Below, in pieces: positions 1-64,000 of a DNA stretch of 64,000 bases. The stretch's first letter is position 1. Every line of letters starts with the position of its first letter. The DNA lies in the NCBI RefSeq assembly GCF_964355755.1, contig NC_092670.1, positions 18,103,201 through 18,167,200 on the forward strand. The letters run 5' to 3'. The notes below the pieces were generated by a model. The model did not search any database. It saw only the letters and a program-made list of their open reading frames with translations, and was not told where the DNA came from. The position numbers and the translations under genes are program-made. This DNA is from Antedon mediterranea. Lineage: Eukaryota; Echinodermata; Crinoidea; Comatulida; Antedonidae.

Positions 1-530
1 TGTGACGGCGACACCATCATTAAATGATGACGAGAGGACATGTGACGATTATTATGATAGTGACGGCGAGATGTGATGTGATGATTATTTATAACGATTG
101 TGACGGCGAGGCGACACCATCATTGAATGATGACGAGAGGAGATGTGATGATTATGATGATTGTGACGGCGAGGCGAAACCATCATTGAATGATGACGAG
201 AGGAGATGATTATGATGATTGTGACGGCGAGGCGACACCATCGTTGAATGATGACGAGAGGAGATGTAGTGATGATGTATGATTGTGATGGTGTCGATTG
301 AATGATGACGAGTGGAGATGTGATGATGATTTATGATGATTGTGACGGTGAGGCGACACCATCATTGAATGATAACGAGAGGAGATGTGATGATGATTTA
401 TGATGATTGTGACGGTGAGGCAACACCATCATTGAATGATGACGAGAGAAGATGTGATGATGATTTATGATTGTGACGGCGAGGCGACACCATCATTGCA
501 TGATGACGAGAAGAGATGTGATGATGATTG
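1..530. repeat. Degenerate ~58-66 bp minisatellite
   Basis: About eight tandem units share a core reading GACGGCGAGGCGACACCATC, followed by TTGAATGATGACGAGAGGAG and a variable ATGATGATT spacer. Cores recur near 118, 181, 239, 297, 360, 426 and 492, spaced 58-66 bp. An isolated degenerate unit reappears at 700-770. Because several units differ by multiples of three, a short ORF (24-209) reads through with a repeated acidic peptide; I regard that as a by-product of the repeat, not a gene. The array runs off the left edge, so its full size is unknown. Confidence 0.85.
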
Positions 531-1958
531 TAACGACTCATGTCAGAGAGCGAACGTAAAAATGCCAATGAACAAGTGCTAAAAGTTGCCAGTCGACGTA
601 CCAGTCGCCTAGCACATAAATATGATCATAAAAATGACGTAATAGATTTTTACATCGACTACTACACTAGGGTAACAGTCGATCTAAAAATCTAAAAGTC
701 ATTAGTGACGGCGAGACGACATGCTTTGATGATTTACGATGCAGACGATATGATGATGATGTTATGATCCACCGCGTCGTGATTGGTCAAATTACTGTAC
801 ATGCAGTGCTCGTAGTACGTCATTGCGTTTCGTCCTAGTACAAAATGTTGTCAGCATTTTAACGTCTTGACAATGTATGTTAATTTGTACCCAAGATTAT
901 CATATAATGGGTATTGGTAAGAAGGGAAATCCCCTATTATTTACCGTACAATTAATCTCAATTACTGAACATTTATTAATTTATGACTGTCTTACTGTAG
1001 TATATCACGTGTAGACTTTATGTAAACTCACACTTTGTATATTGCACTTTGAGTTGACAAACAATACGCGCTACATAAATAAAGGCTTATTTAAAGGACT
1101 TTTACTTAGTATTCAAGTTCATATCAATTTCTACCGGTAGGATACATCCGGAGAAAATACCAATCTGTCCGTTACCGGTATAAATCGAAACTGAAAATGA
1201 ATTTATCATATTTTTAAAAGATCTATATGTTCTCGTGGTTTTTATACCCGATTACCCCCATTGTACCAGTACTCTTCGATTTTCTAATGCACGGGAAGCG
1301 ACGTTATCTATGACATTACCATTACATCGAGGCCTCTAAGCGCAACGCACTACGCGTGGGCTGGTATGCTGTAGGCCTATAGGCCTACAGTTATTAATTC
1401 CTGCTAATTAGGCTCCAATCGCTCTCAAATTGAGTACGTCTATATAATATATCATATTCAAACATGTGGGTCCCGATCCGCAAAATGTACAGTAGTAATA
1501 GGTCGCGTTGTGTGGAACAATACGGTTACTGTATATTGGAAATATTCTTTTTTCCAAACTAATAATTAGTAAAAACTAACCTTGACAGTTACTGTGTGAC
1601 GGGTAAGACTTATAATACTAAAACCATGCTAAAACAAAGCATTTTATTGTCTGCTGTAGGCCAATGTCAAAGTTTAAAGTATCGGTAATTATCTTCAACA
1701 CAGCGGAACACGGATCATATTGTTATATACTGTATTATATTCTATAGAACATATCTTTGAACCAAGTGTACTTGAACCTGCTTTGTGTTTGAGGAGCACC
1801 TAGATAAAAGGTTTTACTTGTGTAAAGTGAAACCCGTACTAACCATGGTCTGCTACCCAAACCCACGAGGCATACACAATAGTCCCATACACAGGTTTTT
1901 TTTTCTTCATTTTCAAGTATCTTTTAATTTGATGAAATAACCTCGATTAAAGTCCATT

Positions 1959-1982
1959 CACACACACACACACACACACACA
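1959..1982. repeat. (CA)n microsatellite
   Basis: Twelve uninterrupted CA dinucleotides, a simple-sequence repeat in intergenic DNA. Confidence 0.95.
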
Positions 1983-2102
1983 ACCACACCCATGTATAAC
2001 GATTATATAAAGGCCTATACCATGTCTTATCCAGGAAACTTGTAGCGTATTTGTAATGTTTGTAGTCTAGTAGTTTAAAATTTGTAACTTTTTTCATGTT
2101 CT

Positions 2103-2192
2103 TTGTTCAGTAGCGCAGTGGACGTCTTTTTTTAGACGGATGCTTGCGCTTTACAAATTGCCATTATTATTAATATTATTATTATACGTCTT
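2103..2192 (+). repeat. Retroposon-like 3' tail ending in an ATT microsatellite
   Basis: A short stretch with a small hairpin (GGACGTCT / AGACGGAT region) is followed by GCGCTTTACAAATTGCCATT and then an ATT-rich run. This shape (GCGCTTTA-like end plus trinucleotide tail) is typical of non-LTR retroposon 3' ends in marine invertebrates. No coding part is visible, so the family assignment is tentative. Confidence 0.35.
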
Positions 2193-3749
2193 CCATTACC
2201 ATACCTTATCAATAATTTTGATTAAATTAGTTACCATATTTTCTCTTATACGTCTTGTTCACAAGTATAAGATGGTTAGGTAATGATGTATAGTTTATTT
2301 TCAGTCAAGTTTGTAAAACACCAAAAGTTCATACATTCAGCTCTAAAATGTATAACATTGTCGTTCCTAGTGCATCTGAATTATTATGGTGGAAGTTTGG
2401 AGGGAGGCGGGTGCATGGTAGGGCCATTAATTTGCGTTTATCTACGATTGTTGTGTATATTCTTTATTCAAGTTATATACTTGTTACGAAGAATAAAGTT
2501 AGAAGCATGCAACCAACTAATCATTAGTTAGTGGATATATAGAGGACCCCCTAATAAACAAGAGGCATACTATTTTATAGTGGCGGATCTGAATGAATAC
2601 CAATACGCTGGAAAAAAGAAATATGATGTTACGGTATAATAAGGTGTAGAGATCTTATACACCTTATCGACTCTTTGACCATGTATCGACTTCTGTCGAC
2701 ATATGGCCATCCGCAAACAAATTCACAATAGAACTTTGCGATCTATTTTACCTGTATTGTATTCATTTTCAACAAAATGTTATTATTGTAGTGTTATGTT
2801 AATCTCGATCCATTCATACCTGTATTTACAACATTGTTCTTTCCGCTTCAGTGTCTTTTATAACTTCCGTGTTTCTATTAAACTTACCTTGTTTAGCAAA
2901 AAGGGTTTGTTCTGATAACTTCCTATTAACTTTCCAGATATATAATTCCACGAGAATATTGAATTAAACCACCAAAGTACCGATTCTTGGTCGGCTTGTT
3001 AGGCCTATAAATGAAGTCGCTGAAGAATACCTTGTGCCAATACTAATCACGATCAATAAGTGCTGACTAGTTGATCATTAAACCGATTCGTGAAAACGAG
3101 CCTATGACGTGAATTGATGGTAAATAAAAAGCGATTCTTTGATAACAACAATATATGCTCAGTCATGCGTTGGAATGTATACAAAGTACAATTGGGCGCA
3201 GCTAGCAGCCACTGACTCAATCCCGGTACTGTTGTCACCTCATCCTTACAGGTGAACACGGAACTGTATTAGTATAATTCTAAAAATAACTCAATTTTAG
3301 TAGGTACCTATAGATCTTTACCGTATACGAGGATATCCCAATAACAGATAAAGGCTTAAAATAAATGGGCGTGGCCGGATCATTTATCTCATTAAAGGTT
3401 GCAGATATCAAAATGGGTGGGGTTAGGATTATGAAAGGAACATACGTAGGCATACGCATTTATGGGTGAACCCCATAACATTTTGGTGATATTTTATTAG
3501 CCTATATGGATGGTGTGGCGTAGGCCTACCTCATTTTATTTTCGCGAACGTCACTCCGTCGTCATTTTATTTTCGGGGTCATACTAATCTACGCCCGGTA
3601 CCGCCCGTAATAATGTACATGATATTTTTAATTTATCATGAAACCCTACCAGGCGATACCGTGTGTAGATTATTGACCGTATTTTTTTTCGCAGAACCTT
3701 ATGGTAGCTGTCCAGCTGTCTATCGATGTTACGAATACTTTCTCTTAAC

Positions 3750-3872
3750 GTCGTATTATCAAACTTTATGTGACAAAATAATGTGATGTCATCTGACTAC
3801 CATATTTAGGCATACGTATTTTGGCACATCACACTTTTTTTGTCAAACTAGTTTGATAGTGTAAACAGAGAT
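3750..3872. mobile_element. TTAA-type MITE, CTCTGTCTACACTATCAAAC family (diverged copy)
   Basis: The left end carries ATCAAACTTTATGTGACAAA and the right end AGTTTGATAGTGTAAACAGAG, inverted relative to each other, with the family's internal ACCATATTT segment between. The left terminus has decayed compared with the intact copy at 27252-27404. Confidence 0.6.
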
Positions 3873-4784
3873 TTATATAACTACAAATTAAAGCAACAAA
3901 TCACATTATTTATATGTGTAGCCCTTTTATTATTGGGCTTAATTAAAGTAAGATAGAATACATTCTACTTTACTGTATTTGATTTTCTCCGTCTTTTGTC
4001 GTTCCTTATATCTAATGATTCCTGATTTTAGCTACTATATTATTATAAGTCAGGAAAGGGTTTAACGCGAACAGCATCTAGAGTGGTAGTTTTACAGGAA
4101 AACCCCGAAAATTCAGCGTGTACACATTTAGCTACTATATTAAAAGTTAGAAAGGGTTAATAACGCTAACAGCGGGGTGACGATGCTGTTGTTTATTTAT
4201 AAAATTCCATAAATCGATTAATTATTTCAGACAAAAGAATGTACTGTACATATCTAGAGTATCCATACAATGTTTTAACCAACTACATACTTAGTATTGT
4301 AATATTATAGTTATGTAATATTAGTTTAGATTTAATATTCGCAAAAACAAAACATTTTGCCAAACATGACATTTTCTCATTCTGCACTAATCAATAGAAA
4401 TTATATATAGAAAACAAAAAGAGTTGACGAAATTCAGGAATTTGATAAAGTTAGTAACACTACTATTAATTTAATAGAGAACACATATGGTGGACAAAAT
4501 ATGGATATGAATATGGAATAACAATGTATTCAATATTAAATGATGTAATCATTATGATAAGTTATTGATCAGATATACATTGTGCCAGTTCTGCGGTACA
4601 TTTCATTTCGATACCTGAGCTGCACTAATAATAAGATCAAAACAGTACTGTCTGCAGATTGGATATGTTACATGTATGTATATCAGCAACTTTTATTTCT
4701 GTATGTTTCAGTTACCACTTTGGGATAGTGAAGTTACTTGCAATCATTCCTTTATTCAATAGACTTACTAAAAGTAGTTTTAGA

Positions 4785-4855
4785 GGGACATCTGCATTAA
4801 AGGGCTATCTGTATTAAAGGGACGCCTATGTTAAAGGGACACCTGTATTAAATGG
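4785..4855. repeat. Short ~19-bp tandem array
   Basis: Five imperfect units of the form AGGGACACCTGTATTAA (with GCATTAA, CTATGTTAA and similar variants) lie head to tail. No gene overlaps. Confidence 0.6.
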
Positions 4856-5284
4856 CCACATGTTAATTAAAGAGAAAAGTAAACTCAGAGATAACCTAAG
4901 TAACATAAGTACATATTATTAATTGTTATTATTAATTAAATTTAGCCCAAAATGAAGGTAAAATGTCCTGAATACGGCAGATTCACTTTATACTGTAACT
5001 ACTGAATACTGCTCAATCTTTTAAAAATAACAAAATTAAACTGTGTAGTGTAATGTACGGTAATTATTTTATAAGATCATTCACTGAATATATACATACG
5101 TACCAATTACAAGTGTATTCAGTTGTTATTTGGTCTTTTGATTACAGATAAGGACAAGTTTTTTAATATTGCAGGCTCAGTTACAGTTTCTCTGTACAAT
5201 CGGTACTATTACCATCACTCTGGCCCTCACCTCAATATTTGTTTCCACACCTTTGTATAGATGAAAACGTTCTCAAATCCCAAG

Positions 5285-7464
5285 TCATGTGACTTCCTTT
5301 CCACCATTCTGTAACTTCTGTTTGACGGAGGTCAGCAGACAATGCTGGACAATAGGATATAACCTTTGACATCCTTCAATGCAACTCTGCATACCCTGAT
5401 AATCAAAAGAACAGAACATTTTATAAAAGAATTTATGGAGATATGCTTATAGACTAAAAAGTCTTTGACCTAACTTCTGACCTGAATGACCTTTGGAAAT
5501 GTAAACCACAAATGCTGTGCTAACTAGTGAAAATACTTACCTGTATTGACGCTTCCACATCTAGTTCTCCTTCTTGCAAAAAGGCCGAAATTTGGTTGAT
5601 AGAGGGCAGTAGACACACTGTGGTTTGACCGATATTGTTTTCAGAATCTTCTTTGACCTTCATTATTAATTGTTCCTCGTCAAAAGTCGGGTCAATTAAA
5701 CTTAATTCTCCAAGTTGCTTCTAATAAACATAAATCAATATTAAATTTCGAAAAATTGGTATTTTTTTTCAATGAGTCTTGACACAAAAACGCCTTTGCT
5801 ATTAAAAACCCTTATCTTACTACAACTTACCACTGAGCATCCTATAGCCACATCATACATATCAATACCAGCATTTGCCACAGCGACAGACGCACACGTC
5901 AACGCTGCTGCCAAACCTGAAATCACAAATGGTATGAATATTATCAACACTTTTCCTTTATTACAGTACAGCAGAATACCTATTAACCAGACACATCAGG
6001 TGTCCCCTTAATAATGAAGGTTTTCATTGAATACAGGTTGGCCTTAGTGTTAAAGAATATATTATTGCAAATTGTTCATTTCATGGGAAAACTTCTAATT
6101 ATCTTTGTTTAAAAATTAATTGTTAATGTAAAATAAATATATTTTCCTTACAACTTCCTCCTTCCTCAAGTACTGTCACAAATATGTCAACTTGAGCTTT
6201 AGGAAATTTACTCTGAAATGAGAGATAAAAAAAAAAATTATTTACACATACATTACATATTATACATTTACTATGATGTAAATAGGTAATTTAAAGTGAT
6301 ATAAAGTTTGAGTTTGTGTGGCACTTAAATACTAGAGCATTCTTTGGGTGGGGTTTAACTGGTAATATACATCCATCATCATCTTCTGCATAACTTTAGC
6401 AAATAAAATCGTAAGCTCTGTCTACACTAGTTTGCCAAATATGATATGATAGTGATGTGTCAAAATATGATAGTGATGTGCCCAAATATGGTAGTGGTAT
6501 GACATCAAAATGTCCATATAATTATGGGCAAATCACATTTTTTTGTCACATAAAGTTTGATAGTGTAGACAGAGCTTTAAGGAAAGTCTTACAAGGCAGA
6601 CAGCAGGTGATAGTGCTTGCTGGATGATGACAGAATAATCTTTTTCTTCTCCGTCACTTTGATGTTGACGACGAATCCGACATGCAAACGTGGCAAACTT
6701 AAATTCGCACCGTAGCTGTCCATTCATCTGGAAATCTTCCCTGCGTGTGACCTCATGTGGCCCGTAAACTGCACACATCACCTTCGTTTTATCAACCTCC
6801 ATATATGCGGAGCCTTTCGATTGGCTGACAACTCCACCTTTTAAAACTAAAAAATTATCATTTTTGTTTAATGTACAGTAGGCATATTGTTAATTTATTA
6901 GCGTTATTACTAGCTAGCCAAAAACATTTTTTGTTTATTTTTAAAACAGAAAAATGTATTATTTATATTGTTAGAAAACATTAAATATTGATCAGTAGTA
7001 GAAGTAATAGTTTATTTTTTAATAATTTTTATTAATTTTTTTGGGTATTTAATTTTAAATTCACTCACAAACGGGTCGAAGTTCATCTGGTTTTCTTCCA
7101 TCATGTCTTTTGAATTTTTTACCAACCTGAAAGTAAAGTAATATTACAACATACTGTATTATCTATGAAGTTGTGCAGTATCAGCTTGTGGTGGGAGGAA
7201 TAAGTTGAACACTGCCTGCTGTTATTCTGTCGTTGTGGTCACGGTGCATCGGCCTAAATTAAACGACGTAGCCTAGCTAGCTAGGCCGGATCTAGGCCAG
7301 ACTCAATTTAGCAAGGGCCAAGGCTAGATTTAGGCCTACAATTTTGTTATGGGTATATTAATATTACAGAAATGACTCACAGTTATTGGTTTTTCCTTTT
7401 CTTTGTAAAACCATTGATAAGGTTGTGTAGAATCTGGACCTGGAACTCGTTTTGTATCAGGCAT
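5285..7464 (-). CDS. EXOSC6: Exosome complex component MTR3 (EXOSC6), 7 exons
   Basis: Non-catalytic RNase PH-like subunit of the RNA exosome ring, which threads RNA to the associated nucleases in nucleus and cytoplasm. Coding exons in transcript order: 7464-7381, 7126-7069, 6846-6593, 6212-6152, 5916-5831, 5720-5541, 5395-5285. All joins are GT/AG and keep one frame, giving 277 aa against about 272 in human. Recognisable family segments are SKGSAYMEVDKTKVMCAVYG (about residues 57-76), the AAALTCASVAVANAGIDMYD block in exon 5 that matches human ALADAGVEMYDLVVGCGLS closely, and a C-terminal GCQRLYPIVQ. The ATG at 7464 is chosen because the first exon then splices in phase 0 and the protein length fits. 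A TTAA-type MITE (6413-6577) ends 16 bp from the exon 3 donor. A foldback transposon starts 143 bp upstream. Assignment rests on remembered similarity across all exons. Confidence 0.93.
6413..6577. mobile_element. TTAA-type MITE in EXOSC6 intron 3
   Basis: Termini AAGCTCTGTCTACACTA and TAGTGTAGACAGAGCTT are inverted copies. The interior has the family's repeated CCAAATATG and CACATTTTTTTGTCACAT segments. It lies wholly in the intron, with its edge 16 bp from the exon 3 donor. Confidence 0.8.
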
Positions 7465-7606
7465 GTTTTTTTTTGTAGAACAGCGCCCCCAATATTGCAA
7501 CCTTCTTAGTCGACTCAACCAAATTTCAGGGTATGTACGGCCCGACTCGAACCACTTATAATTAGCGAAAGGCCAATTTCAAAGTATTTGAAGGCCACAA
7601 CGAGAG
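7465..7606. promoter_or_regulatory. Probable EXOSC6 promoter / 5'UTR segment
   Basis: Only 142 bp separate the EXOSC6 ATG from the inserted foldback element. The last seven bases (7600-7606, ACGAGAG) are the element's target duplication. I see no clear TATA box; the assignment is positional. Confidence 0.4.
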
Positions 7607-7706
7607 GAGGTATATTCAGGGCGTCATTCTGACGATGGAGCATTCTCTACTTCTCTACGGAGCGCCATTTATGCCTTTATTTACTTCCGAAATAGAAATA
7701 GTACTA

Positions 7707-7990
7707 CGGTAACTGCTCAAGTGGATCACATTTGGCACCGGTGGAGCACAGTGATGTAGAATAGAAATAAATCACTAAATTAAATATATTTTCATATATT
7801 AATACACTGTGCTCAAGTAGACCAAATTTGGCACCAGTGGAGCACACTCAGTAGTGATATAAAATACAAATAAAGTCATTGAATTTTAATATCTTTTTGT
7901 ATGTTAATACACTGTGCTTAATTGAACCCAATTTTCTGGGGAGCACAGTGGTATATAAAAATAACGTCACTAAATTTTGATAAATTTAAG
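7707..7990. repeat. ~85-100 bp sub-repeats in the left arm of the foldback element
   Basis: Three imperfect direct units each contain a GCTCAAGTGGA-like box, a GGCACCGGTGGAGCACAGTG-like box and an AT-rich tail ending TTAATACACTGT. They match inverted units at 10430-10510 and 10665-10770. Such sub-terminal arrays are typical of foldback elements and may hold transposase-binding sites. Confidence 0.7.
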
Positions 7991-8154
7991 AAACAACAAT
8001 ATCCTTTGTGTTCCCTTTAGCAGAGTCAATGTTCTGTAAAATGGTTAGGCCAACATCAGTAGATTAAGTTTATCTTATAATAGTTTAGTCCAGGCCCATC
8101 CCCATATCGACTTTTTAAATTCCAATCTTTATCTGTTTCGTCGTAATTTAAGTG

Positions 8155-8245
8155 TTTCTGAGTTGTTGTAATTATTGTCTTTGTATCTGTTAAACCAAGC
8201 TGTAAGTGGCGGATTTGTTTGTGCTGTTGTTTCTGGTTTAAAAAA
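8155..8245 (+). repeat. Retroposon 3'-end-like fragment (same family as 63895-64000)
   Basis: The stretch containing TCTGTTAAACCAAGCTGTAA and GTGGCGGATTTGTTT recurs almost unchanged at the right edge of the window, where it ends in an AAAAT tandem tail. That tail supports a non-LTR retroposon 3' end; here the copy is embedded in the foldback element. Confidence 0.55.
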
Positions 8246-8247
8246 CT

Positions 8248-8580
8248 AGAGACTTAATATTTAATTTCGTATTTCAATGAATAGGTGCACTTTCCGGAGA
8301 CAAGCTCTCAATTTAAAAGAAATTGAATTTATTATTTTTATTGCAGGTGTACGAAACGGTTTGGTATGCCGTGCGTTGTTAAGCAATGGTTGTGCAGGTG
8401 AAGATGCTATTGTTAGTCATTCGCGGTCAACACGCCACACTGTTAAATTTAGATGTTCTTAAATCAATGTTGCTACATTTGGTAGCGAAATGTCCGATTC
8501 ATGCAAGATATTGTATTGTAATATGTTATGAATACACGTTTATGGTAGTTGGTGTGTATGGCCGCACCGTCCCAGAATAA
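8248..8580 (+). repeat. Internal duplicated segment, copy 1
   Basis: Shares ACTTAATATTTAATTTCGTA and a downstream block with GGTTTGGTATGCCGTGCGTT and CACGCCACACTGTTAAAT with copies at 8915-9300 and 10020-10290. Short reading frames in all three begin MPCVV- or similar but are interrupted differently. I looked for a THAP zinc finger because of the MPC start and did not find its C2CH spacing. Probably a decayed captured or transposon-internal sequence. Confidence 0.55.
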
Positions 8581-8914
8581 ACATGTTTTAAACAGATAGT
8601 TTGTCTCCGATGGTTTCTGTATGGGGTTAATGGAGAGTGAAATAAGATAAAATATAGAACATTAGCATATATGGCGATTTCTAGACCAATTTCGAAGCAT
8701 AGACTAATTCTGCCGCCGGACTAGGCCTTAAACATATACGAAGTCGAGTTTAAAGTAAAAAACCCCAGCTAAAATTTTGAAGTCGCATCCGGATAGTTGA
8801 AATTTTAACATTATCATATTTATCATAGGTGATTATGTATAGTAATAAGTACAAGTGCAATTCTGAGCTCTGTTTTCATTATTATAGCTCTGCCCCAACG
8901 GTGGGCTAGTACTG

Positions 8915-9300
8915 GAGGCTTAATATTTAATTTCATATTTCAATGAATAGGTGCACTTTCTTATATAATTTATTTCATATAATTTCAAATCATGTAAAGT
9001 GCCATTTTTTCAGGCTGGAACCTATGCAGCTCTATTTTTCAAAATTGTCTTCGCTCAGCCCCAAAAATGGTAGGGCACTGAAGATTCTTATACATGTTGT
9101 TAAAAAAAATAATAGATGTCATTTCCGGGGACCTTGCAGCTAAACAGTTTGGTATGCCGTGCGTTGTTATGCAAATGAGTTTGTGCAGGTGTATTATGGG
9201 GAAGATTCGCGGTAAACACGCCACACTGTTAAATTTGATGTTGTTAATCTTTACATTAGAAAATTGTTCATTCAAATCATGTAAATAAAACATTTTCCGG
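8915..9300 (+). repeat. Internal duplicated segment, copy 2
   Basis: Repeats the ACTTAATATTTAATTTC start, the GTTTGGTATGCCGTGCGTT block and the CACGCCACACTGTTAAATTT block of copy 1, with an inserted stretch between them. No open frame spans it. Confidence 0.55.
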
Positions 9301-9317
9301 GCGGGAACCTAGCAGCT

Positions 9318-9425
9318 CTTCTCTTTTAGTTTGCAAAAGTAATCTCGAAAAGAACTCCATGTGGAAAAGAAGCCCACCCAAGAGTAATAAAAATGAAGGA
9401 GCACATGAGCTTCTTTTCGAGGTTT
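9318..9425. repeat. Dispersed GAAAAGAAGCCCA repeat
   Basis: Contains TAATCTCGAAAAGAA and GAAAAGAAGCCCAC, with an inverted GCTTCTTTTCGAGG end. A related copy is in a DLEC1 intron at 31665-31850. The inverted ends suggest a small DNA element. Confidence 0.45.
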
Positions 9426-9587
9426 ATGGCAGTCTATTTAATGGAAAATAATGCCATGCTACTTTGTTTTTTATTTTAAAAAGGTTCACTTGTTTAGGCC
9501 TGACATTTACAACCCTTAAAATATCTCTCTTTCAAAATAAAAAAAAAACAATATTTATTTTCAATTCCAAAAAAAAAAAGTATCCGT

Positions 9588-9660
9588 AGAGTTTCGAACC
9601 CAACCGACTAGAGCTGAGAGCATCCGAACCTGAGCATTACCCGTTCGGTCACAAAGTAGT
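9588..9660 (-). repeat. tRNA-like SINE head fragment
   Basis: Read on the minus strand, TGACCGAACGGGTAATGC resembles an A box and GGTTCGAAACTC a B box, spaced as in a tRNA. The flanks are poly-A-like rather than a mature tRNA context, so I call a SINE remnant and not a tRNA gene. Confidence 0.45.
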
Positions 9661-9754
9661 ACATGACTGAACAGCTGATAATAGTCTATTTATACGTGTA
9701 TTACGTAATTCATCATTACGTCATAAATATCCTATTAACCTTGTTAAAACCAAA

Positions 9755-9975
9755 ATCGCCAGTTAGCTCACGTATGTCGTGGGTTCGATTCCCACGCTGG
9801 TTGGTGGAATAGAGTTAAGGCTATGCGAGCCACTGTGTTTGGGGTTCACAGATCACACGTCCCCCTTTCCACCACACATCATGAGGCGACAACATCAATG
9901 CATCTGGTGATGTGCTGGAAACGACCCCAAAAGGCTGGCAGGGCCTTAGTGCTGAGGCAGGGAGAGCACATTTAA
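9755..9975 (+). repeat. tRNA-derived SINE
   Basis: Starts with AGTTAGCTCA (A-box like) and soon after GGTTCGATTCCC at 9782-9793, a good B box. The spacing is short, so the tRNA head is internally deleted. It continues into a non-tRNA body ending near GGGCCTTAGTGCTGAGGCAG. Located in the foldback element. Confidence 0.55.
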
Positions 9976-10019
9976 CATCTTTTTTAAAATTTTTGTTTTC
10001 AACTTGTTTTCGATCTCGT

Positions 10020-10290
10020 AAATTTTATGTTTGCCGCCCTAAATTTTAAAAGAAATTGAATTTATTATTTTCATCGCAGGTGTACCAAACGGTTTGGTAT
10101 GCCGTGCGTTGTATGCAATGGTCACGTGCAGGTACGTGTAGTGGGCCGGAAAGATGCTATTGTTAGTCAACACGCCACACTGTTAAATTTTGATTTTGTT
10201 AATCAATGTTGCTACATTGGTAACAAAAAAGATAATGTAAATACACGCAACCCGTGTCATTCCCGTGTTATGAATCAGGTGTGAAAAGGA
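10020..10290 (+). repeat. Internal duplicated segment, copy 3
   Basis: Repeats the GGTTTGGTATGCCGTGCGTT and CACGCCACACTGTTAAAT blocks of copies 1 and 2. Its 61-residue frame (10099-10284) is the longest of the three but matches no family I recognise. Confidence 0.5.
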
Positions 10291-10504
10291 AATTTATCCG
10301 GACACGACACAGGTTTGTTATAAGCTCGGTGGTGTAAAAGGGGTAATATATAGCAAGTTTGAAATATTTTTGAAGTATTTCCAGAAGTTTTTCTCGATGT
10401 TTTAAATACGAAAAGATATTAACATTCAGTGACTTATTTATATCACTGTGCTTCACTGGTGCCAAATTGTGTCCACTTGAGCACAGTGTATTAACATACG
10501 AAAA

Positions 10505-10660
10505 GATATTCAATTCAATTCAATTCATATTTATAATGCGCCGAATTCTTTCCAAAAAGATAAGTTCTAAGGCGCAACGCCAGAACCGCTAGCACTCGTG
10601 AAATATGATTTCAGATGCCTTTTAAACATATAATTGAAACTTAAGCGACTTCAAATTAGG
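10505..10660. repeat. Insertion in the right arm of the foldback element
   Basis: An (ATTCA)n run leads into TATTTATAATGCGCCGAATT and a GGCGCAACGCC-containing body. This block has no partner in the left arm and splits two right-arm sub-repeats, so it looks like a nested retroposon-type insertion. Confidence 0.45.
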
Positions 10661-10881
10661 TCCACTTGAGCACACTGTATTAACATACGAAAAGATATTG
10701 AAAGTAGTGACTTATTTCTATTTTATCACTGTGCTACCCTGGTGCTAAATTGGGTCCACTTGAGCAGTTACCGTAGTACTATTTATATTATTGAAGTTAA
10801 TAAAGGCATAAATGGCGCTCCATAGAGAAGTAAAGAATGCTCCAGTCGTCAGAATGACGCTCTGAATATACCTCACGAGAG

Positions 10882-11527
10882 TAGGCACAAAGCGTGTGTG
10901 GCCGGTGTCGTGTCTGATTTTATTGTCTGAACTAGGCCTAGCAAATTTGGCATTTTAAGTGTTTTTATAGACTTTGTAAGTAAGTAAATTAGGCCATCTT
11001 TGACTTTAGTAATTAAACGTACAGGCATCTTAGACAGCAACTATCATATTGCGTTGCATTGTATGTTCTTCGAGTCTGGGTGGGTACGTTGGGTCTCACT
11101 CAGAGTCAGGGATTACCAGAGTCAGGCCTAGCCTACTCCATGTTTTTTTTTTTTTTGTGGGTAGGGCCTCTCTTGCTGCAGTGGACGGTTGTTTGTTGTG
11201 TGCAATAAAAGGGCGAGGGTTGATGGGATGAATATCTTTTTTTGGTATAACCATGGAGCTATAAAATTAATTTTATAGCTCCATGGTATAACACTGTACA
11301 TTATACAGTTAATTACAAATCAATTCACTTATATTATTATGTAATAATAATTTATACTACTATCATATCAATCTCGTAGGAAATAAAGATTTTTTTATAC
11401 AGTAATTAAATTTTTAAAAAGTCTGGAAGGATCTGCTGGTATATATAACATAATATATGATTCCTTTAATGTGGTACTGGTAGTGTATGACGACATTTTA
11501 AACACTTTATTATTTATTTAGTTTATC
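10882..11527 (+). promoter_or_regulatory. CCDC47 upstream region with probable 5'UTR intron
   Basis: The CCDC47 ATG is preceded by a TTATTTATTTAG acceptor ending at 11521, six bases before the start codon's first base. Hence a noncoding first exon probably lies upstream, perhaps in 10880-11100. A 38-bp perfect palindrome sits at 11250-11287. The first exon and start site cannot be fixed from sequence alone. Confidence 0.4.
11250..11287. repeat. Perfect 38-bp palindrome
   Basis: Two perfect 19-base arms with no spacer, centred between 11268 and 11269; each arm reads ACCATGGAGCTATAAAATT inward. Eight-base direct repeats GGTATAAC (11244-11251 and 11285-11292) overlap its edges. It could form a cruciform, or be a tiny palindromic insertion with its target duplication. 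Confidence 0.9.
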
Positions 11528-14500
11528 ATGAAGCTTCTAACCTTGATTTATATGGGTTTACTCATATTCACGTTCGTCGATGGTATTCAGAAAGGAGCGG
11601 ATGTTGAAGATAATGAGTTTGCCGAATTTGAAGATCTTGATGATGAAGAAGAAGCAACAGTTGAGGACGAGGGAGATGCTGCGTTCGAGGAGTTTAATGA
11701 AGAAGAGACAAACGAACAAGCTGCCAATGAAGAAGACTCTGATTTTACAACTGGTGACAACCTTGAGGTGCGTGCCCATATGAACATTGTCTAAAATTTC
11801 ATTTTATTTTAATTTGTGCAAATGTAAAATTTTCACTTGGATTGGTTTTGAAACATTTTTTTTTTACTATAAATTTTGTTTATTTAATCACACTCTGGTT
11901 TTCAACAAGACCAGTCAATTCTGGCGTATGAGTGTACAATATAATATAGTAGTTATTAAAATAAACACAATACTCCACTTTATATTTGTTTCTCATATTA
12001 AAAATGTTTTGTTTGAATTTTTTTTTGCATCTTATAGTTAAAATTGTATTGTATATATAATGTATTTTTTGTCTTCAGGATGATGAATTTGATGAGGATG
12101 AGTTTGAAAACATTGAACCTTTGAAGGGAGTCAACAAAGACGCTGACCTGAAGATTAAAGATGTAAGCAAATTAAATATTCATGAGCTCTAGTGAATATT
12201 CATAAACATATATTAATATTCATTGCTTATAGAGTAAAACCTCTTATTTCAAGCATACAATTAGTATCGTAGTTATTTGTTCCATTTAATAACAATTATT
12301 TGGGCTTGAATCAAACAAGCAGAGGCTTGCCGGTCTAAAGGTAGATCCAGCCTAGTGATCTGGTGGGCATGTGTTCAAGTCCCACCTGAGATCTGATTTT
12401 CCCCCTACAATTTAAGTATGTTAAAATATCTTTGATAAGATCCTCATTCTTTTTTCTTTCAGGTACCTCTTCATTTCCGCACCAACTGGGATAGCTATTA
12501 CCTTGAGTTCATAATGGTAGCTGGCGTCTTGTCCTATGTGCTAAATTATTTGACGGGTAAAAACAAAAATAACAAATTAGCAACAGCCTGGTAAGTACCA
12601 TAGTAAATGTCTAGTATTAATCTTAGTTTATGTTGTCTAGCCACTTTGATTATACTCATAATTAAAAACATAAAGTCTAACTTCATCCATAGAGGCCCAG
12701 ATAAACACAGGGTTATCCTACCCTGGGACTGTGCACATAAAAAACACAAATTGATAAAATACAATACATAAATATATCATTTGAAAAATAAAATAAATTA
12801 AGCCTACTTAGGTTTTTGAAAAAGTATTTTATTCAGATTAATTATCTTGACAGGTTTCGAGTACATAAGGAGGTTCTTGACAGTAACTTTTCAATAGTTG
12901 GAGACGATGGAAGCGGAGATACGGTCCAGAACGGTGTTCTGATGAAGGATAGTGAGAGTAGATACCTGATCTGGTGCTCAGGACGAATATACTGTGAAGG
13001 CATGCTGGTGGAGCTCAATGTAAATCTATTTTATAATGTTCTATAACTAACTCGGTATTCACCAATCACTCTTGGTCGATGTTTCCATTTGGTCGATGTT
13101 TCCATTTGGATGGTTTGGAATCTATACACACTATAAGAACATATTAAGATTTGGCAAAGTTTTCATTTTGGACATTTTACTTTTACCAAAGAATATACAG
13201 TACTCCCTATATATTCTTTCTTACTATAAGAGTATTGTCAAACTTCATGTTTTTTTACACACAGTTTTTAAAGAGGCAAGACTTAGTGAGCGTTATGGCA
13301 AAGATGATGAGACCAACATCAGATGAAGTTGTAAGTTTATAATGTTCTTTAATTTATTTTCTTACATCATCATCATTACAAGATGCAATAGGTTTTTTTA
13401 AAGTGCACACGAGCCAGATATGTATACACTGGACCTTAGTTAGAGGAGTTGGACCTGTGCCAATTTTATGGCTGTGGTGTGTGGCGCTCCAGCCTTAAAA
13501 CACCCTGGCCACTTGGCTTGATACCAGTATATCAAGATTTTTTAACCAAATAATTGAAAGATTTGTTTATATGTTTGTTTATTTTTTATTCATCTCATTC
13601 ATTGCCTTTTGTTTTTTTTCTTTCAGAAAATAACTGTGACAATGAGCAAAGAGAACATGGACACATTTGTCTTATTTATTGGCAACAAGAAAACTGCATC
13701 GAAAATGGGCAAAGAAATGAATGATTTGGTGAGTACCTTTGTCTCTCTAGTTTTATATATTTAGTTTATAAATGTACTTAAACATGATGAGTTTGTCTTC
13801 CATGAAATTGTATTTAAGCTAAACACTTTAAAATATAATATTATTTGTTTTGAGTTTGTGTGCTAAACTCTAGTTCTGTTGTTTTATTTACATATGTTAT
13901 GTCTGAACTGGTATTTAGGTACATTTTAAAACTAATTTTATTCTTGTTTTGGATTTCAGTATAATTTTTGTCCAGAAAGACGTAGTGGTGATAAATTTGG
14001 TCTTTCATCGTCACTTAGTATTTTAGCAGAAATGGGGGATCTAGCTCAGGGAATAATAGATTCTAAGGTAGGTAGCAACTTTGAGTGAGCTTTATCAGAC
14101 TCTTAAAGCTTGGTTGCCACTAGAGACGCAAACACAATGCAAACAAGTTGACCAATCACAACTGACAGTTTTAATTATCCATCGCTTGTGATTGGTCAAA
14201 TCACTTTACATTGTGCTTGCGTCATTAGATGGTGTAGGAACATCAAGGTTCATCAGCCACTTTAGACAGTGTAGCAGCTGAATAGTAATTGATAGTACTG
14301 TACTGATGAAATGAACTACTTATATTATATATATTTATTTTTTTCAGATTCAAAATTGTTTGAATGCATATCCCGAAATGTTTGATTATATGCATTTTTC
14401 TGATCAGTACTGTGGGTCACGACCTTCCACTGAGTAAGTTTATTATTTTTTATAATTTCTTTTAAGGTGTATTCAACCACCTAGATCGTAATTTAGAAAC

Positions 14501-15721
14501 ATAGTTGTCCAAATACTAATGTTCCACACTGTACTACTTAACTTCAGTTTAGCGCTTACAGTCCACACATTTTCTACAATTATTATTTTGTTTTTAGGGA
14601 AGACCAGCCTACCAAAATGCCAGAAACTACCAAAGTTCTTATTTTCAATTTTAAAAGTAAGTTTTCATTTTCTGGTGACTGTATTTTTATTGTTATTTCC
14701 ATTTTTTTAACCAATTCAATTTAATAGAAATAAATTAAATATTTTTTTGTACCTGTCAATATTTTCAAAAAGTTTCCATCCAATGGTTGAGCTAAATTCA
14801 ATCAAATTTTGTAGACACCTATATTGTCAAATCAGCTCCCAGTATGGTGCATTTAGCCAACTAAAGGACAATTGTTAATAAAAAGCTTTGTTTTTAGTTC
14901 CAGGTAAAGGTAAGTCAACTATTAAAGACGTAGAGGCCATGCTACCAATGATGAAGATGGTCATTTATTGTATTGATAAGGTCAAGAGATACCGTCTTAG
15001 CAGGGAGGTAATGTCTATTTTTATTTCACAATAAAAGTTTTAATGTTTTCGGAAATTGTATTTTAAATGAAATGAGTGCTAAAAGTAGTTTGTTTGAATG
15101 GGGTGAATATTTTCATCATGAATCGAAATATTGAAGGTTCAGAGCTGCCATGCAATAGAGCCATTAAATACTTTGGCATGTGATACAAAATTAACCAATC
15201 GGATACTAAGGATACACCCGGATGTGTTAATGGAAAAAATATATAAAATAAATTATAATGGAGATAAGGGACAGCATGTTTAAAACAAATGTTCTTAATA
15301 TAGTATAGATATTCATCATTGTTTAAAAAAGCATTCTGTTTGGGTTTTTTTTTGCAGGGAAAAATTAAAGCCGACAAGTCACGTGCAAAGTTTGTGGAAT
15401 CATTTGAGAAACTTTCACACGCACAGCGACAGGAGGCATCGCAGCTGAGAAAGGAAGAGAAGATACGTGCCAAGAACGAACGTCTAATGAATGAAGACGA
15501 TCCGGATAAAATCCGAAAGCTTGAGGTGAATAAATATGTTTATTGCTTTAATACTTTGTGTTTTTGTTAATAAAATCTTCAAGATTAGATATCTAATACA
15601 GAAAAAAAATACAAAAATAGAATTTGATTTCTTTTATTTATTTTTTTATTAGGAAAAGCAACGCAAGCAAGAAGCAAAGCGACGCTCGAGTTCTAAACAG
15701 AAGCAAGTCAAAATCCGTTAA
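11528..15721 (+). CDS. CCDC47: PAT complex subunit CCDC47 (calumin), 12 coding exons
   Basis: ER membrane protein that acts with Asterix (WDR83OS) in the PAT complex, helping insertion and folding of multipass membrane proteins; it also binds calcium in the lumen. Coding exons: 11528-11767, 12079-12162, 12463-12590, 12854-13019, 13265-13330, 13627-13728, 13960-14067, 14348-14433, 14598-14656, 14898-15007, 15358-15525, 15653-15721. All joins are GT/AG and in frame, giving 461 aa (human 483). Residues 1-20 form a signal peptide. Residues 25-105 are an acidic Asp/Glu-rich luminal region. Residues about 122-138 form one membrane span. The cytosolic domain includes [20 protein letters not shown]. 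Residues 384-461 are a basic helical tail matching the human ADKNRA/RQEAAQSRREEK/NEEDPEK pattern. The start gives the expected signal peptide. AATAAA at 15849-15854 is a plausible poly(A) signal. Confidence 0.95.
12322..12405 (+). repeat. tRNA-like SINE fragment in a CCDC47 intron
   Basis: GTTCAAGTCCC at about 12373-12383 is a good B box followed by ACCTGA, and GGTCTAAAGGTAG upstream is A-box-like. The context is intronic, with a pyrimidine tail downstream. No intact cloverleaf can be folded by eye. Confidence 0.4.
14104..14232. mobile_element. MITE fragment, GCTTGGTT(C/G)CCACTAG family
   Basis: Begins AAAGCTTGGTTGCCACTAGA after a TTAA (14103-14106) and carries a CATCGCTTGTGATTGGTCAA segment shared with the intact copy at 37717-37893. 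The right terminus is decayed. It is in a CCDC47 intron. Confidence 0.55.
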
Positions 15722-17145
15722 ACGTGTCATACTCAAACATATTATATGAAATATGTTAATAATGTTGATTCTGCATGAAAATGCAATACAATTTTAGGAC
15801 TATTAGAAACACAAAGTGTACAATGTTATTTGTTAGATAAGTATTAAAAATAAACTTAAGTATAAAATGAAGTTAATGATTTTTTAGTATGCAATCTTTT
15901 TGATAGTTATTATATTAGCATGCGGCGATGTGTTCTCTGTGTGTACTTTAGGTGCTAAATATTGTATACATAAACAACAATTGTGATATACCTTTTGGTT
16001 TTTTTTGGGGGGGGAAAATTATCGATTAATTCATATAATGAAATTATTTATGGGTGTACATTTTTGTTTTAGATAGTGCTTTTGTTTTTGTAGTATAGGT
16101 ATGTACTGATTTTTCTAATAGTATAATGGATTGTTTATGTAAAATTAATTTAAATAGAATGTTTAATATATGCTACTCGACTCCCAAGAACAATTGTGTG
16201 TGTAAAGTGTTCTTGACTTTTATAAATTCAAATCTTGGAATCGAAGGAGGGTATGTGTGTCCTCTCGTTGAGCAGCAAGAATTGTAACTTACGCTAAATG
16301 TTGTGTATAGCATTTTGAAACAAGTGTAAAATTTTTTACAGGTTTTTAATGTTGTACATGTGGAGGAAAAATAATTGTTTTATACAGTATGTATGTATCT
16401 TGGTGGTTAACATGCTTGCCTTCCTATCTAAAGGTTTGTTTCTATTCCAGTGTAGTAGTACCAGGGGGTTTTCATACCTTCTAAACAGTGTCACCTTTTT
16501 TCACTTTTAAAACCAGTTACAAAGTAATGTTATATAATAGAATAAGATAACAGGGGACTTCATATACAGTAATTAATTTTTTATTTTATTAATTTTACAT
16601 AAGGTTCCCAAAACTCTGCGGAATGATTTAGTTAACATGAAAAAGTGTATGCAATAATTATGGGTAAATAGGTTAATCAAATTAATGAACTGAAAATATA
16701 TAGGATAAATATTTTAGGATCCTGGTAACCTGCTATAGTGTAGGTTCTGGTACTCATAAAGGAATACAGTACCACTAACATGAACAAGACAATAACTAGA
16801 AACGTAGGGCAAGTATTTAGCATAAGCCCTCTGATTATACACTATATGCTCTTATTAATGAATTGATTAAAACGTTACTGTGGAATAATTGTATAGTTTT
16901 TTTTATATGTTTTGGCTATGAAATTCATGTAAGTGTCTAAAGAATGGAGAAATTGAATGGATATGTGAGATGTAATTGAGAACTCACATGAATTTTATGA
17001 AAAGAAACCAAAAAAAAAACACAAACTGATTTTAATTGAAGCATAAGCTTTACAAAACATTTATTAAAACAGATAAAAGCTGCACCAGGGAGAATAAAAA
17101 TTGGAAACCTTTTTTAAAGAACTGACTGACTTACAACAATTTACT
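15722..17145 (+). other. CCDC47 3'UTR and intergenic AT-rich DNA
   Basis: The first ~130-300 bp are likely 3'UTR, with AATAAA at 15849-15854. A tRNA-like SINE remnant may lie at 16386-16460. The remaining bases show no ORF or repeat I recognise. Confidence 0.5.
16386..16460 (+). repeat. Possible tRNA-like SINE remnant
   Basis: TGGTGGTTAACATGCTTGCC resembles a tRNA A-box region and GGTTTGTTTCTATTCCAG a decayed B box at the right spacing. Weak call. Confidence 0.3.
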
Positions 17146-17146
17146 A

Positions 17147-17245
17147 CATTGCCATGATAGCGCTAATTGCTCGATAAGTTACACAAGAAATTCCAAAGTC
17201 ACAACATTAAATTTCCATTTATCTGTAATTAAAAAAATTGGATAC
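17147..17245 (-). pseudogene. Relic of a second death-domain-kinase gene (kinase catalytic segment)
   Basis: On the minus strand this 95-bp stretch aligns with bases 20483-20577 of the kinase gene, covering the catalytic-loop Asn through the DFG motif and activation segment. One part reads PNFLITDK-like codons; after a single-base frameshift the rest reads CDFGIS and continues to AISAIMA, parallel to the intact TISTIMAG. I estimate about 70-75% nucleotide identity by eye. No other kinase exon is visible around it, so it is a fragment of a duplicated, decayed copy. Confidence 0.7.
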
Positions 17246-19359
17246 CGGCCTAGGTCACTACTTCACAAACAAACAAAACATGCTGAGCAAAAACAGCAAG
17301 GTCTGTTCTCGGCTGTATATTTTCTTTAATCAAATTATTTTTTCCACAAATTCGCATCCTGCGCAAATCACTATATAGGCTTTTGCGTCGAATCTTGCGC
17401 CACCATGTCACTAACATTATATTGAATGCCACATTTATATATTTACTAATAAAATAATTTAATTTAGCTATATATAGGCATGTTATACCTTTCACATAAG
17501 GAATAAACTTGCTGCTCTAACAGTATAACATAATATATTAGGCAGGTTGTTCATTTTATACAAACGTTATTATTTTTTAATTAATTTAATTTAAAAAAAC
17601 ACAGAATACTTCAATAAATTGGCACACCAATTTATATGTCTTATTTGTTATCTTATTCAATTACAATACATTGTCATATTAACATTTTAATTATTACAAT
17701 ATAATTAATAAAACACCTTATATAAAATTGTCTGGGTTAAAAGATTAATATCATTTATCATTTTTGAAAAATATAAAATTCGCAAAAGTAAAACAAAAAT
17801 AATGCACAGCAATGAAGCTTAATATTATTTATCTAATTAATTTATATATTGTTTATGCAAATTTTAGACATAATACTATAAAATTGCAAACCAAAAATTG
17901 CATAGCATTTTTTGCTACAAGTAAATTATACTGTTTAAAAAGCTTGCACCAACTAAAATACTAGTTTATCAACTTCTCAATACCAGTCCCCGGGTCCCTA
18001 GAAACTACATTAAAAGACATGCATGTTGGGTTGGTCCAAGGGTTTCCGGTACTGAAGAAATTGATAATAGTATATTTACTAACTATTGCACACAGCACAT
18101 ATAAACAGAATGGAAGAAAAGCATCAAAAGAGTCATATTTGAAAATGGTATAAGCATCTATAATTATTTACCTACCCCTCCTATTCCCAATACAGTTGAA
18201 CTACTGTAAGGAACCCAACAGAGTGTCCCCTGGATAGGGGTTGACTGTAGTGTTAAAATATAAATTTCTTCTTGTTCAAGTCATAGTAAAGTGTTCCCTT
18301 AACAGAGGTATCCCACAGGAGGGGTTCCACTGCAATTAGGGTATTAGCATGGTGTACTTATATACCTACCCCTCCTATTCCCAATACAGTAGAACCACTG
18401 TAAGGAACCCAACAAAATGTCCCCTAAATAGCAGTTGACTGTATAGTGTAAAACATATACAGTATTTCCCCTAATTCATATCATAGTAAAGTGTCCCCTG
18501 AATAGAGGTATCCCACAGGAGGGGTTCTACCCTATAATTATGGTATTAGCATGGTATACTTATTGACCCACCCCCTACTACTCTTTGCATTCTAAAGTAG
18601 TTAATCCACGTAACGACCTATTGTCACATGTCACAATGGACACAAGGTTATGTAAATAAATTAGAATGAAATATACCTTTGAAAGGTCACGTTATTACTG
18701 AATTTGACCTAGTATATCCGTGTATGTCCTGGCTACAAAATATCCCAATTCCCATATTCTCCTTCCACTAACAATTAGTGCGAGGGGGTAGGATTATACT
18801 CTGATTAAATTAACAATGAATTTATTGAAGTCCTTTGGAGTTAACTTAAGCTATGCAGTTACTGGATTTGATCACAGTACTGTATACTAGATCAAATATT
18901 TCAATAACATACAAAACAACTGTTTATAACAGTTTGATAAAATATTTATAATATTTGCAACTGACAATAAAACTTCATGAATTTTCAATTTCATAATTAA
19001 AAAAAGTAATTTGAGAAGATTACGGCATCTAAAGTATTCTTGTAAATTCCCGCAATAATTCAGCAACAAACACCTATAAAAATACACATTACACACACAT
19101 TTGATGGGTATCTCTTAAAATAATAATGTTGTTAGCTACCTAAATACTGTACTTTATTCTCAGTTAAAAGATGGTTCCCATAGAATTGGAAAGCCTACGT
19201 TACAATTGAAGGGATGCACAGTAAAGAGAACATGAAGGCAAGAGAAATTGTCTATTGCAAAGAGATTTATGGAAAGAAAGAGGACGCTCGGTCTGCAGCT
19301 TGCAGAAATTGTTTGTGATTCAGAAAAAGCCATCAATAATAATTAAGAAGAATTAAAAT
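17246..19359. other. AT-rich intergenic DNA with one tandem duplication
   Basis: No coding exon recognised. A two-copy tandem repeat of ~192 bp occupies 18165-18545. The rest may include the kinase 3'UTR immediately below 19360. Confidence 0.55.
18165..18545. repeat. Two-copy ~192-bp tandem repeat
   Basis: Both copies start TACCTACCCCTCCTATTCCC (18171 and 18363) and share AACCACTGTAAGGAACCCAA and TATCCCACAGGAGGGGTTC. Divergence is mild, with small indels. Confidence 0.8.
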
Positions 19360-21031
19360 TTATAGATCTAGCAGAAACTGGTATACAGATTGCTCTATGC
19401 CTTCTTCTTGACATGCTTTTACAACATCGCTTATTCTGACGAAATCAGGCGTCGATGACATGCGTTTCCGCCACTTGTTGAAGGCGCCGAACACCTGGTT
19501 ACGTGCTGAAAACTTGTTTTCATTCTTAGCTTGAAAGATCTCTGCTTCTGTAACTCCGAGAGATCTGGCAAGACTTTCCCATTCACCAAGTTTTCCTGAT
19601 AATGTGTTCAAATGCTGTTCTGTAAATGTTTTGTTGGGGTTCTTAGCCTGAAATATTAATTAAAAATACTAATAATTATTTTACTATCAAACAAACATCT
19701 GAAAGCCAGTTTTTCTGGAATAAATAAAGAAACACTTAAAAGGGCAATCTGGTGAGTGGAGTGTCAATTTAATTTATAAAGCATAATATGATTGAAAATG
19801 TATCTTACATATTATGATCAACAAGGATTTCGAAATTGGGAGTACAGTATATTCAAAATGTTACTCACCTGTGGTAATGTTTCTTCGACAGTTGCAGCAT
19901 TATTGTCACCACTTCCACTTGGAAGTGGCCTGTCATCTGGCATCTATAAATAGAACAAAAAAACAAATTATTTTCAATTTGTACAACCTAAATATAAATG
20001 TACACTCAGTGAAAATATACAGTGTACATTTGAATGTTATGTGTGAACTTAGTTTAATAGAAGTGGCTTGAAAATTTGTGTACGTTTGGAATGATCATGC
20101 TTTTATTCTTTAAACTCCACTGGGGTAAAATGTAGTTATTGAAATTGATTTCTCGGAAACATACCTCGATAAAATCTTTGATTTCAACCCCCATTGTAAT
20201 AGACAAATCCTCCATAGTTTTCAGTATTTCTTGAATACTTGGCCGTAACATTCTATCTGCCTCCCAGCAAGCATGCAGCATATCCTTTAACGTAGAGGGT
20301 GTTTCTTCATCTAATGGATACATATTGTCTACCATCTCTGTATCCTGCGGTTTTTGACAAGTCCACATTTCCCAAATCACAACACCGTATGAGTATATGT
20401 CCGAACGCGGTGAAACTTTGATGTGGCTTGACCTTTCTTTAAAAAACTCATGATTTTCCGGAGCCATCCATGGTAACGACCCAGCCATGATAGTACTGAT
20501 TGTCCCATCAGTTATACGGGAAATTCCAAAGTCACAAAGTTTCAAATTATATTTATCAGTAATCAAAAAATTTGGAGATTTGATATCGCGGTGAATTATA
20601 TCATGTTCATGAAGATACTCTAATGCAAGGGTGCCTTGACGGGTCCATGTAAAAAATTTGTCATCCTCACGAGGTTGCTGCTGTTTTCGTTTATGGCTTA
20701 AATAATCTAGTAACGACCCCTTTGCCGCATATTCCATTATGATACAGTACCAAGGCTCTTGGGTAATGACACCTAAAATCTCTGTTATAAACTTTCTACC
20801 AATGTGTTTCTTTCCTTCATCATCTTTGATTCTTCTTAACGTAACAAGTTCAATTTCTTGGACACGGTTGAGGTGTTTAATCGCAACCGGAAAATTGTCT
20901 TTAGTTTTCCAAACACCTTTAAACACACTGCTTGTTCCACCTCTTCCAATACGTTTTCCAAATTCAATATCCTTGAATGGTATTTCCAAAAGCCCTGGAA
21001 ATGAATCCGTTACTGTTTCATTACCTGCCAT
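19360..21031 (-). CDS. TKL-type Ser/Thr kinase with C-terminal death domain, 3 exons
   Basis: Predicted cytosolic signalling kinase of 409 aa. Exons in transcript order: 21031-20165, 19943-19869, 19647-19360, all phase 0 with GT/AG. Exon 1 holds the whole kinase domain: glycine loop G29-R-G-G-T-S-S-V36, VAIK lysine 52, probable alpha-C Glu61, Met99 at the gatekeeper site, HRD 147-149 with Asn154, DFG 167-169, APE 190-192. All key catalytic residues are present, so it should be active. Exon 2 is a ~25-residue linker. Exon 3 (residues 315-409) is a death domain, recognisable from LGEWESLARSLGV and FNKWRKR. Kinase followed by death domain is the RIPK1 order, but the linker is too short for a RHIM and none is visible; IRAKs have the reverse order. 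I therefore leave it unnamed. A probable role in innate or death signalling is inference. A foldback element begins ~110 bp upstream. Confidence 0.88.
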
Positions 21032-21131
21032 TATTATTCATCAGAGAAGGGTATCTGCAAACAAAAACGTTTGCATATAAACATTTTTGAATAAATTAAT
21101 AGTAGGTTAGGCCCTACTACTAGTAGTAAGC

Positions 21132-22219
21132 GCTATTTTAGGGTCAGTCTAATTACCGAAAACAACCGAAAATAACCGAAAACAACCGAAAACAACCATA
21201 AACAACCGAAAACAACCGTAAACAACCGAAAACAAACCGAAAACAAACCGAAAACAAAATTTAAAAAATCTAAATACCGAAAACAAATTTTGTATAATAT
21301 TTTTTTTAATGTCGCCCTCTATTGATGGGTGTTTCTAAAGCTAAGACCATACACAGAGGCGCAAAAATCATGGAAGACCCTACGAAATGGTAGTGTGCAC
21401 AAAATACAACTAAAAATCGTACAAATTCAATGAAATACACCGTAGACTACATTTACTTACAAAATCTATAAACACATTTCGTTTTTAGTCTTTTCAAAAA
21501 CAAAGCATGATTTTACCTAACTTTGCGTTTTCGTCCCCGGTTTCGTCACTTAAGTGAATACTGAAGCGATTAAGGATAAAAACGTTATTTACTCGACTAC
21601 AGTAATTTTACTGAATAGATTTTATTGTGAATCCTTTATAGTGAGCTTCTTTTAAGTATACTTTATAGTCCCTAGTATCTTTGTATAATTTATCTTTGAA
21701 AATCTATAATTAAATTGATCATGATTAACCATAGTCAATTTACTTTCTATACTATGGATTAACATATTCATAATTATTGTAAGGAGTAGGGCCTAATGCG
21801 CTGGTTTCTGGATCAAAAATCGAAAGACTAAAATTAAAATATTTTTATAGATTCTGTAAGTAAATGCGATGTTATCAATTGATTGATTGTACGATTTTTA
21901 GTTGTATTTTGTGCACACTGTCATCGTAGGGTCTTCCTTGGCTTTTGCGCGCGCGGTTTTTTGTCTCTGTTATGGTCTTAGTAGATTTAGAAACACCCAT
22001 CAATAGAGGGCGACATTTAAAAAATATTATACAAATTTGTTTTCGGTATTTAGATTATTTTATGTTGTTTTCGGTTTGTTTTCGGTTCGTTTTCGGTTGT
22101 TTATGGTTGTTTTTGGTTGTTTATGGTTGTTTTCGGTTGTTTGTGGTTGTTTTCGGTTGTTTATGGTTGTTTTCGGTTATTTTCGGTTGTTTTCGGTAAT
22201 TAGACTGACCGCTATTTTA
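21132..22219. mobile_element. 1.07-kb foldback DNA transposon with 9-bp target duplication
   Basis: Termini GGTCAGTCTAATTACCGAAA and its inverse (ending AATTAGACTGACC at 22210) bound an element at 21141/21142-22210. GCTATTTTA is duplicated at 21132-21140 and 22211-22219. Each arm is ~430 bp: an outer array of ~10-bp ACCGAAAACA units (about eleven on the left), then a matching non-repetitive block including CGCCCTCTATTGATGGGTGT and GTACGATTTTTAGTTGT. The central ~300 bp is unpaired and noncoding. No transposase. The 9-bp duplication and very long arms suit a MULE-like foldback family (inference). Confidence 0.9.
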
Positions 22220-24087
22220 TAATGATTGTATTTTATAATGTACTGTATAAAAGAGGTAATTTTCACATTTTCCCTACCTGTAATCTTATTAAACCTACTA
22301 CTAGGTTAACATATTGTAAGTATTGTTTGTATGTAACATAACAGAAGTATTACTATTTGTGCCTTTACAGGGAATAACAACTGAAAGAAATTGCTAGGCC
22401 TATCATACCCGCATTATCCATCACATTTACTGTAGGACTAGGTCAGCCAAAACAGCAGGCAAGCCCTGACTGAATGAATCAAAGAATCTGATGTGTCGGG
22501 TGAGACATGACCAAGTAATCTCAGACAATTAATTTACTTATTTATAATAAACAATTTAACCAAATAATGATTTAAACTAAATTTACACACGATAGTAAAT
22601 TCAAAACCTTTGATTTTCCTACTTTTTGGTCAATAATTACCACCGCCCTATTATTAGTGTTGCTGTTTTATCTTCCCCCGCCGGACTTCCGCATGAATGT
22701 CGCCCTCATGAGATATTCTGTACCGAAAGTCTTTGATTAAACTATTTTTTTGATAGGGGTACCAAATTGTATATAATTATGCTACAAGTCATTATGAGCC
22801 TTTAAATTTAAAATATTTATGTTATTAATGTTTTAAAATGTATACAATTACTGTTTATATGTTTTACAGTATTCAAAATATAAAAACAAACGTTTGTGCG
22901 CCAACTGTTTTGGGTTTAGCCCCCGTCACCAATTGCTGGTTGTCGCATGGCAACTAAATCAGTGTACAATATGGCCGCGCCGTCGACGAAGGATCGCCGA
23001 GTTTTTATTTCCATTTTTTAAAAAAAGAATATCAACTAGCCTCTAGGCCTAGGCCCTAGTAGATCTTCGGTGGTGTGTAATATTTCAGGTGGATTATTTA
23101 ATAGGCTGTAGATAGGAGCCTTACTTATACAGCTATAGGCCTAGGCTAGCTACTAGCTAGGAGTACTACTACTACTAGGCTAGCCTAGGCCTAGGCCTAG
23201 GCCTAGTAGGCTTAGCTAGCTCTACCAGGCCGGCTAGAGGGTCTAGGCTATAGGCCTACTAGGCTAGGCCTAGTAGAGGTCACGTCTGCCTAGCTAGGCA
23301 GAGGCTCTATGCCCTAGGTCTAGGAGGCCCAGGGAGGGGCCTAGGCCTACCCAGCCAGGCCCTAGAGACAGTAGGCTAGGCATAGGCCTAGGCCTACTAG
23401 CATAAGCCGCCTAGCTAGAGGCTCTAGGCCCCCCTACTAGCCTAGTTGTTCAATTTGACAAAAAATTGGATCGAAAATAACATTATTTACCTGAACAGTG
23501 AAAATACTGTAATTTAAAGCAAAAAGTAGGCCTAGGCTAGGCCTAGTCAAATTGACAGAAACTGATGAAAGTCAATGAATTTTTGGTGAAATGGTTTAAT
23601 GATGTGTCAATATCCATCACTTTACCACCCACAATATCATACATAAACAACATGGTCACAGTGTGTCAAAATGGTGTGGTATGGTCACCTGAATAAAAAG
23701 GTAATTCACATAATTTTTTATGCACATGTGCGTCATGATATTCATACTGTAAGGTATGTCGCACCATGGAACTAGGGCCTATAATATTAGAGACACACCT
23801 CTCCAGGGGTTGTATAGTGGGTCATTCAATTGTCAAGGGCATTACAGTGTAAGGTTTTCTATAAAAAAATTTCTATCCAATTTTGGTCAACTGTTTAAAT
23901 GTTACATTAAAATGGCATATCAACAAAAAAATTTTATTTTATATAAGTATTTGTTCAGTAGAAAAATATGTCTATGGTCTTAGCTTATTATAGAGTCGAG
24001 TCCTACAGTAGGTAGCGAAAATTGTTCTTGTAAAAACACAGGACTAATTTGTAGCAAACTTACACTTACAGGCCAACATAAGCCAAC
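22220..24087 (+). promoter_or_regulatory. DLEC1 upstream region with probable noncoding first exon
   Basis: An acceptor TTACACTTACAG ends at 24072, 15 bases before the DLEC1 ATG, so the 5'UTR is spliced. A CpG-richer patch at about 22960-23000 (ATGGCCGCGCCGTCGACGAA) stands out against the AT-rich background and may mark the promoter or first exon; its ATG frame stops quickly. 23040-23460 is a dense AGGCCTA cluster. The exact first exon is not determinable here. Confidence 0.4.
23040..23460. repeat. AGGCCTA/CTAGGC-rich low-complexity cluster
   Basis: Dozens of overlapping AGGCCTAG, CTAGCTAG and TAGGCCTA motifs, mostly self-complementary, with no fixed period. It is interleaved rather than a clean tandem array, and sits between the presumed DLEC1 promoter and the first coding exon. 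Confidence 0.75.
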
Positions 24088-27000
24088 ATGTCTGCAGGAG
24101 TAAGGTCAATGCGAAGCACTCCCAGTGAGCCACCTATGTTTCTACAACGACCTTCATCTGGAAGCTCTCAGAATGTGGAACACATACTTGCAAGGACGTT
24201 TAGACAGTACTATACCAGAGATTTGGTTTCAGATGAAACTGTAAGAAATTTAAACAAGTCACGAGCAGGGGACAATAGCTATCACGATAAATATGTGGAT
24301 GAATTAACCAAGGTAACTAAATTATTTATAAACATTCAGATTGATTAGTACAGTTTAATTATTGTCAGGTAATGTCCTAGAGTGGAATCTAAGACCTGAA
24401 AAGTGTCTGTCTGCTTTTTGAAGTTTTTAAATTCTCTGATAGGTATTTTATCAGAAAGATACAAGAGCTAAAGGAGGTTAAATTGTAATTAATGAATAAA
24501 GATCAAAATTTATATCTATTTAGTTTTAATATGTTTAAATGTGTTTTTGTTTCTAGGTACAAGCTGAACATGAACGACGGCTAGCAGAGGCCTCGATGTT
24601 GTCACAGCACATCATGCAGGCCAGAGCTAAAGCCCTAGAGGCAGACAAGAAGGACCTGGATAAAGCAGCTGAAGGATGTGATATGTACCATGAGCTAGGC
24701 CTACCACCCAGTATGTACAATATCATACAAGTTTATCATCTTAATTTATCTTCTTTATGCTGTCACCTACTGTATTTATCATCTTCTTTATCATACTCAT
24801 GATAGGACAATTGTTACACTATTGTCATTAAGATCACTGTTGTCATCTACATGCTTGTCATAACCATCAATATTGTCTTGTTGATTCTGTCAGGTGTCAT
24901 CTGTGTTATGTTGCATTATTGGTGTCATTTAATAGAGTGTGTCTTTTTATGAATGCCCTAGGATGACACACACAACACAAAATGCTATTATTTTTATTCT
25001 TCACATTTCATTAATACTGTAACAAGATAAAATCTTGCTTATTACAGAATGTTTTCTTTTTTTTAACAGTGTATCATTGTATTAATTATTTTATAAATAA
25101 GCAACATCCTTCATTTTGACCAAACTCCAATTTCTTAAAAAAACATTAGTACTGTGATTGTTTTTGATTTTATTTTGCCAGGTGAATCAAACTACAGGTC
25201 ATTCTTAGATCTCGATCTTCTTAAAAATCACAACTTGATTATTCCAGAAGATTTCTCAACAGCAGAAAAGCCAATAACCAAAGCTCCTAAAGGTAAGGAT
25301 ACTCCAATCTAGATTCTTCTTCTAAATCTATCGGGAGGAGATACAGCATGATGAAGCTGTTAATGAGATTATGTGATGATTGTGTGATGTATATATAGCA
25401 TTGTGTATACTTACTATTTACAACTCTGTAAAACAATCTGGACTATGGCCCAATAATCAGACAGCATGGGCAGTCTTCAAATCAAATCACCCTGGGCTGA
25501 CCATTAAATGTCTAGTTTTTTAATACATACTGTAAGTTTAATAAAAAAAAACTTAGCCTGTATTGATTGTATTCTTACTTGTCAATACTAATTAAAAACA
25601 ATAAATTTGTGATTTAAACAATGAACAATTTGTGCTTTTTTAATAATAGCAACATTTTGTTTTTGCAGGAGAAAAAAGACCTCATTATTCACTAGCAACA
25701 GAGACGTCCACACAACATGGCATCAAAGAGATGCAGTCTGGTGACTGGCAATCGGAGTGTAGTTCATCAAGTCCACTATCATCCTACAGTGTGATTGATC
25801 CTGTAGGTATATTAATTATAACAAAATAAAATGCTATACATGAATGCTGTGAATAAATGAAAGCTTTCTCTGTTATACATTCTGTGCTATGATTCTATTT
25901 CAGTTTACCATCTAAAACATGTAATATACCCATATTTGGAAATGATGATGTCATATCACTACCATATTTAAGCATATCACTACCATATTTGGGAACATCA
26001 CACTTTTTTGTCAAATTAGTTTGATAGTTTAGACAGAGCTTAAAACTCTTTGGATAAGGACTGTCATGTTTTTTATTATCAGATACCTGCAAAAGTGCAG
26101 TGGAAAGATCACATGTCTGCAGAAAAACGTGAACGTGATCGTAAAGATCTTGCTATCGTTCATAAGAAATCTGACTTCCTTCGCAATCCTCGACATCGAC
26201 CGCCATCAGAGGCTAAAGGAGGAAAACTGCTCATCAAACCAAACAAAGTAGTTCACAAGCTTGGGGGCGCTAAACCTGAAGTGTTGTTGACAAGGTGCTT
26301 GCTTTTTTTCATTTAATATTCAAATTTACATTGCTTTTATTGTGTAATTCATAAAAACCAATCATGCTGTCTATATCTATATATAACTGGTTTGCATACT
26401 TTGTTTTATAGTGAAAAAGAACCATCAGTTATTTTCCTAGCTACGCCCTCTAAAGTTGTGTTTACAGACTACAAAGTACGACAAGTGTATGAAATGACCT
26501 TAGATTTGAAAAATGTATCAGCTGCCAGTCGCAAACTTAGGGTCATTCCTCCAAAGACAGAATATTTCTCTGTTGGCCTTGGTAAGACTTCACAATGATT
26601 ATTCATTAATTTATAAATAGCAAGAACCCAGTACTGTCACTGGCAGGTTTTCAAATATAGTTTAAAACCTTCCCAGGACAATTATGGTAATTTTGGTATG
26701 TCAATTGTATGGATGCATGTAATAGCAAAAATGTATAATTACGTACAAATGCTCTCACTTAATGAACATAATATTACGTTATTGAAATAATTCACATGTT
26801 GAGTATGGCTGAGGAATCCCCTTTGGCGATTAGAAGGTTATCTCCGGTACCATACAAAATGATTGCATTTTTTTGTTTTGTTTTTATCTGTATTTGTACT
26901 TGTAAGGTATTGTAGGGGCCGCTTCTAGTGCGGGCCCCAGTAATTATTGTTATAACTGAATAAATGTGTATGAATGAAATCAAATCTAAACTATTGTAAA

Positions 27001-30000
27001 TATGGTTTTTTAGAACATTTTCAATATGTTTGAAACTAAATTGTTTTCTTTGTAGGTCAATTCCCTGGAGAATATGGCATCATTGCTCCTGGAATGAGTT
27101 GCCAGTACAACCTCCGCTTCATCCCTGATGCTCTCATGGACTTTGATGATGAGTTACAGATTCAAACTCAGTCTAGCCAGCCTTTGGTGGTTCAACTGCA
27201 AGGCAGGAGAAAGCCACCACAACTCACATGTAAGTTAAGCTACACTTTTAAGCTCTGTCTACACTATCAAACTTTATGTGACAACAAAATGTGCCCATAT
27301 ATGGACATGATGATGTCATATCACTACTATATTTGGGCATATCACTACCATATTTGGGCAGATCACACTTTTTTGTCTAACTAGTTTGATAGTGTAGACA
27401 GAGCTTAAGAAGTAATGTGAACTAAGGCCCTGTGAAAACAATTGTGGTCAATTTATTTTCACAGGGCCTTAGTTCAGTTCAGTTCACAATTTTTTATATA
27501 CTTTATATTACATTTGTTTCAAAAGGATGTAGCCTTTTTTTTTCTAATCTTATTCTTCCAACAGATTTGACCTTTAACGCTATACAGAGTACAAAACACA
27601 AACAATAGGTTTTACTGGTTTTAACCTTATATAATGCCTTACTCAATACTATTAGGAAATACTGTATGTTGGTTACCAAGTGCACACATTATTGGGTATG
27701 TTATGATTAAGAATATAATGCACAAGACAGGAAGAAGTGTAGAGATACTAGTGTAGCAGTATGAAAGGAGTGACAGTCAGTAAGCCCTTTTGAAGAGGAA
27801 GAAGAATTACCCTATATCAGTCCTTAATAAATAAGTAAAATATATTTCTATTATGATCCTGCCATTAAAGTATCTTCATTATTTCAGTGGACAGTGTTAT
27901 AGACTGTGGCTACTGTTTAGTAGGTGGAAGACATGTGGCTCAGTTTACAGTGAAGAACACCGGTGGCAGTGGTAAATTCTGTATCATGCCGAGTGACTCC
28001 TGGCCTGCTACTAATCTCAAGGTTTGTAGTACTGGGTTCTTTATTCCATAAACAAAAAGCGTAACACAACCTCAGGCCTCAAGGCCATCTTGTGGGACAG
28101 AGGTTTTGCAATTGACATTTCTAAATGGTCTGAACATGGACCTATAAATTAGTAGGTCCACGGTCTGAACACCATCCTTGTTTCCCCTTAACAAATTTAC
28201 TATTATTACTAAATTTATTGTTTTTAAATTTCTTTTTTAGTCACTAAATCCTGAAAGGGTAAAACTTGAGCCGTTTCTAATTCAACCAGCCATGTTTGAA
28301 TTGCCAGCAGGATATTCCATTCTTTTACAGGTAAGATTTTTGCTATAAATGAATGCATTTATTAATATTATTTTCTCCCTCTTTTGGTCAAGTATAGTTT
28401 CACAAACATTTTAAAAACACTGTATTTGGGTTCGTAACTTTCTTTCTAAACAAACATTTTTCATGAAGAGTTGTTTTACAGAATCAAAGTTTTGATTTTT
28501 CTTTTCCACATGTTATAGGTTGTGTTCACACCAGCGTCTGTTGATACATTTATCCAAAAGATTACAATGATATGTGACAATTGCCACGTGAAACACTTTA
28601 CTCTAAAAGGTAAGTACTGAGAAAGACCAGAGAGTAATTCATTCTTCACACACTTGGAAATCTGTGAGCATGTGCAAAATAAAAGTTATGTGTCGCGTCA
28701 TGAAAATGAAACGTTGCTAATGTCAATGTTTACAATGAATTTGTATCATCATTATCAACAATATTACCAAATCTTCATCTAATCAATCACCACTGAAATC
28801 ATCATTACTGTTATCTTTTTCGGCATCAAATTCATCATTACCATCACCATTATTGTGAATATTCATTGTCATCACCACCACCACCAAACTTCGTAATTTC
28901 CATTATGTTAAACTAAACAACTTTTGTCTCGGAAACAGGTGAGGGTCAAGAACCCGGTGTGAAACTTGTAAGTGTCAAACCAGGTGGAGAGAGTTTCCCT
29001 CTGCTAGGTGAGATCTGTGACACCACTGCTGGACATCTTATTAACTTCGATACACTGAATCCAATGACATACGCAGAGAAGAAGGTACAGATTCAGAATA
29101 CAACGTAAGTATTGCCAGACAGATTGCTCATTCTGTTACTGTTGTGTACTAACACCATTTAAGGTAAAATATACATAAAAGCACAACAAAAAAACACACT
29201 TGAGTCGAGGTTTAGTCGTTCTCCATCTTCCTTGCATCCGAGGTTTTATTCATTCTCCACACTATATACAATCGGTTACAGTACAAGTAATGTACAGTAT
29301 ATGACAGTTACAAATATGGTAGTGATATGACATAATAGTGTCCATATATGAACATTTTTTTGTAACATAAAGTTTGATAGTGTAGACAGAGCTTTAGTTT
29401 AGTTATATTGATATACAAAGGAAGGACTGATCCTGTTGTGTGCTCTTTGCCACTACATTCAACATGGCAAATCTTTTAAGGTCAATACACTGAGGGAAAA
29501 TAAGTAACAAGTGAAACCATTTACAATAGCATATGTAGTAAGTTTATTATTTTTTCATAGAAACGTACCACTGTCCTTTTCTTGGGACATGTTCAAGCCA
29601 AGTTTAGAGTGTCCAAAAGCAGGAATGACATCATCACCAAGCGATGGTCAAGAAATTGGCAGATTACGAGATGGTGGAGGTCACTACTGTATCGCACCGG
29701 ATCAAGGCACTCTGTCACCTAACGCAATCAAAGAATTTATTGTAGGATTCTCTCCAGATACGGTAAGCAGTTTTTTAAATGGCTAGTTCTTATTCATTTT
29801 GTGAAAGTTCAAATATATATTAATACTAGTTTCATTTATTTACAATTGAATTTTATTTTTTTAGAATGGATCCTTCCATAATGTTGCCCATTTAGTTCTT
29901 CACGGCATACCAGTTATCAACGAACCTAAGCCACCGTCAGGAAAAGCAAATAAATGGAATGGAAATGGAACCAAAAGCTCATCAGCCTCCACCAGAGAGC

Positions 30001-33000
30001 TGACTACTAAGGACTTAGTAGGCCTACAGGTTGAACTTAAGGCAAAGTGTGAGGCGTGCCATGTGTTAGTGCAACCATATGCTATCATAGTGCCTGGTAG
30101 TACCTTAGTTACTACAACTATTAGAAAACAATTTCAGGTAGCCTACATTCTCTTTTTTTCTTTATATTTAAAAACATGTGTGTGTAAATCCTGCGGTTGG
30201 AAGTCAAAGTACTGTAGCCATCAGTCAGTCATTGAGTTTAGAAGAAATTTACCACTGTGTCCGTAAAATTCATATATAAATAATTTTCAATTTTCAGATG
30301 GTCAACTTTAGCCAATACCCAGTAACATTCAGTTGGTCATCCTTGAGTGACTGTCATATTGTAGAGGTTGAAACTCCCCAAGGTATCATTCCTGCTGGAG
30401 AAGTTGCTGACCTGAAGCTGACCATTACTGGTGGACAGCCTGGCCTAATTGACCACACACTGCTTTGTAAGATTGAATACCAAGATGAGCCTCTTATGCT
30501 TCGAGTGAGGGCGCACATCAAGGTAATAATATTCTTGGAGATAATTTATCAACCTTACTATTAACATCTGGTTGGGAAAGTTAATGTCTTTGTGTAACTG
30601 TGACATGGATTCCCTGGGGTCAATGAAGTTGTAAACTTACACAATAAATTATTGTAGATCTAGAAAGTATTCTTAAATAATAATTGTACGTTTAATAGGG
30701 TCCAGAAGTAGTAATTGATACCGCATCAGTTGACTTTGGTCTTGTTCGAAATAAGTATGAAGTAACAGAAGAAATTGTGATTAGGAATACATCGCAGATT
30801 CCAGCAAAATGGAGTATAGAGGAAAGTAAAGATCATCTAGATGGAGAACTGAATGATGTAAGACTATTTTTCTTTATCGATTTATCTTTTTCCTTGTGTG
30901 ATAATCCATTTGCCGCTCAAAGCTATACAGGGATTGTGTGCAGGTGAATCCTGATATAAACAACAGGACAGAAGAACTTCTGTAACACCAACAGGGACTA
31001 AAAGTTTTACGAAAGATGACCTGTCTTCTTTAAAACCATATGTTTACACTTGCATAGTGATATGACATCATCGTGTCCATATGGGCACATCACATTTTTG
31101 CGAAAGATGACCTGTCTTCTTTAAAACCATGTTTACACTTGCATAGTGATATGACATCATCGTGTCCATATGGGCACATCACATTTTTTTGTCACATACA
31201 ATTTTATAGTGTAGATAGACCTTAACATCAACAAGGACTGAAGTTGTACAAGAACACCACTATAACCCCTTACTCATCACAAAAGATGACCTGGCCATTT
31301 GTTTACACATTTTAAGTCGTTATCTAAGAAGACTTGTTCCACCATCACAACTAAAGGAGAGTGTCAATTCATATTTCAGAATGTAAATATTTTTTAGATT
31401 TTGTTAGCTGTTTGTTATGCAGTATTAGATATATAATTTTGTTTTTCATTATAAATGTTTTTTTTTCTCCAGGGTATGTCAGAGTTTGTATTTAGGCCAT
31501 CCAGTGGTGATTTACTAGGATTGTGTTCTACTGTCATCATGGTGACCTTTAACCCTTCTCACTGCAGACACCTTAGATCGGTCTTTGAATGCTCAGTCAT
31601 TGGTGGTACATCAAGGTAATTGAGCACCATCTATAATTTTTACTAATATACCCTAAAATCTCCCAGTATAGCGTCATTTTGAGGGAACAATGCGCCAAGA
31701 AAGCCCCAAAGAGGAGGCTTCTTTTTTAAAAGAAACCCATCTCAAAAAGAAGCCCCTCTTCGATCTGCAAAATTAATCTCGAAAAGAAGCCCATCTTGAA
31801 AAGAAGCCCACATTAGAGTACTAAATTGGCTTCTTTTTGATGTTTTACGCTATGTAATAGTCAACTCTCACAATATTAAGATTCTCTGTAAACTAAACTT
31901 TTCTTCAGGTCCCAAATTCTATTTACGCCGTTAAAACCCTGGATTTCCGGAAAGCCCAATGTATTGGGAGTGTTGAATGTTGTCTTGTATTTGTTTCTGT
32001 ATTATTGTATTGTTTTTATGGAAATCTCGAATAAAAATATCCCCACAGTTTATTTCTTGATACTAACATTTGTTTGTAATACTCTTAATCTCTGTCTACA
32101 CTATCAAACTTTATGTGACAAAAAAATATGGGCACGATGATGCCATATCACTATCATATTTGGGCACATCACACTTTTTTTTGTCAAACTAGTTTGATAG
32201 TATAGAAGAAGAATCTTTTGATGAATGAATATTTGATATATGATCTTGAAGAATGTGATAAAGGTTATATATTATAATAATAGTAACATTATTATTATTA
32301 ATTTTCTGTATAGCTACATTGGTGTACAAGCAGACGTTAAAGAACCACAGGCTTGTCTATTATCATGTCACCTACAAATGCCTGAGGTTTATATCAATGT
32401 ACCGATAAAACACACTGTTCAACTGCTGAACCAGACCCCACTTGCTACAAGGTTTTTCTGGGGTGAGGTGAGTATTGTAATCTTGGGAAGGCAACATATA
32501 AAAGGTTGCTACTACGGTATGTTTATTCTTAATAAGGTAAAGATAATAGAGATAAAACAACAACACAACCATCCTCGTTTACAGCAATACCTATAATAAC
32601 TGCATAGATACCAACCGCCTTGCATCATAGTGGGATGGTCCCGCATTTCAAAGTGATTTTTAATGAACCATGCTTCAAACAAACTATGTAAATGTTGTAA
32701 ACAAGAATTAAATTTGTTGTTAATTTGTAGACTCAAGGACACCAGTCTAAATATTGTACAATAGTTTGCCAACCAAAGTCTGGAGTATTAAAGCCTAGGC
32801 AACAAATTGACATTGTTATTGAATGTATATTCCGAAAGCAAGAAGAATTAGATGATGTGTGCATACCGTGTCATGTTGAGGGTATGTGTGACCCTGTGTA
32901 CCTCAAGTTGTCGGCAACCATACAAGGTTTGAAAGTGTCTTACTACAAAAAAGATGAACAAGAAGCTATGTAAGTATTTTGAAGTTTGTTTTATATTATT

Positions 33001-36000
33001 ATGGTGAATGGTTGTACCAGTGATGAGAGTGTTGTTGGTGGCAGCATTGTGAATCATAGAGAATGAGATGATGGTAGGGCCAGCTTTACTAGAAGTCTAT
33101 GAGTTCCGACCTAATATATTACTGACTACTTTGTGTAATTTAGTGCGATGTCTGTGGTATGTCACTCTCAAAAAACACAACCAAAAAATATTGTGTACAC
33201 TTAAAAGTAGCATTAATCTAAATGCAAACTTTATGTCAATGGTTACCAGATGTCTCTATGTAGACAGTTTCTTGAACCAGTAGCAGATGATTATGATTAA
33301 GTATTAACAAGGATATAGGGATAGTGTTGTTGATAACATTACAAAGTTGAGTATTCTGTTCGTGATTAGGAAGATGTTAATGTATTTGATTTAATGCTGT
33401 GGATAATTTCCTGAATGATCATAAAGTCAAAACAGTACTGGGTTTGGTCTACTACTAAGTTCCTGCTCCCAACTTGTCATCCATTCATAGAAGCACTGAT
33501 GTAGAAAGTCTATCTGGTGGTGACTATATAATGGATCCAGCTCAAGCAAGAAAAGACCAAACTTGGGCTTTTGATTGAAATATTTCTTAGAAATAGAGAT
33601 GTAATAATTTAATGTTAATGAAGATTGCTATTGTGATATAGTTGGTTATTTATGGCGATTATTAAATTAAAAGAGAATGAGATCATTCCAGCTTATTTCC
33701 AGTTATTATACATATTCAAAATTATCATCTCTACAGAATTGAAGATGATGATTTAAGCCTAGACTTCGGAGATGTTGAACTTGGGAACGTCACAAAAAAA
33801 GTCTTCTGTATCAAGAACCAGACTGCCATTTCAGCTTCTTATAATATTCTTGTCGGCCATTTCCAAGCAGGAAAACCACCAACTCCTCCAGAAGAAAAAA
33901 AGGAAAAATATGAAAAGTAAGAGTGGCTATATTATTCACCATTCACACTTAGGCTAGGCGAAACCCGGTCCTTAAAATTCAGGAGTTATCCTATCAACAT
34001 TTAAATGAAATATTTCAGTGTGATTTGTGAATACGGCCACTGAAATATGATACAATAATAGTAATAATAATATATACACTTTTCTCTAAAGTACTCTCAC
34101 TTGCACTGAGGAAGGGGCTAGTATTGTCGGAAAGCTTTCTGCCTGTTTTACTTTATCGTTGATATTTTCATTGAGATCCAGCCACTGATACCCACAACAT
34201 TGTCATTTTTTTCAGTATTTGCCTTTAAAAAAAATAATATAGAATAGAATTATGTTTATTTTTTATTATTTTAAGGCAACAACTCACAAATTCTGCTCTG
34301 TTTTGATTGATAATTGATTGAAATATGTTTATTTAGCTATTTTGGTTTTGATTAAAGGACAATTTGAACAAAGTGTAATTAAGATTGTGCTTAAATCTTA
34401 TAGCAGGTGGTCTAATTACATACACTCCTCGCCTCAAAGCCGAAGCCTTCTTAACCGTACTCAAAACATAGCTGACCCAATGAGTAAGAGCCCATCTCAA
34501 CTGTTAACAGATTACACCAAAGTGGTTCTTCGCGAGGGCAAAGGCGTAGCCTTCGTGGTTCAGCCATCATGTGGGATGCTTGATCCATTTGATGAACTGG
34601 AAGTGGAGGTTACTGCTTATGCGGATATGTGGGGGCAGTATTCAGATGACCTTGTTTGTAAGGTAGAATGTTAAATGTTGTTAATTCATTTTAAAAATGA
34701 AAGATTGTTTGATATTATTAAAGTGATTACTATTACTTTTGAATTATCTTTTTCCTAAGCAAGATTACAATGGTCCTAATTCTGAGCATTACTGTAGTAG
34801 CAAAATAATTTCTTATTTTATATGCAAGATAAGTTAATTTGAACTAGTGCTAGTTTAGGTGTTTTTTTTAATTTTGTTTTGCCTGACAAGGCAGAATAAA
34901 TTTAAATACTATATAATCTATTACATAAACTGTTGACATCAGAGACTACTGTATTATTATTTAACACAAACAAACTCAACCAAAGGACTCCATTTTAATG
35001 TTTTTGTTTAATTAGGTGTCTGGTAAAGAAGATGTTATAATTCCCCTAAGCATATCCATCACTGGCTGTCCACTCAACTTCCAAATGACCACACTGAAAG
35101 GTCAAATACCAGTGGTCCGCTTTGGAACTCACATTCCTGGTGTAGCAGCCATTAAGAGGCCACTAAGGATCATAAATAAAAGTTCATTTGGTAAGATAAT
35201 TTACAGACATTTTTAAAATTGATTGCCTAAATGAGTATGATTCACTCACAGTTACACACCATCATAATAATATCCTTGGTTTTTAAGCACCTAACGTTGT
35301 GAAACCTCAAGCGTTGTACATAATTACCCGGTCATTTTTTTATCAAACATGTATGGAAACACACCCCCATGATGCAGTTAGTATTCAGCGCAAAGTTGTG
35401 TCTTGACCCTACCAGGTACACCTGGGTGAAGAGAGGCAAACGTAAGTAAAGTGTCTTGCCTAAGGATACAAGAAATGTGACGAGCATTGAGCATTCAAAC
35501 CCACAATCTCGCTATCAGTAGTCTAACATCTGACCCACTGCGCCACACACCCTTTCAGACAATCATCCTACAGTATTTGATCCTCTAGAAATCACTGGCA
35601 AATGTACTTGTGTATATATTATATATGACGGGAGAATCCATCTATGGTTGAGAAGAAAACTTTGGTTTGGTATGAAAATCTGCTTTTTTTAACAAGAGGG
35701 TTTACATATAGACCAAGGAAGATGTCAATTATTGAACTAGAGGTCAATAAGTTTTATTTGTACTTATATTGGGATTTCAAATGTTATTTATTCTTTCTTC
35801 TTTTTTTTTTTGGGTTGATACAGATATTAGAGTTGACTGGCAGATGTTTAACCTACAAGAAAACGATAATAAACTACTTGATATGATTACTAGCATTGGT
35901 GACCCATTTCCTGAATGTGATGAAAATGGATTTGAAATCATTCCTACTGAAACTGAATTGTCACCAAGAGTAAAAGAACGTGAATTGTCACCAAGAGAAA

Positions 36001-39000
36001 AGGAAGATGGACTTACCCCTGATATTGAGGTGACCGGTGAAGAACATGGTGAACCCGTGTCAGAGGTCAATGAGCGACCTCAAATAATTAGAGTTCAATT
36101 TAAAGAGCATGAAGGGAGTAGGGCTGAGGAACCTTTTGGAATTATTACTAAGCAAATGGTAAGATAATTGGTTTTCTACTGTAAAAACTAGTAGGATACA
36201 TTAAGGTATTTACTTACACTAACCTTTGGACCAAGACAAAATGTTACACAAATTTGACAAGAAATGTTTATTTTATGGACAGCGATAAACGCTTTCCAGA
36301 GAAGGAAAAATAGAGACACTAGGGCAGGAAGGTGCTTTTGATTTGCTAGGACCTATGAATATTGTGTCAGTTGTAAATGTTATAAACTGTGTAAAGAGAT
36401 TAAGTGAGGAAGCATTTCACACTATTCATGTATGCACACAATGAATTAACAGTTCTTAAGTCGTTCAATTCAAAATTGAATAACCTTCTATAACTACAGT
36501 ATTAAATCATGATCAAACCAACTAACTGTTGAGTCTGTTCACCACACACATGTGATGAGACTGTTCATCCTAGATGATAATAGTCATCCACTTCGTGATA
36601 GGCTGATCTATTATACCTAAAAGTGGTAGAATGCGACTGCCATAAGCCGCACCATTCGTTTACTTTTATTTTTTATAAATTTACTTAAAGGTTATTCCAG
36701 CCAGAGGAAGTCTACAGATAACAGCGACATTCAGCCCCAGCATGGTCTCCCCCAATCAAATAAGAACTGTTGAGTGCGTAGGATATGCACTAGGGTTTAT
36801 GAGTCTGAATCGAGAGGAAGACCGCTTCAAAGAGAGAGCCTACAAGAGGTTGCATGGCTATGATACGACACCGCTGAGACTGAACCTAACAGCCTTTATA
36901 AAGCCTGCAGTGTAAGCCACTTATTTGTCATCACAACCACCAGTATCTACAACAATTAATAAAAAAAAATATTCTATCATACAATTTTCCCAGCCCACTA
37001 TTTAAAATACATTTGTTGCTAATGGTTATGAACTTATAGAGCACAAAATGCAAAGCGCTGTGAAGACAAGTGAAAAAATGAAAAGGGAGAAAGTGTAAAT
37101 CTCTGTCTACACTATCAAACTAGTTTGACAAAATAAGTGTTATGTACCCAAATATGGTAGTGATATCATCGTCTCCATATATGGGCACATCACATTTTTT
37201 TGTCAAGTTTGATAGTGTAGACAGAGCTTAAGTTCATGCCTACACCCAAACCAAAGTATGAAGATATTCCCTTGTCACTAACCATTGACTATACTTTATA
37301 TTTCCTCTAGGCTGACAATTGAGACAGCAGATGATGATGGTATGACATACACCACAGCAGCAAGTCATCTCATAGTGGATGGAAACATTGGTAAAGAGTA
37401 CAAAAAGACAGGCCTAGCAACTTTGATGAACAATACAGAAACACCTTTAACATTTCAAGTTGTCGTACCAGAACCATTTGCCCTTGGTCAAGTGGAACCA
37501 AAAACAACAGGTGGTACTGATGGTTTTATTACTGTCAAACCAAGGCGTAATTTACAAGTAAGTGGTTTTTTTTTGCATATATATACCAGAGACATGAAAG
37601 TATTATCGTTCTATTCATACTTTGTATCTACCTGTACTTTTGAATATACTGTATTTGTGATGATATTGTTTATAGTATATTGTAAACAAAGCAAATGACC
37701 AGATCTTTTTTCCCTGAAGCTTGGTTCCCACTAGGACGCAACGCATGGACGAAAGCACAACACAAGGATAAAAGCACAATGCAAGTAATTTTACCACAAG
37801 CGATGGATTATTCACACTGTCGCTTGTCTTTGGTCAATTCGCTTCCGTTTTGCGCTTACGTTATTGATTTATATCCTAGTGGGAACCAAGCTTTAAGCTG
37901 CATTCAGACTTGTTAAGACAGTGCAGTTTTGTAAATCATTTTTAAATGAGTTTAAAGAATTGAACATTGCCATCTTCCATTCGGAAAACATGTGAATGTA
38001 TCCTTAAATGCCATAGTTACTTGTTTTCACAGATACAAGTTTCTTTCCGATTAACATCGGAGTTAATACAACGCTATCTTGATGAACTACGACCTGACCA
38101 AGAAATGGAAGGAGTGACATTAATAAAACGTGATCACGAAAGAAAATTTACTATCGACAAAAATCTACAAATTGTATACAATAATACATCTATACAGGTA
38201 ATACATATCATTTTTTGCAACAGCAGAACAAAGTGATTTAGGGATAATGTCAAAATGATTAAACTGCAGTTACTATTTCTTACTGTAATAATGTAAATTG
38301 TTAGTGTTTTTCAATGTTCAAGTTTATGAGTCAATTACTGCAACAAACCGTGTGTTTATGATTATCCCAAAAAAAGCTTGTTCAATATTGTATAAACAAT
38401 TTAAAAAGTAAACGTAGTTAGTTTACTGCAGTAAATGCAGTAGGAGAATTTGAGCATGGTCTTTTATTAGACAAATAAACGACAGCAGACTATAGCACAG
38501 TTGTTTACTTTTTAGATAGTTGACTCCATAAGATTAAGATTTGATTATTAATTTTTAATTACTGTAATTAATTTTGTTCTTTGCAATAGCCTGTACCCCT
38601 GTATGCCTCCATCGTGTTACCTTCTCTCGTATTGTCATGTGATTGCTTGGACTTTGGTGTATGCCATGTTGGACAGCAACGAGAAAAAGAGATACTGCTG
38701 CGGAACCCAACGTCCTCGGCCAGCTTTTGGACAGGTGTCATAGGTATGTATGCTAAAAGACACACCCAGTCTAACAGAAGTAGTAGTAACATATAGTTTT
38801 ATATAGTTTAGATGTTGGAAGGGTATGGGCTCTATTACAGGCATTAGGACGTTAATACTTTTGTCAAGGTGTATGTCATAAGACTTTCTGATAATATATA
38901 TATATTGTTGATAAAAACATAGCACTAGTGCCCACAATTATGGGGTTGTTTCTCACTTTAAATGACAGGGGCGCCGCATACCATAACCATACATCATCAC

Positions 39001-39588
39001 AGGTTCAAGGCCCTCCTCAACCCAAGTTCTGGTGGTAGAACAAGCTAAAACTGGAGGTACATTGTACACAATGTGCACTTTCAAGAACCCTCAGTGCATC
39101 TTGTGGGAAAAGTAGGGAGATACCCTGTACAGGTCCATCTGTCATTCATGGGTCCATAGAGGGCCTAACCCAAATTCCTCAGTTTCCTGTTAAGCTTGAG
39201 TATTATGATTATATTTAAATTTACCCTTAGATTGGTGCAATTACCAAGATGATGCTGTGTTTGCATTGACACCAAGTAGTGGCATGTTAGAAGCACATGT
39301 GACTCATGTTTCCAGTAGTAAGACACTGTTAAAGGTTCACTTTACAGCCATGTAAGTAATTATATATTTGCATACTTCCACCAATCACAGAAGTAATTTA
39401 CGCTCTTCCGTTTATTAAACATCCTCCCTCTGCATTTCACATCACATTTTTTTGTTTTTTTTAGGCATAACATTGAGTATGATTGCATCTTCGTTTTGAG
39501 GGGTATGCTAGGAGAAGAACCATGTTATCTGAGGGTCAAAGGTGAAGGTTCATATGATAGCCGTCATGAAGCATTAGTGAACATCTGA
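24088..39588 (+). CDS. DLEC1: DLEC1 / CFAP81-like ciliary ASH-domain protein, 28 coding exons
   Basis: Axonemal/ciliary protein of the PapD-like (ASH/MSP) repeat class. Coding exons: 24088-24312, 24557-24710, 25182-25292, 25669-25802, 26083-26294, 26412-26581, 27056-27229, 27888-28021, 28241-28330, 28519-28609, 28939-29104, 29561-29762, 29865-30137, 30298-30522, 30699-30857, 31473-31615, 32314-32467, 32731-32969, 33737-33916, 34407-34662, 35016-35190, 35824-36158, 36691-36911, 37311-37557, 38033-38197, 38590-38743, 39231-39351, 39465-39588. All joins hold frame; total 1,677 aa (human 1,755). Exon 2 is a charged coiled coil. The first ASH module (about residues 285-400) contains FTDYKVRQVYEM and LRVIPPKTEYFSVGLG, followed by CGYCLVGG. 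The C-terminal module has LDFGVCHVGQQRE, ending SYDSRHEA. These blocks track human DLEC1 end to end. The exon 20 acceptor is ambiguous by 3 bp (34404 or 34407). Poly(A) signal AATAAA at 39832-39837. Introns hold several MITEs and one SINE. Confidence 0.94.
25918..26044. mobile_element. TTAA-type MITE (5' truncated) in DLEC1 intron 4
   Basis: Right half of the family: CACTACCATATTT repeats, CACTTTTTTGTCAAA and AGTTTGATAG...ACAGAGC followed by TTAA. It ends 38 bp before the exon 5 start. Confidence 0.7.
27248..27408. mobile_element. Intact TTAA-type MITE in DLEC1 intron 7
   Basis: Best-preserved family copy: 153-bp body 27252-27404 with terminal inverted repeats GCTCTGTCTACACTATCAAA and TTTGATAGTGTAGACAGAGC, flanked on both sides by TTAA (27248-27251, 27405-27408). 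The TTAA target suggests mobilisation by a piggyBac-like or other TTAA-specific transposase. Confidence 0.88.
29297..29394. mobile_element. TTAA-type MITE (truncated) in DLEC1 intron 11
   Basis: Carries GGTAGTGATATGACAT, TTTTTTTGTAACATAAAG and the terminal TTTGATAGTGTAGACAGAGC; the left end is missing. Confidence 0.65.
31010..31225. mobile_element. TTAA-type MITE with internal 91-bp tandem duplication
   Basis: Two near-identical units at 31010-31100 and 31101-31188 start CGAAAGATGACCTGTCTTC and run through GCATAGTGATATGACATCAT and GGGCACATCACATTTTT. The second continues into the MITE's right terminus, followed by TTAA at 31222-31225. Located in a DLEC1 intron. Confidence 0.7.
31665..31850. 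repeat. Dispersed GAAAAGAAGCCCA repeat
   Basis: Contains several AAAAGAAGCCC motifs and an inverted GGCTTCTTTTTGATG end; related to 9318-9425. Intronic in DLEC1. Confidence 0.45.
32085..32206. mobile_element. TTAA-type MITE in DLEC1 intron 16
   Basis: Left end TTAATCTCTGTCTACACTAT continuing ATCAAACTTTATGTGACAAA; right end CAAACTAGTTTGATAGTATAG is diverged and lacks a clear TTAA. Confidence 0.7.
35335..35555 (-). repeat. tRNA-derived SINE in DLEC1 intron 21
   Basis: On the minus strand it starts GTGTGTGGCGCAGTGGGTCA (A box TGGCGCAGTGG) followed by GTGGGTTTGAATGC (B box), correctly spaced. A conserved-looking body follows, with TAGGCAAGACACTTTACTTA and CACCCAGGTGTACCTGG. This is the clearest SINE in the window. 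Confidence 0.7.
37098..37231. mobile_element. TTAA-type MITE in DLEC1 intron 23
   Basis: Left terminus CTCTGTCTACACTATCAAAC and right terminus GTTTGATAGTGTAGACAGAG, with TTAA at 37228-37231. Interior has the family's CAAATATGGTAGTGATAT and GGGCACATCACATTTTT. Confidence 0.8.
37717..37893. mobile_element. Intact 177-bp MITE, AAGCTTGGTTCCCACTAGGA family
   Basis: Perfect 20-bp terminal inverted repeats at 37717-37736 and 37874-37893. The interior is GC-richer with GACGCAACGC and CACAAGCGATGG-type segments. Related fragments are at 14104-14232, about 47142-47215 and about 765-840. Located in DLEC1 intron 24. Confidence 0.85.
38940..39170 (+). repeat. Dispersed repeat, possibly SINE, in DLEC1 intron 26
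   Basis: Contains GGTTCAAGGCCC (B-box-like) and AAAACTGGAGGTACATTGTA, the latter shared in diverged form with 47290-47400. Weak structural evidence. Confidence 0.3.
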
Positions 39589-41580
39589 ATTGTATATTTT
39601 ATGAGAAGAAAATTTTTAATATAAGGAAAAAATTCTATAAATCTTAATTGATTAGTTTATTTCAAATAGTATATATATATATATATATTTTAGAAATGAC
39701 ATTTGCATTATTATTTGTATATTGTTATATAGTGTACTGTATTATGTATATTTTGATATGAAGAATAGTTGTAAATTTTGAAAGCCTGCTTTGTGTTGGA
39801 TAAAGATTTATTTATGGTTTTGAGGGAAACAAATAAAAGTTTTCAACAAAAACAAAAATTGAATTGTGTGTATATAATTTTGTTTTAAAACAAATTCTTG
39901 CAGCTAAAAAAAACAACTTTGCATAAAACAAGACGATATCGGACAATTAACAGACTTAGCATTATGAAAATTAAAAAAAAATATTGTTTTGTTGGTAGTA
40001 CATGGTACAGTAACTGTTGGAGTTGGTATTCTACCAGCCTTGTAGCTGTAGCGCCACCAATAAAGTTAAGAACGAACTTTGGGCAGAATAGAACACATGG
40101 CTGGCCAGCAGAGTGGTAATTTAAATCTATTTGACTCCCAATTTTAATGCGTTTTCTATTAAAACAAGTATACAATATATGTGTACATATAGCCTCCAAC
40201 TTTGGCTTGGTCTAAGCGGAGGATACACTAGAAAGAATGATAGAGTTAGGCTAGCTAGGCTTATTAATTTAAGACCAGGCCTACCTGCCCTTAAATCACT
40301 CATTCATCAGCCAGGCGACAACAGTTGAGCTTTTATTAGGCCTATGGTCTGGTTAGGCGAGTGTAGGCCTAGGCTAACAAGACTCCAAGTTATATAAAGG
40401 ACCCCACGCTAGACTCAAGCCTATTGATTTTGTTGGTTTTGTATCTATTTTGCTTTATAAGATTAATAATTATTTATCTCGTAGACAACCTATTAAGTAT
40501 CTGTATTTTATATATTAATAAATGTGTTTTTAGATCACCTTTTAGAATGCTGTTCAATTATTATTAATCATCATTAAGTCTAATTTAATTTATTTCATTC
40601 TGTACAAAAATAGGTTGGTCTTGTCTCTTTTTACATCTCTCTTTGTTTTTCTCTTCTTTTGGTAATTTGTATGTTATTTTTTGCAACATGAGGGCATTGC
40701 ACTTGACAAAACCTTTCCATACTTGTACCCTTTTTTTCCTCAAGTTCAATGATCGATCGGAATGTGCTAGATAAATGCATAGATTGTGCATTTGCCAGAT
40801 TATGTACTATACCCCAAGCAAAGGTACTAAACCCAGCAGTTAATGTCCTATCATCTACAACATGCTATGTTACATCAGTTTGACCTTGGCATGAGAATTC
40901 CCGCTAGATTTTTATTAATGTATATTTTGATGTGAGGAATTATGTCTTCTACTAAAATGTATGTTAGGAAAATTCCCACACTTTGATCGGAATAGAACAC
41001 GATTCACATACTACTACTATACTACCCCTACACTAACGGATTTGAATTCTCTTCTCCAATCGCTTTCATTTCTGGTTAAAATTGATTAAACTAAGAAATT
41101 GTTTTAAAAAATTAAAATAAATTTTTGTTATTTAACTAATTATAGTAAGGGATGCCAATGACTGTCCACTTCTTTTTCATTATAGAACCTGAAAACTACT
41201 AATAGCTTTATCAGAGATCATCTGCTGTGAATTAAATCCATGCATGGGTGAAGGTCATTGACCTTAGGGTATAAGAAGGTCAGGTTCAAGTAAACTATGA
41301 CTGCCAATTGAATACCCTTTTTATCTATCTGTACTGTTGTATTAAATTAATTATGTAATCAAATGTGTGAAATATAGACTTTCGTAATTAGTTTGATTTT
41401 AATAATTTGGGTTGATTTTATAAGCAGTTCATGTTTAATGATGTTAAAATTGTAATCAGAGGACACAGTTATTAATACCCAGGGGTGCAAGGTCACAGTA
41501 AGTACCCAGGGGGGCAAGGTCAAAGACATCGGTAATGTTGAAGGTGGGTTGTTTCAAGTTGAATTAAACCATTCACTTTA
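39589..41580. other. DLEC1 3'UTR then intergenic DNA
   Basis: 3'UTR to about 39860 (AATAAA at 39832-39837). An (AT)n run is at about 39670-39690. Beyond this I see no coding exon; 40200-40400 has several AGGCCTA motifs. Confidence 0.55.
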
Positions 41581-41804
41581 TTGCTCTTTTAGATGGACCA
41601 TGAATGACAGCAAGAAAACTAGCAGGAAAAATTGAGGTAAATATTTACTATTTTTTTAGGCACCATGTCAAAAATTATTGTACAGCAGTAACTATTTTAC
41701 TTACTCTTTCCTATTTATAGGCCTACAACATTGTTTTAGTAATCATACATACGGTACACGTCACTCATGAGTGATTATTGCAGTGCAAGCCTCATGACAA
41801 TGAC

Positions 41805-42360
41805 ATTTGATTTGATTTGATTTATTTCGGCATCAGTACATAAAATATCACAGACATACAATTAAAATTGGCAAATATAAAAATACAAAATAAAACAAGG
41901 ATGCCAAGGATAACTCATAAAAGTCCTCTACGGACTTGTTTCCAATGAGGTCCTTTGAAAGAACAGCAAAAAAGACAAACAAAGCAACATAAAAAAAATA
42001 CAAAAAACAGCAAAAAGGACAATCGAAAAAAGAAGAAGCGCTAATTAAATAGTTTCTAGAGCTAGTGAACGTTCCTGTAGATACTTTTTAACTTTACTTT
42101 TAAAACAACAAACAGTTTGTGATTCCTTAATGTTAATTGGTAAATTATTCCATTCTTTAATAGCATTGTAAAAAAAGGTCACATGTGCCATTGGCTTGAT
42201 AGTTGGGATTCTAAAATTAAAATTGCATCCCCTAGTATTGTAATTATGACTGTCTGAAATTCTAATAAAACGATTGCATAAATAAGGTGGACAACAATGA
42301 TTATATATTTTAAAAACATGACAGACTCTAAGAAATTCGACATAAGCTTCTATATTGAAC
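41805..42360 (-). mobile_element. LINE 3' end (CR1/L2/Rex1-like), 5' truncated
   Basis: Minus-strand reading gives an uninterrupted C-terminal reverse-transcriptase tail (coding about 42340-42055): CCPPYLCNRFIRISDSHNYN, then FFYNAIKEWNNLPI, then FKSKVKKYL. The pattern of tR..., aPklWNsLP..., FKrrLKthL is the known tail of CR1/L2/Rex1-class LINEs. A 3'UTR follows, ending GAAATAAATCAAATCAAATC near 41805. The catalytic palm is absent. Confidence 0.75.
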
Positions 42361-42389
42361 TAAAAAAAACATAAAACATTCTGTAATGT

Positions 42390-42506
42390 AAAGCTCTGTC
42401 TACACTATTCCAAATATGGTGGTGATATGCCCAAATATGGTAGTGATATAATCATCATGTCCATATATGGACATTTTTTGTCTCATATAGTTTGACTATT
42501 TATCTT
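42390..42506. mobile_element. TTAA-type MITE
   Basis: Left terminus AAGCTCTGTCTACACTATTC and interior CAAATATGGTGGTGATATGC repeats; the right terminus has decayed to CATATAGTTTGACTATTT. Confidence 0.65.
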
Positions 42507-43783
42507 GGTGTGGATATGATACCTTTCTGATAAAATTGTTTCACACAAGAGGGGAAAAAGTTTCTGAATTTATATATGCCTAGAATTGGTTTCAACTTAC
42601 ACTTTATAGTTTACTTTTCTGTATATCTTGTTTTTGTTTTCATCTTAGTTGAGTAACTGTAAAAGATAGAAAAATAATTGGTCCTACTGTCTCCATTTTA
42701 TTTTTTGGAGAAAAAAAATTGTAATAGATTTTTATAATAATATTGATGATTATCTTTGGAATGAATATATTTTTATAGTAAATTGTGTGAACATCAGACA
42801 ATAACAAGTCTTGGCAAAATTTCTTTAAAATTTTTATTTCGCACAACATAATAATACAAATATAGGAGGTATTTTATCAGCATATTATTACAAAAAGTAT
42901 TAAAACTATTAGTGACCATATTATTTATTTGAGTAAAGGTAGATTGAAACAAAATATCTTCTTGCCTAAATTAAATAACGGTATAGAAAGCTTGATAACT
43001 AATTTATTAAAAGTATCTATATACATTATCTACAATTTATGTAGTATCAAGACAAATTCTGTGCTACAGCATCACATATGGATCACATGACAACTGTATC
43101 ATAGGTTCTTAGAATAACTTTAAATACAGATGTCACATGTGATAGGCATGTGGCACTGTAACAAAATACTGGCCAAATTTATTATAAATATACATCATTT
43201 AACACACCGAAAGGCCTTTTCATAAAGATTATTTCTTAGAATTATATTTTAATATAAACACAGTTGAAGTGTAAATCAATCATTTATTTATTCTTTTAAA
43301 AGTTAGGCAACCATCCAGGGTACTAAATAAAGCAGCTGCCAGGCTATAGAAATAAAACATCTGCAAACAAATTATTTATTTTGAAACACGTTTCTGAAAT
43401 ACACAGCTATTGGAATTAAACAGTAGTGAGCCCCCAATTGTTGCTTAAGATTACATAACTTTGGATTACAGATATAGGATAGTATCTTTTAATGTTACGA
43501 ATAGAATAATTTTGACATTGTCACTTATTATAAAAATGGGAATGTAACATACAGTTAAAATAGATACAACTAAAAGTGAACATTACTATAAATAGAATTA
43601 CATTCCCTTGATGTTATTTTTTATCCTTATTAATAAATAAAATGAACCTGCCAAGGATTATGTTTATTCAAATTCTGAAATGCCCAAAATGAGAAAGCTT
43701 TATACAGAGCCATGTGTATAAAGAGTTATATGACTTTGAATGGAGTAGAAGTCATGTCTGTGTCCAACTATTCCTATGTATAT
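42507..43783. other. AT-rich intergenic DNA, nothing recognised
   Basis: No ORF, RNA gene or repeat that I can support. Confidence 0.5.
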
Positions 43784-44614
43784 GGGCCTGTTTCTGCTGC
43801 AACTGCTCAAAATACGGTATAAAAATACGGTATAAAATACGGTATTTTTTATACCGTATTTTTTAGTACCCCGTTTCTGCTAACAATACTTCTTGGGTGG
43901 TCGTGTTAAATTTCATCTTTTTTACCCAAATTGCCATTCATTTATTTGATCGATAATTAAAAGTCGCAATAAAGGAAGTTTTACGTCTCACTTTCAACAG
44001 CCTAGCCCCAGTGATAGATATGTTGTGAGAGCACAGAAAACATCGTAATGGGGACAATTAATTTGTTCCCTCCCCGAGTTATTGTATTTTGCAATGTTGT
44101 ACTGCTTTCGCAAGCTCTTCAGCTTTGAGTTTACTTGCTTTGGAGACAAGTCTATTCCATACTCCTGCTTTATTTTTTTAGAAATGTCTTTATAAATGTG
44201 GTTGTCCCTTTTATTACCTTTTAGTTGGCCAGACATTTTAGCTTCCCCACACAAATTTATTTAGTAAAACTGTGACGTCTTCGCTCCACATTTTCGCCGA
44301 ATATATATATATAGGCCTACACGTGTGTAAAACAGCTGACAGCGACAGAAAATAAAAACACGAATGTTGACCTTTTGTCATGTAAAAAAAAAATACGGTA
44401 TTTTTTATTGGCAGCAGAAACGGGTACAAAAAATACGGTATAAATTTGTAAATACCGTATTTTATCCACAAATTTTGTGGGGAAAATACGGTATACAAAA
44501 TACAGTATATTTTTTATGAGCGCAGTTTCTGCTGCCAAAAATATACCGTATATCTATGGTATTCAAAAAATACCGTATAATATACGGTATTTAGTTGGCA
44601 GCAGAAACAGGGCC
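43784..44614. mobile_element. PIF/Harbinger-like small element with ATACGGTAT arrays
   Basis: Terminal inverted repeats GGGCCTGTTTCTGCTGC (43784-43800) and GGCAGCAGAAACAGGGCC ending at 44614. Just inside both ends are clusters of ATACGGTAT and its complement ATACCGTAT (about 43811-43865 and 44393-44592), interleaved with further internal GTTTCTGCTGCC or GGCAGCAGAAAC motifs near 43863, 44408 and 44525. Between them a minus-strand Myb/SANT-like ORF lies at 43994-44291. I see no transposase gene and no clear 3-bp target duplication (TAT versus TTG), so class assignment rests on the Myb-type ORF and the GGG-starting ends. Confidence 0.65.
43994..44291 (-). pseudogene. Frameshifted Myb/SANT-like DNA-binding protein of the element
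   Basis: The domain begins at the ATG at 44291 (MWSEDVTVLLNKFV). That frame stops at 44238; the remainder continues in another frame from about 44254 to the stop at 43994 (EAKMSGQLKGNKRDNHIYKD, then GIDLSPKQVNSKLKSLRKQY, NNSGRE, PHYDVF). Joined conceptually, the order of Trp, LL, GN-R, Q--K-K-L---Y, SG and YD matches Myb/SANT-like domains of Harbinger accessory proteins and MSANTD-type host proteins. A one-base shift near 44255-44263 breaks it. The downstream 86-residue frame could still be translated alone, lacking the first helix. Confidence 0.65.
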
Positions 44615-44640
44615 TTGTATGGAGTTGAGTCTTTTGTTTT

Positions 44641-44995
44641 GAAAATATATAACGTTGATTCGAATGGCTTTAACAATCGAATTTAATATCAAAACAATCA
44701 ATTTGTTTAAAGGTTTTTGTTAAAATAATAAAAAAATTATAAAGTTACATAGCTATATAGCAATTTTGGAACGGCTCTGGTTGTGCGCTCCATGCACGCT
44801 CTACGCGTGCACATTTAGTTTGTACAGCGATTCTCTATAGTATGCATTAATTGTTTTTACATTTTGTTGTTTAAAATCATGTTCGCAATAACTTTATGAT
44901 TTCGTTATTATCTTAACAAAAACATTGAAACAAATTGATTGTTTTGATATTAAATTCAATATTTAAAGCCTTGTGAATGTTATACATTTTTAAAG
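44641..44995. mobile_element. ~355-bp inverted-repeat element
   Basis: Left arm 44641-44750 and right arm about 44884-44990 are inverted copies (for example AATATCAAAACAATCAATTTG versus CAAATTGATTGTTTTGATATT), with ~85-90% match by eye. The ~130-bp middle is GC-richer (CTCTACGCGTGCAC). No ORF; no clear target duplication. Confidence 0.65.
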
Positions 44996-47900
44996 CAAAT
45001 TACTGACTCTATACGCTACATAAGCTAGTTGGACACTCCACGTGACTTTCTAAAATCCGTGAACGCAATGCCGTTACTTTTTATATATATGACTCTGGCT
45101 TTATATAGCCTACAGCGCCCTTTATCACTGCACAGGTTCAACCCTTTCGGGAATCCTCAATGCATCAGCTTGGCTCCTCCACCTGTCAATTATCGTATTT
45201 ATGAGTAGCTAAGGGAGTCGTATTTCATAACAGGGCCGTCAGTGTTACAGGCAGGGTCACATATCATAACCAATTTGTAGAAAGGAGGCTGTGATGTCAT
45301 TAGCCTCCCTAGATATAATGTCATGTGGATTGTGGCTTTAATTTGAAAAGGTCACTTTCTGTTTATATTTGTCTAATATTATATAATAACATACACAAAA
45401 TTATAATATAAATATATATATATTTTGTATCTTGGTTGGGGCGACTTTTTCTCATTCTCACAGATTTCCTCAATTTATCGTTTCAAATTAATTAATTAAT
45501 TTTCAGTATATCCCCGGGCAGTTTAAATGTTCCATGCCTAATGTGTTTCTATATTTTGTATAGTTATTTATTATCATCATGGATTAAAATTAATTTTAGC
45601 AACTTTAGAACTTAGTATTTGATCACAATCTTAAGACTACAATACAAGTTTAAATTAGTTATTATTGTTTATTACTCTGTACTTTTGTGGTCAACAGTTT
45701 TCGGAAGTACAGAATGCAGTTCTTGGGTGGTATTCCCTCATTGGTTTCTAATTAAAATATATAAAATTAAACCATTCCGAATATTATTAACAGTAGTACC
45801 CCCATCATCATACAGCACCATAGCCAATCAAATCGCCCCAAAGACGTACGATATCTTGCAATAATATTGAAATATAATTTACCGAACCATTGATTACTAA
45901 GGCCCCAGTAGGATCGTTATGCATTGGTTAGAATTTATAGTCTTGGTAATAATAGTTATTGGAATTGATAGGTAACTCCACTAGTGGTTTACCCTGTATT
46001 AAACCCCTGTGTACTATATGGAGACTACAAGCTTATAGCTACCACTTGCTTTACCATATGAAATATATGTTGATGTCACAAACCACTAAAGATATTTGTT
46101 ACCAAACAACGTCATTCATGCATCCTTGTTGTCATCTGTGATTTACTGGTAGAAAAACAATTTTAAATTTTTTTTTTTTAAATAAAGAAAATAATTTCTG
46201 CAGGTTCAGCAAGCCAAAATGTTGTTTCCGTAAAATTAAGTGGATTTAATTTCAATTTTTTTTTATAATTAATAGATAAAATTAGACTATTGAATTTATA
46301 AGTATAATTTAAAAAAATTATTTTTAATATTAAATGTAAATTTTATATTGTTATTATTGTTTCAGAATGTAATCGCTACATTTTAAATGAATTGATTTTA
46401 AAAAGAATAAAAAATGTATGTTGATATATTTATATAAATAATATAAATTCAACATTTTATTTTGTCCACTGGCAGCATATTCCCATACGGAGAAATGCAC
46501 ACGCATGGCGTTTATTTTAATAAATACGATATACTTATTTCCCAATATGCCTTTATTGCTGTTTAATTGCTCAAAACCAAATTCTATATTCACTCCCATG
46601 TTGGGCAGTTTTACATTAATTCTTCAAATACTGTATATAACATAAAATTGAAATTTGTTTCAGTGGTAAAAATTATAATACTAACTGGTAGGATGCCCTC
46701 TACGAGAAATATATATTTAGTTAAATGCCCGTCAATTATAAAGTCCAGTTACGTGTTAAAAATCAACTAATTTGCTATCCGTAGTTATGATGTGTCCGTT
46801 TTTATTATTACAGTAATTAAAAATGATGCCAATTATTTTAGAAATTGACAAACTATTTTGAGAAATGTTAAGATTGGTTCATCTAGTACATTCTAATCCA
46901 GGCAAGCAAATGCAATTAAAATTTTTCAATTAAGATAATTTTGTACATTTTAGATGACATCTACATCTATTTTAAAATAAGTGCTAAAATCAATTTGTAA
47001 TTAATCTATTTTAAGTATATATATGTACTTGAAAATTAAGTGCTTAAAATATATTTGAATGATTTTTATGAAATAATTTACACTTAATAGTCCCATAAGG
47101 AGGAGAAGGTAAAAGTAAAGCTTCTTTACTAAGGCCTGGTTCACACCAGAACGTAATGCAAGGACGTACACACAATGCTAGTAATTGAACTGATTGTTTA
47201 AATTGCTTAGTAAGTCCTTGCTTTGTATTTAAATGCTTATAATTGGTTAAAAGTTCATTTCCAATATGCTTTGAATATAATTGAATGTGGTCATTAGGTG
47301 TAGCACTTAAAACTGGAGGTCCAGTGTACCTGGCTAATGTGCAAGAACCCAGTAAAGATTGGTGGGTGTTAATACCTCGTGTACTGGTCAGACCCTGTCG
47401 TTGTGGACAGACAAATGAGCACTGTTTGGTGGTTGTTTTGCGGAGATGAAAGATGTTGGGCGTGTATCATCTAGTACACTGAGCTTTGATATTTAATAAT
47501 TGATGTACGTATAATGTAAAAAAAAACACATGTGTACTAAGTACTTATATAGAATGACTTATTGTTGCGTGAATGAGGAGTGTAATGGTTGTCTGTTCAA
47601 TCTTTACATAATTTCACCTTGTGACTTCCACGGATTAGGATGTCTGAAATATTTTTAATGTTAATTAAAATTAATTTTTATATACCTGTCATCAGCACAC
47701 TTTGTTGAATACACAAGAAACTCACAAAGAGCACATTGTGCCATTCTCATAACAAGCATCATAAAGCTATTTGCTCTTAAACAAAAGAAAATATATAACA
47801 ACTAAACAGTGATTTCTAACAGTGTAAATATGTATCAATCTGAACCCGTCGTCAAATAACTGCGGATAAATGCATCTATTGTAATGTTCTACTTTACCGT

Positions 47901-48180
47901 ACAATGAATACAATGCGTTGTGTGTTCTCATATCATTTAAATGTATTTGTACTTTTTGTGCGATCATTTTGATCGATTAGAGATTAACGATGTAGGACAA
48001 TGATTATCTTTATCTTGACAGCTTACTTCCGACAAATTTTAAGAGTAGGCTAAAGTTAAGGCTTTTTTTATATCAATCAAACTTTGTTGGCCCCAGTACC
48101 TGGTGTACAGTGGTACATACTATTATACTTCACTATACTTATTGGTGGATGTGTTGTGAACCTCAGTTTAACTTAATTGT
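44996..48180. other. AT-rich intergenic DNA, mostly unassigned
   Basis: Short ORFs at 45619-45864 and 46354-46770 match nothing I know. 47142-47215 resembles the GGTTCCCACTAG MITE family, and 47290-47440 shares AAAACTGGAGG with 38940-39170. Otherwise I see nothing. Confidence 0.45.
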
Positions 48181-48189
48181 AACTTGTAA

Positions 48190-48263
48190 AAATGTGATGT
48201 GCCCATATATGGACATGATGATGTATAGCACTACCATATTTGGGCATTCACTACCATATTTGC
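48190..48263. mobile_element. TTAA-type MITE internal fragment
   Basis: Carries ATGTGCCCATATATGGACAT and CACTACCATATTTGGGCAT from the family interior; both termini are absent. Confidence 0.5.
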
Positions 48264-48284
48264 AAAAATTTTACTGTTTTCTAT

Positions 48285-48372
48285 GTGAAATTACCACAGT
48301 ATTACGGTCAGTGTCATACAGCTCTGTGTTACCACAGTATTACTGTCAGTGTCATACAGCTCTGTGTGAAAC
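48285..48372. repeat. ~42-bp two-copy tandem repeat
   Basis: TACCACAGTATTAC(G/T)GTCAG followed by TGTCATACAGCTCTGTGT occurs twice in direct orientation with one substitution visible. Confidence 0.75.
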
Positions 48373-48639
48373 AGGCGTTAGAAAGAAATTGGTCCACTTC
48401 AGTGAGACTGAGACCAGTGTAAAACATGCTGGCTGTTATATACATTGTATGCTTGTTGCATGCTTTGTAAATGTAATTTAAATGTTGGGGAATAACTTGC
48501 AACAGGTGTGGACAACACATACAGTACATTAACACAACTTTCTTCTCCCCTTCATGTCCCTTTGTGCTGCCACAACACGGTGCTCATTCGTCTTTCCACA
48601 ACAAAAGGGGCTGAGATTGATCAGTACACTTTGTATTTT

Positions 48640-49035
48640 TTATTTTTTTATTTTTTATTTCAACAATATTTTATGAGGGTGGTCCATCCAGCATCAGCTG
48701 ATCATTAGGGACCCTCAAACAATACAAACAGTAAATACAAAATAAACTATAAAAACACAAAATTAACAAAGATATAAAAAAAAATATTTATATGTATACA
48801 AATATACAGTATGCCAACAATGAAAGAAGGATAAAAAGAAATAAAATCAGAGAGAGAGAAACAGGTATTTTTTCAAAAGAGATTTAAAGGAGGAGAAATT
48901 GTAAGAGTTATGAATGCTTAAAGGTAGAGAATTAAAGAAAGAAGGAGCATTGAAACTAAAAGAAAGTTTAAAGATTTCAAGGTAAGGACGAGGGATAAGA
49001 AGATCTCCTTTAGTAATTTGCCTAGAGGAGATCTT
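48640..49035 (-). mobile_element. LINE 3' end (CR1/L2/Rex1-like), 5' truncated
   Basis: On the minus strand an open reverse-transcriptase tail reads QITKGDLLIPRPYLEIFKLS, then NAPSFFNSLPLSIHNSYN and FSSFKSLLKKYLF. This is the conserved aP.wNsLP...FK..LK.yL ending of CR1/L2-class LINEs. The 3'UTR ends in an A/T-rich tail near 48640. No catalytic domain. Confidence 0.7.
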
Positions 49036-49860
49036 CTTATATATACTGTTGTTATACTGTTATTGTACTGATGATCTTATATTTGTATTGTGATAGGTGT
49101 GTACCCTGTTTTATCACATCACTCCCTTTCATCTAATTAAGTTAGATTCATTTTGACATACATATATGGTTGTCATTACACTAATTGTAACTGTATACAA
49201 CTTCACACTGTTTTCTAGTAGACATTTTATCATTGCAGTGTATACGTTAGTTATTTTGTTTCAATTTGAGTGGAGACAACTCTAGGAATTTGATACTGTA
49301 TGTAATATTGCAATACACATGGTCTGAAAATCATAGAGTATTGGTAAATGTGTTCAGTAAACATTGAAAAGGAAATTAAGAGAGACTATTCATTTCTAAA
49401 ATATTGATTGTATAACATTTTGTAGAGTAATTGATCTTTTTAGCCAGCATAGTTTACCAAGACCATGGTAAGTTGTACTTGGCTGGCATTGATCTAGTTA
49501 AAATAACCCTGCTAATTGTAACCAGCGTTCGAATCACACTTTTCTAGGACCTGTCACGTGGACCTTACCCCTCTACAGTACTTAAATTGAGTCGGAGCAC
49601 AATATTGCAATCGGATAACAAAAACCCCTGGAAGTGGGTGCGTTTTCTGTGAAAAAAAATAACTGGTTATAATCGTGTAAATAAAGTAACCCCAATTTCT
49701 TGGCAGCAGAAGCGCAAATAAAGATTTGATCGACAGCTGTTATAGTATTTTCAACGTTTAATCACCTGATTATATTTTTTTAGTGACCAACCACAAATTT
49801 AAACAGTTTGATTTGAGGGCAGGAAAATGATATTGTTGAATTAACCGGTTTATTCAGCAC

Positions 49861-49879
49861 TGCAGCAGAAACAGGCCCC
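49861..49879. repeat. Lone terminal repeat related to the 43784-44614 element
   Basis: GCAGCAGAAACAGGCCCC matches the right terminus of the Harbinger-like element, and another GGCAGCAGAA motif is at about 49703. No matching left end was found, so this is a solo or decayed end. Confidence 0.4.
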
Positions 49880-49985
49880 TAACAGCAAGCATTATTTTAA
49901 GAATAAAGTCACAAATCATTCATTATTACTGTGAGAAAAATGGACCGCATTTCCTTATGATAAAACTGTTTTGTTTTTTTCTTAG

Positions 49986-50120
49986 GCATAATAAATTAAT
50001 CTGTGTTTGGAAATCTAACCTACTTCTCTATTAAAGACGCTTCCATTTGACGTCAAGAAGTGGAGTTTATGAAGTTTTAAAAGAGTTGGCATGGTAATGA
50101 TCAGGCCTGCTGCTACACAA
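49986..50120 (+). other. Candidate orphan exon (unsupported gene)
   Basis: TTTTTTTCTTAG precedes this stretch and GTAAATAG follows it, so it could be a spliced exon. It contains an ATG at about 50092 whose frame runs MVMIRPAATQ to the donor. A shorter block of the same kind lies at 41600-41637 (CTCTTTTAG before, GTAAAT after). If real they would be 5' exons of a gene extending beyond the right edge. Splice-like signals this weak occur often by chance. Confidence 0.15.
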
Positions 50121-50589
50121 GGTAAATAGCCTTAAACATGTGTTGAGAAACATATATTTACCCGCTGTTTCATTTGTCTATAAACCTCTTTCCTACTGCT
50201 GAAATATATTGTACTGTAATCAGGCAGGTTAATACACTATTCAAACTTTTTATGTCTTTTTGCTTGACGTCAACGAAACTGGTATGAGTTTCAGAAGCTT
50301 TATAAGAACATCATTGTTCATGTCATTATATTGGTATGATGGATGGGGTGGGTTATATGATACCAGCACCCATGATTTCAATTTTATAAGTTCATTCAGA
50401 AACTAAATCTCGGAGGTTGTTCCAAAAGTAAATTAAATAAAAAGATAAACTTGAAAGTATGTGTACATGTAGTAAAGCATGTAGACACTGTGAAAACGTG
50501 ATACCATTTGGTGCATTTTGTGTTAATCTATCTGATTTGAATCTTGTCATGTACCTGATGAGAATACTGTATTAATCTTAGCTACAGAT

Positions 50590-50850
50590 ACTCTATTCTA
50601 TTCTATACAGGTTTTTGTATGGCACTTTACAAAGAACAGAGCGCCTAACAATACTTAGTAATTAATTAAAAAGAAAAGTTTTAAGTTGACGTTTGAATAG
50701 AAGTGCTGAATTCGCTCCTCTCAAATCGACAGGTAGCGCGTTTCAGATCCGCGGAGCAGCGACAGAAAACGCATTGTCACCAGCTTTCCGATTAGATTGT
50801 GGAATGAAAAGTCGGGTGGGATTATGAATTTTACATTTAGTTAAATTAAA
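50590..50850 (-). mobile_element. LINE 3' end (CR1/L2-like) with internal stop
   Basis: Minus-strand reading gives RLFIPQSNRKAGDNAFSVAA, then PRI-stop-NALPVDLR and FKRQLKTFLF. The conserved Trp of the WNaLP motif has become TGA, so this copy is decayed. The 3' end is at the TTCTATTCTATT run near 50591. Family evidence is the same tail motif as in the other LINE fragments. Confidence 0.7.
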
Positions 50851-51700
50851 ATTTAATTAAATATGTGTAGCGGAAATTACATTATTTCTCTTACAATCAG
50901 TACAACCAGTCAGATATTTTTAATTACAGTTGGATATATATTATTTGACATTATAATCACCCATTCAAAGAAGAAAAAAAGATGATTTTAGGGGAACAAT
51001 TGTATCCTTAACATATCTTGCCATAGTGGGATTTCTTCATTCTCTTCAGGAGCTCAATAAAGTACAAATTTGTTTTTGAGATGACAAACTATATTAGAGT
51101 TTAATCTGTTTATGAAAACATGTGTAGTATCATTTCCTACCTTGTCTTATGCAGATTATATAACCATAGAAAAAAATGACTTGTTCGCAGGTCGTGCTGG
51201 GGTCACATTTACGACTTGTTTTTAAAAGGATAATCCCTGTCCTAATATAGGGATTCTAAACACACACAACCCGCAGGTAAATAAACAAATTCAGTGTCAT
51301 GACGGGGTCATTTTCATACCTGTTTCAAACAGTAATGCATTCTCTGGATTCAGACACACCTGTCTCTGCTATGTTTATTTTAATTCTTGGACAAGTATAA
51401 TTATATGTTTGAAAAATCGTGGTTGATGCATTTATCAAATGTTGAACTGTCTGCCACTTTTGCGGTGTATAGTCTATTTTGAAAGAAAATATTGAGTCTC
51501 GGTGAGCTATATTGACGATCGAAAAATAATTTATCATAATTTTTTTCGTTATTAAATGATATCACCAATTTTTTAAATACAAAGAAAGTACCCTACAGGT
51601 GCTGGTAAAAATTGATATTTAAAAGAAATTTTCAAAGAAAGGTCAGAGGTCAGATAGGATATAAAGAAATTTTATGAACAGTTTTATGTTTCCCCAACTC

Positions 51701-51868
51701 AGACAGTGTCGTATGACGAGGCCCGACGAGTCGTCTCATCAGGAGAAAATTAAACATGTTTAAAGATCTCGCGACGACCTAAAACCTATTCCCGAAGCTA
51801 TCTCAAGACAACCATTTTGTCGGGATTCAACTGGGACAGCACCAACAAGTCAACACGCTGTCTGAATT
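51701..51868. mobile_element. Possible small inverted-repeat element
   Basis: TCAGACAGTGT near 51701 and ACACGCTGTCTGA near 51855-51867 are inverted with one mismatch, and the enclosed DNA is GC-richer than its surroundings. No target duplication confirmed. Confidence 0.35.
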
Positions 51869-52889
51869 TCAAATTTATTCTTCTGGAATTACTCTTTAAG
51901 ATTTACAGATGTTCCAACTCCACGTTCACAATTTTGGGAGTTTTACATTATTGTTAATGAAGCTGATTTGATATGTTGTTTAACATATTTGACACATTTT
52001 AACAAATAGGACATATTTTTAATTTATCGCAAAATATCTCAATCGGCATTTAAATGTTACTAGAGGTGCGTCTAGCAACTAATCGGATGTATTTATTTAT
52101 TTATTAGAAATTTGGCAAATAGCTCAAGAGGAAACTATGGGCCAATGGCCCAACACAGAAGTGGTTAGATTTAAAAATAACCTTCTAAAAACTAGAATTT
52201 AGACAGTAAATTAAATTTACAATATTCTATTATTAAAATTAATTCTTTAAAAAATTGTTCAATCACTATGCCATAATGAAAATATTCATAAAATATAGAA
52301 CTTAAAAAAGAACAGTTTTTTACAAATTCATTTTGTGCCTGGCATCAGACTATCTTCAATCATTATCATACATTAACATTTAGCATCATCTGTAAATCAT
52401 ACTTTTATGTTAACCTCATCGACATTATCATCTTAGTCCGACATATGATATATTATGTTCCGTGCAGAATGTACCATCCGTCGTCGTCGTTGTCGGTATT
52501 ACAGTTCCCAGTGCCCTATATATCATAACCTGAATGAATTGCAAATAGTCACCAACACTGTTCTACTCTGTTTTGAATCATTCAATTTATTTCACATGAT
52601 AAAAACTATATTAAGCTTCCTTATATTTATAGCAGACCCAAATATTTACGCATAACTTTAAAAAAAAATGTTAAAAACAGTTTTCTATCCATTTAGAATT
52701 ATACAGTTACTGTAGTTTCATTCATTACATTTGTGTTCACAGTACATAACGACAATGAAATCTATATTAAACTTTCTTTTGTAATTACGAAGACATCATA
52801 TCATCTTCGACATTCATTGATTCCTCATTAAACAAAGTGTGTTATCAATATCCTTGTTTTAACGTAATAAAGTTGTATTATTTTCTCAT

Positions 52890-53159
52890 CCAACGCCATA
52901 TATTTTATCTGCCGTCACTCCTCTGACATCAAATCATGGCTATCAGTTCTCTGTTGTCATACTCTTACGGTGGACAAACTTTTTTCATTTGTTGTAACCT
53001 CTCCTTGGAACAACCTACCTTTGGTCAAACATTCACCCACGCTTGATTCATTTAAAATTAATTTAAACACTCTTTTATTTACCAAATTTCGGGATATATA
53101 TTTTTTTTGGAATTACCAAAATATTATTTGTTTGATACTACTATTTAGTAGTCGGCATA
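52890..53159 (+). mobile_element. LINE 3' end (CR1/L2-like), interrupted by a hAT-like element
   Basis: Plus-strand frame at about 52970-53090 reads VTSPWNNLPLVKHSPTLDSF followed by KINLNTLLF, the conserved WNsLP...FK..L..LF tail. The LINE 3' sequence is split at 53159 by the element at 53160-53653 and resumes after the target duplication at 53662. Confidence 0.65.
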
Positions 53160-53661
53160 CAGTGGCGTAACAGGCGGGGGGCAGGGGGCGGAATACCCCC
53201 CTGGCGGATTTTACCGGGTTGAGAAGCGTTCGATCGGGCTGGGTAACAAGTAAAAAAAATCCCATACTTAATCTTTCAGTCTTCTAACCGGAAAAATTAC
53301 TACCTTTGCCAGGCGCGGATCCAATGTTAGATTGGGTTTTCACGTGTTCAAATGTTATGTCACCTGTGTTTTTAACGGTGGAAAATGTACGATCATTTTG
53401 CTGATTGCTGTGCAAAAAATGGGAGTGTTATTTCCAGGCCAACTACTACTAGTTGGAGGCGCCATTTATCATGAATTTTATGTGCGAGAGTAGGCCTACC
53501 ATTTCCGACGATCTAGGGGTGTCATTTACCAAAATTCGCTTCGCCACAGCACCCACCATTGGGGGGCTGTGACTCAAGTACTTGGTGTCTGGAAGGATCA
53601 GCCCCTGTTTCCCCCCCCCCCCCCCCTGACAAGACCCCCTTGTTACGCGGCTGTCGGCATA
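53152..53661. mobile_element. Non-autonomous hAT-like transposon with 8-bp target duplication
   Basis: Body 53160-53653 (494 bp) starts CAGTGGCGTAACAGGCGGGG and ends GTTACGCGGCTG, imperfect inverted termini of the CAGNGGCG type common in hAT elements. TCGGCATA is duplicated exactly at 53152-53159 and 53654-53661. No transposase ORF; contains a C16 tract at 53611-53626. Confidence 0.85.
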
Positions 53662-54079
53662 TTATACTTGTAATGTATATGATATCAATATAGCAAGGAA
53701 ACATCTGTATAAGCCTATGCGAGGGTTAACAACACTTGCCAGACTGGGGGTGGGAAATGATTCTATGATTGAAATGCAGCCAGTAGCAGGTGAATAAACC
53801 TGTATCTCATGTCATCGTCTGTAAATGTTATTTCATAGAAGTCATGTTGTATTAGACGTGTATCTTAAGTTTGAATGAACATACATCACTGTCACTGTTG
53901 AGCACAATGCTTCTTTCAAGCCTGTAGCCAGGATTTTCACTAGGGAATTCTTTTTTCCTCAAAAGGGGCCAAGTGTAACACTTAATAGATGAAAGTAATG
54001 TGTCTGCTGCATCGTCCAACAGCCAAAATAGAATGCACAACAAATTATATTATATTTTTGAATAATATTATTGATTCCA

Positions 54080-54700
54080 GATTCTGGCATTTACAATGTA
54101 ATGCAAGTGTCTGTAATTTGTCCATTCTCATGAAAAGTTTGTTGACACCCATCTTTTTTACAGGTATGATAAATACCTTATCTTTCTGTTATCATGTTAA
54201 AAGTCTAATTTGTACATTTGAGGTTAACATTTAAACTAGAATACACAGCTAATCTATTATATTATTTAATAATGTTATGTTATCTACATGTGTGGTATGT
54301 ACAGTATGTTATGCAATTGCACCCTGTCTATGTAATTTCCATCCTCATGAAAAATTTGTTATTGTTATGAAAATTTTTTACAGAAAGATAAATACCTTAT
54401 CTTTCTGTTATCATGTTAAAAGTCCAATTTGTACATTCTCCTCAAACCATGTTACATTTGAAGTTAACATAAACTAGAAAACACAGCTAATATATTATTT
54501 AATAATATTATTTTATATTCACAGTACATTGTGGCTTATACTGTATGTTAAATGCAATTGTACCTTGTTTATGTAATTTCCATCATTCTCATAAAAAGTT
54601 TGTTGACACCAATCTTTTTTTACCTTATCTTTCTGTTATGTTAAAAGTCCAATTTGTACATTCTCTCTTCAAACCACTTACATTTGAGGTTATGTCACTC
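54080..54700. repeat. Three-copy ~217-244 bp tandem array
   Basis: Each unit has TGTAATTTCCAT or TGTAATTTGTCCAT, a TCATGAAAAGTTTGTTGACA-like block, ATACCTTATCTTTCTGTTA and AATTTGTACATT. The CATGAAAA/CATAAAAA landmarks fall near 54129, 54346 and 54590. Units differ by indels. Short frames in each are by-products. Confidence 0.8.
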
Positions 54701-55995
54701 ACTACAGATAGAGTAAATTTGTTTGCTTTAGTTTGTGTACTGTATGATGATAGGCAATGTGGTTCTCATGTTTACACTATGTCAGTTTGATACAATAACC
54801 TTTTGTCATTGGTTGTTTGTGTTTATATTTAATGGGAATGCATCATAACAAACATGTAATGGTATAAATTTGCAAATTAGTATATTAGGTAGCCCTAACT
54901 ATCTGGTAGACAAATTGATAACAAGTAATCATTTTCATTAATTTTTTCACAAAACTGACCTGTCCATTACAGGAAAATAGTGAGAAACATAGAGGTTAGT
55001 GTACAACACTTACTTGGATACGAAAGTCACGATTTTGACAACCAACCAATAACATTTACTTTTGCATCAGATGTTCGCTCTCATCTTTGAAAACTTCAGT
55101 TTGTAACTAAAGTGTTAGTTAATCAAATTTAAACATTTAAATTAATTCGTGGAGGAATTATTAGTTTAGAAGGAGGACACTAAATTCATCCATGGTTACT
55201 GTAAGTCTAATGTGACCGTGCTTGCTAAAAACGAAAGAAAAATTCTATGGATCTGAACATACCTTGAATCTCATTGTGCCAGTATGTATAAATACATTTG
55301 AATGTTACTTATTTTTTTCACATTATTAAAAAGAAAACAGAAAAATGCTTGTAACCTGTTCAATGATTTATACCTTTGCTGGCTCACCTTTTAACACTGC
55401 CATGTTTCTCTACCATAATTCTTTCTTAAGAACTGGAGTTATGCAGAAACCTGTGTAAAATTAGACATGCTCTTGATCATGTAGATGCATGTAAATTACC
55501 CAATAGTTTATACTGTCAGCGATTGATTGCAATGAGTTATTGCATTTTCCTGGAAAGAAAGTTTCTTCTATTTGGTCAGCTCGACTGTAAACGTGTCCAA
55601 ATGCTTCACTGAGGCTTTTTTACAATTATACTGTTTTACTTGAGTACATCAACAGATCGTTAAAAATCTTTGTGTTGTACTAGAAGTGTATGCACTTCTG
55701 AAATGAATTTCTAGGAAAGCAGCTCATAATTATTAAAACTTGTTTATTTAAGACCCATAATATTTATAGTTAATTAGTTGTATTAAATTCAAGTTGTAAA
55801 CTTTCATTAGCTTTCTTGGTTTACCACAAAATGTGACATCAATATTAGCAAGAACCAGGATGTGGTACTCGTACTCATGAGTAGAGATGCCCATATTAGG
55901 GAACGTTTAATCTGCAAGGACTTTGAAGTCATTTTAAGTCTTTTTATGTATTTTACATATTAAAATATGTAAAATACAATACAGTCTTCATTATC

Positions 55996-56096
55996 ACACT
56001 AGGTGTGCCAAATAGGGTATGATATGCCCAAATATGGTAGTGTGGCACATCACATTTTTTTGTCACATAAAGTTTGATAATGTAGACAAAGCTTAA
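55996..56096. mobile_element. TTAA-type MITE (left end decayed)
   Basis: Interior CCCAAATATGGTAGTGTGGC, then TTTTTTTGTCACATAAAGTT and TTTGATAATGTAGACAAAGC followed by TTAA at 56093-56096. Confidence 0.65.
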
Positions 56097-56104
56097 GTCA
56101 TCAT

Positions 56105-56290
56105 TCACCTTCGTTCCTCTGACAAATCATTGCTATATGTTCCCCGTTTCCGTACTATCACTTACGGTGGACAATACACCTTTCCCTTTATTGCATTCTT
56201 TTTGGAACTCCAACCATTTGTCAAACCTTCATTCATTATTTTAAAATAAATTTATTTATTCAAAAAAATTCACCATTACAAGCCCTAATT
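56105..56290 (+). mobile_element. LINE 3' end fragment (decayed)
   Basis: Plus-strand segments read SDKSLLYVPRFRTITYGGQY and then FWNSNHLSNLHSLF, resembling the VPRFRT-TYG...WNsLP region of CR1/L2-class reverse-transcriptase tails, with a frame break between motifs. Confidence 0.5.
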
Positions 56291-56334
56291 TTTAAATTCT
56301 GAACGCAATGCTGCTAAAGGTCTGTTTTTTAATT

Positions 56335-56500
56335 TCAAAATATGTTAGTTATACAAGATTTGGAACTTTAAATTGATTTACCAGAAAATATTTATATGGT
56401 AGTTATATAACATTGGAAACTTCAAATTAATTTACCAGCAAATATGGTAGTTTTATAAAAATTGGAAACTTTAAATTGATTTACCAGATATACAGTATTA
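56335..56500. repeat. Three-copy ~60-bp tandem repeat
   Basis: Units contain GGTAGTTATATAA or variants, then TTGGAAACTTTAAATTGATTTACCAG. AT-rich, no gene. Confidence 0.7.
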
Positions 56501-57439
56501 TAAGCAGCAGTGCAGTTTTATTGGCATATTTATTTTGTCTTTCAAACAATGGGATATTTTTCTTCAGGTGTATGAACGATTGGAAATGTGTTCACCATAT
56601 TTGAAACGACTTCATGAGTCTATAGCGTGAAAGTCCCTGAGGACGTTGTTGAAAGCTTCTTGACACGATGATAGAAGCGTCTGTGACCGTACCGTCTTTT
56701 TTCTTGTGAGTTGTCGGCAAGATACCACATGTTTGTATTATAAGCCGCTTTCTATTTAACTTTTGTATGTCTATGTTTAAAAGCAGTTACCGATGCAAAT
56801 GTCTTTACAGCCAGAAAGTGTTCATCGTAATTTATATCCAGGGGCTATTTATTTCTTCGAAATAAAAAACCATTGAAGCTGCTTTATATTACTTTCTGTA
56901 GGGTTTGAAAATCATAGCAGTGAAATAGAATCCGTCATTAACATGGTCAGATCAAAGACATACAACATTCTGATTTTTCATTTTAACACAATATCCTTTA
57001 TGGGGTTGCTTTAAGTTTAAACTTGAGGTGATATTTGTTTCTTGTAATACAAGCAATATATACCTTGAAAGTACATAATCATACATATTCATGATATTCT
57101 GAATAACCTAAATGTAAAAGAATAGAATAACCTGTATTTAAACTAAGCTTAAATGAAGGATTAATTGATAATCTTATTCTTCAACTATTTTATTTTACAG
57201 TAGTATAATTCTAGGATTAACATTCAATCAATCGATTTTATGTTTTAGTAAAAAAAAAAATGTAATTTATTAATTTCAAGATTAAGCCAAAGCAAACTTT
57301 AATATTGTGTGGCAATTTTTAGCTGCAACACAAAATAGCAAATTCTGGTAAACTTTGCAGGATGTTGTCAAAACCAATCATCCACACTTGTTGAATTTGA
57401 ACCGTGTAAAAATAAAAGCGATAAAACATCCGATTACTG

Positions 57440-57695
57440 TATGTTTTAGTATTTTTAGTTGTGATTTGCAGTTGCAAGTAGTTTTTAGCTACAACACAAT
57501 TCATACTTTAATTTAACTACTTTCAAATAAAAGAGATTACAACGGATCCATTAAATGTATTTAATATTTTTAGTTGTGATTTGCAAGTAGTTTTTAGCTA
57601 CAACACAATTCATACTTTAATTTAACTACTTTCAAATAAAAGAGATTACAACGGATCAATTAAATGTATTTAATATTTTTAGTTGCGGTTTGTAG
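57440..57695. repeat. ~109-bp tandem repeat
   Basis: Two nearly identical units begin GTTTTTAGCTACAACACAAT (57481 and 57590) and share ACTACTTTCAAATAAAAGAG and GATTACAACGGATC. A partial third copy follows, and a diverged unit lies near 57315. The very low divergence suggests recent duplication. Confidence 0.85.
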
Positions 57696-58059
57696 TACAG
57701 TCATTTTTTTTCTTCATCTACACTGTATTTATTCAACTACCATGTAATCCACCATGTTAGCATATATGTTTTTGTAACAGTTTCTGATATTCAAAGATGT
57801 TATCATTTTCAGGGCCGTAGTTTATAATATCTTAATACCTTAAAATGATGAAATGAGCTGGCCTTAAGTTAGTGTCTTACCAAACCATGTCTTTTTTTAC
57901 ATATCATTGCACTATAACATGTGTACTATCAGTATTAATGTTATTACTTATAGTTATTTCCATTGACAATGAATTGGTAGGACGCAAAACAGAAGGCTGT
58001 GACAAAAATCATTGTCTGAAAAGGCCATGTATGCCTGTAAGAAGCTTTACATGACTGTC

Positions 58060-58440
58060 TGCCCTCCGTGTCTGATAGGGACCTTACAGTACATCTGATA
58101 CTAGGGACCTTACATGTGAATAGTGTGAATACAATACATGTCTGGTTGAAAGTTCTCACCTGAAAGTTTTACAAGCCTGTCTGAAAGGACCTGTCTAAAA
58201 GGGACATGTCTGTCTGAAAAGTACATTACATGTCTGTCTGAAAGGGGCCTTAGATGTCTTGTCTTAAAGGGACCTTACATGTCTGTCTGAAAAAGGGGCC
58301 TTATGTTAAATGTCTGTCTGAAAGGGGCTTTATGCGTGTTTCTGAAAGGAGCCTTTTACTTGTGTTTCTGGAAAGGCGCCTTACGTATGTTTTTAAAAGG
58401 AGCCTTCTGTCAAAAAGGAGCCTTTAAAAAAGGGCAAAAT
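58060..58440. repeat. ~35-bp GTCTGTCTGAAAGGGGCCTT array
   Basis: Roughly ten degenerate units vary around ATGTCTGTCTGAAAGGGGCC with TTA spacers, losing regularity toward 58440. No ORF spans it. Confidence 0.75.
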
Positions 58441-61400
58441 TCTTATTGATTTACATTAGACACTGTTCATACAAAGACGTGTATGCAAGTACCTTGTGAA
58501 ATGCATTCTATATTGATCAGTAACATCTATACATTCGTCGTGTCAAATTATCCTTTTGAGTCATTATGCTAGCATCTGTCAGTCAATACAGCTAGACTCT
58601 CCCAGGGTTTTCCTTCAAATTTCCCAGGTACCACTTAAATGATTATACTCCACACCCTGGATGTTATAATTTAAGTAGAATCTACTCCTTTATTTATTAT
58701 CATTCGTTTTATGTTTATAAAGCAATTGAAACAAGAAAGCATTTTAGGATCTATTAACTATTAATTCTCAGAAGTATATTGAACATAAAACCACTACAGT
58801 GCATGATCTATAGTATATAGCACTCATGTATATAGCACGCATCAGGGATTATTTCCCTACAGGCAGAGAGCACTATGGCCGTGCACGTTGACCATCAGCC
58901 ATCAGCCATAAATCTGTCATTAATCATACATTGTTGTACATCAGCACGTTTTCCTTTCCTTGTCATATGTCTTCCTTGTAAGAAATCAAGATAATATTAC
59001 ACATTGAATGTGTCAGATGAAATAAACAGATGTCTAAGAATATATTTAAAAATGAATTATAAGTCTTGCTACGTTTTTCAGGTCGTTATGTCATACATCA
59101 GCCAGGGGTAAATTGTTAGATAAAATCAAATCCCAGAGGGGTAGACGAGTGAGACAGGCCTCATAGTACAACAGTTTGAATTCTGCTGTGGCTAAAAGAG
59201 TGATTTAAAATCATTATTGCATTATTTTAATCTACCCTAGAATCTACCTAGATGCACTTTGAACAAAAATTATCTAACCTGCAAATGGGAATTAGAATGT
59301 AGACCATTTGAATACCGTGTATTGTTGAATTACGACTCTGTGTGGTTTGTATATGTATAGAAGATAACGTGAACATTATTGGTAAAACACTGTAAATTTG
59401 AACAGGTTAATACGAAGAGACGGGTGAGTTGACGCAAAGTAAATACTCTAGTTTTATGTACTAATAGTAATACAGTTAAGCCTAGTTAAATGCATGTACA
59501 CAATACTAGTATAGTAACACCATAGAAATATAAGAAATTGTTAACCCATTTAACTTCTAAAGCCACAATTTCACTGGACATTTGGGTAAAATTGACCAGC
59601 CAGCTGGCTTTGTCCCGTGTGTTTCGGTTTGTTTATTTTTTTTTTATCAACATATGTTGTGCAGGGGCAGCTTAAGCAAAATACATCGCTGTAAAACTCA
59701 AATGAACCCCCTAACCCTCGTATTGAATTAATCCATGTGTGAACATTAGGTAGTCACTATTTTTTTTATAGATTTTGAACCAAATTGTGATTCTCATTTT
59801 TTCTTCTTGTAAAAGTACAAAAAGTAAAGTTAGAAAACCAGTTCATTCCACGACCTCTGACTGAGTACATGTCAATCATCCATGCTTGATTGCTTCCAAT
59901 TGTATAACTGACTGAATTATTTTATAAAATGTGTAACTTGACAGGGCAGCAGTCACTTTCGTGGTTTGTAAAGCATGGGTCGCAACACAGTTTACAATGT
60001 CATGCTAAAAGATTATTACAATTTATTTGTAGCCCTTTGATGAAAGTAGATTTAAAGGTAGATTTATAACGTATCCGATTTCTGTTCTAATTTGTTGGAA
60101 TGGTTTGGGCCCACACATTGTTGAAAGGTGTTGATTGTGTTCTTGTACTGTTTTATAGTAACTAAGTAGTAGCTAGTAGGATTTGCTCTGAAACTGATTC
60201 ACACGTACAATACACGATGTATAACCAACCTGGGGGGGTCACTCTTAAATATTTCCATTTAGGGAGGTGCCGCATTTACGGGTATATTTTTGAGGGCCTG
60301 GTAGCACAAGTGTGGGAAAATATGGAGAGTTGGTAGCACAAGTGTGGGAAATGACAGGGTGAGTAGTTTAAGTCCCTGGCCCGCCCACCCGTGTCAAAAT
60401 GTCACGATTTATCGCCAAATTTTGCAGGTATTTTGGCATACTGGATGGTATAAGCCCGGCTATATAAGCCCATTGCTAAATACCTTTGAATAAACCTAGA
60501 GTTTTCGCATCAGCAGAAGTACACGAAACATAGCCTAGGACAAAATCATTTAACTGTGACCACTCTTGATCATCGTTGTCATGCACCACGGACGCGCGAT
60601 TAACTTGTCAAAACACGTTCGTGATTTGCCATGAACGCTCTCTTTGGCCATGCGCAGATCATGCCGGGAACCAGTACTAATATTGCGCCCTCTCTGGCGT
60701 AGCCTTGTTTCTGCCGTCATTTTAGAGAACACTGGATTTTGGTAAATGGTAGTTCAAGTTCGTAGTATTTTTCAGTAAAACAGGTAGCGCAAGTGCCTCA
60801 TGTCTTGAAGTGGCTGCTGCACCCCCCCCCCCCCCCCCCCGTTTGGTTTATATACAAGTGAAACCCCCCGGGATAACCAAATGTAAGCATAATGTAACAA
60901 ATTGGTATCTTGCAAATGCCTTCAAACTTTTTTTTGTTATTGCTTAATGTACGTTGTTGTCTTTTATGTCAAAGTCTGTAAATAAATATTATGAAACTTG
61001 AACGTGTGACTTAGCGTAAATGTTAGCGACATCTGCGAATCTGCGAACTTAATTCAATACATTTTGTTTGTCTATACAGATTGTTCCTTTTGTTTAGGGA
61101 TTTGAACAATAATTTTTTTAAATATTGACTATCCTTTAAAAAAAAATGTGTGGATTAAAGAGCGCCAGTAGAAGTAGAAGTTTAGTTGCAACAAGAGTAG
61201 CCAACAGATGTAGTCTAATTCATGCATTTGGTTCCCCTGGTGTGTTAAACCTACAACTGGATTACAGTACTAACATGACATCAACAGATGCATACATCCA
61301 TTATGATCCTATCTTTCGTAATATTGTTTTAATTAACTATCAATGAGTCGAGCGGCGTTTTTTGTAAAAAATGTTTCTTGTTTTTTTTTTTTCCTTGTAT

Positions 61401-62331
61401 ATACCACGACAATATTTGGATACAGACAGGAATTGGGCTATGTTTGATGTCATCTGAAAACCGAAACTTATTTTTGAAACGGAGTTGCATAGTATGCATA
61501 TGTAATTTATGGCATCAGTCTGAGTGAGATGTATAACATGCGTACTCATTCTCCCAAACTCGTACCTAATTTCAACAACGATTAATTTCACCTCCAAGAA
61601 ATCAATTCATTCTTTAAAACCAATAAATCCAATTGGAGTTAAAAGGTCTAATATTCAATCTTCATGAAAGTGACAACCTGAACACTAGACTGTGATCTTA
61701 AAAGTGCATTCTGATTTCTTAACCGAACCAATCTATAGAGTTGACGAAATGTAATAGTTCGTATTTAGAATGAGGTTAACAATCATGCATCATGTAAGCT
61801 GCATTAGTTAATATGTCAAGCTGTTGTGTTTGATTGATAGACATAAATTACCTTCTAGTACCCTAAGCACTATTTTATATTTTCTGGGACTTAAAACATA
61901 TAATCTAGATTATATATTGCAGCATAACTACTACACTTGTTTCATTATGGTAATCTGCTGTATGTTTGTTTAAAGCCTCATCAACATAATCTTTTATTTT
62001 TTACACATCTGTTCGAATAATTCTACTTTAAATGTAATAACATTGTTCATTTACGTATTATTATTACAATATATATAAGTATTGTGAATTGTTCGCAATT
62101 TAACTGAAGGTAAGAAATGCAAGACATTTGCAGACCCATTCAGTGTTCTCGCAAAATAGAAATACAATCTGGCAAAATAAAGCGAAGTACAGTACCAAAT
62201 TATTGATATACTATAAAGACTAATCTACCAAAAATATAATAAAATCAAATATAAATATTGTACTTTATCCAGTAATTGACAAAATATAGCTCTCGATTGC
62301 TTTAGTCTATGTTTTTAGCTTTCGATTGCTC
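58441..62331. other. Intergenic DNA with homopolymer and short direct repeats
   Basis: No gene supported. Contains a 20-bp direct repeat GGTAGCACAAGTGTGGGAAA (near 60299 and 60332), a C19 tract at 60822-60840 and a CpG-richer patch at 60540-60740. An ORF at 61146-61346 matches nothing I recognise. Confidence 0.45.
60822..60840. repeat. Poly-C tract (19)
   Basis: Homopolymer run of C; likely length-variable and error-prone in assembly. Confidence 0.9.
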
Positions 62332-62605
62332 TTAAGCCTGGTTTCCATTAAAATCGCTACAGCGTTTCCATTAAAATCGCTACACGCGCAGATGTCGCCG
62401 ACGCAATCTGAAAGGCTCCCCGATTCATCGCAGTCAAATCGGCAAAGTTCAACCATGTTCAACTTTGCCGATTGTGTCGGCAATGAATCGTATACGCGTA
62501 CCAAAGAATATTTAGCCCTCGCGTACTAGATCCCCGATAAATTCTAGCGTTTCCATAGAATCGCTACGCTCTGTCGTGTAGCGATTTTATGGAAACCAGG
62601 CTTAA
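62332..62605. mobile_element. 266-bp TTAA-flanked palindromic MITE
   Basis: TTAA at 62332-62335 and 62602-62605 flank a body 62336-62601. Termini are GCCTGGTTTCCAT and ATGGAAACCAGGC, followed inward by AAAATCGCTAC on both arms; the left arm has this block twice. The interior is also partly self-complementary around CAAAGTTCAACCATGTTCAA. TTAA targeting points to a piggyBac-type or similar transposase (inference). Confidence 0.85.
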
Positions 62606-63894
62606 GTCTATGCTTTTAACCTAACCTACCATTACCAAATAAGTGTTTATTTTTATGTATAACTTTATTATACCATTTTTAATACTGGTTGGAGCCAATT
62701 TAGTCCCGCAAATCTTGCTGGCAAAACCTGCTTCGAGGCAATACTGCCAGTTCAACCACAGTACAGTGCCTACCATGATCTGTACTTTGCTAGTGTATGT
62801 ACCAATTGCACATGTGTATATAAAGACCAATAGCCTCATACCCTGGCCATTAAACCTGGATTCTGTTAATGGACAATCAAGGTACCAAAAGGTTTAAGTG
62901 AACAACGCTACAAATTAAATGTATTTCACAATTTATCCACATTCAAATCACCCGTCACTTTTGTTTGTATTGAGACCATTTAATAACCCAACTACTCATT
63001 CAGCAATAATTAAATGTGACTGCTTTTGCTCAACATTTTAATGGAACATTATATCTATTGTATATTTAACATGGTTGTAATATTATATAAAAAAGACATA
63101 TTTAATGCCTTACCACAGACTTTATCATTATTATCAATATCTTCAACATGGGAAGTATGGTATAAAGTACTTAAGTCTAATGCCCTGCAGTTGACCAAAT
63201 ACTTAATAATACTTAAGATGTTGCCGCTGGATTTCCCTGTAGAATGAACAATTGTCAACTCGAAAGCAATCAACATAATCTGGTAAAACATATACTACCT
63301 GTCTACTACACATTTAAATTCACTTACTATCCACAGGAATTTGATTAGAAAACTGTGTCTGTTTGCAGAATAGATCCTTTAAGTTGTTGGATTTTCAATT
63401 AATCATAGATTCCAAATTCAGTGGATATAATTGAGTTCACCTGTAATGAAGTTCTGGTGAAAATGAAATTGGTTCTTGCTATTTTAAGAGCTACCAGAAT
63501 ACACCTGATCTATGATTTTAACATTAATTTCTATAAGATAAGATAGTTTATGTTTTCTGTACTAAATACTGAAATTAAGGCAGATAACATTTATTTGGAC
63601 CTTAACTTTAATTATACAGTATTTTAATAATTATTTTATAGATTGTCAATGTGTGAATTGTATTTTAGATCTCAAATCAGGATTTTTTCATGATATATGA
63701 AAATACAACAATACCTTAATGCTTTAATATTGGGTCATTATCAAGTGGATCTATCCAGGTAATATGTCACCGGTGGCCTTCCATAAGTGCCTCTACAACA
63801 GTTTAACATATAATAGAATATTTTTATTTATAATAAAACCACCTTTGCAAGTATATTTTATTAATAAGGAAAAGAATTGAAAGTTTTAATATCA
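62606..63894. other. AT-rich intergenic DNA, nothing recognised
   Basis: Short ORFs on both strands at 62621-62897 and 63026-63291 match no family I know. Confidence 0.45.
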
Positions 63895-64000
63895 TCATAT
63901 CTGAGTTGTTGTAATTGTTTTGTATCTGTTAAACCAAGCTGTAAGTGGCGGATTTGTTTCTGCTGTTGTTTCTGGTTTTAAAAATAAAATAAAATAAAAA
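63895..64000 (+). repeat. Retroposon 3' end with (AAAAT)n tail, runs off the edge
   Basis: Shares ~80 bp with 8155-8245 (TCTGTTAAACCAAGCTGTAAG and GTGGCGGATTTGTTTCTGCTG) and then ends in AAAATAAAATAAAATAAAA, as expected for a non-LTR retroposon tail. Confidence 0.6.

Follow-up and report, generated by a model that had tools for sequence, protein, structure and literature searches.

A young MITE family in the crinoid Antedon mediterranea, its PIF/Harbinger relatives and their subterminal site arrays

The element and its family

The window, by which is meant the whole stretch of 64,000 nucleotides analysed here (Antedon mediterranea, contig NC_092670.1, positions 18,103,201 to 18,167,200), contains one complete non-autonomous element, a MITE. 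Its limits, as read from the window, are exact to the base (Table 1). The ends read GGGCCTGTTTCTGCTGC ... GCAGCAGAAACAGGGCC. These 17-bp inverted repeats are imperfect, with one mismatch between them, and they start with GG, where PIF/Harbinger elements have a short terminal repeat starting with G or A. Inside lie two arrays of short sites, written here as ATACSGTAT, and the remains of a Myb/SANT gene. The 3-bp duplication of this copy is degraded, and its two flanks no longer match.

Table 1 Features of the element, in window positions.
Feature	Position	Strand	Remarks
Whole non-autonomous element (MITE), 831 bp	43784..44614	.	flanks TAT / TTG
Terminal inverted repeat, transposase-gene-side end, GGGCCTGTTTCTGCTGC	43784..43800	+	side from match to DDE-side end of the full element
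Array of 4 ATACSGTAT sites, DDE-side end	43812..43859	.	same 4 sites in full-length elements
Myb/SANT (Myb_DNA-bind_4) gene remnant, 80 aa from ATG	43997..44236	-	without helix 1 and everything past the Myb domain
Out-of-frame first helix of the same Myb gene, MWSEDVTVLLNKFVWGS*	44238..44291	-	compare MWTEEVTVFTINLWGEAK in full-length elements
Array of 7 exact ATACSGTAT sites, Myb-side end	44393..44590	.	internal tip-like GGCAGCAGAAAC copies included
Terminal inverted repeat, Myb-gene-side end	44598..44614	-	one mismatch to the other end

Elsewhere in the window, on the minus strand at 20054-21037, a 327-aa open frame with the motifs HRDIKSPN and DFGIS reads like a protein kinase. It is likely to be a host gene or else a processed copy.

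A sequence-only reading of this DNA had described clusters of ATACGGTAT/ATACCGTAT in both sub-terminal regions, and these are borne out. The window has 11 exact sites, all within the element (4 left, 7 right), with 0.44 expected in the whole window and at most 3 found in any of 100 shuffles. On the Myb side, the family consensus and the full-length elements described below have 9 sites, against 7 exact ones in this copy. The same reading also had further motifs interspersed in both arrays. This holds for the right-hand side, where GGCAGCAGAAAC/GTTTCTGCTGCC occurs in the tip and also within the array, at 44411-44422 and about 44525, but not for the left, where there is the tip and only one degraded internal tip-like copy (GTTTCTGCTAAC).

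The genome searched is the window's own, 354 Mb in 18 contigs. A 29-base pattern of the left end, with up to 3 mismatches allowed, matches at least 328 times, and the reversed control pattern 0 times. The top 40 scored copies are full length and 96-98% identical to the window copy, the best of them 97-98%; these identities are drawn from the copies closest to it, and the copy number is a lower bound. The family is young and recently multiplied. The concern that other copies might lack the ORF or the arrays did not materialise, as the fetched copies carry both.

Copies on C5, C9 and C8 with longer Myb frames were considered as intact genes and rejected. They are members of MITE subfamilies that are older (86-92% identity) and share the end-deleted structure. 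A copy at C1:30107821, with a DDE match 3.7 kb away, was likewise tried as a full element and is an ordinary complete MITE.

Several copies (C1:3.0 Mb and 10.0-10.9 Mb) have identical flanks, which means that some copies are one insertion spread by local duplication. This region of C1 holds recurrent segmental duplications, with which a single MITE insertion has travelled.

An exact 3-bp duplication, as in PIF/Harbinger, is found at 25 of 34 distinct insertion sites. It consists almost only of A and T. PIF/Harbinger duplications are strictly TWA, while the sequence here is broader: 10 of the 25 are TAA or TTA, and the remainder are ATA, TAT, ATT, AAT, AAA and TAG. The context is C-WWW-G, with G after the triplet in 22 of 25 cases and C before it in 15. 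A duplication of 4-5 bp (WWWG or CWWWG) is less likely but conceivable, since the flanking C and G repeat the end bases of the element.

One MITE is nested, in opposite orientation, inside another copy (C1:17344480-17346220), so that its target is known. It reads C-TAT, element, TGT-G, compared to CTGTG in uninterrupted relatives; the outer copy has TAA at either side. Relatives have the duplications TTA (C8), TAT (C6) and TAA (C1:17.47 Mb and C2:37.70 Mb).

The Myb remnant and the full-length partners

The open frame had been read as a Myb/SANT-like gene with a frameshift, and both parts are confirmed. The minus-strand ORF at 43994-44260 matches the Pfam profile Myb_DNA-bind_4 with an E value of 5.4e-12, over profile positions 27-88 of 89, so a profile search did not show it to be unrelated to Myb/SANT. 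The first helix of the domain (MWSEDVTVLLN...) is not part of this ORF; it is encoded immediately upstream, in a different frame. The break is a property of the family. In a consensus built from 38 distinct copies, MWSEDVTVLLNKFVWGS runs into a stop; the remainder of the domain continues in a different frame and meets a further stop shortly past CPHYDVF. The frame is restored across the break in only one of these 38 copies, via a private deletion.

Counted per copy, the substitutions in this stub are 54 nonsynonymous, 11 synonymous and 4 stops, a nonsynonymous to synonymous ratio about twice the neutral expectation. As distinct variants there are 40, of which 11 are synonymous, and nonsynonymous changes are not depleted, in a sample biased towards copies close to the window copy. 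Since the changes are not biased to silent ones, the variation among copies gives no sign of coding constraint, or of purifying selection on the copies to encode the stub.

Genome searches with the Pfam profiles PF13837 and PF13359 find Myb and DDE_Tnp_4 genes 2-4 kb apart at many places. The pair of elements closest to the window's Myb is at C2:33680837-33687119 (about 6.3 kb) and C1:about 34271.1-34277.0 kb (about 5.9 kb), 95-97% identical to each other. Both have the tips of the MITE, and arrays of 9 sites at the Myb end and 4 at the transposase end, 13 in all. The earlier suggestion that full elements with a DDE transposase should be sought is thus answered with two, each with both genes.

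The Myb domain of the full-length element is open from the first helix and matches PF13837 (Myb_DNA-bind_4) at 1.7e-16. The exon that follows has a coiled-coil-like stretch and repeats; in both copies it holds an expanded repeat of the type ARTSTPAPTSTPHYTSTP, the length of which differs between them. The second gene, convergent and split, matches PF13359 (DDE_Tnp_4), with an E value of 1.9e-19 for the exon that encodes the final acidic residue. In the window element there is only the broken remnant of the Myb/SANT gene, and the DDE gene is absent.

A near-identical transposase exon exists only in the C2 and C1 copies. In the C2 copy a K replaces the catalytic E, and the flanking duplications of the two copies do not match; their present activity is for these reasons only putative. 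At C8:17557062, a DDE fragment with 89% identity over 108 aa was tried as a further candidate and set aside, having neither arrays nor any match to the full elements at the nucleotide level.

Origin of the element

Compared to the full-length elements, the MITE is 83% identical over 574 bp on the Myb side (through CPHY), 90% over 97 bp that match the C1 copy only, and 96% over 160 bp on the DDE side. It consists of both ends of a full-length element with the middle absent, which makes it an internal-deletion derivative. The earlier description of it as Harbinger-like stands, given that its tips and arrays are common to two full-length PIF/Harbinger elements in the genome. Almost certainly, then, the MITE is a PIF/Harbinger internal-deletion derivative, presumably moved in trans by proteins of intact Harbinger elements, with the Myb stub as a passenger. 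The MITE retains both ends, with tips and arrays. Of the first Myb exon it has a truncated stub with a frameshift, and the rest of Myb and the entire transposase gene are lost. The intact Myb-like protein would bind the pseudo-palindromic ATACSGTAT arrays and bring in the DDE transposase, which would act at the GGCCCTGTTTCTGCTG tips, and the MITE would have multiplied by cut-and-paste with proteins supplied in this way.

The arrays define the family, and they are conserved as functional sites would be. In an element of type A3 (C8:23.01 Mb), 67% identical overall, the array sites are held in register. Between the ends of the A2 and A3 elements, site columns are 92-94% conserved, against 68-70% elsewhere. 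Among the 13 aligned sites, 5 show no change, in 4 the central C alone has become G, 3 have some other single change, and 1 is deleted. The central change turns an ATACSGTAT site into its own reverse complement, and this set of changes would match the expected evolution of a site read as a palindrome.

That the arrays are simple-repeat noise in a low-complexity region is contradicted by the data and barely conceivable. The surroundings are indeed AT-rich, but the 11 sites in the window far exceed expectation, and the element ends have 13 sites with 0.01-0.02 expected, in a shuffle comparison which, here and for the families below, overstates significance somewhat as motifs were chosen from the sequences where they are counted. 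Noise would also not be in register across a family about 67% identical overall. It is nearly as hard to maintain that this is a Myb-only element, whose working 80-aa ORF binds ATACSGTAT and helps or represses Harbinger movement; we consider this very improbable. The ORF from the internal ATG is stop-free and frame-neutral in 29 of 38 copies, and it retains the putative recognition helix PKQVNSKLK. But in the consensus helix 1 sits in a different frame, and neither the second exon nor the sequence past CPHYDV is left; nonsynonymous variants are not depleted, and the copies are so young that an open frame is expected without selection. The sequence-only reading had proposed an undescribed minimal arrangement keeping just the DNA-binding gene. 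This has to be given up, given the broken and shortened frame of the consensus, the variation without purifying selection and the existence of full Myb and DDE elements.

The exact parentage of the deletion derivative is less simple. On the Myb side, the outer 200 bp of the MITE are 96-98% identical to the C2 element, compared to 70-89% per 50-bp stretch in the Myb exon. The Myb codons differ from those of the full-length elements at 31 third positions and 14 first and second positions (dN 0.12, dS about 1.1, dN/dS 0.11), an excess which points to a long period in which purifying selection acted on working elements, before the MITE arose. As the Myb segment is far more diverged than the ends, neither the C2 nor the C1 element is the direct parent, and a full-length parent with the A1-type (MITE-like) Myb was not found in the genome searched. 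The MITE is probably a mosaic, its ends and its Myb having different histories: either the ends were exchanged, or the true parent may have had these ends together with an older-diverged Myb. It is unlikely, if more plausible than the two alternatives above, that no recombination was involved and the MITE descends straight from a full-length element of A2 type, its ends kept by constraint alone. As such constraint would have it, conservation of the array sites exceeds background even in the A3 family. Yet outside the sites, too, the columns of the ends match A2 at 91-93%, around a Myb segment with the high dS just given. The low identity of A2 and A3 outside their sites means that constraint does not hold these columns. 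A mosaic or an end exchange would fit better, and the near-identical ends round an old-diverged Myb exon suggest end exchange between Harbinger lineages.

Such derivatives are not new. In rice, Ping is a two-gene element (Myb-like ORF1 and TPase; PMC2836001), and its two proteins mobilise the MITE mPing in trans. As in that pair, an internal-deletion derivative here shares its ends with a two-gene element, is present in many copies and has a 3-bp target duplication. Unlike mPing, which is not known to have a Myb remnant, the present element retains a Myb exon, though a broken one, along with large site arrays; its triplets are broader than TAA/TTA, and its mobilisation in trans is putative.

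Zebrafish Harbinger3_DR and Harbinger3N_DR are likewise a two-gene element and its non-autonomous derivative, and the Myb-like protein of the former recognises a specific 9-bp subterminal motif (PMC9710019). This makes binding by Myb the natural reading of ATACSGTAT, for which the same role and site length are proposed: by analogy with the binding demonstrated in zebrafish, the arrays are probably binding sites for the intact Myb protein of the full-length type.

NuwaII, of the PHIS superfamily, has DDE and Myb/SANT genes and a 3-bp duplication in a palindromic C-NNN-G target (PMC4482050). The C..G context here recalls it. The NuwaII target is C-TNA-G; here almost any A/T triplet is used (TAA, TTA, ATA, TAT, ATT, AAT, and one TGT/TAT), and in 15 of 25 sites the middle is not TNA.

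Array motifs and Myb domains across families

Other Harbinger families of this genome have arrays of their own. The elements at C6:14.94 Mb and C1:17.47 Mb have a very similar tip (GGGCCTGTTTCT...), and their transposase exons are 71-73% identical to those of the full-length partner. There is no ATACSGTAT site in their ends. The arrays instead consist of AAYCGRTT (9 times, C6) and AACSGTT/AACCGGTT (7 times, C1), with 0.1-0.2 expected for each. The elements at C2:37.70 Mb and C3:29.55 Mb have the tip GACCCCATTTACACTT and a GCCGGC array in common, and their Myb domains are 57% identical to each other. At C8:7.47 Mb the array motif is ATRCCGG. In families F, G and J, the ends of which lacked a confident location, no clear shared array was found.

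Within the ATACSGTAT group, Myb identity is 62-75%; to the two families with altered motifs it is 47-53%. Going by these sequences, Harbinger families that share a tip or an architecture may have swapped their array motif in step with the Myb domain, which would make them a natural panel for the Myb/SANT recognition code. We hold this to be an evenly balanced proposition, the eight families compared being too few to separate motif-Myb matching from shared descent. The pattern is consistent with a Myb that reads the arrays and a transposase that reads the tip.

The MITE is a new family within the known PIF/Harbinger kind, and as a MITE it is ordinary. The comparison of arrays and Myb domains across families is the useful part, and more interesting than the MITE itself. 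If the proposed matching is true, these families would let the split of labour be read, with the tip for the transposase and the array for Myb. The matching of array to Myb is also directly testable, with a few small proteins and short DNA probes.
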